Part shown: positions 1-64,000 of the stretch, one piece after another
Numbering within the stretch: the stretch's first letter is position 1
How the letters are laid out: the number at the start of each line of letters is the position of its first letter
Source: Ascidia mentula
Lineage: Eukaryota > Chordata > Ascidiacea > Phlebobranchia > Ascidiidae
Assembly (NCBI GenBank): GCA_947561715.1
Contig: OX387203.1
Span: 1,860,001-1,924,000, forward strand
Length of the DNA: 64,000 nt
Reading direction: 5' to 3'
The notes under the pieces: generated by a model
What the model was told of the DNA's origin: nothing
The model's input: only the letters and a program-made list of their open reading frames with translations
Databases searched by the model: none
Position numbers and translations under genes: made by a program

Positions 1-278
1 GATAGTTGCGTTCAAGACATAAACTTTGGCGATTACTGTGTTTATCTTCTGTATGTGAAAAATCAATGATCAAAACCCTAAAGAAAAAAAATCCTACAAG
101 TGGAATATTGGTTGACACAGCTGCAGTGCTTTTAAAAATCAAATTTCCTGAGGTTTCAATTTTCTTATTTCATTACCATACACTCGCAGGGTCCATGGAC
201 ATTTACCTTACACATAAGCTACAATCAGAGCTGAAAAATAATTGCAATAGGCATAACATTTTTTGACAAATGACTTAC

Positions 279-422
279 TTTCAGCATCTTAGTTATTGCT
301 CTCTGTGTTTTCGTCAAAATCGTTGTCCTCGGTTTCAACATTTCCATGTTGTGGCTTCCACTTGAGCCTTTCAATGCGACCAGCAATAACAAACAAACAC
401 AAATATACCTTACAGCCGTCAT
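279..422 (-). pseudogene. CCDC47-like first exon, frame-broken copy
   Basis: On the minus strand an ATG at 422 opens a signal peptide (MTAVRYICVCLL...). The exon ends at a GTAAGT donor just below 279. Compared with the copy at 7590-7749 it lacks 18 bases (an acidic FAEFED-type stretch) and has 2 extra bases just after the signal peptide. The frame shifts, and the exon length becomes 144 nt instead of 160, changing the splice phase. The remaining exons of this gene would lie left of the window. The family is inferred from the acidic DNEFAEFED motif in the other copy. A functional transcript from this exon would need another start. Confidence 0.5.
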
Positions 423-1099
423 TCTCGGTGAAAGCAGATTTACGCGAAACTGAACTCCTGCCCAAACCCAGTTCAACGATTATGACGTCGCCTTCGCTAG
501 TCACATGTTGTCGTATTATTGCCGGTACGGTCATTTTTGCCCACATTGGATGACTGGAACGTTAATTGACGAAGAAATACCCAAATTTTATATACTTTAA
601 CATGTGTAAATCAAAGTGCAACATGCAACTTTACAATATCAATATACGTTTCTTCTCTTCAAATACGTTCATAAGGTTTGTGCGTAGGTTTCAGTTATGT
701 ACAGTGATGTATATTGGTGCACGATTACCTGAATTGTTTTGCGTCGACAGCACCATCCGGTCGCCACACAATGGGAGGGATGAGAACAATAAGTTGATAA
801 TGCGTATATCCATAACCACAACCTGTGTAAGGGTTTAGAGTTTGCCTGTGCGGTGAGCTGTTATTATGTTTTGGTGTATCAGGGAGGCTGCGTTATAAAA
901 ATGGTTCTGTTTTGAGCGGAGCATGACCTTGCTACCGGCACGAATTCCGTGCAGCAAATGTATTGAAATCATCCGTTATGATGTTCTTGAATCTTAATCT
1001 AACTAAAAATAACCTCATCAAAAGTTCTACGTCTGACAAATTATATTACAGAGTCAGAAATGTCAGCAAATTTACAAGAAAATGGAAACAAGCACGAAA

Positions 1100-3668
1100 A
1101 TGCGTTTCTATCTGTTCAGAGCATTAACGTTTTTCGTCTTGATGCTGTATGTTGCTATGTATGTAATATCAGCTAATCTGTTTGCAGCAACACTGAATGA
1201 TATGAAAAGGTAAATTTTAGTCAGGAATTTAGTAATAGAATGTGATTCTGGTGGTGCTTTGGCATACAAATTCTGTGGATGTAAATTTGATGATACATCG
1301 ACAGCAAACCTGCCCTTACATATACCAAAGTCCAAAGCCACGATAAAGCTATACCGTCATAAAAAATGCGATAAGATAGCAGGGGCATACAAACCAACAT
1401 TTGTTGATATATTACAATTTACATCATACAGATATAAGATCCTAATCATCCATTAACAGTTCCTGACTCTGTGTTTATTTGAATGCTATATCATTGTTTC
1501 CAATTGTTGTTTGGTATGAGTAGCACATGTAGTTCATCAATGCACTTTGTTTTACAGAATCGACAAATCAACTCCAAGAGTCATATCGACAACCTACGAA
1601 AATCGCGTCTTTCCCCAAAAGTGAGTTCTCGATTAGTTTTTTCAACAATAATCTTTAACTGTCTCCTTTCTAGGCCTGTAGTGAAATGATGCAAGTCAAA
1701 CCACAAAATGGGAGACTTCAGGCGTAGCCACATATTCTTTGTCCATGGACATTTAAAAAATGGGTTTCGCTAAACACAGCATCATGAGCTCCAAACATCA
1801 ACCGAATGGACAAAAAAGTAGAAGCAAAAAGTCTTCAAACACATAGACTTGTTTACTTCCCTTAAAATCCGTTTGAACACGAGTCCTTTTTTTATTCCAA
1901 GTTTCAATGTGAAGTTTCTGCATTGTCCACACGTGGAAAAAAACTTTGAATATTATTTTCTATTTCAGTTTCAGTCAAGACATTGGAAGTTTAAAATTCG
2001 TTTCAAGCAACCAAACCGAAAACTGCACGAGACAAAATAACGTCATGTTCCTTAAAACTCACAAAACGGCAAGTTCCGCCATGCAGGTAAAATTATCAAC
2101 AGTTTGACGCCAAATTTAAACCACTTTCTGTCTAATCTTTCACTAAACTTATTTAGTAACGGGTGAGTCAATTTACCTTGAGCAAATTAACTTCATATAC
2201 CATAACAAATTAAGTAAATACGGCATAAAAAACACATAAGATTATGTAGCAGATCGGGTGTTTGTTTTCCCGAATCTCTTTAGTCATAAATCGAATGTCG
2301 TTTCAACCACTGTCTGAATCTGTTATTTTTATGCATGGGATAATACTATCTGTCGTTTTCATAACTTATATTTCCACAAAAGGATAACTAGAACGCAGGT
2401 ATGATACGTAAATAACAATACACTAAAAAACAACGCCGATTCACATGCCAAAAAAAATTTACTTGATAAAATTGTTACTTGTGCATTACATACGGCTCTT
2501 GCTTTCAGAACATTCTTTTTCGTTACGGCATCCATCACAATCTTACATTTGCTCTTCCAATCAACAAATACGGTTTCAGGTACCCAAAGCTGTTCCAATC
2601 AACGTCCGTTCAAAATCCAAATGGCAAGTAAAGTACCTACAACTACTTGTACTTACTGTTGTTGTTTTTTAAACGTTTCATAAATCGTTTTTGGTGTTTA
2701 CCGTAAGGAAATGAAGAAACCCATGGGGCGAAATATATATTCCTAATAAAAAGTCAGCCTGATCCTATAGTAAAAAGCTACTAATTTTCTTACAACTGTT
2801 GACCAAAAATGTAATGGATTTCAATGAAAAGAACAATGTTTCACTTGCAGGCATGAAAAACTTCAACATACTTTGTCACCACATGCGGTTCAATCATGAA
2901 AACGTGAAGAAAGTGATGCCCGACAACACTTTCTACGTTTCTATCCTTCGGGAGCCAGGAACTTTATTTGAGTCGACGTTTGATTATTTCTGGAAATCAG
3001 TTCCTGCATTTAAGCAAGTCGATAGAAGGGAATCCCCGGAAAAGTGGTTGGACAACGCGGAAGAATATTTCAGATCTAGTCCTCGCAATTCCCAATGGCA
3101 CTTTGCAAAAAATTCCCTAATTTACGATTTTGGTTACGACAACTTGAATGAAGATACATCTTATGTGGAAAACGCCATACAAGAAATAACAAAACGATTT
3201 GATCTAATTCTTATCGCTGATCATTTTGAAGAATCCATGGTACTGCTCAGCGACGCCCTCTGCTGGCCACTGGAGGAAGTTGCTTCTCTCAGCTTAAACA
3301 AAAGATCTCAAGTAAAAGTTGATGCAGCAACAAAATCACGAATAAGTGAGAAGGCGCGACGGTGGAACCGCGCCGACGCCGCTTTGTTTGACCATTTTAA
3401 TGCCACCTTGTGGCAAAAGATTGAGATTTACGGGGTTAATCGGATGAGACAAAAGGTGGAGGAACTTGGGAATATTAAGAGAAATCTTACCGAAATGTGT
3501 TACGAAAAAGATCCGTCAATGTCGAAATTTTATCTAAATCCACGTGGAATGCACATAAGAGCTCACAATTTACGGAAAGAAGCCCAAGCAAATTCCCTTT
3601 GCCGAGAACTGAAAATGGACCAGAGGAATTTAACACAGTTATTGTTTGACCGTCAGGTAAAACCATGA
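1100..3668 (+). CDS. Galactose-3-O-sulfotransferase-like protein, copy 1
   Basis: Exons: 1100-1209, 1558-1620, 1975-2086 (or from 1969), 2509-2623 and 2851-3668, giving about 405 aa, close to the 420 or so of vertebrate Gal3STs. The product is a type II Golgi membrane protein that moves sulfate from PAPS to galactose of glycolipids or glycoproteins. Seen: a short cytosolic tail and a hydrophobic anchor at residues 8-30; the PAPS 5'-phosphosulfate loop FLKTHKTASSAMQ at about 83-95, followed by NILFRYG and HNLTFALP; then CHHMRFN; and the 3'-phosphate motif ILREPGTLFESTFDYF. The last exon carries RRWNRADAALFDHFNATLW, typical of the family C-terminus. Exon 4 ends in a GC donor (G|GCAAGT). The gene faces the orphan intelectin exons convergently. 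Which of Gal3ST1-4 it matches cannot be told by eye. Confidence 0.85.
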
Positions 3669-4471
3669 ATTCTTTTTAATGCATTTTTTTCTTTATTGAA
3701 ACATGGTAAAAGCAGCCAAAAGGAAATTCACTGCAACATTCTTAAATAAGCTGTGATAAAAGGTCTCATTTCTGTGTCTCCAGAACAACCTCCATGTCAA
3801 GTACAATTTCCCGTTTAATATTTTTTTTTCCGTTTAAGTCAAGATCATAATTCATTACGCCCGTGCTTGCTGTCTTCCACGCGAAGTGTTAAGTACCACT
3901 CATGTTACAGCGTTATTTGCTTTGCGCTTCGTTTGTTTGCATACAAGGGCTTTGCCATTAATTTTTTTACGTTCGATTAAAGGGTTACTTCGTTTCAAAC
4001 AACTGACTAACAACGCCGAAGCAATAAATGTGGATATATTAATTTGTAAAAACGACTACGATTAGTAAATATCTAAAACATAGTGAAAGCCAAGCACAGC
4101 AAACAATTATAAGTGGAGTGTAAACAAAGAAATTTTATCACTCGTCTCTTTGCAAGAGCAGACGGCGGTTTCTACTATTTAAAATCTCGGGGCCAAACAA
4201 AGATTTTAATTTTGGTCAATTCATTAAAAAACACAGGGCCTTAAAACTGATAACATCAAAATATCGAATAAGAAAACCGTTGGTAGACCACTTTAGCGCC
4301 ACCTTGAAACATAAAGACGTTTGGAAACAGAAGTTGTACCATCCCAACATGTCACGAAATTTTATTTACTTTTCGTGATTCAGTCACACTATGAAATTTT
4401 GGGTATTTTTTCACGACATTTTTGGACTACAGAAATTATCATGGTCATTTACAGTATTAATGTGAGTGGAA
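3669..4471. other. Convergent intergenic stretch with a sulfotransferase relic
   Basis: No gene is seen here. At about 4265-4306 lies a short internally deleted copy of the sulfotransferase last exon (the part encoding ...DHFNATL). The same relic occurs at about 11613-11654 in the right unit, so it predates the duplication. The rest is AT-rich and probably 3' UTR of both neighbours. Confidence 0.5.
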
Positions 4472-5573
4472 CTAACGGTGGAACAAACGAAAAACACTTT
4501 CCAATATAGTTTTGTCAACACTCCAGTCGCTATGAGTTGCATAACCACTGTAAGTCCAGCTTGCAAAATCTCCGCAATATCTTGTATCTCTGTTTACTCC
4601 TGTTGATCCCAAGCATGAGTGTTCAATGTGCTTGGCTGTCGCTTTCAATTTACCCCCTGGACACAGTGCAAACGCACTTCCTTCTCCATTTAATACTCGT
4701 AGCTGCAATTACAAACACAAGGACATTAATGAGTGTCGATTTTCCTCATTCGGTTTCTGATGACCAAAACCAAATGTTAAACAAGTAAATGCTGAAAGTG
4801 AATGAAAGTATGGAGTTTCTCACATTAATACAGGTTTCCGCTAAAACAAACGACAAATCATTGCCTAAATTTCAAAAGTTGAAACTTGCCTGTATAAATC
4901 CAGACAATAGGTCATTTTGAGAGTTTGGGGCAAAATGCAAAAGCAGTTGATCAGCACTTCCTGAGTCAAATGCAACAGGAATTGCAGGACCGTTGTCAGA
5001 TGGTGCTGTATATTTGTTTGATACAATTGGATAATAATCATTGTACAAGTAATAAAGATTGCCATTGTAATTGTCCAAAAAGTTAGTTGTTGTTCTGTAT
5101 TTAAAGTAAGCTGCCTGCGACCACATGTTAATCGATGTGTTGTTTGGAATCTAAAAAAATACAAGACAAAAGCTGTAATACTGTAAACAAATTGCCTTGT
5201 ACAGACCAGTATACTACAAGTGTTACCAGCCATATCATCAAGTTTCTTCCTTTAATATCAAAATAGCCAGGATTTTTAAAATCAGCTAATGTTGCTGAAC
5301 CAACGGTTCCGAATGTTGTCATGTCCATCCAGTTTCCAACTGATGATTCGATCCCTGGCCCGAGCTCACTTGACCACTTATCACCTGAACTACATCTTCC
5401 GGTGTCATTTGGGTTATTTTCATGAATGGAAGCCACCAGAGTCCACCCTCCACTATTGATTGTCATGTCACAGAAAGTCGTATACAGTTTGCCAGTTGAT
5501 TCTTTTAGCTTATATATTCCATTTGATAAACTCGATGTAGATTTCGAGAGAAGTTCTCTGCAATTTTGACTCA
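4472..5573 (-). pseudogene. Orphan intelectin C-terminal cassette (three exons)
   Basis: Minus-strand exons 5573-5227 (347 nt), 5150-4890 (261 nt) and 4702-4472 (231 nt) match the last three exons of the lectin gene at 11837-15366 in length and phase. Together they encode about 279 aa of intelectin domain: [42 protein letters not shown], the central [11 protein letters not shown], and CGDFASW...SGYATHSDW. No signal peptide, LCCL or EGF exons precede it, because the duplication breakpoint lies just upstream. The frames are fully open, so this is either a young fragment or an alternative 3' cassette of the upstream lectin gene. The second donor is GC (CAG|GCAAGT). It ends RLFHR where the other copy has LLFYR. 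Confidence 0.75.
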
Positions 5574-5756
5574 CTGGAACAAATACGTTTTGTAGCGAAT
5601 TAATATTTTTCCCTGTTCCTAATTCTTTCAACTTAAATATTAATTTTTCAATTTAGAGCGTGGATGACGCACGAATAATGTCGTTTACCCTGTACATTAC
5701 ATTATGAAGTTCGTGTGAGATCTTCTGAGCACTTTATAAATTACGTAACGACAGGT

Positions 5757-6222
5757 GCTGCATCGAAAAAGGATTTCCTGGATGAAGTGGCTACTGGATG
5801 AAGTTGCTTCTCTCAGCTTAAACGCAAGACCTCAAGTGGGGACTGATCTGGCATCAAGATCACGAATAAGTGAGAAGGCGCGACGGTGGAACCGCGCCGA
5901 CGCCGCTTTGTTTGACCACTTTAACGCCACCTTGTGGCAAAAGATTAAGTCTTACGGAATTGATCGGATGCAAAAAAAGGTGGAGGAACTTGGGGATATT
6001 AAGAGAAATCTTACAGAGCTTTGTATAAAGGGAGGAAAAGCAGTGGACTCGTCCAAGATGAAAAACCCGTCAATGTTGAAGAATTTTTGGAAGCCAAAGG
6101 GTGTTGCAATGAAAGGATACAATTTACGGAAAGAGGCCCAGCAAAATTCTCTTTGCAGGGAACTTGTAATGCCAGAAAATGCATTTGGCTACATGCTGTT
6201 TGAAAGCCAGCATAAAACGTGA
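5757..6222 (+). pseudogene. Gal3ST last-exon fragment (third copy)
   Basis: An open frame from the junction to TGA at 6220-6222 encodes about 145 aa of the sulfotransferase C-terminus, from DEVASLSLNARPQ through RRWNRADAALFDHFNATLW to ESQHKT. It lacks the signal anchor and both PAPS motifs, and no upstream exons are visible. Its tail is more diverged from copies 1 and 2 and has about 10 extra residues (GGKAVDSSK). The core around the RRWNRADA stretch is almost identical in DNA to the other two. It probably marks the end of a lost third gene at a recombination breakpoint. Confidence 0.75.
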
Positions 6223-7311
6223 ATCTTTTTAAGTATTCCAACGTCAAAACCTAAAACCATGTAACACAGAAGTAAATATTATACTATCCCATACAAGACC
6301 GGGTCGCCAACCTGAGAAAGTTTTTATACTTGGCCATCTTAGTTTTGTTTTGAACTTGGCTGCGTTGCCAATAAACCTAACCATGTCACAAAAGAATCTT
6401 TGCTTATATCTCGAATCACTTTTCCATGAGAAAAGGTTTGTTAACGCCAGATTGGATATCATTATATTCTTGTTGATTCCAAGCATGTGTTGATTTTGGT
6501 TAATCCCAATTTTAGTGTCCCTTTCCTTGTTATGAATTTATTATCTCCGAGACCAACAGCATACGCGCCTTTATGCCAGGTTAGTGCAGGTTTTTAGCAT
6601 TCGTTTTAATTCGATAAAAATGAAACTTTAATGCATGGAAAGTTTTTTATCCTTGCACCGAAACTGCACTCTTTAATTCCCAAAACGATTTACACTTGCC
6701 TAGATAATTCAGACAAAAACAGTTCTCGCATGCTTGGCTAAAGAAGGAATTTGATTTAAAGTATTTCCAATGTCAATTGCAAAAGGTAAAATGCATTTTC
6801 AGAAGACACTTTGTAACCATCTCACAAAATTCTAATGCAATTCATATATCAATGAGAATGGTTGTTATTGCAAATGTTTAAAATAATTGTTGTTGTTCTA
6901 TGTTTGAAGCAAACTTTCCGGGACTACGTTTTAATTGTTTAGTTGAAAACATCAAATCTATTACACATTGTATTATTTAAAGACATCCCCTACTTTCCGA
7001 TATCTTTAAGGAATTGTTAGTAACCGCAGCCCTTTAATTTGAAGCTGTAGTGTGTTGGCGAATTTCCGCTGTCTATACTCATACGCACACTTTCCCACTT
7101 ATTTACTAAATTGGTGCGGTCAAATTTGTATAAGTATCTGCAAACAAATGCATACGATAAACACCAAACAAAGTACATGATTGACAAATATGCCACACTT
7201 ACCTACAATAGGGTCTTACCGCAGCAACACGAAACGTTCGCTTTCAAACGTGAACTATTTATTAGGCGCAGACAAATTAAGCCACGCGAGTAATCAAGCC
7301 TACAAGCGCCA
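6223..7311. other. Spacer between duplication units
   Basis: I see no gene, RNA or clear repeat in this AT-rich stretch. Short open frames here lack splice signals or family resemblance. Confidence 0.5.
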
Positions 7312-7589
7312 GATAGTTGCGTTCAAGACATAAACTTTGGCGATTACCGTGTTTATCTTCGGTATGTGAAAAATCAATGATCAAAACCCTAAAGAAAAAT
7401 AATCCTACAAGTGGAATATTGGTTGACACAGCTGCAGTGCTTTTAAAAATCAAATTTCCTGAGGTTTCAATTTTCTTATTTCATTACCATACACATGCAG
7501 GGTCCATGGACATTTACCTTACAAATAAGCCACAATCAGAGCTGAATAATAATTGCAATAGCCATAACATTTTTTGACAAATGACTTAC

Positions 7590-7749
7590 TTTCAGCATCT
7601 TGGTTATTGCTCTCTGTGTTTTCGTCAAAATCTTCAAATTCGGCAAACTCGTTGTCCTCGGTTTCAACATTTCCATGTTCGCTTCCACTTGAGCCTTTCA
7701 ATGCGACCAGCAATAACAAACAAACACAAATATACCTTACAGCCGTCAT
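7590..7749 (-). CDS. CCDC47-like protein, first coding exon (intact copy)
   Basis: Minus-strand exon of 160 nt from ATG (7749-7747) to a GTAAGT donor. It encodes a signal peptide (MTAVRYICVCLL then VALKGSS) followed by an acidic stretch with DNEFAEFEDFDEN. CCDC47/calumin, an ER membrane protein of the multipass translocon and calcium handling, begins the same way: signal peptide, then an acidic EDNDFAEFED run. No further exons follow before the sulfotransferase fragment, so the rest of the gene must lie beyond 279 or outside the window. The exon is divergent to sulfotransferase copy 2, leaving about 1.1 kb of shared promoter. Family assignment from one exon is tentative. Confidence 0.5.
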
Positions 7750-8858
7750 TCTCGGAGAAAGCAGGTTGACGTAAAACAAAACTCCTGTCCAAACCCAGTT
7801 CAACCAACGATTATGACGTCGCCTTCGCTTGTCGCATGTTGTCGTATTTTTGCCGGTACGGTCATTTTCGCCCAAATTGGATGACTGGAACGTTAATTGA
7901 CGAAAAAATACTCAAAAAAAAAATTACTATACTTTAACATGTGTAAATCAAAGTGCAACATGCAGCTTTACAATATCAACATAGGTTTCTTCTCTTCAAA
8001 TACGTTCATAAAGTTTGTGCGTAGGTTTCAGTTATGTACAGTAATGTATATTGGTGCACGATTACCCCAATTGTTTTGCGTCGACAGCACCATCCGGTCG
8101 CCACACAATGAATGGGAGAAATGAGAACAATAAGTTAATGATGCACATACCCATAACTACAACCTATGTAAGGGTTTGGAGTTTGCCTGTGCGGTGAGCT
8201 GTTATTATTTTTTGGGTGTATTAGGGAAGCTGCGTTGTAGTAAAGAATTATATTTAAGCTGCGTCTGACCATGGTTGCAAATTCCGGGGCTGCTAATGTG
8301 TTGAAATCCTATGTTAACGTAATGATAGTCGAGCAAAATATAGCAGAGCCAAAGATGTTGATCCTGCAGCATATTTCTTACAGAGCAATGCAAGCCAGTG
8401 TTATATTGCGACTGCTCCTGTCGTGAATTGATGGCGCACTTTGCGTATCTGGAACATCCAGACGCTATACAGCAGGAGAGATAAAACAATTAAACTTGAT
8501 ATGTGAATGCTGTGTTTTTGGATTTGGCTTGTGTTTGGTATTGTTCTGTTTTTATTAATGTAAAGCGTCCACCACGAGAAACCAATATGAGGTAGGCTAT
8601 TTGCTTTAATGCTTGGGATTTGTACCAGGGTTCAGTATTTGCTAATTTAAGGAGACAGCGTTTATACAAAAAGGTTTATTTTTGAGCGGACCTTATTGCT
8701 TGAGCAGGAAATGTGTTAAAATCATCTATTATGATGGTCTTGCATTTTATAATCTCACCACATATAACGTTGTAAAGAACACTTCGTCTAATACACATTA
8801 TATTACAGAGTCACACATGTTAGGAAATTTATGAGGTTATTCGGATACAAGCACGAAA

Positions 8859-11047
8859 ATGCGTTTCTATCTGTTCAGAGCATTAAAGTTTTTCGTCATT
8901 TGCTTGATGCTAAATGTTGCAATGTTTGTAATATCAGCCAATCTGTTTGCAGCAACACTGAATGAAATGAAAAGGTAAATTTCATCCAGGAATTTAGTAA
9001 TAGTAGGCAAATCTGGTGGTGCGTCCGCGTATATATTCCTCTGGTGCTAAATTTAAATAAACATCCATAGTAAGCCTGCCCTTACATAATCAACTTCCAT
9101 TGACGAAAAATGATTCATGAGCCCCTCGGTACCTCGCCTTGGGGAACCATGGACCCAAGTTGAGATACCCTGCACTAATTTGAGAAGTCCCGGCCTGTAT
9201 GCTGAAATATGACGACCTAAAATTCAAAGTTCAAGATCATGATCAAGCTATACAATCATAAAAAACGCGATAAGATAACATGGACAAACAAAACGTTTGT
9301 TAACGCATTACAATTTACATAATACAGCATAATTAAATAATCTTCATTGCCCATTAACAGTGTCCCACCTTGGTTTTGTTGAAATTTCGGTGGGAAGGCA
9401 GACACTGAGTTTCTGATTTTAAGTTTGTTTGAATGCTATATCATTGTTTCCAATTGTTGTTTGGTATGAGTAGCACATGTAATTCATCAATGCACTTTGT
9501 TTTACAGAATCGACAAATCAACTCCAAGAGTCATATCGACAACCTACGAAAATCGCGTCTTTCCCAAAAAGTGAGTTCTCGATTAGTTTTATGTGACGTG
9601 GAAGAAAACTTGGAATATTATTTTCCATTTCAATTTCAGTCAAGACATTGGAAGTTTAAAATTCGCTTCAAGCAACAAAACCAAAATCTGCACAAGACAA
9701 AATAACGTCATGTTCCTTAAAACTCACAAAACAGCAAGTTCAGCCATGCAGGTAAGATTACCAACAGTTTGACGCCAAATTTAAACTACTTTCTATATAA
9801 TCTGTTACAAAATTTATTTAGTAACGCGTGAGTCAATTTACCTTGAACAAATACCATAACAAATTAAATAAATACGGCATAAAATTTTCTACCACTGCTT
9901 GATTCTTTAACTATTATGCAGGTATGATACGTAAATAACAATATACTCAAAAACAATGCTAATTGTAATAACCCCAAAAAAATAATTGATAGAATTGTTA
10001 CTTGTGCATTACATACGGCTCCTGCTTTCAGAACATTCTGTTTCGTTACGGCAGCCATCACAATCTTACATTTGCTCTTCCAAACAACAAACAGAGTTTC
10101 TGGTACCCAAACCTGTTCCAATCAACGTCCGTTCACAATCCAAATGGCAAGTAAAGTACCTACAACTATTTAACTAGTTTACGTAATAGATTTCAAACTT
10201 GAGTGAAAAGAACAATGTTTCACTTGCAGGCATGAAAAACTTTAACATACTTTGTCACCACATGCGGTTTAATCATGAAAACGTAAAGAAAGTGATGTCT
10301 GACAACACTTTCTACGTTTCTATACTTCGGGAGCCAGGAGCTTTATTTGAGTCAACGTTTGATTATTTCTGGGAATTCGTTCCTGCATTTAAGCATGTCG
10401 ATAGGAGGGAATCCGGGGAAAAGTGGTTGGACAACGCGGAAGAATATTTCAGATCTAGTCCTCGCAATTACCAATGGTACTCTGCAAAAAATTCCCTAAT
10501 TTACGATTTTGGTTACGACAACTTGAATGAAGATACATCTTATGTGGAAAACGCCATACAAGAAATAAAAAAACGATTTGATCTAATTCTTATCGCTGAT
10601 CACTTTGAAGAATCCATGGTACTGCTCAGCGACGCCCTCTGCTGGCCACTGGAGGAAGTTGCTTCTCTCAGCTTAAACAAAAGATCTCAAGTAAAAGTTG
10701 ATGCAGCAACAAAATCACGAATAAGTGAGAAGGCGCGACGGTGGAACCGCGCCGACGCCGCTTTGTTTGACCATTTTAATGCCACCTTGTGGCAAAAGAT
10801 TGAGATTTACGGGGTTAATCGGATGAGACAAAAGGTGGAGGAACTTGGGAATATTAAGAGAAATCTTACCGAAATGTGTTACGAAAAAGATCTGTCAATA
10901 TCGAAATTTTATCTAAATCCACGTGGAATCCACATAAGAGCACACAATTTACGGAAAGAAGCCCAAGCAAATTCCCTTTGCCGAGAACTGAAAATGGAGG
11001 AGAGGGATTTAACACAGTTATTGTTTGAAATTCAGGTAAAACCTTAA
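8859..11047 (+). CDS. Galactose-3-O-sulfotransferase-like protein, copy 2
   Basis: Exons: 8859-8974, 9508-9570, 9640-9751, 10032-10146 and 10230-11047 (TAA), 407 aa. Same intron phases as copy 1, including the GC donor after exon 4. The signal anchor is two residues longer (FFVICLMLNVAMFVIS). PAPS-binding FLKTHKTASSAMQ and ILREPGALFESTFDYF are intact. Exon 4 differs from copy 1 at many residues (HHNLTFALPNNKQSFWYP against HHNLTFALPINKYGFRYP), while the last exon is almost identical, which suggests gene conversion. The predicted role is Golgi 3-O-sulfation of galactose. The gene converges on the full lectin gene at 11837. Confidence 0.85.
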
Positions 11048-11836
11048 AGTCTTTTAAATGCCTTTTTCTTCATTGAAACATGGTAAAAGCACCCAAAAGG
11101 AAATTCACTGCAACATTCTTAAATAAGCTGTGATAAAAGGTCTCATTTCTGTGTCTCCGTATCGAGTACAATTTCCCGTTTAATATTTTTTGGCATTGTT
11201 TTTGTTTTGCTCAGGCCGTTTAAGACAACATGATAATTCATTACGCCCGTGCTTGCTGTCTTCCACGCCAGGTGTTAAGTACCACTGATGTTACAGCGTA
11301 ATTTGCTTTCCGTTTTCTTTGTTTGCAGACAAGGGCTTTGCCATTCATTTTTTTACGTTCGAATAAATGGTTACTTCGTTTCAAACAACTGACTAACAAC
11401 TACGATTAGTAAATATCTAAAAAAGAAAGTGAAAGCCAAGCACAGCAAACAATTATGAGTGGAGTGTAAACAAAGAAATTTCATCACTCGTCTCATTGCA
11501 AGAGCAAACGGCGGTTTCTACTATTTAAAATCTCGGGGCCAAACAAAGATTTTAATTTTGGTCATTTCATTACTATAAACACAGGGCCTTAAAACTGACA
11601 GCATAAAAATATCGAATGAGAAAACCGATGGTAGACCACTTTAACGCCACCTTGTACAAAACATAAAGACGTTTGGAAATTTCCTTTTTCTGTACATAGA
11701 AGTTGTACCATTCCAACATGTCACGAAATTTTATTTACTTTTCTGATTCAGTCACACTATTAAATTCTGGGTATTTTTTCACGACATTTCTGGACTACAG
11801 AAATTATCATCATTTAAAATATTAATGTGAGTGGAA

Positions 11837-14800
11837 CTAACGGTAGAACAAAAGAAAAACACTTTCCAATATAGTTTTGTCAACACTCCAGTCGCTATGA
11901 GTTGCATAACCACTGAAAGTCCAGCTTGCAAAATCTCCGCAATATTTTGTATCTTTGTTTACTCCTGTTGATCCCAAGCATGAGTGTTCAATGTGCTTTG
12001 CTGTCGCTTTCAATTTACCCCCTGGACACAGTGCAAACGCACTTCCTTCTCCATTTAATACTCGTAGCTGCAATTACAAACACAAGGACATTAATGAGTG
12101 TCGATTTTTGTTGACCAAAACCAAATTTTGAGCAATTAAATGCTCAAAGTGAATGAAAGTATGGAGTTTCTCACATTAATACAGGTTTCCGCTAAAACGA
12201 ACGACAAATCATTGCCTAAATTTCAAAAGTTGAAACTTGCCTGTATAAATCCAGACAATAGGTCATTTTGAGAGTTTGGGGCAAAATGCAAAAGCAGTTG
12301 ATCAGCACTTCCTAAGTCAAATGCAACAGGAATTGCAGGACCGTTGTCAGATGGTGCTGTATATTTGTTTGATACAATTGGATAATAATCATTGTACAAG
12401 TAATAAAGATTGCCATTGTAATTGTCCAAAAAGTTAGTTGTTGTTCTGTATTTAAAGTAAGCTGCCTGCGACCACATGTTAATCGATGTGTTGTTTGGAA
12501 TCTAAAAAAATACAAGACAAAAGCTGTAATACTGTAAACAAATTGCCTTGTACAGACCAGTATACTAAAAGTGTTACCAGCCATATCATCAAGTTTCTTC
12601 CTTTAATATCAAAATAGCCAGGATTTTTAAAATCAGCTAATGTTGCTGAACCAACGGTTCCAAATGTTGTCATGTTCATCCAGTTTCCAGCTGTTGATTC
12701 GATCCCTGGCCCGAGCTCACTTGACCACTTATCACCTGAACTACATCTTCCGGTGTCATTTGGGTTATTTTCATGAATGGAAGCCACCAGAGTCCACCCT
12801 CCACTATTGATTGTCATGTCACAGAAAGTCGTATACAGTTTGCCAGTTGAGTCTTTTAGCGTATATATTCCATTTGATAAACTCGATGTAGAATTCGAGA
12901 GAAGTTCTCTGCAATTTTGACTCACTGGAACAAATACGTTTTGTAGCGAATTAATATGTTTCCCTTTTCCTAATTCTTTCAACTCAAATTTTAATTTTTC
13001 AATTTAGAGCGTGGATGACGCACGAATAATGTCGTTTACCCTGTACATTACATTATGAAGTTCGTGTGAGATGCAATGTATAACTACGTTAAAGTTTCCT
13101 CGTAGAAAAGTACAAGAACAGACGGTTGGAAATGTTACCTATTTCGCAATGTGGTCCTTGAAAACTTCCACCACATAAACAATTGTATGATGTTTCTGTA
13201 TCGCTACACGATCCATTGTTGTGGCAAATCCCCGGATTTTGAAAGCAAAAATCTGATTCTAAACCGAAATACGAAATTTTCTTTGATACTTTGCACCCAT
13301 ACATTCGTAAAGTCGAGTTAATAGGCATGCTCATTGAGCATCACGTGACCAACAGGCGCACGCGTCGCAAACAAAAGGTACAGAGGGTTTTTTGTACGTT
13401 AATCTTTTAATGATCACGATTTATATAAAGGTTGGGGGCAACTACGTCGTTAAGGTAATGTTAATAGCGTCGTTACCTTGACAGATTTTGGTAATTAGTC
13501 ACTTTAAAAAAATAAATGATCAACTTATCAATATGTATTTAAATCAGAGGGTGCAATAACATTTTTAACACGAACTTCTGAGCACTTTATAAATTACGTA
13601 ACGACAGGTGCTGCATCGGAATGGAATTAAACCGTAGTAACGGAATATACGGTGAACATGCGCAACGTTTTATGCATTCCATTTCCAACGAACGGTTTGC
13701 TAAATTCGTCACACATCTCGTTGGTTGTGCATCCGTTAGTTATATCATATATTATATCAGTTGGCCAGTTTATACCGGCTACACACAATAAAAAAACAAG
13801 AACTCACTGCAATAAACACCATTTCCTGTGTAGTTTGCTTTACACGAACATTTGAAACTGCCGTCTATGTTGGTGCAAGTGGCGTGATGGTGACAATTGT
13901 GAGTTTGCATTGCACATTCGTTTATATCTGAACAAGATACGGCCCATAAGTATAAATTGCTCTTTGTTTTTTGTAAGCAATGTTTTATATGTTGTTCTAT
14001 CCGCGTACAATCGGATCAATCTCCTCGAAGTTTAAAGCATTTACTACTGTCAACTGCGGTACCAGATTAACATTAACAAATCGAACTAGAAACGCTATTA
14101 TTTTTTGGTTAATGATGTTGGTCATGGTATTTTAATTACTTTTCGGATTTTTTTTGCCATTTATAATCCTCGCAAATAAATTACAGCGACTTTGTAGCTT
14201 GAGGGCAATTTCTTACCTGTTTCACATTCTTCCCCAATCCATCCACCTTTGCAAGAACAATGCTGTTCGTTTATCCCAGACAAACATTCACCGTTGTTTG
14301 AACAAGTTCCCGAACAATCTTCATCTAAGATATAATATTTAATCAAAACTATGAGATACAATTTTTATCATTTGTCTTCACAATTACGATACGACAGATT
14401 TTAGATCACTTACGTGAGAAAGAAAAATGTTGGTTTGATAAACCACACGAGCTACTGGTTACACCGCCGTTTGTCGAACCAACGAACGAATGGTTACCGC
14501 TTCTGGAATAAACCGCCACGAGGCCTCCACTGTCTGTAAATATGGCTCATAGCAAAAACTCACTAACGCTAGACGTACTTATCTTTGTAACTCACAAATG
14601 CGTTGACTGCGAAAACTTACCGGATAACTTTCCAGCGTGAATGGCAGAGGCACAAATCGATGAATTTGTGGTGTACAAATTTGTTCCACACATATAGTTT
14701 GATGAACAACCAGATGGACAAAAAACCTCAGTTACAGAAAACTCAGTGTTTCCTTTTGTGCTGCATTTCACTGTATATCAAAAAATACGTTAGCTGTCCC

Positions 14801-15366
14801 TGGTTTACCTTTAACGACTAATGAAATATACTTTCAAATGTATAAGAAGATCTTGCAAACGAACAAGATTTGCTCGTTACTCCGTTTCTATCTGTTCCTA
14901 TGTATCCATGTATCGGGTCACTTTTATATACATCAAAGTAGCCTCCTTCTTCTACATAAACAAGACGGTTGGTTTGTGTTTAAAATTCAAGTAACATTTT
15001 ACAACCCTTGCTTACAGTTAGCACAGAAAGACAACTTACTATCAATCAGTCCTGCATGCATTGCAGCCAGACACAGAGGACCTCGAGCGTAATCATCACT
15101 TCCACACAAGTTCGAATTTCGCCTCCAACAGTTCGCTGGGCAGATTACTTTTGAAATTGAGTGATTCAAGTCGGACAACATTGTATCGCACGATGCTGCG
15201 TCAACGCAAAATAAACGATTTGTACTTAAAAACAAAGCGTTTTGTTCAAACGCTAAATTTGCGACTAAATCAGAACATATGACTTACCAATCATCGAGCT
15301 GCATTGAATTGGGTATTGCAGATAAAACACCAGGATTAGAAAAGCATTAAAACAACACTTTAGCAT
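11837..15366 (-). CDS. Secreted LCCL-LCCL-EGF-EGF-EGF-intelectin protein
   Basis: Eleven minus-strand exons: 15366-15288 (signal peptide [17 protein letters not shown]), 15195-15040 and 14951-14832 (LCCL 1: [39 protein letters not shown]), 14770-14621 and 14533-14414 (LCCL 2: [40 protein letters not shown]), 14324-14217 (EGF), 13927-13808 (EGF with the Ca-binding start DINEC), 13258-13139 (EGF), then 12924-12578, 12501-12241 and 12067-11837 (intelectin). Total 603 aa, no frame conflict. All introns joining LCCL and EGF modules, and the one into the lectin, are phase 1. The intron after 12241 has a GC donor. Intelectins are secreted calcium-dependent lectins that bind microbial exocyclic-diol sugars; LCCL domains occur in secreted proteins that bind LPS or matrix. 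A role in haemolymph immunity or tunic matrix is inference. Confidence 0.88.
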
Positions 15367-15520
15367 TTTTGTTGAAAACATTAAATCCTGAATAATTTAT
15401 AAAGTAAAGAAAATGAAAGCTATATACTTAATTACATGAAGTATTCTGACTATATTGCTGTATTAAATGGTCAAACAACCAAAGTAACGATACACGGTGG
15501 TTACTTAATTGGCATTATGC
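15367..15520. other. Upstream region of the lectin gene
   Basis: This AT-rich stretch lies directly upstream of the minus-strand lectin start and presumably holds its promoter. No specific element stands out. Confidence 0.3.
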
Positions 15521-15534
15521 TAAAAAAGTATTTG

Positions 15535-15640
15535 ATCCGGAATTAACAAATATCACGTCACTGTCGGACAATCGGGTCAGACAGAGGGTGTGACATTTGG
15601 TAAATTGACTAAAGGTGACACCTGCCAATAAGATTTTTGA
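15535..15640 (+). repeat. Dispersed repeat copy 1
   Basis: About 100 bp starting AATTAACAAATATCACGTCA and including CGGGTCAGA and GTGTGACA recurs in diverged form at 15935-16025. No ends or target duplications could be set, so it may be a fragment of a larger family. Confidence 0.5.
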
Positions 15641-15934
15641 TTTGCATCCCGCGAGCCTGGCTGCGAGGTAAACGAACAAAATAGGTACATGTACATTCAG
15701 ACTGTTTGATTCGTTCAACGCTTTAAGTACGCTTGCGACGTCACAACATCATCAACACGACGCGCTGGTTCGTCGGGAAGCACTATCGATAACCTTTGCA
15801 CTTAACCATCATTGTTTCAATCTTACACTTCCAGCAAGGAACAATGTACATTGCAGAAAAACATTCGAATTAGCTAACATTACTGAGAAAGAAGTTTATG
15901 TCCCAGGTTTGCACTCACATACGCATAGTGAGCC

Positions 15935-16025
15935 CAATTAACAAAGATCACGTCACTACCGGACATTCGGGTCAGAGCGAGTGTGTGACAGTTGGTATAT
16001 TGACAAATAGCGGCGCTCGTCGCGG
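15935..16025 (+). repeat. Dispersed repeat copy 2
   Basis: Diverged second copy of the 15535-15640 sequence, sharing AATTAACAAAGATCACGTCA, CGGACATTCGGGTCAGA and GTGTGACAGTTGGTA. The two copies are direct repeats about 400 bp apart. Confidence 0.5.
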
Positions 16026-16169
16026 TTTTATTGCCAATATTATTGCGGCAGCTATCACAATCTTACAACGTTCGTTACTTAAACTCGAAAACTGTAAATT
16101 GTTTCATCCAAATTACATTAAAATCAGCAAAGGTAATTCAAAAGTTTTTTACTCCAGGACTTAATGTGG

Positions 16170-16235
16170 AATCAACTTTTAATAAGAATTTCCTAATAAG
16201 AATTTCCTATATAAGAAAAATAAGAATTTCCTACA
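16170..16235 (+). repeat. Short triplicated AATAAGAATTTCCT motif
   Basis: The 14-mer AATAAGAATTTCCT occurs three times in about 60 bp, partly overlapping linkers. It looks like local slippage. Confidence 0.6.
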
Positions 16236-16239
16236 GCCT

Positions 16240-19200
16240 GAAACCTTAACTTTGATTTATGGTTGTAAAATTGGGTTCCCCGAACACTTATATTTCAGTC
16301 GTTGCATGTTTCATTAGTTTGGGCTCGCATATCCCTCTTGGGGAATCCCCACGAAATGGCGGGGAAAAGGTGGAAGAAAAGAAGAAAATACTTTTCAAGA
16401 CCAAAAATACCTGGATTCACTTAAAAAAACTTCTCGCCGCAAATTACCACAGGGAATTTATGATATTGTCCAACGAGGCCTTTTTCTGGTCACCGGTTGA
16501 CGGAAGCAAGGTTTTCCCTGGGTTCAATGGCGGCTTATAGCTCTAAAGTTTCTGTAAATTTCGGCACTCAAATGTAGCTTGCTTTTTTGGTCTTGGTCGG
16601 TGATAACTCTGCGTATGATTTCAGGAAAATGTCTTGGTTTGTTTTTATTCGTGCAAGAGAAAACACATGTGGACAAACTACTGGTAAGGTGTTCAGCTTT
16701 GTAAAAATCCTGATAGTGGTTCGTGCACAGGATAACCTGGATATTGTGATAACAGAATTAAATTGGATCTTTTTCATATTCATGCTGCCCAAAGATATAT
16801 GTGATACAGTTTCTTGCAGGCGACGTTATACAACGGACGATTAACGGAGTACGTAGGCTATATCTGGTGGGTTTTCTGAAAGGGTGTTCGAAAGGATATA
16901 AATGCAACTCGAAAAGTTGTTACCTACATTAAAACGTTTTTTATTAAGTTAAGGTAAACATTGCTAAATACCGCAAACATTTTTGTGATTGCGACACTTA
17001 GTGACTAAAATACCTAAAACAGTAAACCACATAGTGACGCTAGTGATCAATGATACCCAATAGTAGTCTCTTCTGACAAATAGCCGGCGGCGGAATTAAT
17101 TCTTCAACTGCACAGAGAAGAGAAGTGAGGTTGGGTTTTTAGGAAGCCGCTCGGGCAATTTTCGGTTCTTTTTGTAAGATCATAAGTGTAACAATGAAAC
17201 GTTTTTGTCTTAGTTATTACATTTTGGTGCTAACTTTACGGAAATCGTGAGTTGCACTCTGGTCTGTCAGTTTTTTTACATGTGTGATGTGAAGGGCGTT
17301 TAGTTTTCATACGTTTTGGTGTTTTGTTACGTGTATGATGGTCAACAAGTAGCACAACTTTTGGGTCTAATGAACAATTGTACTCAACCATGTTCTAGTA
17401 ATTTCGGAAACCCCAAATTATGTTTTGTCCAATGATAGTCCAATTTTTTATGTGATAATTGATTGGAAAATGTGTTTGTTTACTGAACAAATAAGATGAT
17501 TTTATTAGTTGCAAAAATAACTTTATATAATAGCGTTAATGATTTAATTTTGGTTACTGGTCTTAAACAAGTTTGATTACTTCAAACAAGTGCCATAGGA
17601 TGGTTTAAGTTTTAGTTCTTGCATATTTTATCAGTATATTTCCAGATAGGAATTTGACAGTTGATAGGTAAAGCACCAAATGTTAATTTGCTGTTTAAAT
17701 CAATGCATATTGCTTGCTTGAGCAATCTGATCCTGAAATCTCTAGGAGTTTTATCTCATGACAGTTTAAACTGTGCATCTGCAAATGTTTCTTTGTGGCT
17801 ATGTACTGTGGACTGGGTTGCCAATGACCTGGAGCTTGAAATAAGAATGACAGCAAAATGAATACAATTTATCTAAAAATTCTCAAAAATTTGATGACAA
17901 TAAAGTCATTTCTTAGAAATAAGGACAACAGCATTTTATCAGACTTGGACCTAAGAAATCCTAGAAATAAGGATGATATGACATCCCTAACAATAATATG
18001 TAAACTTAGTTTGAACTTTGAACAAATACTTTTCTACCAATTTTACATCATATTTAATGTTGTATTTGTCTGTGCTTATAGTCATCACTTGACTCTGTGT
18101 GCTTGTTTAATTCTGAATGGAACGCCTCATGTTTTAACAAAGTAACAAAGGTTTTTGAAAAGAGAATTTGTTAATTTACGGTATATACATTTTGTTCTTT
18201 TGCATTCCAGTTTTCTAGTTTGATGCTTTTCTATCTTATGTTCAAGCTTATTTTGCTCAATTTGTCTGAATCTTTAATATCAATATTAAATGTAGACCTT
18301 TGAATTTAACTTTCTCCTTATGCTGGAATGAGGTAACACATTCTTAGCATGACTAACACCATGATGTCAAGTGGACTCCTCACTAATCAGCTATGGTAAC
18401 AATTGAGCATAGTTGTGCTATGAGTACAAGCCATGTAATTAATTATATACTACCTTGTAAATCAATGGCAACATTGACTTATTGGTTCAATAGGTTGTGG
18501 ACACTAGACAGCATAGGCTAAATTGTCTATTTTCGGAGATATTATATAAATATAAGGTTTATAAAACATGTTTAGTGTTAAAATTTCCAACCGTAATTTA
18601 ACAAAGGCTGTTTTTGTAACATCTGCATTGTAAGTTTGCCACCACAGAAATACCCTACCTTTATTAACCACAAAAACAATAGCTTTTATGTTTTGTTGTG
18701 CTGGGTGGTTTATTGTTGAGGTAACAATTGTTCACAGAAGACCATAACAATAGGTGAAGGGTGTTTGTTGTGGCATGTAAAGGTTTGCCCTGGGGTTACA
18801 GAGCAGATTGGTCAGAGAAATCGCGTTTGTTCACAGTTATTGTGGGGATTATGAAAAACACTTTGCGGATTACCTTGGCAAAGTGCACAGCAGCAAGCAT
18901 TGCTGTTAATTGACCGTTACACATTGTGTTGGCTGTAATGTAAGGAACAAAAGACGTCGGTCGTTCTTTGGGTAATGGTATTAGTGACGATTCTTAGATA
19001 TAATTGGGATTAAAAAAAAATAGCTTGCTGGCTCGCTGTGACATGTCAAATGTATCAAGGCAGAGTTAATGTGCGATTTTTTTTACAAAAAAAAAACAAC
19101 CTTGCTACGTCGTACGTAAAAAAATGGTAATAAATACTTGATTCATGAAATGTGCTTTCTCGCATAGAACAGATATGCAAACATGCAATTACTACAAACT

Positions 19201-22200
19201 CAAACCCACGTACATGTTCTATTGAATTGGTTTCCGACCGTGGAAGTCGTTGTTGGCATGGTTTGTAAATGCATCTTATTGTGAAATTACTGTAATCGTT
19301 GATTGCCGTTAAATTCGCAAATTCCTTTCGTAAGTTCTGAATTGCGTTTTTAATCTTTGTTTTGTTAAAAAGAGTAAATCCTTTTCTTTAGTAAACTGTT
19401 GCGTTTCCACGTTGTGAAAGATCTTTAACCAAACCCTCTGGAGACAGACAGGGCATCACTTAATATAGACATGTAACAGACAAGTTTGGACTTACTGTAT
19501 TAGTGACCTTTTTCGGTTCAGTAGCTTTAATAACAAATGCTGCTATTTGATTCCTATTGGGATGCCGAAAGACCGAAGTTCGACTCTTATGTAATAATCA
19601 GATTCGACTTCATTCCATTACAATCTGTTATATCCAAAAAAATGTTTCACTAGTTGTTTTGGTGTACAACAGGTAATGTTTTAGTGCAGACATAGAAGGA
19701 TTATTTATAATCGTTTTGGTAAATGCATCTTTGGTGGTAGAGTTATCCCATGTACATCGAAATTGTAAGGACCTCAATGACATATTCCCAACACTGCTAA
19801 CGATGTCTCTAGAAGCCAATACATTTCATAATGACACGTATGTCGCGCCAAAGGACCATAGTTTTACCGAATGTTGGCCAAAATTGTGTCGTTGACGTCT
19901 GTGGTTCTGTTAATTACGAAGCAGCCGGGTTTGACCTTTTGCGTGCTTTCGGTTGTTCGTTTCTGGTGTATAAATGTTGGTTTCTAGCACCTAATTCTGC
20001 GCGTTTTACTGGCTATACTGATTACGTAACGTCTTTTTTTTACCTTTCTTATGTACAGAATGTTTTGGGAACACATTCTTTTCGCAATTAGCACACACGT
20101 TTAAATGCCCGTTAACCAGAAAAGTAATATTGCTAATTTTAGGGTTGTCCGGTTTGATCTGGGGCCCATCGTGATACGTTGGCCAATCACGCTCGGAATT
20201 TCACGCACGAATTGAGTCACGTGATACTTGGAGCTGCTTCGTTAGCACGTTATGCATCGCTGACGGCATTGAATGAAGAAATAGGTTTTTGTTGAAGGTT
20301 TTGTAAAGCAAAGTTTGCTTGGTGTTAATACCGTTTCTATCATTTAATCGTTTGTTTGCAAAAAGGTATTTTCGCCTGCATTTTTTTGCCGATTTTTGTC
20401 TGTGGTAATTCTCGTTGTTTATCTCAAAAGTTGCTCCCTGGTGGACCTTGGGCATAAACGGAATAATAATAATAAGCAAACACCTTTTACTATGGCAATC
20501 TTGCACGTGTTAACGAAGTCCAAAAGTCTGTAGGCAATTTTCGGTGCCCTTTGCAACGTCCCACTTATTCGAAACGAGTGTCGTTAAGACGTGATGCTGC
20601 ATGTTTGTTTTGCATTTAGGTGAAATGCCCTACGGCAACGTTTCTCTACCTAAAATTCAGTTTTGATTCAGTTAAAAAGGAAGAATATAAATTATGATAC
20701 TTGTAATATCAAGCAAGGGTGCTTTAAAAAATAACCAACGATTTTAGCTTATGTCTGAATTATTCCTTTAGTTTCAAGTTTGGAAAGGTGCCACAGCCTG
20801 GCACAAATATAATACCAGTCCTTACTGTTCATGGTCGTGCTGAAAGTCTCTAGCGTTAGTAATGGTCACGTTTCAGGACGTTTTGTTACGTCATTAACGA
20901 GACGGGTCATAAAATTTCCTTTAAAGTTATGCACCCCCTGCATGAGTTTAACGACCAGCACAAAGGACTTGCAATTACGGGCAACAACGAGTAAATGCCA
21001 GGATGTAGTAAACACCAAACATATATTGCGCCATGCAGATCGTACGCAGAACGTAATTGTTAAAGTTCTACAAGATTAACTGGTTATTGAACCTTTTTTG
21101 GTTGTCTTTGGGGCTAATGTCGCGGTTACAAATGAGTAAAACGCTTAAACCTGTACACTATTTTGTTAATTTTGATCGTTAAAATTTGTCCCACCATGAA
21201 AGTTGTAGTTAATTCGTTGACGATTATCACATTGACGCTATTTCCTGTCTGGTGACATTTGAACGTTCTAAGCAACTGAATGCTTTAATTCCTTGTTCGT
21301 TGACCATGTTTACCAAGTCTGCGGTCTCAGACAAATGTTGTATACGTGCTCTACAACTATTTATATTTCGGTGGTGTGTAATATGGATGAACGTGTAGTG
21401 TGTATCTTCAACAAACAGTTACTTTTGACCTTAAAACAGTGTACCGGCTTATTTGTGTAGAAGGGGTGTTCAAAGCAGTGAAGTGTTGATTTCTTCAAAA
21501 ATATTGGGTGTCACCTCTGCCTTGTGAAAAATGTGAAACATGTCCTGATCAAAGCAAGTTGCTGTCTGCTACTGTGGATAACCTTTTTGTATAAGGTTGA
21601 CTTGCTAGGAGGTGAGTCACCCCCTACCTTGGGACAATACTAACTGAAAACCCGTCTTGGTCACTTCAATTCTTCATACACTCAAAATTTTCTACACAAC
21701 TGCTTCCAAATATAGTTACCCCTTTGTTGCCTTTTGCCTATAGGGTAGTTTCAGTTCTGAAAGGTGGTTTGTATGTTATAAATGGTTGTCGACAAACTAA
21801 ATTGTGTCCACTTGGTGCGTTGATTTAGTCAGTCACCAGTATTTACTTTTCATTCAGTTTTATGTGCCTGTCTTACTAAAGGGTTTAACTGGGTCAGAGA
21901 GGGCCAAATAACATGTGACTCTCCAGAACAAACAAACAATGTTTGCTTGACAAACTATTACTTGGGTAATGTGGTCTATTATATTAGAAAGCACTATGTG
22001 TTTACTTTTGTTGTGAAGCAATCAGAAATCAAATGTGAAGTTTTGTAAAGTAAGAGGTCTGCTTAGCACGTAATTAAACAAGCAATTATACTTCGTAATT
22101 ATAGTTACATTACATACCCTTTTTGTACAAAACCCATACTTGCAAGCCTTTTTAGGAATTAAAAATGAGAAATTGGCCTCTGGCATTGGCGTGCTGCACA

Positions 22201-22677
22201 GTTCACTTGAGGCAAGCTAAAATAGTGTTTGATGTCATCAGCTGGGCAGTCACCACTTGAGCTATCTGATGTAAGTTCTTGTCTACTTGGCATTCTCAAG
22301 GGCTTGGATCACTTTTCAGTGTATATGTTTGATGTGGAACTGGTTCTGTTATATAGTAATGCTGTTGCATCTTTATAGAGTTCCAAGTTTAATGTTACTC
22401 TTGATTAGGGTTAGAATATAACCAGCATTTTTTGTGTGTTCATTTTTTATCATGATATGTAGGAAAACTGTAAAATCTGATACTAAAATCCTTCAAAGCT
22501 ATATTTTTTAGCTTGTTATAATATTTTAACATTTTTTGTTACAGAAAATGAAATGTTAATTGATTGCAATCCATTGCCGTCCTTATTAGATTTTTTATAC
22601 ATTGTTGCAATTTGTCACTGTGAGCACCACAGATAATCAAGTTTTCCATGCGATGATCAGATGACCTAACTGCAGTC
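16240..22677. other. Gene-poor region upstream of FMNL
   Basis: I see no supportable coding gene in these 6.4 kb. Short open frames (for example 16259-16540 and 19831-20091) show no splice pattern or family resemblance. A CCAAT box, a CACGTG E-box and GC-richer sequence near 20160-20230 could belong to a promoter. The region may hold 5' UTR exons and regulatory DNA of the formin gene. Confidence 0.4.
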
Positions 22678-25600
22678 ATGGGAAATACGGAAAGCAACCG
22701 GCTAAATGACTACCGGTCACACAATGCCCCGATCAAATTGCCGATGCCTGATACCAGTGAAATAGATGAGAGATTTGACAAAGTTTTGGTGTGTATTATG
22801 TATACGTAGTTATTTTATTGAATAACAAAATCCAAAATCATGTTATTAGTATGTACCAGTCAAAACATACTTTAAATTTCTATAAATATACTTTCATAAT
22901 ATTTATACGACACAAAGAAGTAGTATAATTTGTTTAGCAATGTTATGGGATTATTTCATAAATTCCACCATGTTTTTGTAAAGGCTTCCATGAATCTTCC
23001 CCCTGACAAAGTTAAAGTGTTGACGAAATATGACAACAAAAAGAAATGGGAATTAATTTGTGATCAGGTAAGATTTACCTTAAATAATTTAAATTTTGAG
23101 AACAAAACTATTTGCTATCATACAGTAAATGTCCCATTTGTTCTGACAACATCCCTATGTGTATATATATACAATGTTTTTATGCTTGAATGGAAAAAAG
23201 GAATTCCAAGCATGCTGTTACAATAATGCAATATTCATGCGTGTTTGTGAAAAGCAGATGGCATGATTGTGTTATCTTTTGCTTTACCAATCACTTCCCC
23301 TGCACACTAAATTATTTACAAACAGTGGACAAACGTCAGGCAAATCCCCCCATTTCCCACTGGAGCAGTGCTGAAGAGAGATGTGCAGTTTTGAAAAACT
23401 AGTTCCTGTGCCTTGAAGTTGACTTGTTAGATTTAAATGAAGTGGTAGTTGTAGCTAATAAACTGTATCAACTAATCTGTATACAGAGTTAAGCTTCTGT
23501 AATCCAAGTTAGTCTATATGGCAAGACTTTGTAATCCCATACAGGCTACCAATTTACGATGCAAATAAATATATCTGTTGATGTTTTGAGTTGCAGTTAG
23601 TATAGCTGCAAATTTAGTTTCATCAAGTAAACTATATTGAAACATACGTATTGCTACCATTAGTTGATCATGACTTTTCGAGGTGCTCTGTCTTTTCTTG
23701 AGCGCCTCCTTAAGGCTTCAATTTTACGTCCATTTCAGGTATATTATTTTGTATTGAGTTAAGGTATCTACTTGCTTTCCAAAATCTTTTTTAGTGGAAT
23801 AACTATGAAAACTATTTTGATTGTTACACAATTTACTATTGTACAATTTGCTTTTTTGTCACTGTACGGTTCATAGTTACAACTACCAAAGCTGCTGTTT
23901 TGTTTCATTTAAATTTCTATATTTTAGGATCGGGTGGAAGTAAAGCATCCTCCATCTCACTATATACAAGCACTTCTTAGTTACCTCGATCCGTCGCTAA
24001 GAAGAAAACGATTCAGGAAGAGAGTCAGTCAATCAACAAAAACTCTACGGGATCTGGAAATATCCTTAAGAACCAACCATATTGGGTAATTGATGAAACT
24101 GGTTTGTTTTCCCCATAAAACAGTTCCAGGATAAGTCCTATGGTGTTGTTTGCTAATGAAATCAAGAATGGTAATAGTATTTTTTTCCAATTTTTGCACT
24201 TTGCATCAACTACTGTGGACAAAAAAATAGGTTACTGTTCACTCTGTCTCAAAACAAGTTACATATATACTTTTACATTTAAACTGTATGTATATATATT
24301 GTTTATGTTTGGAAGTTACCCTTCTTGTTAGTAATTGGCATGTTTATACTAAATATACAAATACCAGTAAAACTTAATATTATGATGAGAAAAAAGGTAT
24401 GGTTTATACAGTACCCTCTTGCAATTTGTTGAATTAATCTGCCTCTCACCATGAATATCGTTTTTTTTTATTTAAAGCTCTATTTTTTTTTTCATGTTAT
24501 CTATTTTTCAGCTGGGTTCGAGAGTTTTTGAATGAAGAAAATAGAGGATTAGATGTTCTTGTCAACTACCTTGCTTTTGCACAATATGCCATCATGTAAG
24601 GTTACGTAGAACTCACCTTTACAAATTTAATATTTTTAGGGAGCAAATTTTTGCTTTGATATTTGGAGTATATACACACAAAGACTTCAAACATATGTTT
24701 AAATGTTTTTTTTTTTACTCAACTTCAATGTTCAAAATATTGATTTTAGTAAATTTTCTAAAAGTGTTTTTTTTTGTCTGTAGCTACGATCGCGGTTCTT
24801 CGTCTTCTGTCTCTTCCTCACCAACCAAATCCCTTGGTAGCACTGGTGACCTTAGCATAGGAAGCTCGTTAAGTGTCCGTAATTCAACTATGCCCAGAGC
24901 CTCCAGTCTGTCAAGATCACAAACCCTTCCTAACAGGAGAACATTAAAGAACTCAAGAGCTGTAATGGACAGGTATATATACTCATCATTTTACAATCTA
25001 GATGTACATGTTTGACTTTTCACAGCAATTAAAAAACCAACTTGTTGTGTTCAGCTTGCTGTAATAATAGGATATATATAACAATGAAAAAGTGAAACAA
25101 AAAATATACAAGTTGTTTTGTACAAAAGAACATCAACCAAAAAAAACATGTGGAACATTTCAGTACAATTGTAATCATATTTGCAACCTTTTGGTAACTT
25201 CTATTTCCTTTATATTTTTGACTGGTTTTTGGTTATTTCATGATCAGTTATAAATAATCACAAATTTGGTGTAGCAATGAGTAGTCGCCATGACAACATT
25301 TTATTTCCTGTGCTAGGAAGTCACATGATCTTGGTGGTGTGCTATTTGCCTATTTCTCATGTGTATTTGCCGCTGTTAACATTTTCAGGATATGTCCTTA
25401 TGATAAGAAATTTGTTTCACTTTTTGTTTCAATTGAAAAGCCACACATGGCATTTCATCAACTGCACAATTAAACATATGTTGTTTTGTTGAATTTTAAG
25501 GGGATTATGTTATCACATATGGCAAAATACGATTTGATTTAACATTGTACACTCATTGTTATGAATATTTCAGAGATGATGTACATGTGTGCATTACATG

Positions 25601-28600
25601 TCTCCGAGCTATAATGAATTATCAATATGGTTTCAACCTGGTGATGGCTCATCCACAATGCATCAATGAAATCGCTTTGAGCCTCAATAACCGAAGTCTC
25701 AGGTCAGTTTTCAGGGCAAAATTGCTTGCTCAATTTCTGTAATGTGTATCTATGTTATGCTGAATTATGCACATAGGTGTTATTTTCACATTTGCTTGAA
25801 AATTTTTCTTCTAAAACGTCTTTTTGCTACTGATCTGCTTCTGATGTTCTCTTCTTAAAACTAACATACAATATCAAGTGATTTTCTAATGCCTGATTAA
25901 GTATGGGTGTGAAAGTATACACTAAAATCACAACTATATACCTGCTATGTTTGTTTAGAACAAAGTCCCTTGTATTGGAGTTGTTAGCGGCAGTTTGTCT
26001 TGTGCGAGGAGGTCATGACATCATTCTTCGTGCATTCGACAACTTCAAGTCTATATGCAGTGAAGTCAAGCGTTTCACGAAACTCATGTTCTTTTTTAAA
26101 ACAGAAGCAGATAGCATCGATTTTATGGTAAAATGTTTTTTTAATCAATGAATACAATTATGTAATCATTATTTGGTTTGTTGTTTAGCAGTGTTTCTAG
26201 TTCAGGGCTTAACAAACTAGGGTTCTTGATGAATTTCTGGAATCCCGGTTTTGGTCCCACTGTTTACACCTAGTTCTAGTTCTCTAAGAATCAAGCAAAA
26301 TGTTTGACACAATTGTGGTTTTTATTTAAAAATTCATATTCCCTGTCAGTGAGATTCTAAATTTATGGCCCTTTTCTTCAAGAAACTGTAAAATTGTTTA
26401 TTTATAATTAGTCTTTTAGTGTTTAACAACCTAATGTTGAACTTTTTTGTAGGTATCATGTATGCAGTTTATAAACATTGTTGTACATTCGGTGGAAGAC
26501 ATGAATTTCCGTGTCCACCTACAACATGAATTCACTTTGCTCGGTCTCGATGCCTACCTGGAAGTAAGTTGAAAGTGCTTTGCAAACATTCTTACTCATA
26601 TACCAGCAACTATAAATATAATGGCTTGCACATTTTTGCATCCATGTTTGGTATAGATTATAATATCATGGCCTATTAATAGTTTAACTTATTTTCTGCA
26701 TAATAATACTTTTGCTATTTTGTATGCATGATCTTGCTCATACCCAGTATATAATATATATACATATGTTTATTCTTACACCCATGTTTGGTTTAGGGTA
26801 ATAATACTGTGACCTATTAATGGAGCCTATTTGTTTTCTGTACTACAATTCTGCAATAAGTAAAAACCTACTGACGATGCCATTAAGGAGGCAAAATATT
26901 TATATCAGAATAAAGGCTGTAATGATAATTGACTGAAAAAACTCAGATACCAAGTCTTTGTTGCCCATAAGACTGTGTGGTAATTATAATACTTTACCAA
27001 AGAGTTCTGTGTAAACACCTTTTTTGAGTCAATTACAAACAATACTTTTCCTGTATGTTTTCAGGAGTTGAAGTTGACGGAGAGCGATCGCCTGAAAGTT
27101 CAGATCCAAGCGTTCCTGGACAACATGTTCGATGTTTCTTCCCTTCTGGAGGACTCTGAGATGAAGATCACCGCCCTTGAGAGGGTTGAATCCCTAGAGG
27201 AGCAACTCCTTGATGTAAGTTTGTCTCAGTGGGCCTTAATTGTAATTCAACCTGTGTCTATGATTTTTATTAACCTATTAATATTATGATATATTGATAG
27301 TCCCAAATATAAAGAAAACCCTGAATACATTATGATAGTATCAATAAACATTAATTTTATAATACTGTAACTAAATAAAAATGTAACCATTTTGCAGCAC
27401 CCTTCACATTTTGTGGATTTATTACATTATGCCTCATAAAGTAATAATGGGAGTTTCTTTGTAATAAACCTAGTTTTCATTTCTTCTGGTCGATTTAAAG
27501 TCAATTTCAAACATTGAATTTCTAATGATTTTTTTCCCCTTTAGCTCAACGAAAAATTTCAAGAACAAGAATACGAAAACATGACCAAGATTGTTCAACT
27601 CGAGAAACAACTTTCCACCAACCTGAGTGAATTGACTTTGCTTAAGGTAACATTCGTTTAGTGTTTCTTTGGTTACTCTACAGCTCCACCTAGACCTCTT
27701 ATCGTTTTGAATGTAGAACCAGTCTTAACAATTATGTAACTTCCAACGTTTTGGGGCCATAACCATTATCAGGAATAAGGTGTCAAAGCTCACCAATAAT
27801 TGATTCTAATTAATACATAGAAATTATGGTTCCAAATAATATTGCCTTGTGAGGGCATGCACAGTTGTACACACAGTTGTGCCTGCCTTGTCATGTCATA
27901 CCATGAAAATATAGAAAATAGTAATAATTTATAGAACAATTGTTTTGAAGCTATTAATATAAAGAAATATTGACTTCCCATTCAAAATGTTTTGGGTTTT
28001 TATCAATTTTCAGCGTCGTTTTGGTTTGCTCAATTACGTTTTACCACCAGAGGGCTCAACTGTTGATACTTCTGTGACTTATATTGACAAAGCCAGCTTA
28101 GATAAAGAGGCTTTAACAGGGGTATTTACATGGGTTTATTTTCCAGATGTTTTTTCTACATGCTTTAAATTTTATTTGGGCCAACCATACTAACCCACAG
28201 CAAATTTTTCAGTTTTAATTAACATTGCAACTATTTGTCAATATTATTAAGGTATTTTTTTGGAAACTTTTGTAAAATGAAAATTCAAAACATTAATGCT
28301 AAGACAAATACTCGGATAAGGCCAAATAATTTTGTTTTGCTCTGAACAATGGCTAATTTACTTTTTTGCATACTGACGTGCAGTTTTTTTATTGTTGATC
28401 AATTTTAATGCTTGCTGGACAGTCAGATGATGAGTCTGATGACAACATTAGTGATGATGTCATAAGCAATGACATTGGGAGTCTATTCTTACCAGTTAGT
28501 ATTTGGCATGATGGTATGAGTGAATATGTCAGTGAGTTTAATGAAAATGTCATGTTTGTACCACCGTCTGATTGGTTGCATGATAACCAATCAGATTACT

Positions 28601-31600
28601 CCACCACATCTCAATCTTCCAGCAGCACTACAAGTCAGGATGACAACCTTTCCATGGAAAGTAGTTTAAAATCACAGAAAGATATGACGTTGCATTCTTC
28701 TCGCAGCGATCTTGGCATTGACAACTCCTTTATGATGGACCCAGAGTTCTCGTTTCTTCATGGGATGTCCCACCCTTTTCCATTTGAACCACCCCCAGTG
28801 CCCCCATTTTTACTGGACTCCGAATCTGTCCTCAACCAGCCTGAAACACATCCATTTTCCAGCGATGTAACTTCTTCAACGAGTGACATCTCATCTGAAA
28901 TTCGCTCCTTAGCTCAAAGCAGCTCCATAACAAGTGAAAACCTCTCACATCGATCCATTCAAAGCAGTGCACCATCTAGTGATTACTCGAGCAGCGGCAT
29001 GAGTTTTCCGTCTTTGAACATATTGCCAGCGATCGGGGAGCAAGCTTCACCTGAGGTTGTGAGTTCGTTGGAAAAGGAACTCAAGGAGCATATTGCTGTT
29101 AGAGAGCGTCGCAAATCAGAGGAACTTGTCATCTTTTCTAATAAGACTTCAACTTCATGGACAGTAAACCATCATGTGCTGCCCGACATTGGTGAAAATT
29201 TTACTCTCGTTCCCAAATCCCAACATGAAGAATCTAGCTCTCTGCCATCCCCAAGTGGAAGTTTGGCACTTCCACCGCTTCCGTTAAATGATGAAAGTGC
29301 GGAAGTTTTCAGACGCAACTTGTCCGATTCATCTTTGAATTCTCAGCTTCCAACCATCTGGGAAGAGAAGGTTTTCAAAACTACTGCTTGCAAATTTTGT
29401 GTTCCTCGTTATGTTGTGTGAATTTTCTTGTTTGAGAAATATGTTCGCATGTTTGCGACAAGGAAGAAGGCCATTAAAAATATCTGTAGCAAACATTATT
29501 ATGGGAAATTAAAATTGAATTCAAATACCTACTTGGAAAGTTGCATCTGACTTTCCAACCCTTTCCCTGGCTCCTGACACAATCAGACCTTGTTAATCCA
29601 TAACACTTAACATTTGGAAACACCATTATAACTTCTAGAAACACATTTCTTTCCTTGCATTGACCTCATTATATTCTAATTTCGTTAAATACGAATGCCC
29701 TGCTTAATAAACATTATTGCACAAAACAAAGTACTCAGGATAAACCAGTTATCACTGACTGTACCTTCCTTGATACAGTATGATCCCACTAGTTTAGCTC
29801 CCAGATTTTTGCCTAGGGTTTACCAACCCACTGGAAATCAATTTGTGTTTGCCCTGACTACAATGCTGTCTGCATGGATCTTGTTGCAGACTCTTTGAAA
29901 GCAGTTGGATATCAGTTTGTTTTGCCGTTGAAAACATTGGAAACCAATGTGATAAATATGTAAAGGTTCTGTTTTGAAATGTGACCTGTAACATGGTTTT
30001 ATTTATGGGGTGAAATGTGGTTTTGTGTTTTGTGACATTATGTCAATCCTTTTACTTTACTTTAAAAAGGTGGCGGCAAATATTTTTAAATGTCTAACTT
30101 TTTGTCAGTGCAAATTACCGGAATTTTTTCTTTAATATTTGGTCAAATTTTCATGCCGTTGTTTTGAATGCAGAGAAGTGGAGGAGGTATGACATCACTT
30201 CCACCTGGTGGTGATATGAAACTTCCAGGTCTTCCAGGATTGCCTGGAGGTCCTGGTGGTGAAATTTCTGACCTGAATTCAGCGATCAAAGTAAAAACAA
30301 AGGTATGCACTCATATAATAAAACTTTTAATAGTTGTTTTCACTTTTTTTTTCCCTTATTTTTTAAATCATTGAGTTTTTCTTCTGCACAAAAATCATTC
30401 AAAGAACTTATTGTGGATAGTGATTTATGCTGAAATTGCCATTTTTTCATCATTTTTCTGTCAGCAATACATTATGCAGTGGAAAATTAATCTGACATAT
30501 GCACCACAGATAATATCTTCAACAATCTTCCTAACCGTTTTCGTATCAAAAAACAAATACTTTTTTCTGTAGGCAGAGTTGAAAACGTTTTTCTTACATC
30601 TTAAATAGATTAAAAATTTTGCTTTAAATCATTCACGGAGTCATCTATTTATTTAAATTGCTCACTCAAAAAACAAGTGGTAATAAGGAAACGCATTATT
30701 TTTTTTTCCAGGATCTTCCATCATCAACATCGAGTAAATCCCCCTCCGGACCTCCTGCTCCTCCACCTCTCGCATCAGGAGGAGCGAGCAAGAGTTCTTC
30801 CATTCCTCCCCCACCTCCTCCTCCTCCATCCTCAGGAATTCCACCACCCCCAGGAATTCCCCCTCCACCAGGGTCTGTTCCACCCCCACCCCGTGGTAAG
30901 AAAGTAATTTAATGATTGGGATGTAAGTGTAACATACTCTAAAGGAGCACTTACTAAAAACTAGGATCGGCCTGGTAAAAGGTGGCAATTCTATTCTTTC
31001 AAATGGTTAATTTTTTGCACAAACAACACAACTTAACATTAAGCAAAGTGAAAGTGATTTAAAGAGAGTGTTGTATGTAAGTTATATACATTCGGCCTGG
31101 TGAGCTTTGTCAGTTTCTTGTTCAAATAGAATTTTGCTTGAACAATTTTATATGAATATGGTACGGCCGATGTCCGTAAGGTGAAATATGTATTCTCACG
31201 AATTACCAAACTGATCCTTGTTTAGCAAGTGCTTTTCTTGTGTACCTAAAGGTCAACAATCACATAACAACACTTCCAGTGTTGTTTTATCTCCTAGCTC
31301 ACTATACTCTGGCCTTCTTATTGCTTCAAAACTTACATGTTTTACGCGCTTTTAAAATCCTACTACATAAACTTCTTTATTCAAACGTCATAATGCTTTT
31401 CAAGGCGTCCCCAACTTACCCAACCTTCCCGGTGGTCTCAAAGCCAAACAGCGCCACCATCCGAAATATCGACTCCCGGTGCTTAACTGGTCGGCTCTTC
31501 GACCCAACCAAGTTTCGGGGACAATCTTCAACGAGCTTGACGATGAATCTGTGTTAGGAAATGTAAGTTTTTCACCATTTAACCATGTATGAGCGTGTAG

Positions 31601-34600
31601 CTGTTTGATATCAAATGGTCTTCACTGGGTAATATTTATTGTGAACAGTTGTCGGTAGATTTGTCGTCCTTACAACTGTGCATGAGTGTTGAGCCGTTTC
31701 ATGCAAAATGGTCGCACTTAATATTTATTGTGAACAGTTTTTGATAGAAAACACAAAACATCCATTCTGTTTTCGACATCGTATATCTAAGTGTAGCATA
31801 ATGGGAAAAAATAGTGCATGCACTTCCCCACTATCTACCCATTAAAATGATGATAGCTTAAACCGTCGTAATTTCAGCAGATTATCGTATCACCGAAATA
31901 AAATAGAACAAACCTCAAAATCACTTATAAACAAAAGAGCCAATATTGATAATTGTGCTGCGAACTGTTCACAATGTTTTTGACCCATCAGTCTACCTTG
32001 CTATAGTTATGCTGCAAGACTGTCATAAGCTGCACTGATGAAACCCGGTCAAAGTGTTCCTGTGTGTAAAAGGCGCAATAATATTCATTGTAAGGTGCAG
32101 ACAGGTTGCACTGATGAGACTTCGAAACAGCGTGTACACCTGTCTGCAGCTCTCTCTGTCTGAAGTGTTGCACTGTTACCAAATAACTGTAAATCCACCA
32201 TCCCTTTCGTTAGATTGACATGGCAGACTTTGAGGAAATGTTCAAAACGCGAGCACAGGACACCGAAGCCGACCGACAGCGACTCCAGAAACTCGCGGAG
32301 TCTCAACAAAGGAGGGGACAGTCCCTCATTGACGTCAACCGCGCCAGGAATCTTGGTGAGATGACGTTCCATGTTACGCTTTGATGACTTAATGCAGCCG
32401 AACACTTACGCACTGTACCTTAATCCCAATAAACGCAAAATGTGACATATAAGTGTGTGAAGTATCGTTTTATTTAATATATAATTTCCACACCATTATT
32501 AACAAACAAATTTCCCGCATTTTTTTCCAGCCATCACACTCCGCAAGATCGGACTGAACACAGACGACATTTGCAGATCCGTGTACAGTTACGACCTCAA
32601 GTCTTTACCTCTGGAATACGTTGAGATGCTCCCACGTTTTATACCAAACGAGGGGGAATTGAAGGCGTTCAAAAATTACGAACGTTCTGGCAAATCTTTT
32701 GACGATCTGGCGTCTGAGGATAAATTCATGTGGCTGGTGAATATTTAGTTTTAGAAAACAAACGACACTTAAATACTTCTTTGTATTCAAAGTGAGCACC
32801 TGCTTTTTATGCTCTACTACCTTTAATAGTAGAGCATAAAAAGTAACGCATGCCTCCATAGAGTACTAGCCAGGCTACATTTTGGTGCTGGAGTTAAATA
32901 CCTAATGGGTTAATGCGTGCTAAAGTTACTGTCCCAAAAAAGTTGGAAACGATAGTCATGCTTTCTGGAAAATTATATCAATAAACAAAAGCTGCTAATT
33001 GGACATTTCCAAAAACCCAAACGCACGTATTTTTTGAAAGTTATCTTTGTATAAATTTTGCATCGTATATTACTCAAGTTGTAACGGTACGATAATTGTA
33101 ACAGTGAAAATTTTTCTCCACAACAAAACGCAACAAGATTATTTTGCTTTTCAGTTCGGTCGTGTTGAAAGACTCCAACAGCGACTTAACATTATGATTT
33201 TCATCGGCAACTTTCCCGATACTTCGCTGTCAATCACGCCGCAAATCGCGTCCGTAATTGCGGCGTCCATGTCCATTAAATCGTCGGGCATGCTCAAGAA
33301 AGTCTTGGAAGTTATCCTGGCGTTCGGAAATTACATGAACAGTGCCAAGCGTGGTGCCGTCTATGGTTTTAAACTGCAAAGCTTGGACGCTGTAAGTTAC
33401 ACGCAATAGTAGAAAATTTGTTAGTTTTACGTCATATTTTGACGTCACAACATCTAAATGTGTGTTTACAGCTGGTGGATACAAAATCGACGGACAAGCG
33501 TCAAACTTTGTTGCATTACATTGTCAACGTGATTCAAAATTATTACCCAGAAGTCTCAAAATTCTACAATGAATTGCGATATGTGGACAGAGCAAGTAAA
33601 GGTACAGTAGGAAGTAATTAAGTTGCTGCCTCGTCATGAGAAAATATGTCTTCTTTTGGACGTCATTTAATGTCTGATACAATGCACTTTTTTAATAATT
33701 TATACAAAACCCTGTTGAGCAATAATTTAATTACGAGTAACGATCCTGGTGTTCCAAAGAAAATTCGTGTCAGGCGATTAATCTGATTATCGTAAACACA
33801 ATCTCGACTCGAAATATCAAAACCAACTGAAATCATTCAAATGGAATAAGACATGGATGTGAATTTCTATCACTAAAATGTTTTCGTTTATTGATCATAT
33901 CCTTGATAAATTTTCCGAAAAATCATTCAGTTTGTGAAAAAATTCATGCAATTCTTCTAAGCTGGGTAATATTATTGACAACTTTGTTTAGTTTCATTGG
34001 AAAACATATTGGCTGATGTGAACGGAATCAAAAAGGGGATCCACCTCGTTCAGAACGAATACGAAACCCACCAACATCCAGTGTTAAAAGATTTTATCGC
34101 GGCATCCACGGACAAAGCGGCCAAGGTAAAAAAAAGTGTCAACTTTACGTTGCAACATTAACGTAGCCAAAACGAGAAAAAAGGGCACATTGCAAACGTA
34201 TGGAAAAAATGTTTCCAGATAATGCAAGACGCACAGACAGCCCAGGAAGCCTACAAGAACGTTGTCGAGTACTTCGGGGAGTCCCCTAAGTCGATGCCGC
34301 CCGAGACCTTTTTCCCAATGGTTGATCGATTCATAAAAGCTTTCCAGAAGGCAGAGAAGGACATGGAGGAATGGAAACTCGCCGACGTAAGTCCACGTTT
34401 GCTTTGCCCGGGTTAGTCGCGACGTCACTGCAACGTAACAACGCTGTTTATGACGTCACACAGGAGAAGCGCGCCGAAAAGGAGCGACGGGCGTTGGAGC
34501 AGCAGGAGGAGAAGGAGCTCCGGCGCAGGATGAAGGAGGAGATGAGGAACGGGGAACAGAAGTTGATCAGCGAACTACGGAACAAACAGAGGAAGGATAG

Positions 34601-35078
34601 GAGAGCTATTGAAGGCAGGGACGGTGCGATTGAAGACAACATTAACTGTGAGTACTGGCTCTGTGGGTTTTGGAGCCAAATTGAAACCTAACGCGGTATC
34701 GGTTCTTGCACTGTAATCACAAGGAGTCGATTCAACCTATAGTACAAAGGTGATTTAAATCCAGTTCAACGAATTAAAATTTAAACCGCAAAGCAAGCCG
34801 CACCCAAAGCGAGTAAGACGCATACATCCACTGAAGGCGCACTGGAGTCGCGCTGACACAAAAAATTAATAAATGACGCGTAAGCGAGCGATTGGCAACA
34901 TCGGTCAAGGTTTCCGATATGCTATGAGAATCCATGGGTGCCAAAATAATAACTTCTGACGTACGTTGCAGATATCAAATCAGAGCCATACAGAAGAAGC
35001 GACACCGTCCATCGTAGCTTCAGGAAAAAAGCGAAACCCGAACCAACGCGTCTCGCGCAAATGTCGACCATGTTGTGA
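22678..35078 (+). CDS. FMNL: Formin-like protein (FMNL family diaphanous-related formin)
   Basis: 23 exons: 22678-22788, 22984-23067, 23928-24085, 24512-24595, 24784-24972, 25574-25702, 25959-26127, 26453-26563, 27065-27214, 27545-27646, 28014-28121, 28423-29370, 30174-30302, 30712-30895, 31405-31562, 32214-32355, 32531-32736, 33155-33391, 33472-33601, 33992-34125, 34219-34386, 34464-34647 and 34972-35078. All phases agree, giving 1373 aa. It nucleates and elongates actin filaments under Rho-GTPase control. Seen: MGN start for N-myristoylation; GTPase-binding/FH3 region ([76 protein letters not shown]); polyproline FH1 at about 825-885; FH2 at about 886-1277 ([47 protein letters not shown]-like KFYNEL); [12 protein letters not shown] at the C-terminus. 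Exon 12 (316 codons, Ser/Asp-rich) is phase 0 at both ends; without it the protein would be the usual length of about 1057 aa. One FMNL gene is expected in an invertebrate chordate. Confidence 0.93.
28423..29370 (+). other. FMNL: Large symmetric exon 12 of FMNL
   Basis: This 948-nt exon opens with an acidic [12 protein letters not shown] run, has Ser/Thr-rich low-complexity stretches, a short proline patch ([11 protein letters not shown]) and a charged [17 protein letters not shown] segment. I recognise no domain. The frame stays open 51 nt past the proposed donor (AAG|GTTTTC) to a stop at 29419-29421. Skipping it would keep frame, so it is a candidate cassette exon or, if unspliced at its 3' end, an alternative terminal exon giving a formin without FH1-FH2. 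Confidence 0.65.
32028..32152 (+). ncRNA. Two decayed hammerhead ribozyme copies in an FMNL intron
   Basis: Copy a: AGCTGCA then the core CTGATGA (32035-32041), followed by a damaged GAAA box. Copy b (32104-32152): stem I strand GTTGCA, CTGATGA (32111-32117), a helix II shrunk to GACTTC, GAAA (32124-32127), stem III ACAG...CTGT, cleavage triplet GTC (C at 32144), and TGCAGC closing stem I. Both relate to the intact motifs at 40163-40604 and share the linker resembling AATAATATT...GCAGACAGG. The two copies sit in tandem, 76 nt apart, within intron 31563-32213. Confidence 0.6.
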
Positions 35079-35106
35079 TCTCATCGTGTTCCTACGTAAT
35101 CACCAA

Positions 35107-35798
35107 TGACGTCACGTCTCGTCACAATGTGTCAAATTGAGCTACCAGTGTTTTACTCTTCATTCTGACGTTGTGGATCACGTCAAATCGACGTCACACT
35201 TGCAAAACGTCATCTGTATTACGTTGCGTGGCTTTCGAGTTGGATGGCTTTAACATCAAAGTGTATGACGTCACGGATACTGGTTGATCACCCGCTGTGC
35301 AATGAAATATGCGGCAAATATTCAACTGGAAAATTATCATGATCATGTGACGTTGCTATTGTGACGTCGTGAATGACAATCATGCTTCTCGTGTTACGTA
35401 GATGCAATTGAGGCAGCACATTCTCTGACGTCAAGTCTGGTGCGATTTTTCTTAGTGTTATTTTAGTAGCAAACCCGTAACATTTGTAACAAACTTTTAA
35501 GCAGGGTAAATTCAAGCCTTTCTTGTACTTCGTGTTAAAATTGTTCTTTTTCGTGTAAATAATTCTCCGTGCCTTTGCGCCGCTTTTCAGACCTGTGTCT
35601 GTACATCATACCACGTATGCGGAACATAATATTACGCATTCATACCATGACGTCACGATGACATCATGTTAACTCCGTCCTGTAACGTCTCTTTTCGCGT
35701 TTGCATTTATCTTTTACGCTGCTCCGCGGCGCCCACTACAGAGTCCGCACCCTATTTATTACGTCACGAAAAGGTACACAACGTCGTTTGTGACGTCA
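35107..35798. promoter_or_regulatory. Cluster of CRE-like TGACGTCA palindromes
   Basis: Five perfect TGACGTCA sites at 35107, 35266, 35426, 35648 and 35791, plus several one-base variants (for example CGACGTCA near 35190 and TGACGTCG near 35362). Further perfect sites occur in nearby introns (33440, 34451) and in the next gene (36558). The motif is the CREB/ATF/AP-1 family site, but the whole neighbourhood is enriched, so function is uncertain. Confidence 0.4.
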
Positions 35799-35957
35799 TC
35801 GTGAGCTTGCGAGCATTCCGCCAAGGTACACACACCTTTCTATGACAAGACCTTTGTTTCTCTTTTTTCTGTATTTCCTTGTGTTTTTCCTCACCCCTTG
35901 CAGTTTTAACTCAAAATGCAAAACGACTTGCGGCACTTTTTCATGCATTTGCGGAGA

Positions 35958-35963
35958 AATAAA
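35958..35963 (+). terminator. Poly(A) signal, probably FMNL
   Basis: AATAAA about 880 bases after the formin stop codon, the clearest plus-strand signal before the next gene. Confidence 0.4.
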
Positions 35964-36285
35964 ACAGAATACGCAGAAGTAAAGCTGGATATTTCAATTT
36001 CCAACTATAAAAGGGTTTGCCTAAAATGACATAAAAACATTTCCAACAACCATAGCATAACGCGCTAGGTTTGTGTTAAGTATATTTTAGCCAAGAGACA
36101 ACCAATTATTTACCGTTAAAATGCATTGTAGTTTGGGCGACATTTTTTTTGAGAAGAACATTCAAGATCTTAAATGTTCAAACTCAAAAAATATTTCCGG
36201 CACCTTTCAGACTTTCACCACCTACATACCAACACCAACCCACCAACTATACGTGGATTCAAAACTATAGAAAGATCATCACATA

Positions 36286-37354
36286 TTATATGATGGTGCC
36301 ATCTGACACAGCCAAAAAATCTTCGTCGCCAAGATTCTTGAATCTTCCTCTGTTCATTAAATGAATAGTGGATGTGTCACTTGATGACGTCGTTGAATTA
36401 TTTTGACTGACGTTATCGTCAGGTTCTACGTCAGTGTCGAGTTGAGCTGGCAATGTTGCACCAACCATGATGTTTTCGGTACTAGGTAATTCTGCGTCTT
36501 TTTCAAATGTAACTTTATTAGTTGCATTATTTGTTTTTTCCGTGATGTCATGTTCGATGACGTCATTTCCGCCTTCCCTTGCACAAACTGACAGTAGGCC
36601 ACAAAATCCGAACCACTGGGATTTGCATCGAAGTCCGTCTTTGCATTGACCAATCATCGGCCCGCACGAGTCCCCTACGTCACGTGACTTAAACTCGTCA
36701 TCCGTGACGCATTTTCCCATTCCGCATATTCCACTCAAAGAAAACGGGTCGATTTTACATTTCAATCCTGATTTACAATTTCCCTCGTAACCGCCGCAGT
36801 TTTGCCCTTCCTGTCTTGAATTAAACTCGGCCTGGTCAACGCAACGTCCCGTTGAACGGAAGATTCCGGAATATTGGCATTTCAACTCTTTTCCACATTC
36901 TCCTTTCCAGCCACCACATTCGTCGCCTGGCCCGAGGAGACACTCCGGACAAAGTTTGTAACCTTAATAAAATAGGCTACATAGTGTCACTCGATTAACG
37001 CAAACAGAAAGGTCGAAAAATAGCATTTGTACGGTATAAAAACAACCTTTATTCTAAACAAATGTTTTCGGAATAAGTTGTGTACTATATATGGTTTTAA
37101 TCTATTTGTTGCACGCAAAGCAGAAGCACACAAAATGTGTATTAATTCTGACCTGCTATTTCCAGACAAGGGTGTTCGCCAACTCCATATTTGCAACCAT
37201 CCGTTGGTGGGCAGTCAGTCGTCAACATCCCGCTTTTCCTGTCATACTTGAACAAGTCAAAATAGAAATCAAATCCCCAACAAAAGCAGGCTTCAGAGTT
37301 GGAAAAAAACAAAACTGTCAAAATTCCGAATACTGACAAAAAACGAAATAGCAT
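36286..37354 (-). CDS. Secreted protein with three IGFBP-like Cys repeats
   Basis: Two minus-strand exons, 37354-37153 and 36962-36286, join in phase 1 to give 292 aa. A signal peptide (MLFRFLSVFGILTVLFF) is followed by a Cys-rich N-terminal part and three repeats of the pattern GxxCGxxxGxCxxxLxC (GDECGGWKGECGKELKC, GQNCGGYEGNCKSGLKC, GDSCGPMIGQCKDGLRC). The spacing resembles the second half of the IGFBP N-terminal fold, where CG...C...GLRC recurs. The last ~90 residues are acidic, Ser/Thr/Asn-rich and carry N-glycosylation sequons (NNAT, NNST). The acceptor is AAG rather than CAG. The role is unknown; growth-factor or matrix binding is only suggested by the fold. Confidence 0.75.
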
Positions 37355-38238
37355 TTCGCAATTATTCTGTTCCTGTGCTCTCAGTAACGCAATACGGTAT
37401 TAGGCGCTAACGTACCAGCTCTTTGTAGACAGTGAGTGGAAAATAAACACTTGAAAAGGGGATGCACAGCGAGATGGGAAACTTACACTTGTGGGGCTTT
37501 AATTTTATAAGTTTGCAGTGCAGAAACAAAAGCTAAATAAAACACAAGCAAAAAAAACTGCACTGGCGCGGAAAAACCGTAAGAGTTATCGAGTCAGACG
37601 CCCATGTTAAAGGTGATTTCCTCACAGAAAATCTCTGTCTGCCGTGGGATCGCTGCTAGTGGCATTGGAAGGTGATGGGTTTCGAAAGGTTGCATATGAC
37701 GTAAAGTGGCCACTCGGCCGTGCTTGCCAAAGCAAAACCCATCAAACGCAAACGCGAACTGGGTTCTATAAACGTTTTCTTTAAACCTAATCTAACATGA
37801 TGGTGTAAAATTCGGCGGTGATCGGAATCAGCTGCAAGTTGCGGCTGTCGCATCATCGTAGGTCTCGTTGATGATCAATCACACGTGCTGATAAAAAGTA
37901 CACAGGTGAGCAGCACCACTAAGTCTGAAAAATAAAAAAACAACTTGCACTGCTGTCTTCAACAATTTTATGATTTTAATGCAAAATGTCTGCTACAATA
38001 GAACTCGAATTGGATTTGTCCAAAAATTTGTACCGCGTATTTTTTTCACTTAATTTTTGGGTATGTTGATTCAAAATGCCCGATCATGGTGTCCTTGGCT
38101 ACAACGTTTCGATATGCGTAAGGTAGATATTTGCAATGCCGTTCTTTCTGTGTTTACGTCAAAGAATTTTTATTTTACGGTTGATTGACGTTTGTTTTTG
38201 TACTTTACATGTGTGTTGAAAAACAAAGTGATTGAAGG
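37355..38238. other. Divergent intergenic region
   Basis: About 0.9 kb between two divergent genes, so probably holds both promoters. No RNA gene or repeat is recognised. Confidence 0.4.
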
Positions 38239-39776
38239 ATGTTTAAGGCTATTCTTAATCCCTATTTTCTCACTGGCACTGGGACCATGGTGCTGTTTGG
38301 TGTTGGAGTCTACGAATACGCAAAACGACAAACGGAGGCTACCGGTAATTTTTAGGGGTCTTCTCCTGTCTAGTCTAGTTTGCATTCTGGCCCCGTCCCT
38401 TGGTTGCGGTTTTCACATTGAGCAATTATTGCCGTTTTGTGTGAAATTATGCTCTTTCATGACAACATTTTATGCTAAAATAGGTTTCCACGTAAGAGAT
38501 CCTGACACAAGATTACGAAAACTGGAAAAAGATGTTTTGGTTGCAAAATATATGCGAGATCGACTGAGAGCTGTGGAATGCAAGGATGAAACCGATGGTT
38601 AGTATCACTGAATTGTTAAACATGTATGTGCAAACTAAAGTTTTTGCTGAAATAACAAAATTGTGCAATGCAGAAACTTGATTTGTTGGAGGTGATTGTT
38701 TACATATATGTGAAGGTTGCCTGGCAAATTATGTTTTTCAACAACCTTAACCTGAGCCCCACATGCCCACTGTCACTGAAGCTTGGTTGGTTTTAGTTGT
38801 GACTAAAAATGTCTTAATTCAAACTCGCTAGAAGCCCGACTTTTTATATCTTGCTCCAATTTGGCAGCTCAAGTGGGCTCTAAGGGATCTATTTACATCT
38901 AGAATTATAAATGAAATTAATAGAGAAAACGTCAGAAAGTGACTACAGAAATCAGCCTGTGCAAGTCGGTGACTGATGGATCTATCTTTACAAAGTATAA
39001 GATCTTATACTGGCACTGATCGTCTTTACTTCTTTTAGAGTTCTAGTAATATAATATTGTAATAAAATTATTGATATTTTTTAGCTTTCAACAACTGCTG
39101 CATTGAACAAAACAAAGCTGGCCGTGGACTTTTTGCTTTCACCAAATGCAAAACACAGAATGATACAATGATGGAATGCATGAATAAAAGGTAAGCTCAG
39201 TTTGAAGTTATCAGTTGAATTCACTCATGAAATATTGTATGACGTGTTTTTTTTCCAAGATTTTTGGATGAAGACTTTTATAAGATGTGTAAGGAACTGT
39301 ATCTTTATGACAAAGCCCTTTTCCTACAATGTAAAGTCAAAAAAAGGTCAAGAGAGAAGTAAGTAGTGCGGTAATATGATGGTATTGGGAAACAAAATCT
39401 CCTAAATTTTAACGTAAAACACTGGGGTCTGGTAACGTGATTGCATTGAATGTAGTTGAGAAAATACATTGAAAATCTTATAAAATCTACCCTGTAGTTG
39501 TGTGGGATTCGTTTTGCAAATAATTGCATTGTCAACCCTACGTTGAATGTTAACTATAGATTTGTACAAGAAAATATTTTGAAATTTGCTTTGTACTTCG
39601 GATTCAGGATAAAGAAGATTATCAAGGAAAAATTACCACTTGATGCTGAGTTGGATGAAGATCAAAAAATTTATTTTAAAGGCGTCATGTCTGTATTTAT
39701 TGAAACTGGAAATGTGGACGAATATGATGAGATTCTCTTAAAAGACACTGATTATGATAAAACTAAACCTGCATGA
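38239..39776 (+). CDS. CMC1: CMC1-like twin CX9C mitochondrial protein, extended at both ends
   Basis: Exons 38239-38344, 38484-38597, 39085-39190, 39260-39358 and 39608-39776 give 197 aa. CMC1 is an intermembrane-space protein needed for COX1/complex IV assembly. The conserved core runs DPDTRLRKLEKDVLVAKYMR, then C-KDETDAFNN-C and C-KTQNDTMME-C, the twin CX9C pair that Mia40 oxidises, then FLDEDFYKMCKELYL. Human CMC1 is about 106 aa; here about 36 residues with a hydrophobic segment (FLTGTGTMVLFGVGVYEYAK) precede it and an acidic tail of about 56 residues follows. Exon 1, if not spliced, is itself a closed 38-codon frame ending at 38355. An alternative start is an in-frame ATG just before exon 2 (MTTFYAKIGFHVRDPD), which would remove the N-terminal segment. 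Confidence 0.8.
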
Positions 39777-39834
39777 ATTATGAACTGCATTCTGTCTTTT
39801 TTGCTTTAAAAAAATTGTGACACTCCTTTTAGTG

Positions 39835-39840
39835 AATAAA
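39835..39840 (+). terminator. Poly(A) signal of the CMC1-like gene
   Basis: AATAAA stands 58 bases after the stop codon, a typical distance. Confidence 0.7.
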
Positions 39841-40162
39841 GTATATTCGCAATGCTGACATAGCGGACAGATGTTGTACTGCAGTAAAAATATATGTACT
39901 TTTTTATTCTAAAATGTTGCTGTGCAATCAAAGTTGTGCAAACGGCAGGCGGCAAAATATCCTCTTGTGGAGTTTCCAGGCTCTCAGTCAGTGGTTTCAT
40001 ATCTTAAGAAAAAAAAACACAATGTTGTCAACCAAATGAAATTACAGATTTATCACATCAATTGTTGAAGTAGCCAAATTTCATAAGAGACGTAAATGTA
40101 TTAACTGAACAAACTGTCAAATAAGCAACATGATTGTGCAAAAAAAGCCATAATATTGCAAA

Positions 40163-40220
40163 GCTGCAGACAGGGTGTGTACACGCACTGTTTCGACCTG
40201 TAAGGTCTCATCAGTGCATC
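40163..40220 (-). ncRNA. Hammerhead ribozyme motif, minus-strand copy
   Basis: Read on the minus strand: stem I GATGCA, core CTGATGA (RC of 40208-40214), helix II GACCT/AGGTC with a TAC loop, GAAA, stem III ACAG...CTGT, cleavage triplet GTC (C pairs to position 40169), and TGCAGC closing stem I. Stem I carries one mismatch relative to the plus copy. All conserved core bases (C3 to A9, G12-A14, A15.1-U16.1, H17) are present. Confidence 0.75.
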
Positions 40221-40544
40221 TGTTGAGTGGCACTGTGCTAGCTTTCACACTAGTCTCCACTTTGTGGTACCTTTCGGTCAACGTCGATCTGCAGGGTACC
40301 CTATACTAGGTACCGAACAACAGAGACGACGAACCACTGTGGAGCGCACTATGGCCAAACGGAACTGCTTGGTAACCGATAGTGCAAAAGGCATAAAACA
40401 CCAATGTAATATATGTGCAAAAAAAGCCATAATATTGCAAAGCTGCAGTATAGGGTACCCTGCAGATCTACGTTGACCGAAAGGTACCACAAAGTGGAGA
40501 CTAGTGTGCCTGCTAGTGTAAAAGCTAGCACAGTGCCACTCAAC

Positions 40545-40604
40545 AGCTGCACTGATGAGACCTTACAGGTCGAAACAGTGCGTGTACACACCCTGTCTGC
40601 AGCT
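40545..40604 (+). ncRNA. Hammerhead ribozyme motif, plus-strand copy
   Basis: Stem I AGCTGCA (40545-40551) pairs perfectly with TGCAGCT (40598-40604). The core CTGATGA is at 40552-40558, helix II GACCT/AGGTC with a TAC loop, GAAA at 40572-40575, stem III from ACAG (40575-40578) to CTGT (40593-40596) with an inner self-complementary GTGTACAC, and C17 at 40597, so cleavage is predicted after 40597. Every required hammerhead core base is there. The 5' and 3' ends both lie in stem I, the type I topology. Activity is predicted, not shown. Confidence 0.82.
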
Positions 40605-40732
40605 TTGCAGGCAACATGTTATTCTTGAAAAGCTGTTTCATTTTTTGGGCAAACAAAAACATGGTGCTTAGTTTGATTCTACAGATTGCTTTTGAAACTA
40701 TTTGAAAAAATTGTGCATTCCCAATTTTTTTC

Positions 40733-42994
40733 TTACTTTCCCAGTTTTTTTCTCAGCTCTTTGAGTTGTTCATTTTTCTTTCCCAACATATCTCTAAGGT
40801 TTTTATATGCAGCAGTTTCCCGAAACTTTTTATCCAATTCCTTCTCAGCCATGTCCAGTTGGTCCTGTAATATTTGCCAAAATATTCTCATCAATTTACC
40901 AAGCACGCTAAAGGATGTTAGCAACCCTCCGATTGGCAAGTTTTTGAACAATTAAGGTAAACTAAATTAGATTAGGATAGCCCAACTTCTGGTGCCTGTT
41001 ATAATTGCTTACTTGTTGCTAGATTACCAGTCTAATTTGGCCACTTATACAAATGCTATAGTTAAAGAAACATTTCAACCACCGATATTTCATAAACAAG
41101 CAATTAAACTAAATTATGGGTTAGTAACATTTATCAGCAAAATTTTGTCCTAAAGTATGGATTACATGTGAAATCAACATTTTTGTTTTATTAATATTTT
41201 AATCTCCAAGAAACATCTATTATTAAACACTGGCATGAAAAATAAATTTGCAGCCTGTGATGGCCGGTGACAAAAGAAAATTGTACCTGATGTAAAAAGT
41301 ATATAGTATCTACCTTGTACAGAATATGACATGGGGTAATAATGACTTTGCAACTAAGTTATATCGAAACCACTTTTTGTCTGCAGAAAATGTATATTGT
41401 AGTTACTTGTAATTCATTTACCTGCACTTTAAGTAGTTCGTGTTTTGTTGAAGTCAAGCTAGAAGCCAGACTTTCGTTTTCTGTTGATTTTACCTTCAAA
41501 CTGGAATCAAAATCTTTTTGCAGTTTTGAAAGTTGGTTGTCAAGCTCCATAGAAGAACCTTTGTCCTGTAAAAAAAAGAAAAAAAGTTGCTTTTAACAGT
41601 CAAGCAAAGTATCCAATACAAAAAATATCATTAGTTTTCTTTGAACAATTGCTCCGTATTTTGGAAAAAGTACAAAGTAAAGAGATCAGGTTCTCAGAAA
41701 GTAGTTATATTTTTAAGTTATATTGAATAAATTGGTGTTATGGTACACATAAGCAAAGCATATATACCATCACTGCAGCAGGTTTTGCTCCAAGACTTTT
41801 AATCTGATGAGTCAAAGCTTCGTTTTCCTCCAAACACTTTGTTACATGCTTTTCAATGGACTTGCTCCGCTCTCTTAGCTGTTCATTTTCACTTTGTAAC
41901 CGCTCAATTTCCTTTTGCAGCAATGCTACACCACCTTTTTCATTCAACGGCTCCAATTTTTGTTTCCATGACATAGGATCAGAAGATCCTCCCAAAAGAA
42001 GTTCCCTTTCTTCAAAATCAGCAATTTGATCTAGCAATTCTCTGCAGAAAACAAAAAATCCTACATGAACTTGCCAAACACTAAAACTTAGTGATTATTA
42101 TGATATTTTGTTTGTTAAAGGTGACACCATGATTACAAAAACATATAATTACATAGATTTAAATCTTTATGACGGAATAAACTTTTTTGGCTTTAAGAGT
42201 GCCAGAGTCAATTTGCAATTTCAAAATAAAATAATTTTGTTTGCATTTGATATGACACAAAGTCTTGGGTGATAATTAAAACAATTATACAGGCAATATT
42301 GTAGTCTGTAGACCTGCATACAAGTCATAACAATAAAATATTGCTTACCTATTTTCCAGTTCGGATATATCAGCTGCAAGTTTTAAATGCCACTTTTCAG
42401 CTTGTGTCATCAGTTGTCGTAGTAACAGCACACTTGTATGACTGCTGTTCAATAATTCCACTTCCATTTCACCACGCACCATACTAAGCAGTCCATCTAA
42501 CATCTCAGTCACTTCATCTTGTGTGTAAGTGTCTTCATACAATCTGTCAATTTAGCACATGAGCTGAAAAATTTAGCAAGTGAATATACAAACTCAATAA
42601 TAGGATTAAACCTTTGTAACATACTCATTAGGCATGTTTAAAAAATACTTTTACACGATTATTTTCTGTTTCTGTGACATAGTGTGCTACAAATTAGGCT
42701 ATTTCATTTGAAAGAACCCATTGCAAACCCAATAGATTGACTTTTTAACAATGAATAGCGGAAAAACATAATACACACCTGCTGTCCTTAAGATCTTGAA
42801 AGCAATGATCAACAGACTTTAAACGTTGTGCTCTTTTAAACCGACTGAATCGAATAAAATTAACAACATGTTGATGGTGGTGGTCGTTTACGCCAAGCTC
42901 CGACTACAAAAAAAACGAAATCTAGCGGTAACCGGGGTAAAATTTGATGAAAATTGTGAATTACTACTACAACAGTATCTGAAAATCTTACCAT
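40733..42994 (-). CDS. LZTFL1: Leucine zipper transcription factor-like 1 (BBSome regulator)
   Basis: Minus-strand exons 42994-42992 (ATG only), 42903-42779, 42543-42349, 42041-41768, 41565-41422 and 40864-40733 give 290 aa against 299 in human. LZTFL1 binds the BBSome and limits its entry into cilia. Seen: SELGVNDHHHQHVVNFIRF and KSVDHCFQDLKDSRL at the N-terminus, TYTQDEVTEMLDGL, TSVLLLRQLMTQAEKWHLKL, DISELENRELLDQIADFE, long coiled coils, and the closing DQLDMAEKELDKKFRETAAY with LKELRKKLGK. Each segment aligns with the human protein in order. The initiator ATG is the last three bases of its exon, directly followed by GTAAGA. Its promoter side faces the minisatellite transposon. Confidence 0.92.
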
Positions 42995-43290
42995 TATGCA
43001 AAAAAGGTAAAGATTTCACAGAATCCGAACAAAAAACCGCGTCGTTGGTTTCCCTGCCGAACTATGTTAATTTATCAGAAAAAACGCAACCACTAGGAGT
43101 TAAATTTTGATATAGAGGGCGCTATCATCGTAATGCTTTTGTGAATATTTTGCTGTACATAAATTACAGCCCTGATATCTTTGCAAACAACACATATCTT
43201 ATCAATATTTCCGATTTAAAATTTTATTTAATATCAAAATCATAAATAAACATTTTTATATTCGCTTTGCCACTTCGGGCGGTCGATGTC
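42995..43290. promoter_or_regulatory. LZTFL1 upstream region
   Basis: About 300 bp between the LZTFL1 start and the transposon edge. It presumably contains 5' UTR and core promoter. No defined motif is claimed. Confidence 0.4.
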
Positions 43291-43432
43291 ATATAGGGCT
43301 GTAACGTTACGGCTAACATAGGTAAGCGTCCAAGATCAGTAAACTGGACAAAATCGGTAACCTAAACACGTGACTGCAGCGGAAAACAGGGAGGGTACAT
43401 ATTTTCATCCAAGGGGAGTAATTGAAATCATA
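43291..43432 (+). repeat. Left terminal inverted repeat
   Basis: Begins near GGGCTGTAACGTTACGG, runs through AAGATCAGTAAACTGGACAA and GGGAGGGTACATATTTTCAT, and is nearly identical to the reverse complement of 45231-45372. Confidence 0.85.
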
Positions 43433-43469
43433 TAACCTGTACTGCGTCATCGATAGGTAACTTCATTAA

Positions 43470-44600
43470 TTGTTACGGGAATCACGCTATACCTTGCACT
43501 GTGTCCATGATAGGCAAGTTTGTTAAACGTAAGAGTACTCACGCTATACCTAGCACTGTATCCATGATAGGTAAGTTTGTTAAACGTTGGACTATAGTCA
43601 CGCTATACCTTGCACTATGTCCATGATAGGTAAGTTTGTTAAACGTTGAGGTAGTCACGCTATACCTTGCACTATGTCCATGATAGGTAAGTTTGTTAAT
43701 TGTTAGGGTAGTCACGCTATACCTTGCACTATGTCCATGATAGGTAAGTTTGTTAAACGTTAGGGTAGTCACGCTATACCTTGCACTATGTCCATGATAG
43801 GTAAGTTTGTTAATTGTTAGGGTAGTCACGCTATACCTTGCACTATGTCCATGATAGGTAAGTTTGTTAAACGTTAAGGTAGTCACGCTATACCTTGCAC
43901 TATGTCCATGATAGGTAAGTTTGTTAATTGTTAGGGTAGTCACGCTATACCTTGCACTATGTCCATGATAGGTAAGTTTGTTAAACGTTAGAGTTGTCAC
44001 GCTATACCTTGCACTATGTCCATGATAGGTAAGTTTGTTAAACGTTAAGGTAGTCACGCTATACCTTGCACTATGTCCATCATAGGTAAGTTTCTTAATT
44101 TTTAGGGTAGTCACGCTATACCTTGCACTATGTCCATGATAGGTAAGTTTGTTAATTGTTAGGGTAGTCACGCTATACCTTGCACTATGTCCATGATAGG
44201 TAAGTTTCTTAATTGTTAGGGTAGTCACGCTATACCTTGCACTATGTCCATGATAGGTAAGTTTGTTAAACGTTAGAGTAGTCACGCTATACCTTGCACT
44301 ATGTCCATGATAGGTAAGTTTCTTAATTGTTAGGGTAGTCACGCTATACCTTGCACTATGTCCATCATAGATAAGTTTCTAAATTGTTAGGGTAGTCACG
44401 CTATACCTTGCAGTATGTCCATGATAGGTAAGTTTGTTAAACTTTAAGGTAGTCACGCTATGCATTGCACTGTGTCCATCATAGGCAAGTTCGTTAATTG
44501 TTAGGGTAGTCCCGTTATACCTTGGATTGTGACGCAATAAGTAGCTTTGTTCAACGTTAGGGTAGTCACGCTATACCTTGCACTATGTCCAACATAGGTA
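43470..44600 (+). repeat. 57-bp minisatellite, left array
   Basis: About 20 copies of a 57-bp unit (GTAGTCACGCTATACCTTGC, ACTATGTCCATGATAGGTAA, GTTTGTTAAACGTTAGG read in order). Main variants are AACGTTAGG/AATTGTTAGG and small changes; the outer units are more diverged. Because 57 is a multiple of three the array is open in one minus-strand frame, but the 19-residue repeat is not a credible protein. Confidence 0.92.
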
Positions 44601-44609
44601 AGTTCGTTA

Positions 44610-45225
44610 ATTGTTCAACGTTTAACAAAGTTACCCATCACGGACATAGTGCAAGGAATAGCGTGACTACCTTAACGTTTAACAAACTTACCTATTATGG
44701 ACATAGTACAAGGTATAGCGTGACTACTCTAACGTTTAACAAACTTACCTATCATGGACATAGTGCAAGGTATAGCGTGACTACTCTAACGTTTAACAAA
44801 CTTACCTATCATGGACATAGTGCAAGGTATAGCGTGACTACTCTAACTTTTAACAAACTTGCCTATCATGGACATAGTGCAAGGTATAGCGTGACTACCT
44901 TAACGTTTAACAAACTTACCTATCATGGACATAGTGCAAGGTATAGCGTGACTACTCTAACGTTTAACAAACTTACCCATCATGGACATAGTGCAAGGTA
45001 TAGCGTGAATACTCTAACGTTTAACAAACTTACCTATCATGGATATAGTGCAAGGTATAGCGTGACTACCTTAACGTTTAACAAACTTACCTATCATGGA
45101 CATAGTGCAAGGTATAGCGTGACTACTCTAACGTTTAACAAACTTACCCATCATGGACATAGTGCAAGGTATAGCGTGACTACCTTAACGTTTAACAAAC
45201 TTACCTATCATGGACATAGTGCAAG
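44610..45225 (-). repeat. 57-bp minisatellite, right array (inverted)
   Basis: About 11 copies of the same 57-bp unit in the opposite orientation to the left array, so the element could fold into a long hairpin. Units are more uniform than in the left array. Confidence 0.92.
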
Positions 45226-45230
45226 GATAA

Positions 45231-45372
45231 ATGATTTCAATTACCCCCCTTGGATGAAAATATGTACCCTCCCTGTTTGCCGCTGCAGTCACGTATTTAG
45301 GTTACCGATTTTGTCCAGTTTACTGATCTTGGACGCTTACCTATGTTAGCCGTAACGTTACAGCCCCTTCTC
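45231..45372 (-). repeat. Right terminal inverted repeat
   Basis: Reverse complement of the left terminal repeat with few differences. Ends at AACGTTACAGCCCC just before the 9-bp target duplicate. Confidence 0.85.
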
Positions 45373-45463
45373 GTCGATGTCGCAAAGAATCGGGAAAGTC
45401 CCGTAAATAAACCTGTCTGTTTAAAACGTCGAGTTTAAGATTCCGTCAACTCAACATCTTTCA

Positions 45464-46283
45464 ATGGATTTGGTTGCTGGATATTCGTCAAGTTCAGACG
45501 AAGAGCCACAAGGTTTGAAGCACATCATTTTTGCCAACAATTTATATTCCTGCGATTGATATAAGGTCGTATGATTTCGGGAATTTAACACCGAATTTGA
45601 ATTTGCAGAAAAACCAAAAACAATTCTTCCTTCGGCCAGTGAAGTTTTAAGTAACTTGAATGATGCATCTGTTTTGGAATCACAATATGACAGGTTGTAT
45701 AAGTAATAAATTGTAAATGTATTCATGCTGTTGCGTGTTGTTACCTTACATTCCACGAAAGAAATAAGAAGTTGGAGGACTCCGTATTGGAACAACATGT
45801 AAAGATGGTTGAAAGTCAAAAAGTAGACCAAGCGAAGAAGGTTTTGTTCTGTTTCTGTTAACAAAAAGGAAATATTCCGGTCAATGTTTACTGCTTTGCA
45901 GATTTGCTGGATGTTTAAGAAAGGAAAGTGCAAATATGGGGACAAGTGTAAAAACAGACATGACAGGCTATCAGCAAACCTGATGGAAAGTAAGAATTTG
46001 GATGTTTTGATACAGAACATGAATTCTCAAAATATCCATAATTTTATAACGTACAATTTTTTGCAACGTGAATATCAATACCGTAATAAAACAACCGTGT
46101 TTTTGCAGCTTTTTAGATATTGTATTTATGCATGTTTTTACAGTGAGAAAATCCCAAAACCCTGCTGAAACCAGAATTGATGATGACACTCAGCAACAAG
46201 TCAAAGCAAAAAAACGTTATGGTGTATCTGATAGTTTAACCCCTCCAAAGAAAGCTTTAAAACAGTTACAGTCTCTAAAATGA
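45464..46283 (+). CDS. Small CCCH zinc-finger protein
   Basis: Exons 45464-45512, 45609-45693, 45762-45840, 45902-45989 and 46144-46283 join cleanly to 146 aa. Starts MDLVAGYSSSSDEEP, followed by KPKTILPSASEVLSNLNDAS, a charged helix, and one CCCH finger CWMFKKGKCKYGDKCKNRH (C-x7-C-x5-C-x3-H). It ends with a basic tail (KAKKRYGVSDSLTPPKKAL). Single-finger CCCH proteins usually bind RNA and are nuclear; an RNA-processing role is inference. I do not recognise the exact orthologue. Its start codon is only about 80 bp from the transposon's target duplicate. Confidence 0.78.
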
Positions 46284-46670
46284 AGCAGAAGTGGTGCTCA
46301 GTGACCAAATAACACTGCAAGACAGGACTCCATTCAAACAAAATTGCAAGCACACGAGGAAACACATACTTTATTCACAAATAGATCTTTTTACATGGTG
46401 ATCAAATCAAAAAGTGTGATGACAAAAAAAAGATAGACATATACACTAGTTACTTATTATAAGTCTGTAGCTATGTTCAAATGCCCCCGTGTGGGCGTAA
46501 TTTACTCTTTATGACTTGTGTTTATGATAAACTTCTCACTGCCTCCTTGAGGAGATTTATATGATTATGTTTATTTTATCATAGAACTGTTTTAACAAAT
46601 ACTTGTGGAAGCATGGGATGTTTTGTGAAAATTTAATGTTTACAGTTTTAATACTTTTCTGTTGTTACTT

Positions 46671-46676
46671 TTAAGC
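46671..46676 (+). promoter_or_regulatory. Possible trans-splice acceptor of delta-tubulin
   Basis: A pyrimidine-rich TTTTCTGTTGTTACTTTTAAG ends six bases before the ATG at 46682. Ciona adds a spliced leader to many mRNAs at such acceptors. Cis-splicing of a 5' UTR intron is equally possible. Confidence 0.3.
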
Positions 46677-46681
46677 ACAAA

Positions 46682-49369
46682 ATGTCCGTAGTTAACTTGC
46701 ATATTGGGCAATGTGGGATTCAACTAGGTGAACATGTTTGGCTAAAATCTGTGAAGATTGCAGAAGATGATGTCAACCACCAGCATGTGATAATTCAAAG
46801 GAATGGGCAACCACGTGGATTATTTGTTGATTCTGAGAAGAAAGTAATTCGCCGTTTTGCAAGGAAAATGAAAGCTACCAAGGTTAGGAGAAAAATTTGC
46901 TTCTCAACTTTTTGATGTACATTTTCTTTGTATGATTTTTATTTTCTTTGCACAGTTGTCAATTTCTTTTTATTTAAATTCAAACAGGGTTATCTAAAAT
47001 ATAAGCACTATGCTTTGGAACCACAGTAGTATGGGCAAATACTATTATAAAAAATTTACTCCCAAAGGTTTACATAATTTTTATTTAAATTATCCTGAAC
47101 CAGTTGATGGATATCATTTTGTATGTGTGCTTTATAAGACTATATTTCAAGTTGTCAGCATGCTTACAATTCCTGTGTGCAGATGAAATGCAAGTTTAAT
47201 GTTTTGGAGAACAGCATACAATCTCGCATGGGTTGTGGTTCCAACTGGTCCTTGGGTCACAATCGTCTTTCCAGTATGAAAATAATGGGTGATGTCCCTA
47301 ACCTGAAAACCGGCTTTGGCCAAATTTATCTGGACCCTGATTCAAGCATGCTTCAAACCTGCCTTGACTCGGTCAGATTAAAAATTGAAGCCTGTGAAAG
47401 CTTCTCGGGGTTTTTGGGCTTTCAAAGCTTGGCTGGAGGAACAGGATCTGGTTTTGGGTCAAGGTTGTGCCAAGAACTAAGAGATTCGTATCCAACAGCA
47501 TACAGGTTTAGTTTTTGTTCCAAAATAGAATACATTAAATTACAAAAAAATCATGTCTTTGCTTTAAAGCTTCAAAACACTTACTTTGATAAGCTATATA
47601 AAAAAAATATGCAAATACTTATTTTTTTCTTGATAAATAATGCATCTATTAGCAATGTGCTTATCAATTTTTTTCAGACTCTGGAATGTTGTCACCCCCT
47701 TTTCCCTCGGGGAATCCCCTACGCAAAGCTACAATCAGCTCTTGAGCATGACGTCACTTTACCAAAACAGTGACGCCATACTGTTGCTAGACAATGACGC
47801 AGCGCTGGAACAACTTTCCCAAACCGCTACTAGCGTGTCTCTACATGACATCAATGACTACTTCAGCAACGCTATTTTAGGCTTGTATTCGCCCACTGAC
47901 TCGCTTACGCCACCTGGCGGAGGTTTTTCCATAGGAATGGAGCCGTGGGAAATGTGTCGATCTTTGGCCGCCATGCCGTCACTTAAGTTATTGAAATGCA
48001 GGTTGGTTGAGCTGGGAAAAGGCTTAGATCCTACCACCATTGTTTTATGGTACATTGGATGCGCGGAAATATTATTCTTTTAGTCTGAATAGTAAGAAAG
48101 AAAAAAGTTAAGTCCAAATGTATTGTACAAATACAATTTTTTTTATCAAACATAAAGGCTATTCTGGCATTACTATTCGTTCTTAGGGACCTATCGATTG
48201 TGGCACAATGTGCTTCTCAAATGTGTTGCAAGCGATGAAAACGTAAATTTGAAGTATCCTAGTTATTTGATTGCAAGTCGCGGCTTATAAAGTTTTTTAC
48301 CCTGTTGTTTGTGCGGCTTACAATCGAGTAAATACGGCAAATCTTTTACAATTCGCACTCAAAAAAAAACACCAATCCTTCTTGAGCATTTGCTGTAGGT
48401 TTCTCAACTCTGCGTGAAACAAATATGTGTTTTATTCTGGTAGACACGCAAAAGAAACTTCACAATCCCATGTGAACGTCTGGGAAAAGCTGAGTCGATC
48501 CTTGCTCAGTCAAGTTAAGAAAGATGCCCTTGACGGTTCGTGTATTTCTTCACTGTTTGTATGTAGAGGGCGCGACTACCTTTCTATCGACTGGAAACGA
48601 AAATTGCGGGTGAGTTTTAAATTCGTGTTTTGTGCCCATGGAAATGAAGTCGCATTTGGCAGTAAGCTGTGTACGGGATTTTGTATTAAGAAACTTATTC
48701 CACTTCCTGGAAGGCACCGTTTCTCGGCCAAATGCTAAGAGAATCCGATAATAACTCGTTTAATACTGACAATACATGTAAGTTTAGTTTTATTGTAACT
48801 GGGTGAGCCATTTACAACATTTTCATGCTTCATACAAAAAAACGTCATGGCAAATGTTTGTTGTTTCGCTATTATTCCTCCTGGGTGTGTTTTAAGAACT
48901 GTACCGTGTTATCGGAAAATCTTTCTTTTGTCAGGGTAAGTTAAAGTTTGTAGAGTGGAATCCGTATCCCGTGGATACATGGGAAGGTCACAAGCACAAG
49001 AACCGGTAAGAACAAGTGGTTTGCAGATCTGTGTGAATTATTATTAGATCTCGACTTTCCGCAAAGATCAAAACGTACTACAGTACTTCTGCGTTAATAA
49101 CTTGTTTCAGAAAATTTAAACCGCATTCCGGTGTCGTCAATATGACAGCTTTTGTATATTCCTTTATCAGGAACTTGACGTTTTGCGGTAATCTCACCTC
49201 TGCGGGGACACATTTTTGTCAAAACGTCATCGAAAAATCGAAGAAGATGTTTGAAAGTCGTGCCTACCTTCACTGGTACGAGAGATACGGAACCGTTGAT
49301 GAACATTTTCGTGATGCGTTTGACGTAATGAACCAAATAGTCGATTGTTATATGGAGGCCAAATCCTGA
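46682..49369 (+). CDS. TUBD1: Delta-tubulin
   Basis: Exons 46682-46882, 47183-47505, 47678-48001, 48444-48609, 48935-49005 and 49111-49369 give 447 aa (human 453). Delta-tubulin is needed for triplet microtubules of centrioles and basal bodies. Seen: the tubulin N-terminus MSVVNLHIGQCGIQLGE, the GTP-binding signature in the form AGGTGSGFGSRL, PFSLGESPTQSYNQLLS (compare the family GTGEVIVQNYNSIL), DINDYFSNAILGL, EWNPYPVDTW, and the C-terminal ESRAYLHWYERYGTVDEHF that matches delta-tubulin rather than alpha/beta. The C-terminus lacks the acidic tail of alpha/beta tubulins, as expected. Divergence from human is strong, so epsilon-like or other rare tubulins are less likely but not excluded. Confidence 0.82.
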
Positions 49370-50014
49370 CCCGTTTGACACAGTATTGCGTGTTTATTAA
49401 GTATTCGTTATGTTGTGACCGTGGTATGCGGTGCGATGAACCATTAGCTATTTTAAAGGTTCTAGGCCGTTATCATCAAGTGTAACCTGCTTTGTGCTAT
49501 TTTCGATTGCTTCTGGCGGGAGAATAAATTTATGGTTATGAACGTGCTATGCGGTGCGATGCATCGTTAGCTATTTTTAAGAACTTTATCAATGGCAATT
49601 CCTTCTTACACTATAACTTAGGCTGATGATTACCACAATTGCAAGTAACTGATTAACGTGTGGTACGAAACTCAAACAACTTGAGTGGAATGTGCAACGA
49701 ACTGACTGGTTTCACAACAGTTAATGCTTCATTTGCTGTTTGTCTGTTTTTTCCTATTATTGTAGACTGTTTGGAAAATAAATTATGAAAATATGCAAAC
49801 CACTGGACCCAGCCATTATGAAACGATTGATGATTACAAATGAAAGATACTGCACTGGACAATACCTTTGTGCAAAGGTTGGTTTGCCAACCTAATCTAA
49901 ATATTTGACCAATGTGTTTGCAAACCTTATTACACCGTTCGTGTGCCCAATTTATTTGTGTAAATGCTTGTAAACCGAACAGCACAGCTTGAGTTGCATA
50001 ATCACCTCAAAAGT
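49370..50014. other. TUBD1 3' region and intergenic
   Basis: Contains AATAAA at 49523-49528 and a short direct repeat: TATGCGGTGCGATG followed by TTAGCTATTTT at about 49425 and again at about 49547. No further gene is seen. Confidence 0.5.
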
Positions 50015-53000
50015 ATGGAAGATATTAAGGATAAATCCAGCCTGGAAAGCCAAAAGAAGGAAAAGCATACAGTTTTGACTGCTGCATTCATATTGATCAT
50101 CTTGTTTGTCAGAATCGGAAATGTGAGTGTTGGCAAAAGTTGTTTGGTTTATATACGTTTAAAAATTACTTTATTTAAATAATATTCTAATATTGGGCAA
50201 TGAATTCGCTATTACAAAAGATTTACTTCTCTGTATCATAAAGAACATATTTAGAGAACTTAAAACCATAGCATTATTTACAAGCATAGCTGCTAATTTG
50301 GTCTGTGATGCCCCCACCCTGATAGATGTAGTAATTTTAGTCAAGAACAGGACGAACGATATTACATTAGAAACTTGCTTTATTATTTCAGGGCTTATTT
50401 CAGTCCATGGGCGGACCAACACTGTTGTATCTTGCTGATAACACTCACGCAACAGTCAGTCAAGTTTCATCTGTGTTCACTGGAAGATCGGCAGGTTTTT
50501 TCGTCGGTGCATTGGCTTACAGTCTGTTTGTTTTGAAATACCGGAACTTTAAACCGCTTTTAACGGTCGGTAAGCAAACACATTGTTAACTGCATTAAAT
50601 CCGAACCGCTAAGTTGTAAATTTTGTTTGGTTTTCCAAAGTTTGTTTGGAAGTGTTGTGGCGGTTTAGGCCGAGTTTTTGTTGCCACTGAAGCAATAAAA
50701 GCGTAAACATTTGAGAATTGGATCAGCAATTTGTCATGTATCCGCTTACACAAGAACCAAACGAAACAAAACTTCACATCGAATTTTGTGACGTATTAAG
50801 TCCAGAACATCTAGCATCAACTAGTAATAATGCGAAAGTAAAACGATACTATAGGCAAGCAAGAAATACGTTCATGCTTGACTCAAAACATCTGCACCTT
50901 GCAGCTTTCAAGACCCATTCTACCATGTCCATTTGATTGAGCTAAAGTGTTTTTGCTGCGTGCGGTTAATTGCACGACAATAATAACTATATTCATCGAT
51001 GAGGACGCTTTTCGGGAAACAGAAATGCTGGGTCGTTGAATTAAAACACCATAGCTCAGAGTCACCGAAAGTTCCGAAAAATTATGGTTCATATATTTTC
51101 CTGATATGCAGGCCTGGGAATTACTCTCAACGGAATACTCATGACCATCACACCCTGGGTCACCAACTTGGCTGGGCTTGTAGTCACAACAACCATCACT
51201 GGTCTCATGTTCGGTTACCTTGACTCAGGTATTATACGTGGTAATATATTGCAAATTTCCAATGCATTTATATTTGATCTTGTTTCTGCAGCTATGCAGT
51301 CGTTGTACCTGCAGATATGGGGAGAGAAGGGATCTCGACCGTACATGCAATCCTACCACTTTTCGTTCAGCGTTGGAGCTTTGCTAGCGCCAATTGTTGG
51401 TAAAGTGTGCATAAGCATTCACCAATCTTATTCTCATTGATATTTATTATACTTTCCATTGCTTGAATACATAAAGGCCTATACTCACATAGAAAATAAC
51501 CCAAGTGTATATGCAAACGCATTACCTAGAATATTATATTATAAAACATAGGTAAGCAATAAGAAAATATGCATCAGGTTTTCACGTCATTTGCAACAAA
51601 ACACCTTGTTTGTTAAACTTTGACGGCTTGTTTAGCTGCCCCGTTCCTTGAAATGGCCGATCAGCAACAAGATGCCGAAGATAGCTGTCCAGATACAAGC
51701 ACTAATTCAGAAGCCATGTTTACAACTATTGCGTACAACACTACGTCAACCACACCGGGTTACGATGGATTGAACCCAGTGGCCTGGACCTACGTCATTT
51801 CCGGTGTTTTCACCTTGATTTCTGGTTTGTTGGTTATTGTTCTGGTCATCGTGCGGACAGAACAAAAACTTTTAAACGACCGCGAGACGGAGACAGAGAG
51901 CAGACCCCAGGAACCCTTGATGGACGTGATTTGGTTTTTTATTCCTATTGTTTTCTATTACTTTGCGGTGGTTGGACTGGAGGTGGTTTATCAAAGTTAT
52001 ATCTATTCCATTGCGCTCTGCTCACAACTGGAATTTTCGGTAAGTTCTTATGATTTATTTTTTACACAAACTCATCGCACTTTTACCTGAAAACTTGGTG
52101 TTACCCACTGATTGAGCTACATTTAAACTTGTTCACGAATAATACAACTTTTTCAATAAATCTCAAACCACTTTTAACAGAAAACCATGTGTTTAAAAAT
52201 ACACTCAGTTTGGTGCCAGACAAAACAACAGAATTTAACACTTTAGGTTTCGGACTCTTCAACATTGAACACTTTATTTTGGGTGGGATTTTGTGCCGGC
52301 AGAGGGTCTGGAATATCATATTCAAATTATTACAAACCGACAACAATGATTATCTTCAGCATGATTGGAACAACAACATCTGTTGTAAGTGCATATGTCA
52401 CACGTTATGAAATATTATGTGTTGATTACAAGCTAGGTAAACCTTTATTACATTGTCAAAATCGCATCATACTCAATTGAAAAAAGTGTACCCAAAATGA
52501 AAACTTTTCTATTTCTATTAATAGGGATCAATGAAATGTTAAAACGTACATGGCCGTATAAAATGGTCAATGTTCACAAATCTGGGTTATTTTGCAGATT
52601 ATTTTGTCCATATTTGGAAGTTACATTCCTTTGATCATTTGGTTTGTCACATTTTTCTTTGGTTTTTCCATTTCTACGTTTTATTCTAGCGGTAAGACAA
52701 GCAACGTACACCACCTAATTTGTTGTCCCGTACACCTTTTGATTTTAGCGAAAATAAAAAAAAATTTGGTGTTGTATAGGTGTCTCCTTTTGTTCCCAAA
52801 TCACAAACATGTCATCAACTTATATATTTGTGTTTGCAATCGGTAACACTTTGGGAGGAATGACAATGGCACCTGCAGCTGGAGCGATATTTCAACAAGA
52901 TCCATATTCTGTAGTAAGTAAAGCGTTTTGAAATATAAAGTCACGTTGTTTTTTTGCCAGCATTGAGGCAACATGCAACAAAAAAGATTGTTTTTTAACA

Positions 53001-53516
53001 AAATATTTATAATATTGCGAATTAAATTAAATTGCTTGAAACAACAAGTTTAAATTGGAGTCATATATAGTTTATTCAATAGAAATACCGATCTCGCCTA
53101 TACCAGGGTATTGTCAGTTTTTGCAGACAGATAACACAGAAAGCTGTACTTGAAATGATAAAATAAGCAAATCAATGAATAACTAAATTGAAACTGAAAC
53201 TGGAATCAAAAAGTCCTCCATAACTGCTGCGTCTATACTAAACTACCTCCAACGGAAGACCACTTAAGTCCATCGAGGGCTAGATTCTGCTCAAACTATG
53301 CAACCAGTTATATATACAACGTAAATTTGTTTGATTAAAAAAGGTGACAGCATTACTTTGCGCGTTCCACAGGTGTACTTGATCACCGGTCTTGGCATTG
53401 CAAACAACGTATTTTTTCTCTGGATGTATTTTATGGGAAAACGCCACGAAAAGAAACTTCGACGAAGCGAATCAAAATCCAACTTCGCCATTAGCGAAAC
53501 TGGCACAAAACTGTAG
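50015..53516 (+). CDS. MFSD4/NaGLT1-like major facilitator transporter, copy 1
   Basis: Exons 50015-50122, 50392-50569, 51112-51228, 51292-51399, 51636-52039, 52247-52384, 52598-52691, 52780-52913 and 53373-53516 give 474 aa. About twelve membrane segments are spread over the exons, with a long central loop (ADQQQDAEDSCP...NTTSTTPGY) in exon 5 that carries an N-glycosylation sequon. The GPTLLYLADNTHATVSQVS motif after the first helix matches the GPTLLDLADQTH signature of sodium-dependent glucose transporter 1 (MFSD4B) and MFSD4A. FTGRSAGFFVG is the MFS loop 2-3 region. Substrate is not predictable; glucose or urea transport is known only for mammalian relatives. Ends with a basic cytosolic tail (GKRHEKKLRRSESKSNF). 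Confidence 0.82.
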
Positions 53517-53919
53517 CCGGTGTCTGTGCACTTGGAATATTTCACTCAAAACGTCCAAAGTAATCAGTGACTTAAACGTAGAGTAATTGCACTGTTTCTT
53601 TTGTGGCCCTTTTCATGGTTGATTTTAGAATGCTTTTCTTCATAGATAAACGTATTTTTTGATGATCGTTGTTTGATCTGTATTTGCTGACATTTGTGGA
53701 CAAGCAAGCTTTGTGGTCGTTTTTTTCATTAAAAAACCCGTTTCCTCGTTCTGAATATGGGTTTGGCGAGTTATGATACACATGTAGGTTGCACAGCGTT
53801 GGACAACTAGCTTGAGCAAATATTTACCTACAGCATTGAGCAAGCAACAAACGTATGCGGCTAGGTTTGTTGGTACAGAAGCTTGAATTGAATAACTTGA
53901 TTTCAATTGATAAAGAGAT

Positions 53920-56900
53920 ATGGATGTATACGAAGATGAAATTAAGTCAAAGACTCAAACTGGAAAAAGGCAAACAGCTTTGGTTGTGGCATTTATTGTT
54001 GTCATTCTGTTCGTCCGCATTGGAAATGTAAGTGCGTGGTAAAAACAAGCTTGGGCAACAAGTAAAACGGTTTATCTCGTCGAAATAGATCATTAACTGT
54101 ATAAGAAACTCCACAACTTAGCTTTGTTAACTGTATTGATGTATAACCATACATGTTGTTGTGTCAGCATTATACTTAATCACAACGGGTGAAAATAGGC
54201 TTTGTTTTTGTTTATTGTTAAGGGCTTTTTTATCTCCATAAGCGGACCGACTCTGTTGTATCTCGCTGATAACACCCATGCTACAGTTGGTCAAATTTCA
54301 TCCATTCTTACCGGAAGATCAGCTGGATTCTTTGTCGGCTCTTTCGCTTACAGTGTGATTGTTTTGAAATATCGTAATTTCAAACCACTTCTGACAGTTG
54401 GTAAGTAAATTAGGACTCTTTTTTCCATTTTCGACTGCATAACAAAGATATATCTTGTTTTACTGCAATTACGCAGGTAGTTTTCAGTTCAATGAAACAC
54501 CATACCTCAGAAGCACCAAAAATTAAGAAAAATAAAGGGTTATATATTTTCCTAAATATAATTTTCTGATTCGCAGGCCTGGGAATTATTCTCAACGGAA
54601 TACTAATGACCATCACACCGTGGGTGACCAACTTAGCTGGACTTGTAGTCACCACAACCATCACTGGTCTCATGTTCGGTTACCTTGACGCCGGTACCAT
54701 AAGACATCTGTTGTGTTAAAATATGTGCGCCCTATTTGCTGCGTTTATTTTGCAGCTATGCAGTCGCTGTATCTACAACTGTGGGGAGAGAAGGGATCAC
54801 GACCATACATGCAATCATTTCACTTCTCCTTTAGCGTTGGAGCTTTGCTAGCGCCGATTGTTGGTGAGATTTTTCAGACTATAAAATGCACCCATGCCCC
54901 TGCCAATTTGTGCAAACAACCACCATGAAACAACTGTCAATACATGTGGTTTACTCAAGTGGAAGGTTACTGATTGCCAATATGTGACACAGTCGCCAAT
55001 CATGTTAAAGCCCAACACACGTTAAATAGCAAATATTAAATTCCACCCCCTGTTTGCACCAGTAGGCCTTTTAAATCTATCCATCTAGAGGGTTTGCACA
55101 ACGGCACAAATCCCAGCTATACTCACAATTTTGAAAAAAAAATCCGTTGGTATTTTAATTTTACTAAACGGATACAGAAAAAAACTGGATCTTCGTTGCG
55201 GTCTCTTTATATATATATATCATATGAAAAAGTGTCATCTTTCGAATTATTTCAGCTGCTCCTTTTCTTAAAATGGCCGATCAGCAGCAAGATGCCGAAG
55301 ATAGCTGTCCTGTTACCAGCACTAATTCAGAAGCCATGTTTACAACTATTGCGTACAACACTACGTCAACCACACCGGGTTACGAAGGATTGAACCCAGT
55401 GGCTTGGACCTACGTCATTTCCGGTGTTTTCACCTTGATTTCTGGTTTTCTTGTGATTGTTTTGGTCATCGTGCGGACAGAACAAAAATTGTTGAGTGAC
55501 AGCTCGATGGAGATAGAGAGCAGACCCCAGGAACCTCTGCTGGACGTCGTTTGGTTTTTTGTTCCAGTGATTTTCTTTTACTTTGCGGTGGTTGGACTGG
55601 AGGTGGTTTATCAAAGTTATATCTATTCCATTGCTCTCTGCTCACAACTTGATTTTTCGGTAAGTTGTTGCATTGCTTCAAGTTTAACTATACAGTTTAT
55701 GTTGGTAACGTTCAGTCGGATGTCGAATAACTTGCTGCTTCGGGCTAAATTCACGTCTTTGTATATAGGAATGATAAGCTTCCTGTTTGTTATTCCTTTT
55801 ATTGACTACTATAAAAAAATACACAAAATGTAAAAGCAAGTAATCAAAAAACAATTGCTTATGAAGCAAACGTATAATTTAGTGCGAGTTTTTGGTCAGA
55901 TATATCAAGTGAAGATTTCTTCCACCAGGTTTCGGATTCCTCAACATTGAACACTCTGTTTTGGGTGGGATTTTGTGCCGGGAGAGGTTCCGGAATATTC
56001 TATGCAAATTATTTTAAGCCGACCACAATGATTATATTTGGTATGATTGGAACAACAGCATCTGTTGTAAGTGCATGTATATTTTTTTTCTCTGTTAATC
56101 TTTCGGGAGAGCTGATAAACATTATTAGGTGAAAACTAAAAAAAAATTAAACTTTGTGTCAGCCGTTTATCATGTTACAAAACACCTTCACAATTTCCGT
56201 CAAAGGTTTTTTGTGTTTTTTAATCGCAGAGTTTTGATATCTTCGTTGTTTTATGCAGGTTATTTTGTCCATATTTGGAAGTTACGTTCCATTAATCATT
56301 TGGTTTGTCTCAATTTTCTTTGGTTTTTCAATCTCTACGTTTTATTCCAGCGGTAAGATCTCCTAGAATGTACAAACAAAACAACTGAATCTAATGACGT
56401 TTTTGAACGAAAATTACATTGTTTGAAAATGTTGGTGACAAAGCTTGTTAAACATATGCGTTCTAGGTATTTCCTTCTGTTCCCAAATCACAAACATGTC
56501 TTCAACTTATATATTTGTGTTTGCAATCGGTAACACTTTGGGAGGAATGGCAACGCCTCCTGCTGCAGGGGCGATATTTGAACAGGATCCTTATTCTGTT
56601 GTAAGTTTGATAAATACGTTTATGAGATTTCATGGTTCCATATTGTTTTGGATGATGTTTCAATAATGATGAAAATATAATCTAGAGGAAAATTTTTAAT
56701 GGGAAATATTTGTTTCAGAAAATAACTGTAGTATTCCTGCATGCTAAATTAATGTGTTTGACATAAGCCCCGGAATATAATAGTAAATTTTATTCTTATC
56801 GTGTTTAAAGCTACTTGTTATAGTGCATTGTCATTCACAGGTGTACTTAATCACTGGTCTTGGTATTGCAAACGACATATTTTTTCTCTGGATGTATTTT

Positions 56901-56984
56901 ATGGGAAAACGTCACGAAAAGAAACTGCGACGAAGCGAGTCAAAATCCAACTTCGCCATCAGCGAAACTGGCACAAAACTGTAG
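53920..56984 (+). CDS. MFSD4/NaGLT1-like major facilitator transporter, copy 2
   Basis: Exons 53920-54027, 54223-54400, 54577-54693, 54756-54863, 55256-55659, 55929-56066, 56259-56352, 56467-56600 and 56841-56984. Every exon has the same length as in copy 1, again 474 aa, so this is a whole-gene tandem duplicate. GPTLLYLADNTHATVGQIS and LTGRSAGFFVG are kept. The N-terminal cytosolic tail differs (MDVYEDEIKSKTQTGKRQ against MEDIKDKSSLESQKKEKH), as do parts of helices 1 and 2, while exons 5-9 are very similar. Exon 2 uses an AAG acceptor. AATAAA follows at 57135-57140. Confidence 0.82.
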
Positions 56985-58427
56985 CCGGTGTCTGTACACG
57001 TGGAATATTTCACTCAAAACGTCCAAAGTAATCAGTATATTTGCTTTTGTTTTATGTGAGAGTTACCATTGTACTATTGTGTGATCTAATGGGATTTTCT
57101 CAAAACAATATTTGAAGTGCGGAATTGTGCATCGAATAAACTGGCTTTGAATTCACGATCTTGATCGTTCCGCGCCACTGCTCTTTGACTAAGCAACAAA
57201 GATCATGGGCCATTTTGGGTAGTCATGAAGACACTACTTTAAAGAATGGTTAGGACGACAAGGGCACGAGTGCTTGTAGACATCACCAGTATCGCTTTTT
57301 CAAATAAAATCGTGAAAGGCCACAAGTACACACTTTCCACATTTGTGGAGGGTTACCGTTGCTGCATCAAACCTTAAGAAGAAACAAGTTATTTTTCGGG
57401 CTATGGTGATGTTATAAGTGCACTGTGCGCACTTTTTAACCGCGATAGCAATGGTGTCTCATTAAATAGGCCAGATCTGCTCAATTAATTCCCATAAAGA
57501 AGGCCATAAACGGCATCTTTCTCATCACTTTTGTGTACTAAAGTCAAAACACCTTGTGCGAGGTGCATTTACGACCAATTCATATAGATTTTATTACATC
57601 GTGCGATCCAACCGAGGTTTATGATCCTGCGCTCAACTTCCTTAGCGAAACTTCCTTGGTTGACAACAAGGCTTTTCATACCAAGTATCAAACCTTGAAG
57701 CCTTTTTGCTTTATGAAAAACTTTACACTGTAGTTAGTAAAGTGTTTCATGGCGCATTGTTGTTTAGGAAATTGAATTGGGAGCCGACTAGTGAATGTTT
57801 GCTGCAGTAATGTCACTGAAGCAAAAATATTAGGTTTGCTATTATGCTTGTTTCGCGTTTAATTAAACAATAAACTTAGCATCAGGTGTACAAGGCTAAT
57901 GGTCTTGCTCTTACCAACGACTTGAAACCTTTCCCATTGCAAATAAGTTTACATCTATTTGTACATAGGGCACGCAGGGGGCAAACGAAAGTTAAATGTG
58001 TTTATGACCTCACGACGGCTCTTAATGTAGTTTAAGTGTCATTAGGTGTAGGCGTGATATTTTCGCAGTCTTGGAAAGCTAAAATCATTTACCGGCGCTT
58101 TATCAAGTGACGCCAAGATGATCATTGAAGGTATTTTTTGTTTTTTAGCCTATGTTTTATCATATGTTTTGTAATTTATTCATTCATTCATTGGTTTATT
58201 TTTGCCCAAAGTATTTCAGTATAAAATTAATTCCAGTATTATATTTCATACAAATGCACATTTATCAGTATTATATGTAAGATATTGTGCATTTGTATGG
58301 AAATCAAAAGAATAGAATAGGTGTTGTATTAACCTAAACTTTCAATCTATCGTATATTTTGCAAACCAAGAGACACCTTTCTCTTATAACGCTTAACCAG
58401 CGATACATTTTGCTATCAAATGGTACA
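56985..58427. other. Intergenic region with a small hairpin
   Basis: No gene is seen in 1.4 kb. A perfect 14-bp inverted repeat CATACAAATGCACA (58247-58260) / TGTGCATTTGTATG (58286-58299) with a 25-nt loop lies near its right end, next to two direct copies of CAGTATTATAT. Confidence 0.5.
57135..57140 (+). terminator. Poly(A) signal of transporter copy 2
   Basis: AATAAA 151 bases after the stop codon of the second transporter. Confidence 0.6.
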
Positions 58428-60752
58428 ATGTTCATTGCCATATTCATGACTGTTCAACTGTTGCTTCCAGTGATTTATATTGCAATGTTGTTGGTGGCTG
58501 GAGTGATGTCTAATGGACGTTTACTCGACCCACCGGGTCGGTCGAGTATTTGGAGATTTCCTGATGATCCGGCTATCAAACCTTATTTATCAATGGTGGA
58601 AGAAAACCCGAAAGACGATGAGTTGTACTGCGGAGGACTTGAGGTTAGGGTTTATTATATCTGACGAGGCACAAACCTTGGCTGGTTGCACAATTTGTGT
58701 GGCCGTGGGTTATGGTATAAAATCCGGATATAATCAGGCCGCATTGGTGCCGCTCATTTTCAACTTAAGTCGGAATTGCGCGTGACTGGGTGTAACTTTT
58801 TCGCTTGCGTTCCAAATCCTAGTATTGCTGTAAGGTTTGCAAAGCACAAAACGGGAAAATCGGAATATTTTACAACTTTTTAACATTCTTGACGCTCGTT
58901 GAACACTAAAAGTTATAAAATAATTTAAGGGTTTAATTTAAAACTAGCATCTAGAAGAGATGGAGGGAAAATGCGGAGTATGCGGTGATGCATGGGATGA
59001 TGTGCGGGAGAATGAAGCTGGTGGAAAATACGCCAAAGGCATCATAGTTCGGCAATACGAGCCAGGTGCTAATATCAGTTCCGCGTATTCCTGTTTCACT
59101 AAATTTATTGCTTACATTTTGATATCTCTTGGAAGGTTCGATGATCGATGTCACCGTTGAAATGACTCTTCACCGCATGGGATTTTTTGAGTTTCGCTTG
59201 TGCGAATGGAACGAACCTGAGATACCTGCGTACCAAGACTGCTTTAACGAGTAGCTACGTCTGATCCTTGCGTTAATTGTTATGTTTCTGACTGTCCTTA
59301 ATTCAAGAAATTTGCTGGAGCTCGAAGACGGAGAAACTCAATACGAGCCTCCAGCAACAGGTGCAGGTCCGTGGACATTCAACGTCAAAGTCAAGTTGCC
59401 GGAGGGAGTAAAATGCACACAATGCATTCTACAGTGGAAATACCAAGCCGGTACGAGTCGTATTGTTGTTAAACTTCTGTATTTCCGGTACTAATGGGGT
59501 CTGTGATAACTTTAGGAATGAAACACATTTTCCTTGATTTCCCTGAAAAACACAGAACTAGTTTGTGAAATGCAGCAAACAGTGTTTGGATAGACCTAAC
59601 TGTTTTGTGCACAAAATTACCGCTTAGTTTTAAAGTATATCCTTTCATAACTAAGTATATACGCAAAAATACTGTAAAATTTGCAGAAGAAACATATAAA
59701 CATATTCAAAAACATTACGTAGACCGGCTGTTTAAGTTAGTCGATCGTAAATTTGTAACTTTTTATACTCGAAGGAAATTTGTGGGGGTGTGAAACGGAA
59801 GACCATTGTTGTTTGGGATGCGGACCACAAGAGGAAGCTTACGGATGCGCCGATATTGCAATAGGAAACTCAGCCCTACCCCCACCAAACTGGGTTTTTA
59901 TGAATCTTTGTTGTAAAATTGATGTTTGTTAGAAAGTTTGGTGACTTACCATCATTGCACATTTTGGTCTAATTGGGTCATTTAATATTTCAAATTTAAA
60001 GTGGGGTCGCCAACACTTTAAGGTTTCTATAAACATGAATTTGGCTTACATTGTGCAATTCTATTTGTAAGAATATTTCAATAAGACCAATGGCAGTTTT
60101 TAAAGGAAAAGCATTAGTTATTAGACAAAACACGACATATTCTTAGTTTCGGAACTGACAAATTCCCTTAAAGTTTGACAGATTTGCCACATTTTCTACA
60201 AATGCTATTATTTATCATGGTAAGCACGAAGATGACTCTCCAACAAGCACCACCATGGCTAACGAAGTTACAACAAGCAGCACATCTCCAGGCCCAACCA
60301 CAACCACCCCCACCATCACTACCACGTACAGTAGCACCACAACGGAATCTGACAATCACATTCCAATGTGCAAGGTACTATTGTACCAGTCTGAAAGCGA
60401 CACCTTCAGTAATTGCTGATTTGTAGGTTGGAATATCTGGAACTTACAAACTCGACTGCACGACCTTCTACGTATGTACGAACACAGGGATAATTTATAT
60501 TTACAACTGTCCTTCAGGCACCGTGTTTGACGAATTCCGTCTGTTGTGCGATCATCCGTACAATGTTCCTCCAGAGTGCGGGGTAAAGTATTCTTTGAAA
60601 TAGCGGGTAGTAGAACAAATTTTTCGGAATTACAATATTTTTTTGAATAACGTTTTGATTAACCAAACGGCCACATGCTGAAACATAATTACTTGTTTCC
60701 ATGTTTTTAGTTCAAGGTTGCCAGCTACATGGGAACAGATAACTTGCTTTGA
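58428..60752 (+). CDS. AA15-like lytic polysaccharide monooxygenase with CBM14 domain
   Basis: Model exons 58428-58643, 58960-59065, 59136-59250, 59308-59450, 59775 to about 59893, about 60225-60374, 60427-60582 and 60711-60752. Boundaries around exons 2, 5 and 6 are uncertain. A signal peptide is followed by NGRLLDPPGRSSIWRF, DDELYCGG, KCGVCGDAWDDV, NEAGGKYAKGIIVRQYEPG, the brace region VTVEMTLHRMGFFEFRLC, CTQCILQWKYQAGNLWGC and GCADIAI. These are the landmarks, in order, of AA15 copper enzymes that cleave chitin or cellulose oxidatively. A Thr/Pro/Ser linker and a six-Cys CBM14 (peritrophin) module (from PMCK to PPECG) follow. The mature protein should start with the copper-binding His; here the codon is AAT (Asn). 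The second His (in LHRMG) is present. AATAAA at 60853. Confidence 0.8.
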
Positions 60753-61559
60753 GAAGATACGAACTACTCAACACGACATTTTCAAAATAATAATTAGGCC
60801 TAATTTTATATTTGAGCATTAATTTTTGTGTACAAAAGCTTTATTGTATCCGAATAAAACCACTTTGATGATAGTTTCTAAATATTTCAAGTGAGTGCTG
60901 TTTTGGAACCTTAAAAAAACGGATGTGACATTGGGAGGTATGTTGCGACTGTATAACTTTACAGCTAAAATTAATTCAGGCTAATCCACATGTGTATACG
61001 GCATAAATGCATAAATGTATACAGCGTTAAAGTACAACCGATCACTCATTTAAAAAATGATCTGTAGCGCAAGCATGTGTATTCTGTAAGAGTTTATAAA
61101 TCACCAGTGAGTGGAGGTAAAGAGCACCGGTGGCGCGACACTTTCTCTGCACAAGTTACTCGTAACATTTTTATGAGAAAAGATTCAGTATTGCAGGGGT
61201 GTACAACTGGAATGATGTCGACCGCCAACATATTTTATAATATCCAGTCGCGTGTCACATTGTTTTGTTCAACTTTTTGTGGTATTTAACACATTACAAG
61301 TTTGAAACGACTTCGAACAGGTTTACGAAATAATAATCGAGCGCAACGTAAAGGTTGTGAAGGCATTATGAAGTAACGTAATTTAGAAGTAACATATTAT
61401 GAAGCAACATATGAAGTAACATATAAACGAAGCGTATATAATTTACACGTGATATTTTCCAACCAATTGCGCACCTCTGCTGCATCGATTCTTTCGGGCA
61501 TTTCCACATGTGAGTTTACTAACAAATAAATAAATTCTATTTTAGGTCTCAGATGTGGG

Positions 61560-61775
61560 AAACACTTTCAGTTTGTCAATTTCCCCGGCAACAATGTCGT
61601 TATAAACGTTTTGCGGTAGGTCCCAAACCCTACCCATCGTCACAATAATAAATACCACGCTTGAACGCTTCTGGATGGACGCGTCATGTTAGTCGCCCTG
61701 ACAATGAATTAAAAAGTGCTGTGTGGCGACAAACCCAGGATTTTCGGTAGGCTAGCATGTAAATTTGTCAGTTCA
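61560..61775 (+). repeat. Diverged direct repeat, copy 1
   Basis: Shares with 63185-63415, in order: ACTTTCAGTTTGT, ACGCTTGAACGCTT then GGACGC, CAATGAATTAAAA, and GGATTTTCGGTAGGC followed by CATGTAAATTTGT. Gaps and substitutions are frequent, so the duplication or insertion is old. Confidence 0.5.
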
Positions 61776-63184
61776 AGGGGCATGAAACTTGGTTTTGATT
61801 TTTTCCTCGGAAACCTGATTGGTTTCAGTTGGAAGTGTGTTTCCCAGCATGTTATCGTGCTTTCAATGGACCAAAATGTTTTGTCCAGAAACTTGTCCAC
61901 TTGTTTCTGTCACAAGGTAATGTAATCTGGATGTTACAATTATCTTGTGAAAAATAGCCGACAATGTGAACCGGACCATTAGGTGATCTCACGTCGAAAC
62001 AGGACCCGATAAATGGTTGTTAACGTCGTATTGAAACAAGATCACGTAATTTTGCTGTTTATGTCCGTGACATCGGCTTTCAAGTTTAGGTCCTCAAACA
62101 ATGATGTTGAAGCCTCGTAAACAGTTGTTTAGTGGAGTTTGAATTCTATGCAATTTTAATTAGCATGATTACAAAACCTAAAATAAAGAATAAACACTTT
62201 TATTTTAAAGTTTAATGTGTGTTTGAATTGAATGCAAAAGCAAAGCGTACTGACTCACCAGCCAACAAAACTCCAGGCGTGACTGGCTATATTTGTGTTC
62301 GGTTACAACGACGTGTACAAATCCGTACACAAAATAACCGACGGTTTATACATGGAGAAAGTCCCGATATCGTCCTCTGCATAAGCTATCTTGTTTTGAT
62401 TTGACAAAATTGCAAACTCCAATTAAACATGTTAAATTGTTTCCTTTGCTCCTTGTTTGGTGCTTCTTTTCCCGCTGTTTTTGTTTTCAATGCAGGAAGA
62501 AGTAGTGTTGTACGAACATACTTTCTATTGCATGTATAACCATAGCACGTTAAAATTCCAAGAGCAGAAAGGTCATCTGGGTTTAACTACTGCTGGTATT
62601 AGACTTGAAATATATGGTGTTCAATTTGGCAATATGGTTTTATGATCATAATTTGCTAATTGGTGGTTAGAGATGTTGATTGGTTGGTTTTACTAATGGT
62701 TACTGTACCTACGGGAGATTTTTTCCTCCTATCCCGTAAATATGTTTGATCACCTTATCCCATGCACAGGATAAGGTTCTACGTGACCATTTGTTGGAAG
62801 TATTGTTTGCGTCATAGATGATATAGCCTCCGGGTTGTATGAGCTTTATGTTACAAATTTTCGCCTATCATGTTACTTGATAATTTGTGCATCAAACAAC
62901 ACGTGTAAAAATCTTTGTCCGGCGGGTTTTGCATCGTTACATGCGTTTTATGAGTTGAAAATTGAAAGCATTTACATTAACATTCTGAACAAACCAAAAT
63001 AAAATCTCAAACGGTCGTAAATTATGAGGGAAATCATAGAACTGAAAATTTTGACATCAGTTCATTTATGTACGAGAATGTGACGAGAATGCTCTCTGGT
63101 CATTTAAAATCGATACTGTATCGTCCTAAACAAAAATTTTGGATATCAAAACATGAATCGAACGACTCTATTTTTGGAGCAAAA

Positions 63185-63415
63185 TACAAAAAACTTTCAG
63201 TTTGTTCGCTTTCCGAAAGCGCGGTATTTTTGAACGTGCCACAGAATGTCCAAGCCATGTATGTCGTCATGTGAACAACTCGACGCTTGAGCGCTTTTGA
63301 CTGGACGCATTGTTTAAACGCAACTGGCAGTGAATTGAAGACATACGTCAGCTCGTGTTTGCCAAAGTGAGACGTCACAAACTGGATATTTCGGAAGGCA
63401 AACATGCAAATTTAT
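63185..63415 (+). repeat. Diverged direct repeat, copy 2
   Basis: Counterpart of 61560-61775 with ACTTTCAGTTTGT, ACGCTTGAGCGCTT, GGACGCATTG, CAGTGAATTGAAG and GGATATTTCGGAAGGC followed by CATGCAAATTTAT. Element type is not identified. Confidence 0.5.
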
Positions 63416-63730
63416 AATTCCAAAAATTGTGTACATAAAGGCATTTATCCAATGCTCACAACTCAGTGTGCTTGGATGGAGCCATTCGATTGCGAAGAAA
63501 CTGTTGTAACAAGTTCTGGGATTCTAGTTTTGACCGTGTGCGAAAGGAAATTTGATAAACGTGTTTATTGAGTATTTTGCCATTGCCTTATCTGGTAGAT
63601 ACCAAAAAGGCAAAGGGGTTTAGGTTTTTACTGATATTTACATAAAGTAAAGAAGCCTATCGACAGCAGCCGTCTGTGTCCAAGTAGTCGAACAACATAA
63701 AGTGAGTTTACATAAACAATTAACACGTCT

Positions 63731-63740
63731 TTATTTACAG
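63731..63740 (+). promoter_or_regulatory. Splice acceptor upstream of the last gene
   Basis: TTATTTACAG ends 21 bases before the ATG at 63762. It may be a trans-splice (spliced leader) or a 5' UTR intron acceptor. Confidence 0.35.
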
Positions 63741-63761
63741 CAAAAACATCACAAAAGTACA

Positions 63762-64000
63762 ATGTCTTATTACACCTTGGCAATAGTTTTGTTTTCAATC
63801 GTCGCAATGGCGGAATTGGCTCGCTCTTGTCCGTGCAGAAACAAGTCTCAGAATTGTTACGACATGCGGTTCAGTCGTTCTTTTGGCAATTGTCGAAAGT
63901 GCGAAGACTACGTGAGAGAAAACAATCTCAATTCTGAACTTCTTCCTACTTCAAACGGAGGCTCTCCTACTACAAGGAGATCATTGAAGTATTGCAGAAA
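63762..64000 (+). CDS. Secreted Cys-rich protein, 5' part only
   Basis: ATG at 63762 opens a signal peptide (MSYYTLAIVLFSIVAMAEL) followed by SCPCRNKSQNCYDMRFS, FGNCRKCEDYVRENN and LKYCR. Five or more cysteines in the first 80 residues suggest a disulfide-rich secreted peptide or the start of a larger extracellular protein. The frame is open to the window edge. The family is not recognised. Confidence 0.6.
   Translation, partial: MSYYTLAIVLFSIVAMAELARSCPCRNKSQNCYDMRFSRSFGNCRKCEDYVRENNLNSELLPTSNGGSPTTRRSLKYCR

What the first reader, a model, noticed from the sequence alone, without database searches (positions are those of the whole stretch)
40545..40604. Complete hammerhead ribozyme motif in a repeat
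All conserved core bases line up: CTGATGA, a helix II of 5 bp, GAAA, and GTC before the predicted cleavage site at 40597/40598. Stem I (AGCTGCA/TGCAGCT) and stem III both pair. Chance assembly of this many elements is unlikely. Hammerheads are known in satellite DNAs, Penelope-like elements and retrozymes of animals; whether this Ciona family has been described I cannot tell.
Basis: partly seen in the sequence, partly recalled or inferred. Interest (0 to 1): 0.85.

Follow-up and report, generated by a model that had tools for sequence, protein, structure and literature searches.

The report
Self-cutting RNA element hitchhiking on Penelope
The window holds one copy of a very common small jumping element of a sea squirt whose RNA is predicted to cut itself, and the way its copies are inserted suggests that it borrows the copying machinery of a larger jumping element, the Penelope type.

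Summary
The hammerhead is there as described: core, 7-bp stem I, 5-bp stem II, 4-bp stem III, predicted cut 40597/40598. It is half of a larger object: window 40133-40610 is one insertion of two inverted, head-to-head arms, each with a hammerhead, flanked by the 8-bp duplication GCAACATG. The host is the ascidian Ascidia mentula, not Ciona. The core occurs 3618 times genome-wide, 0 in the reversed control, in a 291-bp unit found in tandem: a retrozyme. New here: its insertions carry the Penelope-like-element (PLE) signature. All 25 two-arm loci among 52 examined are head-to-head; duplications of 8 bp or more flank 27 of 52. In 23 well-kept pairs the RNA 3' ends lie at +8 to +19 or +32 to +50 past the cut, and 22 of 23 use one of each. 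A PLE family here shows two end classes too (9 of 11 pairs; not significant alone). Best reading: a PLE protein cuts and primes both strands and copies retrozyme RNA from both sides. Self-cleavage and circular RNA are inferred; Rfam hits are sub-threshold, and inner copy ends do not pile up at the cut.

The parts
40133..40610 (.). whole insertion: two inverted head-to-head retrozyme arms (1-2 unassigned bases at each end)
40125..40132 (+). left target-site duplication GCAACATG
   Evidence: coordinates read
40611..40618 (+). right target-site duplication GCAACATG
   Evidence: coordinates read
40135..40447 (-). left arm, antisense on the + strand; starts at unit position u34 (long tail), runs about once round the unit, inner end at about u1, with an internal 12-nt deletion between two CTAGTGTG repeats
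   Evidence: inner end and repeats read by eye (BLAST over-extends to u284)
40448..40609 (+). right arm, sense; unit u141 to u12 (short tail)
40545..40604 (+). complete type I hammerhead; predicted cut 40597/40598
40162..40221 (-). second hammerhead, minus strand; stem I only 4 bp; predicted cut 40169/40168
32028..32151 (+). older, decayed relatives of the same family (core and tail remnants); not part of this insertion

Best explanation
It is one genomic copy of a non-autonomous retrozyme family of Ascidia mentula (unit 291 bp, type I hammerhead). Inferred cycle: tandem copies are transcribed, the hammerhead cuts the RNA to units, which are ligated into circles (not shown). A Penelope-like RT/GIY-YIG protein supplied in trans makes a staggered cut in AT-rich DNA (short duplications, shown), primes from one or both cut strands at one of two adjacent start sites just 3' of the hammerhead (two end clusters, shown), and copies towards the RNA 5' end, often more than once round the unit. 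When both strands prime, the two cDNAs meet and join, giving a head-to-head pair with one short and one long tail (shown as a pattern; the enzyme is inferred).
For: Two-arm loci are head-to-head in 25 of 25, among 52 loci. In 23 young pairs outer ends lie at u8-19 or u32-50, none between, and 22 of 23 use one of each (1 of 100,000 re-pairings as high). Duplications >= 8 bp at 27 of 52 loci, against mean 0.74 and max 4 in 200 re-pairings of flanks; flanking 20 nt 71% AT against 63% background. Arms meet within 5 bases in 16 of 19 fetched young pairs. The two arms of a locus share variants: 24 of 57 (18 loci) against a mean fraction of 0.17, 0 of 2000 re-pairings as high. In one array 10 of 11 units, over both arms, are letter-identical and one has 2 more T; 23 of 60 arms span more than one unit (one of them, L063, only across a gap). 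The genome holds GIY-YIG elements (121 matches, a lower bound), with hammerhead-like motifs read by eye after the endonuclease in 8 of 12 fetched loci, and in the L096 family head-to-head pairs with two end classes, 9 of 11 discordant. PMC11167929 (two of four parts read): the anole PLE protein cuts and extends both strands from two adjacent internal sites. PMC3846280 (passages): a 31-bp 'tail' optionally on one of two inverted pLTRs.
Against: No RNA data. Inner ends are not enriched at the cut site (2 of 60 within 3 nt, p 0.42). The PLE discordance alone is not significant (8278 of 100,000 re-pairings as high). A stricter hammerhead descriptor found none in the 12 PLE loci, nor did Rfam at E <= 0.1 in 4 of them. 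No PLE here shares clear sequence with the unit beyond the hammerhead region. Only 3 of 5 older pairs are discordant, and some ends lie outside the clusters (u28 in L055, u52 and u62, u1 in L033). 25 of 52 loci show no duplication of 8 bp, and a few that do are AT-simple, as in L021. Shared variants could reflect one source locus rather than one molecule. Loci L021-L040 were chosen among best matches to a query that is itself a pair.
Confidence: 0.8

Rival explanations
1. Same retrozyme family, but moved by another non-LTR retrotransposon (LINE-type target-primed reverse transcription) with twin priming.
For: Short duplications, 5' truncation and near-flush joins also fit LINE products (recalled); the retrozyme paper leaves LINEs open (PMC7229834, passages).
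Against: Two discrete internal start clusters used one per arm, 3' of the hammerhead, and outward 3' ends in 25 of 25 two-arm loci, are PLE marks (PMC3846280, PMC11167929). The outer ends printed show no poly-A tail added to the unit. LINEs of this genome were not examined.
Confidence: 0.1
2. The inverted pair arises by fold-back self-priming of one cDNA, or by later rearrangement, not by two priming events.
For: The PLE literature proposes self-priming for inverted repeats with palindromic junctions (PMC3846280, passages). Arms that stop at different unit positions do not exclude it, since a fold-back with a loop would give that too.
Against: Tails differ in 22 of 23 young pairs, whereas a fold-back copy should repeat the tail of the first arm. 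Duplications of 8 bp or more flank 15 of 25 pairs as a whole.
Confidence: 0.08
3. The hammerhead is a dead passenger: a satellite-like or SINE-like repeat that spreads without cleavage.
For: No end pile-up at the cut site; Rfam sub-threshold. In the anole PLE the hammerhead shows no cleavage without protein, hammerhead mutants do not change insertion in vitro, and no RNA-seq reads start or end at the cut (PMC11167929, parts 1-2 of 4).
Against: 92 of 104 sampled cores (duplicate loci included) keep stems I and III of at least 3 bp, although the C1 sample was chosen on the core alone; tandem units repeat at 291 bp.
Confidence: 0.15
4. Chance motif in an unrelated repeat.
For: No Rfam match at gathering.
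Against: 0 sites in 300 shuffles with stem I >= 6; 3618 genome copies of the core against 0 in the reversed control.
Confidence: 0.01

Closest known systems
Metazoan non-LTR retrozymes (Cervera and de la Pena 2020, PMC7229834; parts 1-2 of 6 and passages seen)
   Same: type I hammerhead, about 300-bp tandem non-coding units, GC below 50%, target-site duplications longer than 4 bp, many dispersed copies
   Different: copies are often head-to-head inverted pairs with two tail classes; a term search of that paper's main text gives 0 for 'inverted' and 0 for 'tail' (its supplements were not seen); stem I shows no evident internal loop 1 and stem II has a 3-nt loop
Penelope-like elements, EN-containing (PMC3846280 passages; PMC11167929 parts 1-2 of 4)
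   Same: head-to-head arrangement, tail on one arm, two RT start sites 3' of a hammerhead, short duplications (8-10 bp in the passages seen), AT-rich targets
   Different: the unit encodes no RT or endonuclease and is 291 nt (the PLE array has a 2870-bp period); the hammerhead has a long stem III instead of the minimal one read in the PLE copies
RAGATH-1 hammerhead (RF03152; that it is PLE-associated is recalled; Lunse et al. 2017 was seen only as a citation in PMC8490949)
   Same: highest bit score among Rfam matches near the site
   Different: 28.3 bits against a gathering score of 56.3
Plant LTR retrozymes (PMC4918200, search listing only)
   Same: hammerhead repeat spread as a non-autonomous retroelement
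   Different: those have type III hammerheads and LTR features, as described in PMC7229834

Membership tests
Hammerhead ribozyme type I | conserved core and three stems, stem I open | tested here: met
Hammerhead ribozyme type I | covariance-model score at gathering | tested here: not met
   (sub-threshold); the genome search (0 matches) was uninformative: 68 of 30005 candidates were scored and no control genome rang
Hammerhead ribozyme type I | self-cleavage | not testable with these tools
   needs transcription in vitro
Metazoan retrozyme | 150-450 bp tandem unit with a type I hammerhead | tested here: met
   10 units of 291 bp and one of 293 bp in one array
Metazoan retrozyme | GC below 50%, non-coding | tested here: met
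   GC 0.478; longest stop-free run 96 aa over three tandem units, six frames
Metazoan retrozyme | target-site duplications longer than 4 bp, when present | tested here: met
   27 of 52 loci with >= 8 bp
Metazoan retrozyme | canonical loop 1-loop 2 contacts | tested here: inconclusive
   no evident internal loop in stem I, 3-nt loop 2 (by eye); no 3D test
Metazoan retrozyme | linear and circular unit-length RNA | not testable with these tools
   no RNA data; circular fold of one unit -93.1 kcal/mol, z -3.1 against 100 shuffles
Penelope-like element (as a member) | encodes RT and GIY-YIG | tested here: not met
   no reading frame of that size in the 291-bp unit
PLE insertion pathway (works like) | head-to-head arms, tail on one arm, short duplications | tested here: met

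The most novel reading that the evidence does not exclude
In each double-primed insertion the two start sites at the two sides of one small RNA hairpin (about u9-u43) are used once each, one by each protomer of a PLE RT dimer on the same circular retrozyme RNA, so that a 291-nt RNA circle is the complete substrate for concerted two-strand priming; this would be the general PLE integration rule.
Probability: 0.4. Interest if true: 0.8.

Novelty: new variant of a known kind. Interest (0 to 1): 0.62.

Why it matters
Animal retrozymes are abundant, but what moves them is only proposed: PLEs were named a strong candidate from shared hammerheads, tandem copies and co-existence (PMC7229834, passage). 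Here the insertion scars themselves point to PLE enzymes, and the one-of-each use of two start sites turns the PLE 'tail' into a testable rule for how both strands are primed. A 291-nt non-coding template would be a handy substrate for in vitro work.

Tried and rejected
Rfam gave nothing at gathering over the window and nothing at E <= 0.1 in 4 of the 12 PLE loci. The genome-wide RF00008 search was uninformative. A strict hammerhead descriptor found none in the 12 PLE loci; the PLE motifs were then found with a looser string and read by eye: the bare string is in 10 of 12 loci, of which L092 and L093 look spurious and L089 pairs poorly in stem I. Run-off at the ribozyme cut as the source of 5' ends: suggested by the window's left arm, not borne out as a rule (2 of 60). 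A link between tail class and arm length: looked at by eye in the tables, no trend seen. Sequence kinship between the unit and PLE tails: best hit 44 nt at 75%, E 0.047, over the hammerhead. PLE families L087 and L091 could not show tail classes, since nearly all matches stop where the query copy itself ends; they show minus-then-plus neighbours, and one plus-then-minus neighbour (C73:14145878+/14146284-). IMG/VR scan for the core: 0. Clavelina as host: considered, dropped for Ascidia mentula.

Rows dropped before counts; 9 of 61 loci as segmental duplicates, judged from shared flanks or identical match tables (L026, L048, L049, L054, L056, L058, L061, L062, L074). L001-L020 and L041-L045 cover loci fetched again with wider flanks, except L008 and L010, which are further duplicates of L025. 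One search counts include duplicate loci. L073 (right end unresolved) and two neighbours whose left end lies outside the tail zone or the query (C71:12789146, C2:18363166) were left out; its fetched single-arm list covers 18 of the 27 single-arm loci. PLE table: loci with the same ends and similar spacing, taken as duplicates without looking at flanks (C52:16037, C70:222, C1:10212, C1:10218; each discordant), the query's own pair (C52:16704) and C69:7929 (truncated) were left out; C72:15015821 (367/355) counts as not discordant. The one concordant young pair is L085 (32/42); its right end is probably over-extended by BLAST. Ends are BLAST ends, good to a few bases. The numbers were copied by hand from the tables.

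Full report
Check of the observation. The hammerhead at 40545-40604 is exact as described. A descriptor search finds it as the only site in the window with stem I of 5 bp or more, and the minus-strand site 40214-40170 as the only other with stem I of 4; 300 dinucleotide shuffles give 0 sites with stem I >= 6 and 1 with stem I >= 4. Rfam gives no gathering-level match in the window and sub-threshold RAGATH-1 and Hammerhead_3 scores locally.

Surroundings. The region holds three inverted-repeat pairs, with arms of 97, 70 and 13 nt. Read against the unit, 40135-40447 is an antisense arm from u34 once round the unit to about u1, and 40448-40609 is a sense arm from u141 to u12 (u1 is the first base after the predicted cut; the inner end of the left arm is read by eye). 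GCAACATG stands at 40125-40132 and 40611-40618, so I take the whole as one insertion. The left arm lacks 12 nt between two CTAGTGTG repeats (read). The insertion lies in an intron of a minus-strand gene: three tested fragments match PF15294, a family I recall as LZTFL1, and joining a donor at about 40736 to an acceptor at about 40003 gives the frame ...KKLGKYETTD-stop (splice sites read by eye, no transcript). The left-arm hammerhead, with a 4-bp stem I, is thus in the sense of the gene.

Host. The window is part of a 195.8-Mb assembly whose mitochondrial COX1 contig is 19,461 bp. COX1 has glycine where AGA/AGG is read with the ascidian code and serine with codes 5 and 9; that these are conserved glycines is recalled. 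Contigs of 27.92, 19.88, 23.17, 22.72 and 21.17 Mb and the 19.46-kb mitochondrion match Ascidia mentula kaAscMent1, published as 197.0 Mb (PMC11109543, abstract and passages).

Family. The core with up to 3 mismatches occurs 3618 times, 0 in the reversed control. An array on C70 has 8 minus-strand then 5 plus-strand cores; of its 11 core-to-core units 10 are letter-identical at 291 bp and one has 293 bp, by eye 2 more T. Of 104 cores in 61 sampled stretches, duplicate loci included, 92 have stems I and III of at least 3 bp, in 50 distinct sequences. The C1 stretches were chosen on an exact core, so core conservation there is by choice; stems I and III are not.

Insertion signature. 52 non-duplicate loci were examined (the window, 19 chosen among the best matches, 32 from C1). 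25 have two arms (12 of the 32 C1 loci), and all 25 are minus-then-plus, that is with RNA 3' ends outward. 27 of 52 have duplications of 8 bp or more near the ends (15 of 25 two-arm, 12 of 27 one-arm), against a mean of 0.74 and a maximum of 4 in 200 re-pairings; the other 25 show none. Flanking 20 nt are 71% AT against 63% background. Outer ends of 23 young pairs (19 fetched, 4 from the hit table) fall at 8-19 or 32-50 with none between, and 22 of 23 pairs have one of each (mean on re-pairing 11.7; 1 of 100,000 as high); 3 of 5 older pairs do, which is no more than re-pairing gives (66,716 of 100,000). Listed single arms use either class, with strays at 52 and 62. Of the 19 fetched young pairs 16 have arms that meet within 5 bases. 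Arms of one locus share substitutions more than re-paired arms (24 of 57 over 18 loci, against a mean fraction of 0.17 and a maximum of 0.30, 0 of 2000). A hairpin is predicted at about u9-u43, the region of the two end clusters (one fold, no covariation test).

The likely partner. GIY-YIG searches give 121 matches, a lower bound. Fragments of two were tested: both match PF01541, one also RVT_1 below its cut-off. Eight of 12 fetched loci carry a hammerhead-like motif near the endonuclease (by eye; a strict descriptor and Rfam found none). For the L096 family, ends fall mostly at query 323-337 or 365-375, that is about +60 and +100 past its own predicted cut (cut position). One end, 355, lies between, and a few truncated matches lie elsewhere. 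9 of 11 counted pairs have one of each class, one has two short ends and one is ambiguous; by re-pairing this alone is not significant (8278 of 100,000).

Mechanism. The published anole PLE protein cleaves and extends both strands of a target from two adjacent internal start sites that lie 3' of its hammerhead, in AT-rich DNA, with no difference seen between the strands (PMC11167929, first two of four parts). Rotifer PLEs show head-to-head arms with a 31-bp tail on one of them (PMC3846280, passages). The retrozyme insertions show these marks. I therefore infer trans-mobilisation by a PLE enzyme with priming on both strands. Shown here as patterns in DNA: duplications, orientation, two end classes, one of each per young pair, a common template or source for both arms, copying beyond one unit (23 of 60 arms, one of them doubtful). 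Inferred: cleavage, circularisation, the identity of the enzyme, and two reverse transcriptases on one RNA. Against a role of cleavage in making template ends: inner ends are not concentrated at the cut site (2 of 60; 3 if the window arm, read by eye, is added). Fold-back of one cDNA is not excluded by the junctions; the unequal tails speak against it.

Novelty. The retrozyme paper proposes PLEs as a strong candidate from co-existence, hammerhead type and tandem copies (PMC7229834, parts 1-2 of 6 and passages). A tail on one of two inverted pLTRs is known for PLEs (PMC3846280). In the searches made (listings, with passages of a few papers) I found no paper reporting PLE-type insertion scars for retrozymes or a retrozyme in an ascidian. 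Didemnum vexillum has 9 type I hammerhead loci listed without context (PMC8704543, one passage). Two key older papers were not held, so absence in print is not established.

Noticed in passing
window 32028-32151: Decayed older relatives of the same family, with a core whose stem II is partly lost and the 'TGCAGCTCTC' tail of the older subfamily.
   Followed up: partly
window 43452-45226: A 57-bp tandem repeat in two blocks of opposite orientation (20.3 and 10.7 copies) meeting near 44610-44617, a large inverted satellite.
   Followed up: no
window about 40003-42551, minus strand: Exons of a PF15294 leucine-zipper gene (recalled as LZTFL1); the insertion sits in its last intron as read by eye, with one hammerhead in gene sense.
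   Followed up: partly
L021 (C70:2550300-2556000): A very young inverted tandem array, 8 plus 5 cores; 10 of 11 units letter-identical, one 2 bases longer, as expected of slippage during one copying event.
   Followed up: partly
G000:C67:6133719-6147185: A PLE array of 2870-bp period in the same head-to-head arrangement, two minus then three plus.
   Followed up: partly
L033 and G000:C67:11619769: Two copies whose RNA 3' end lies at the predicted cut site instead of in a tail cluster, possibly copied from cleaved linear RNA.
   Followed up: no
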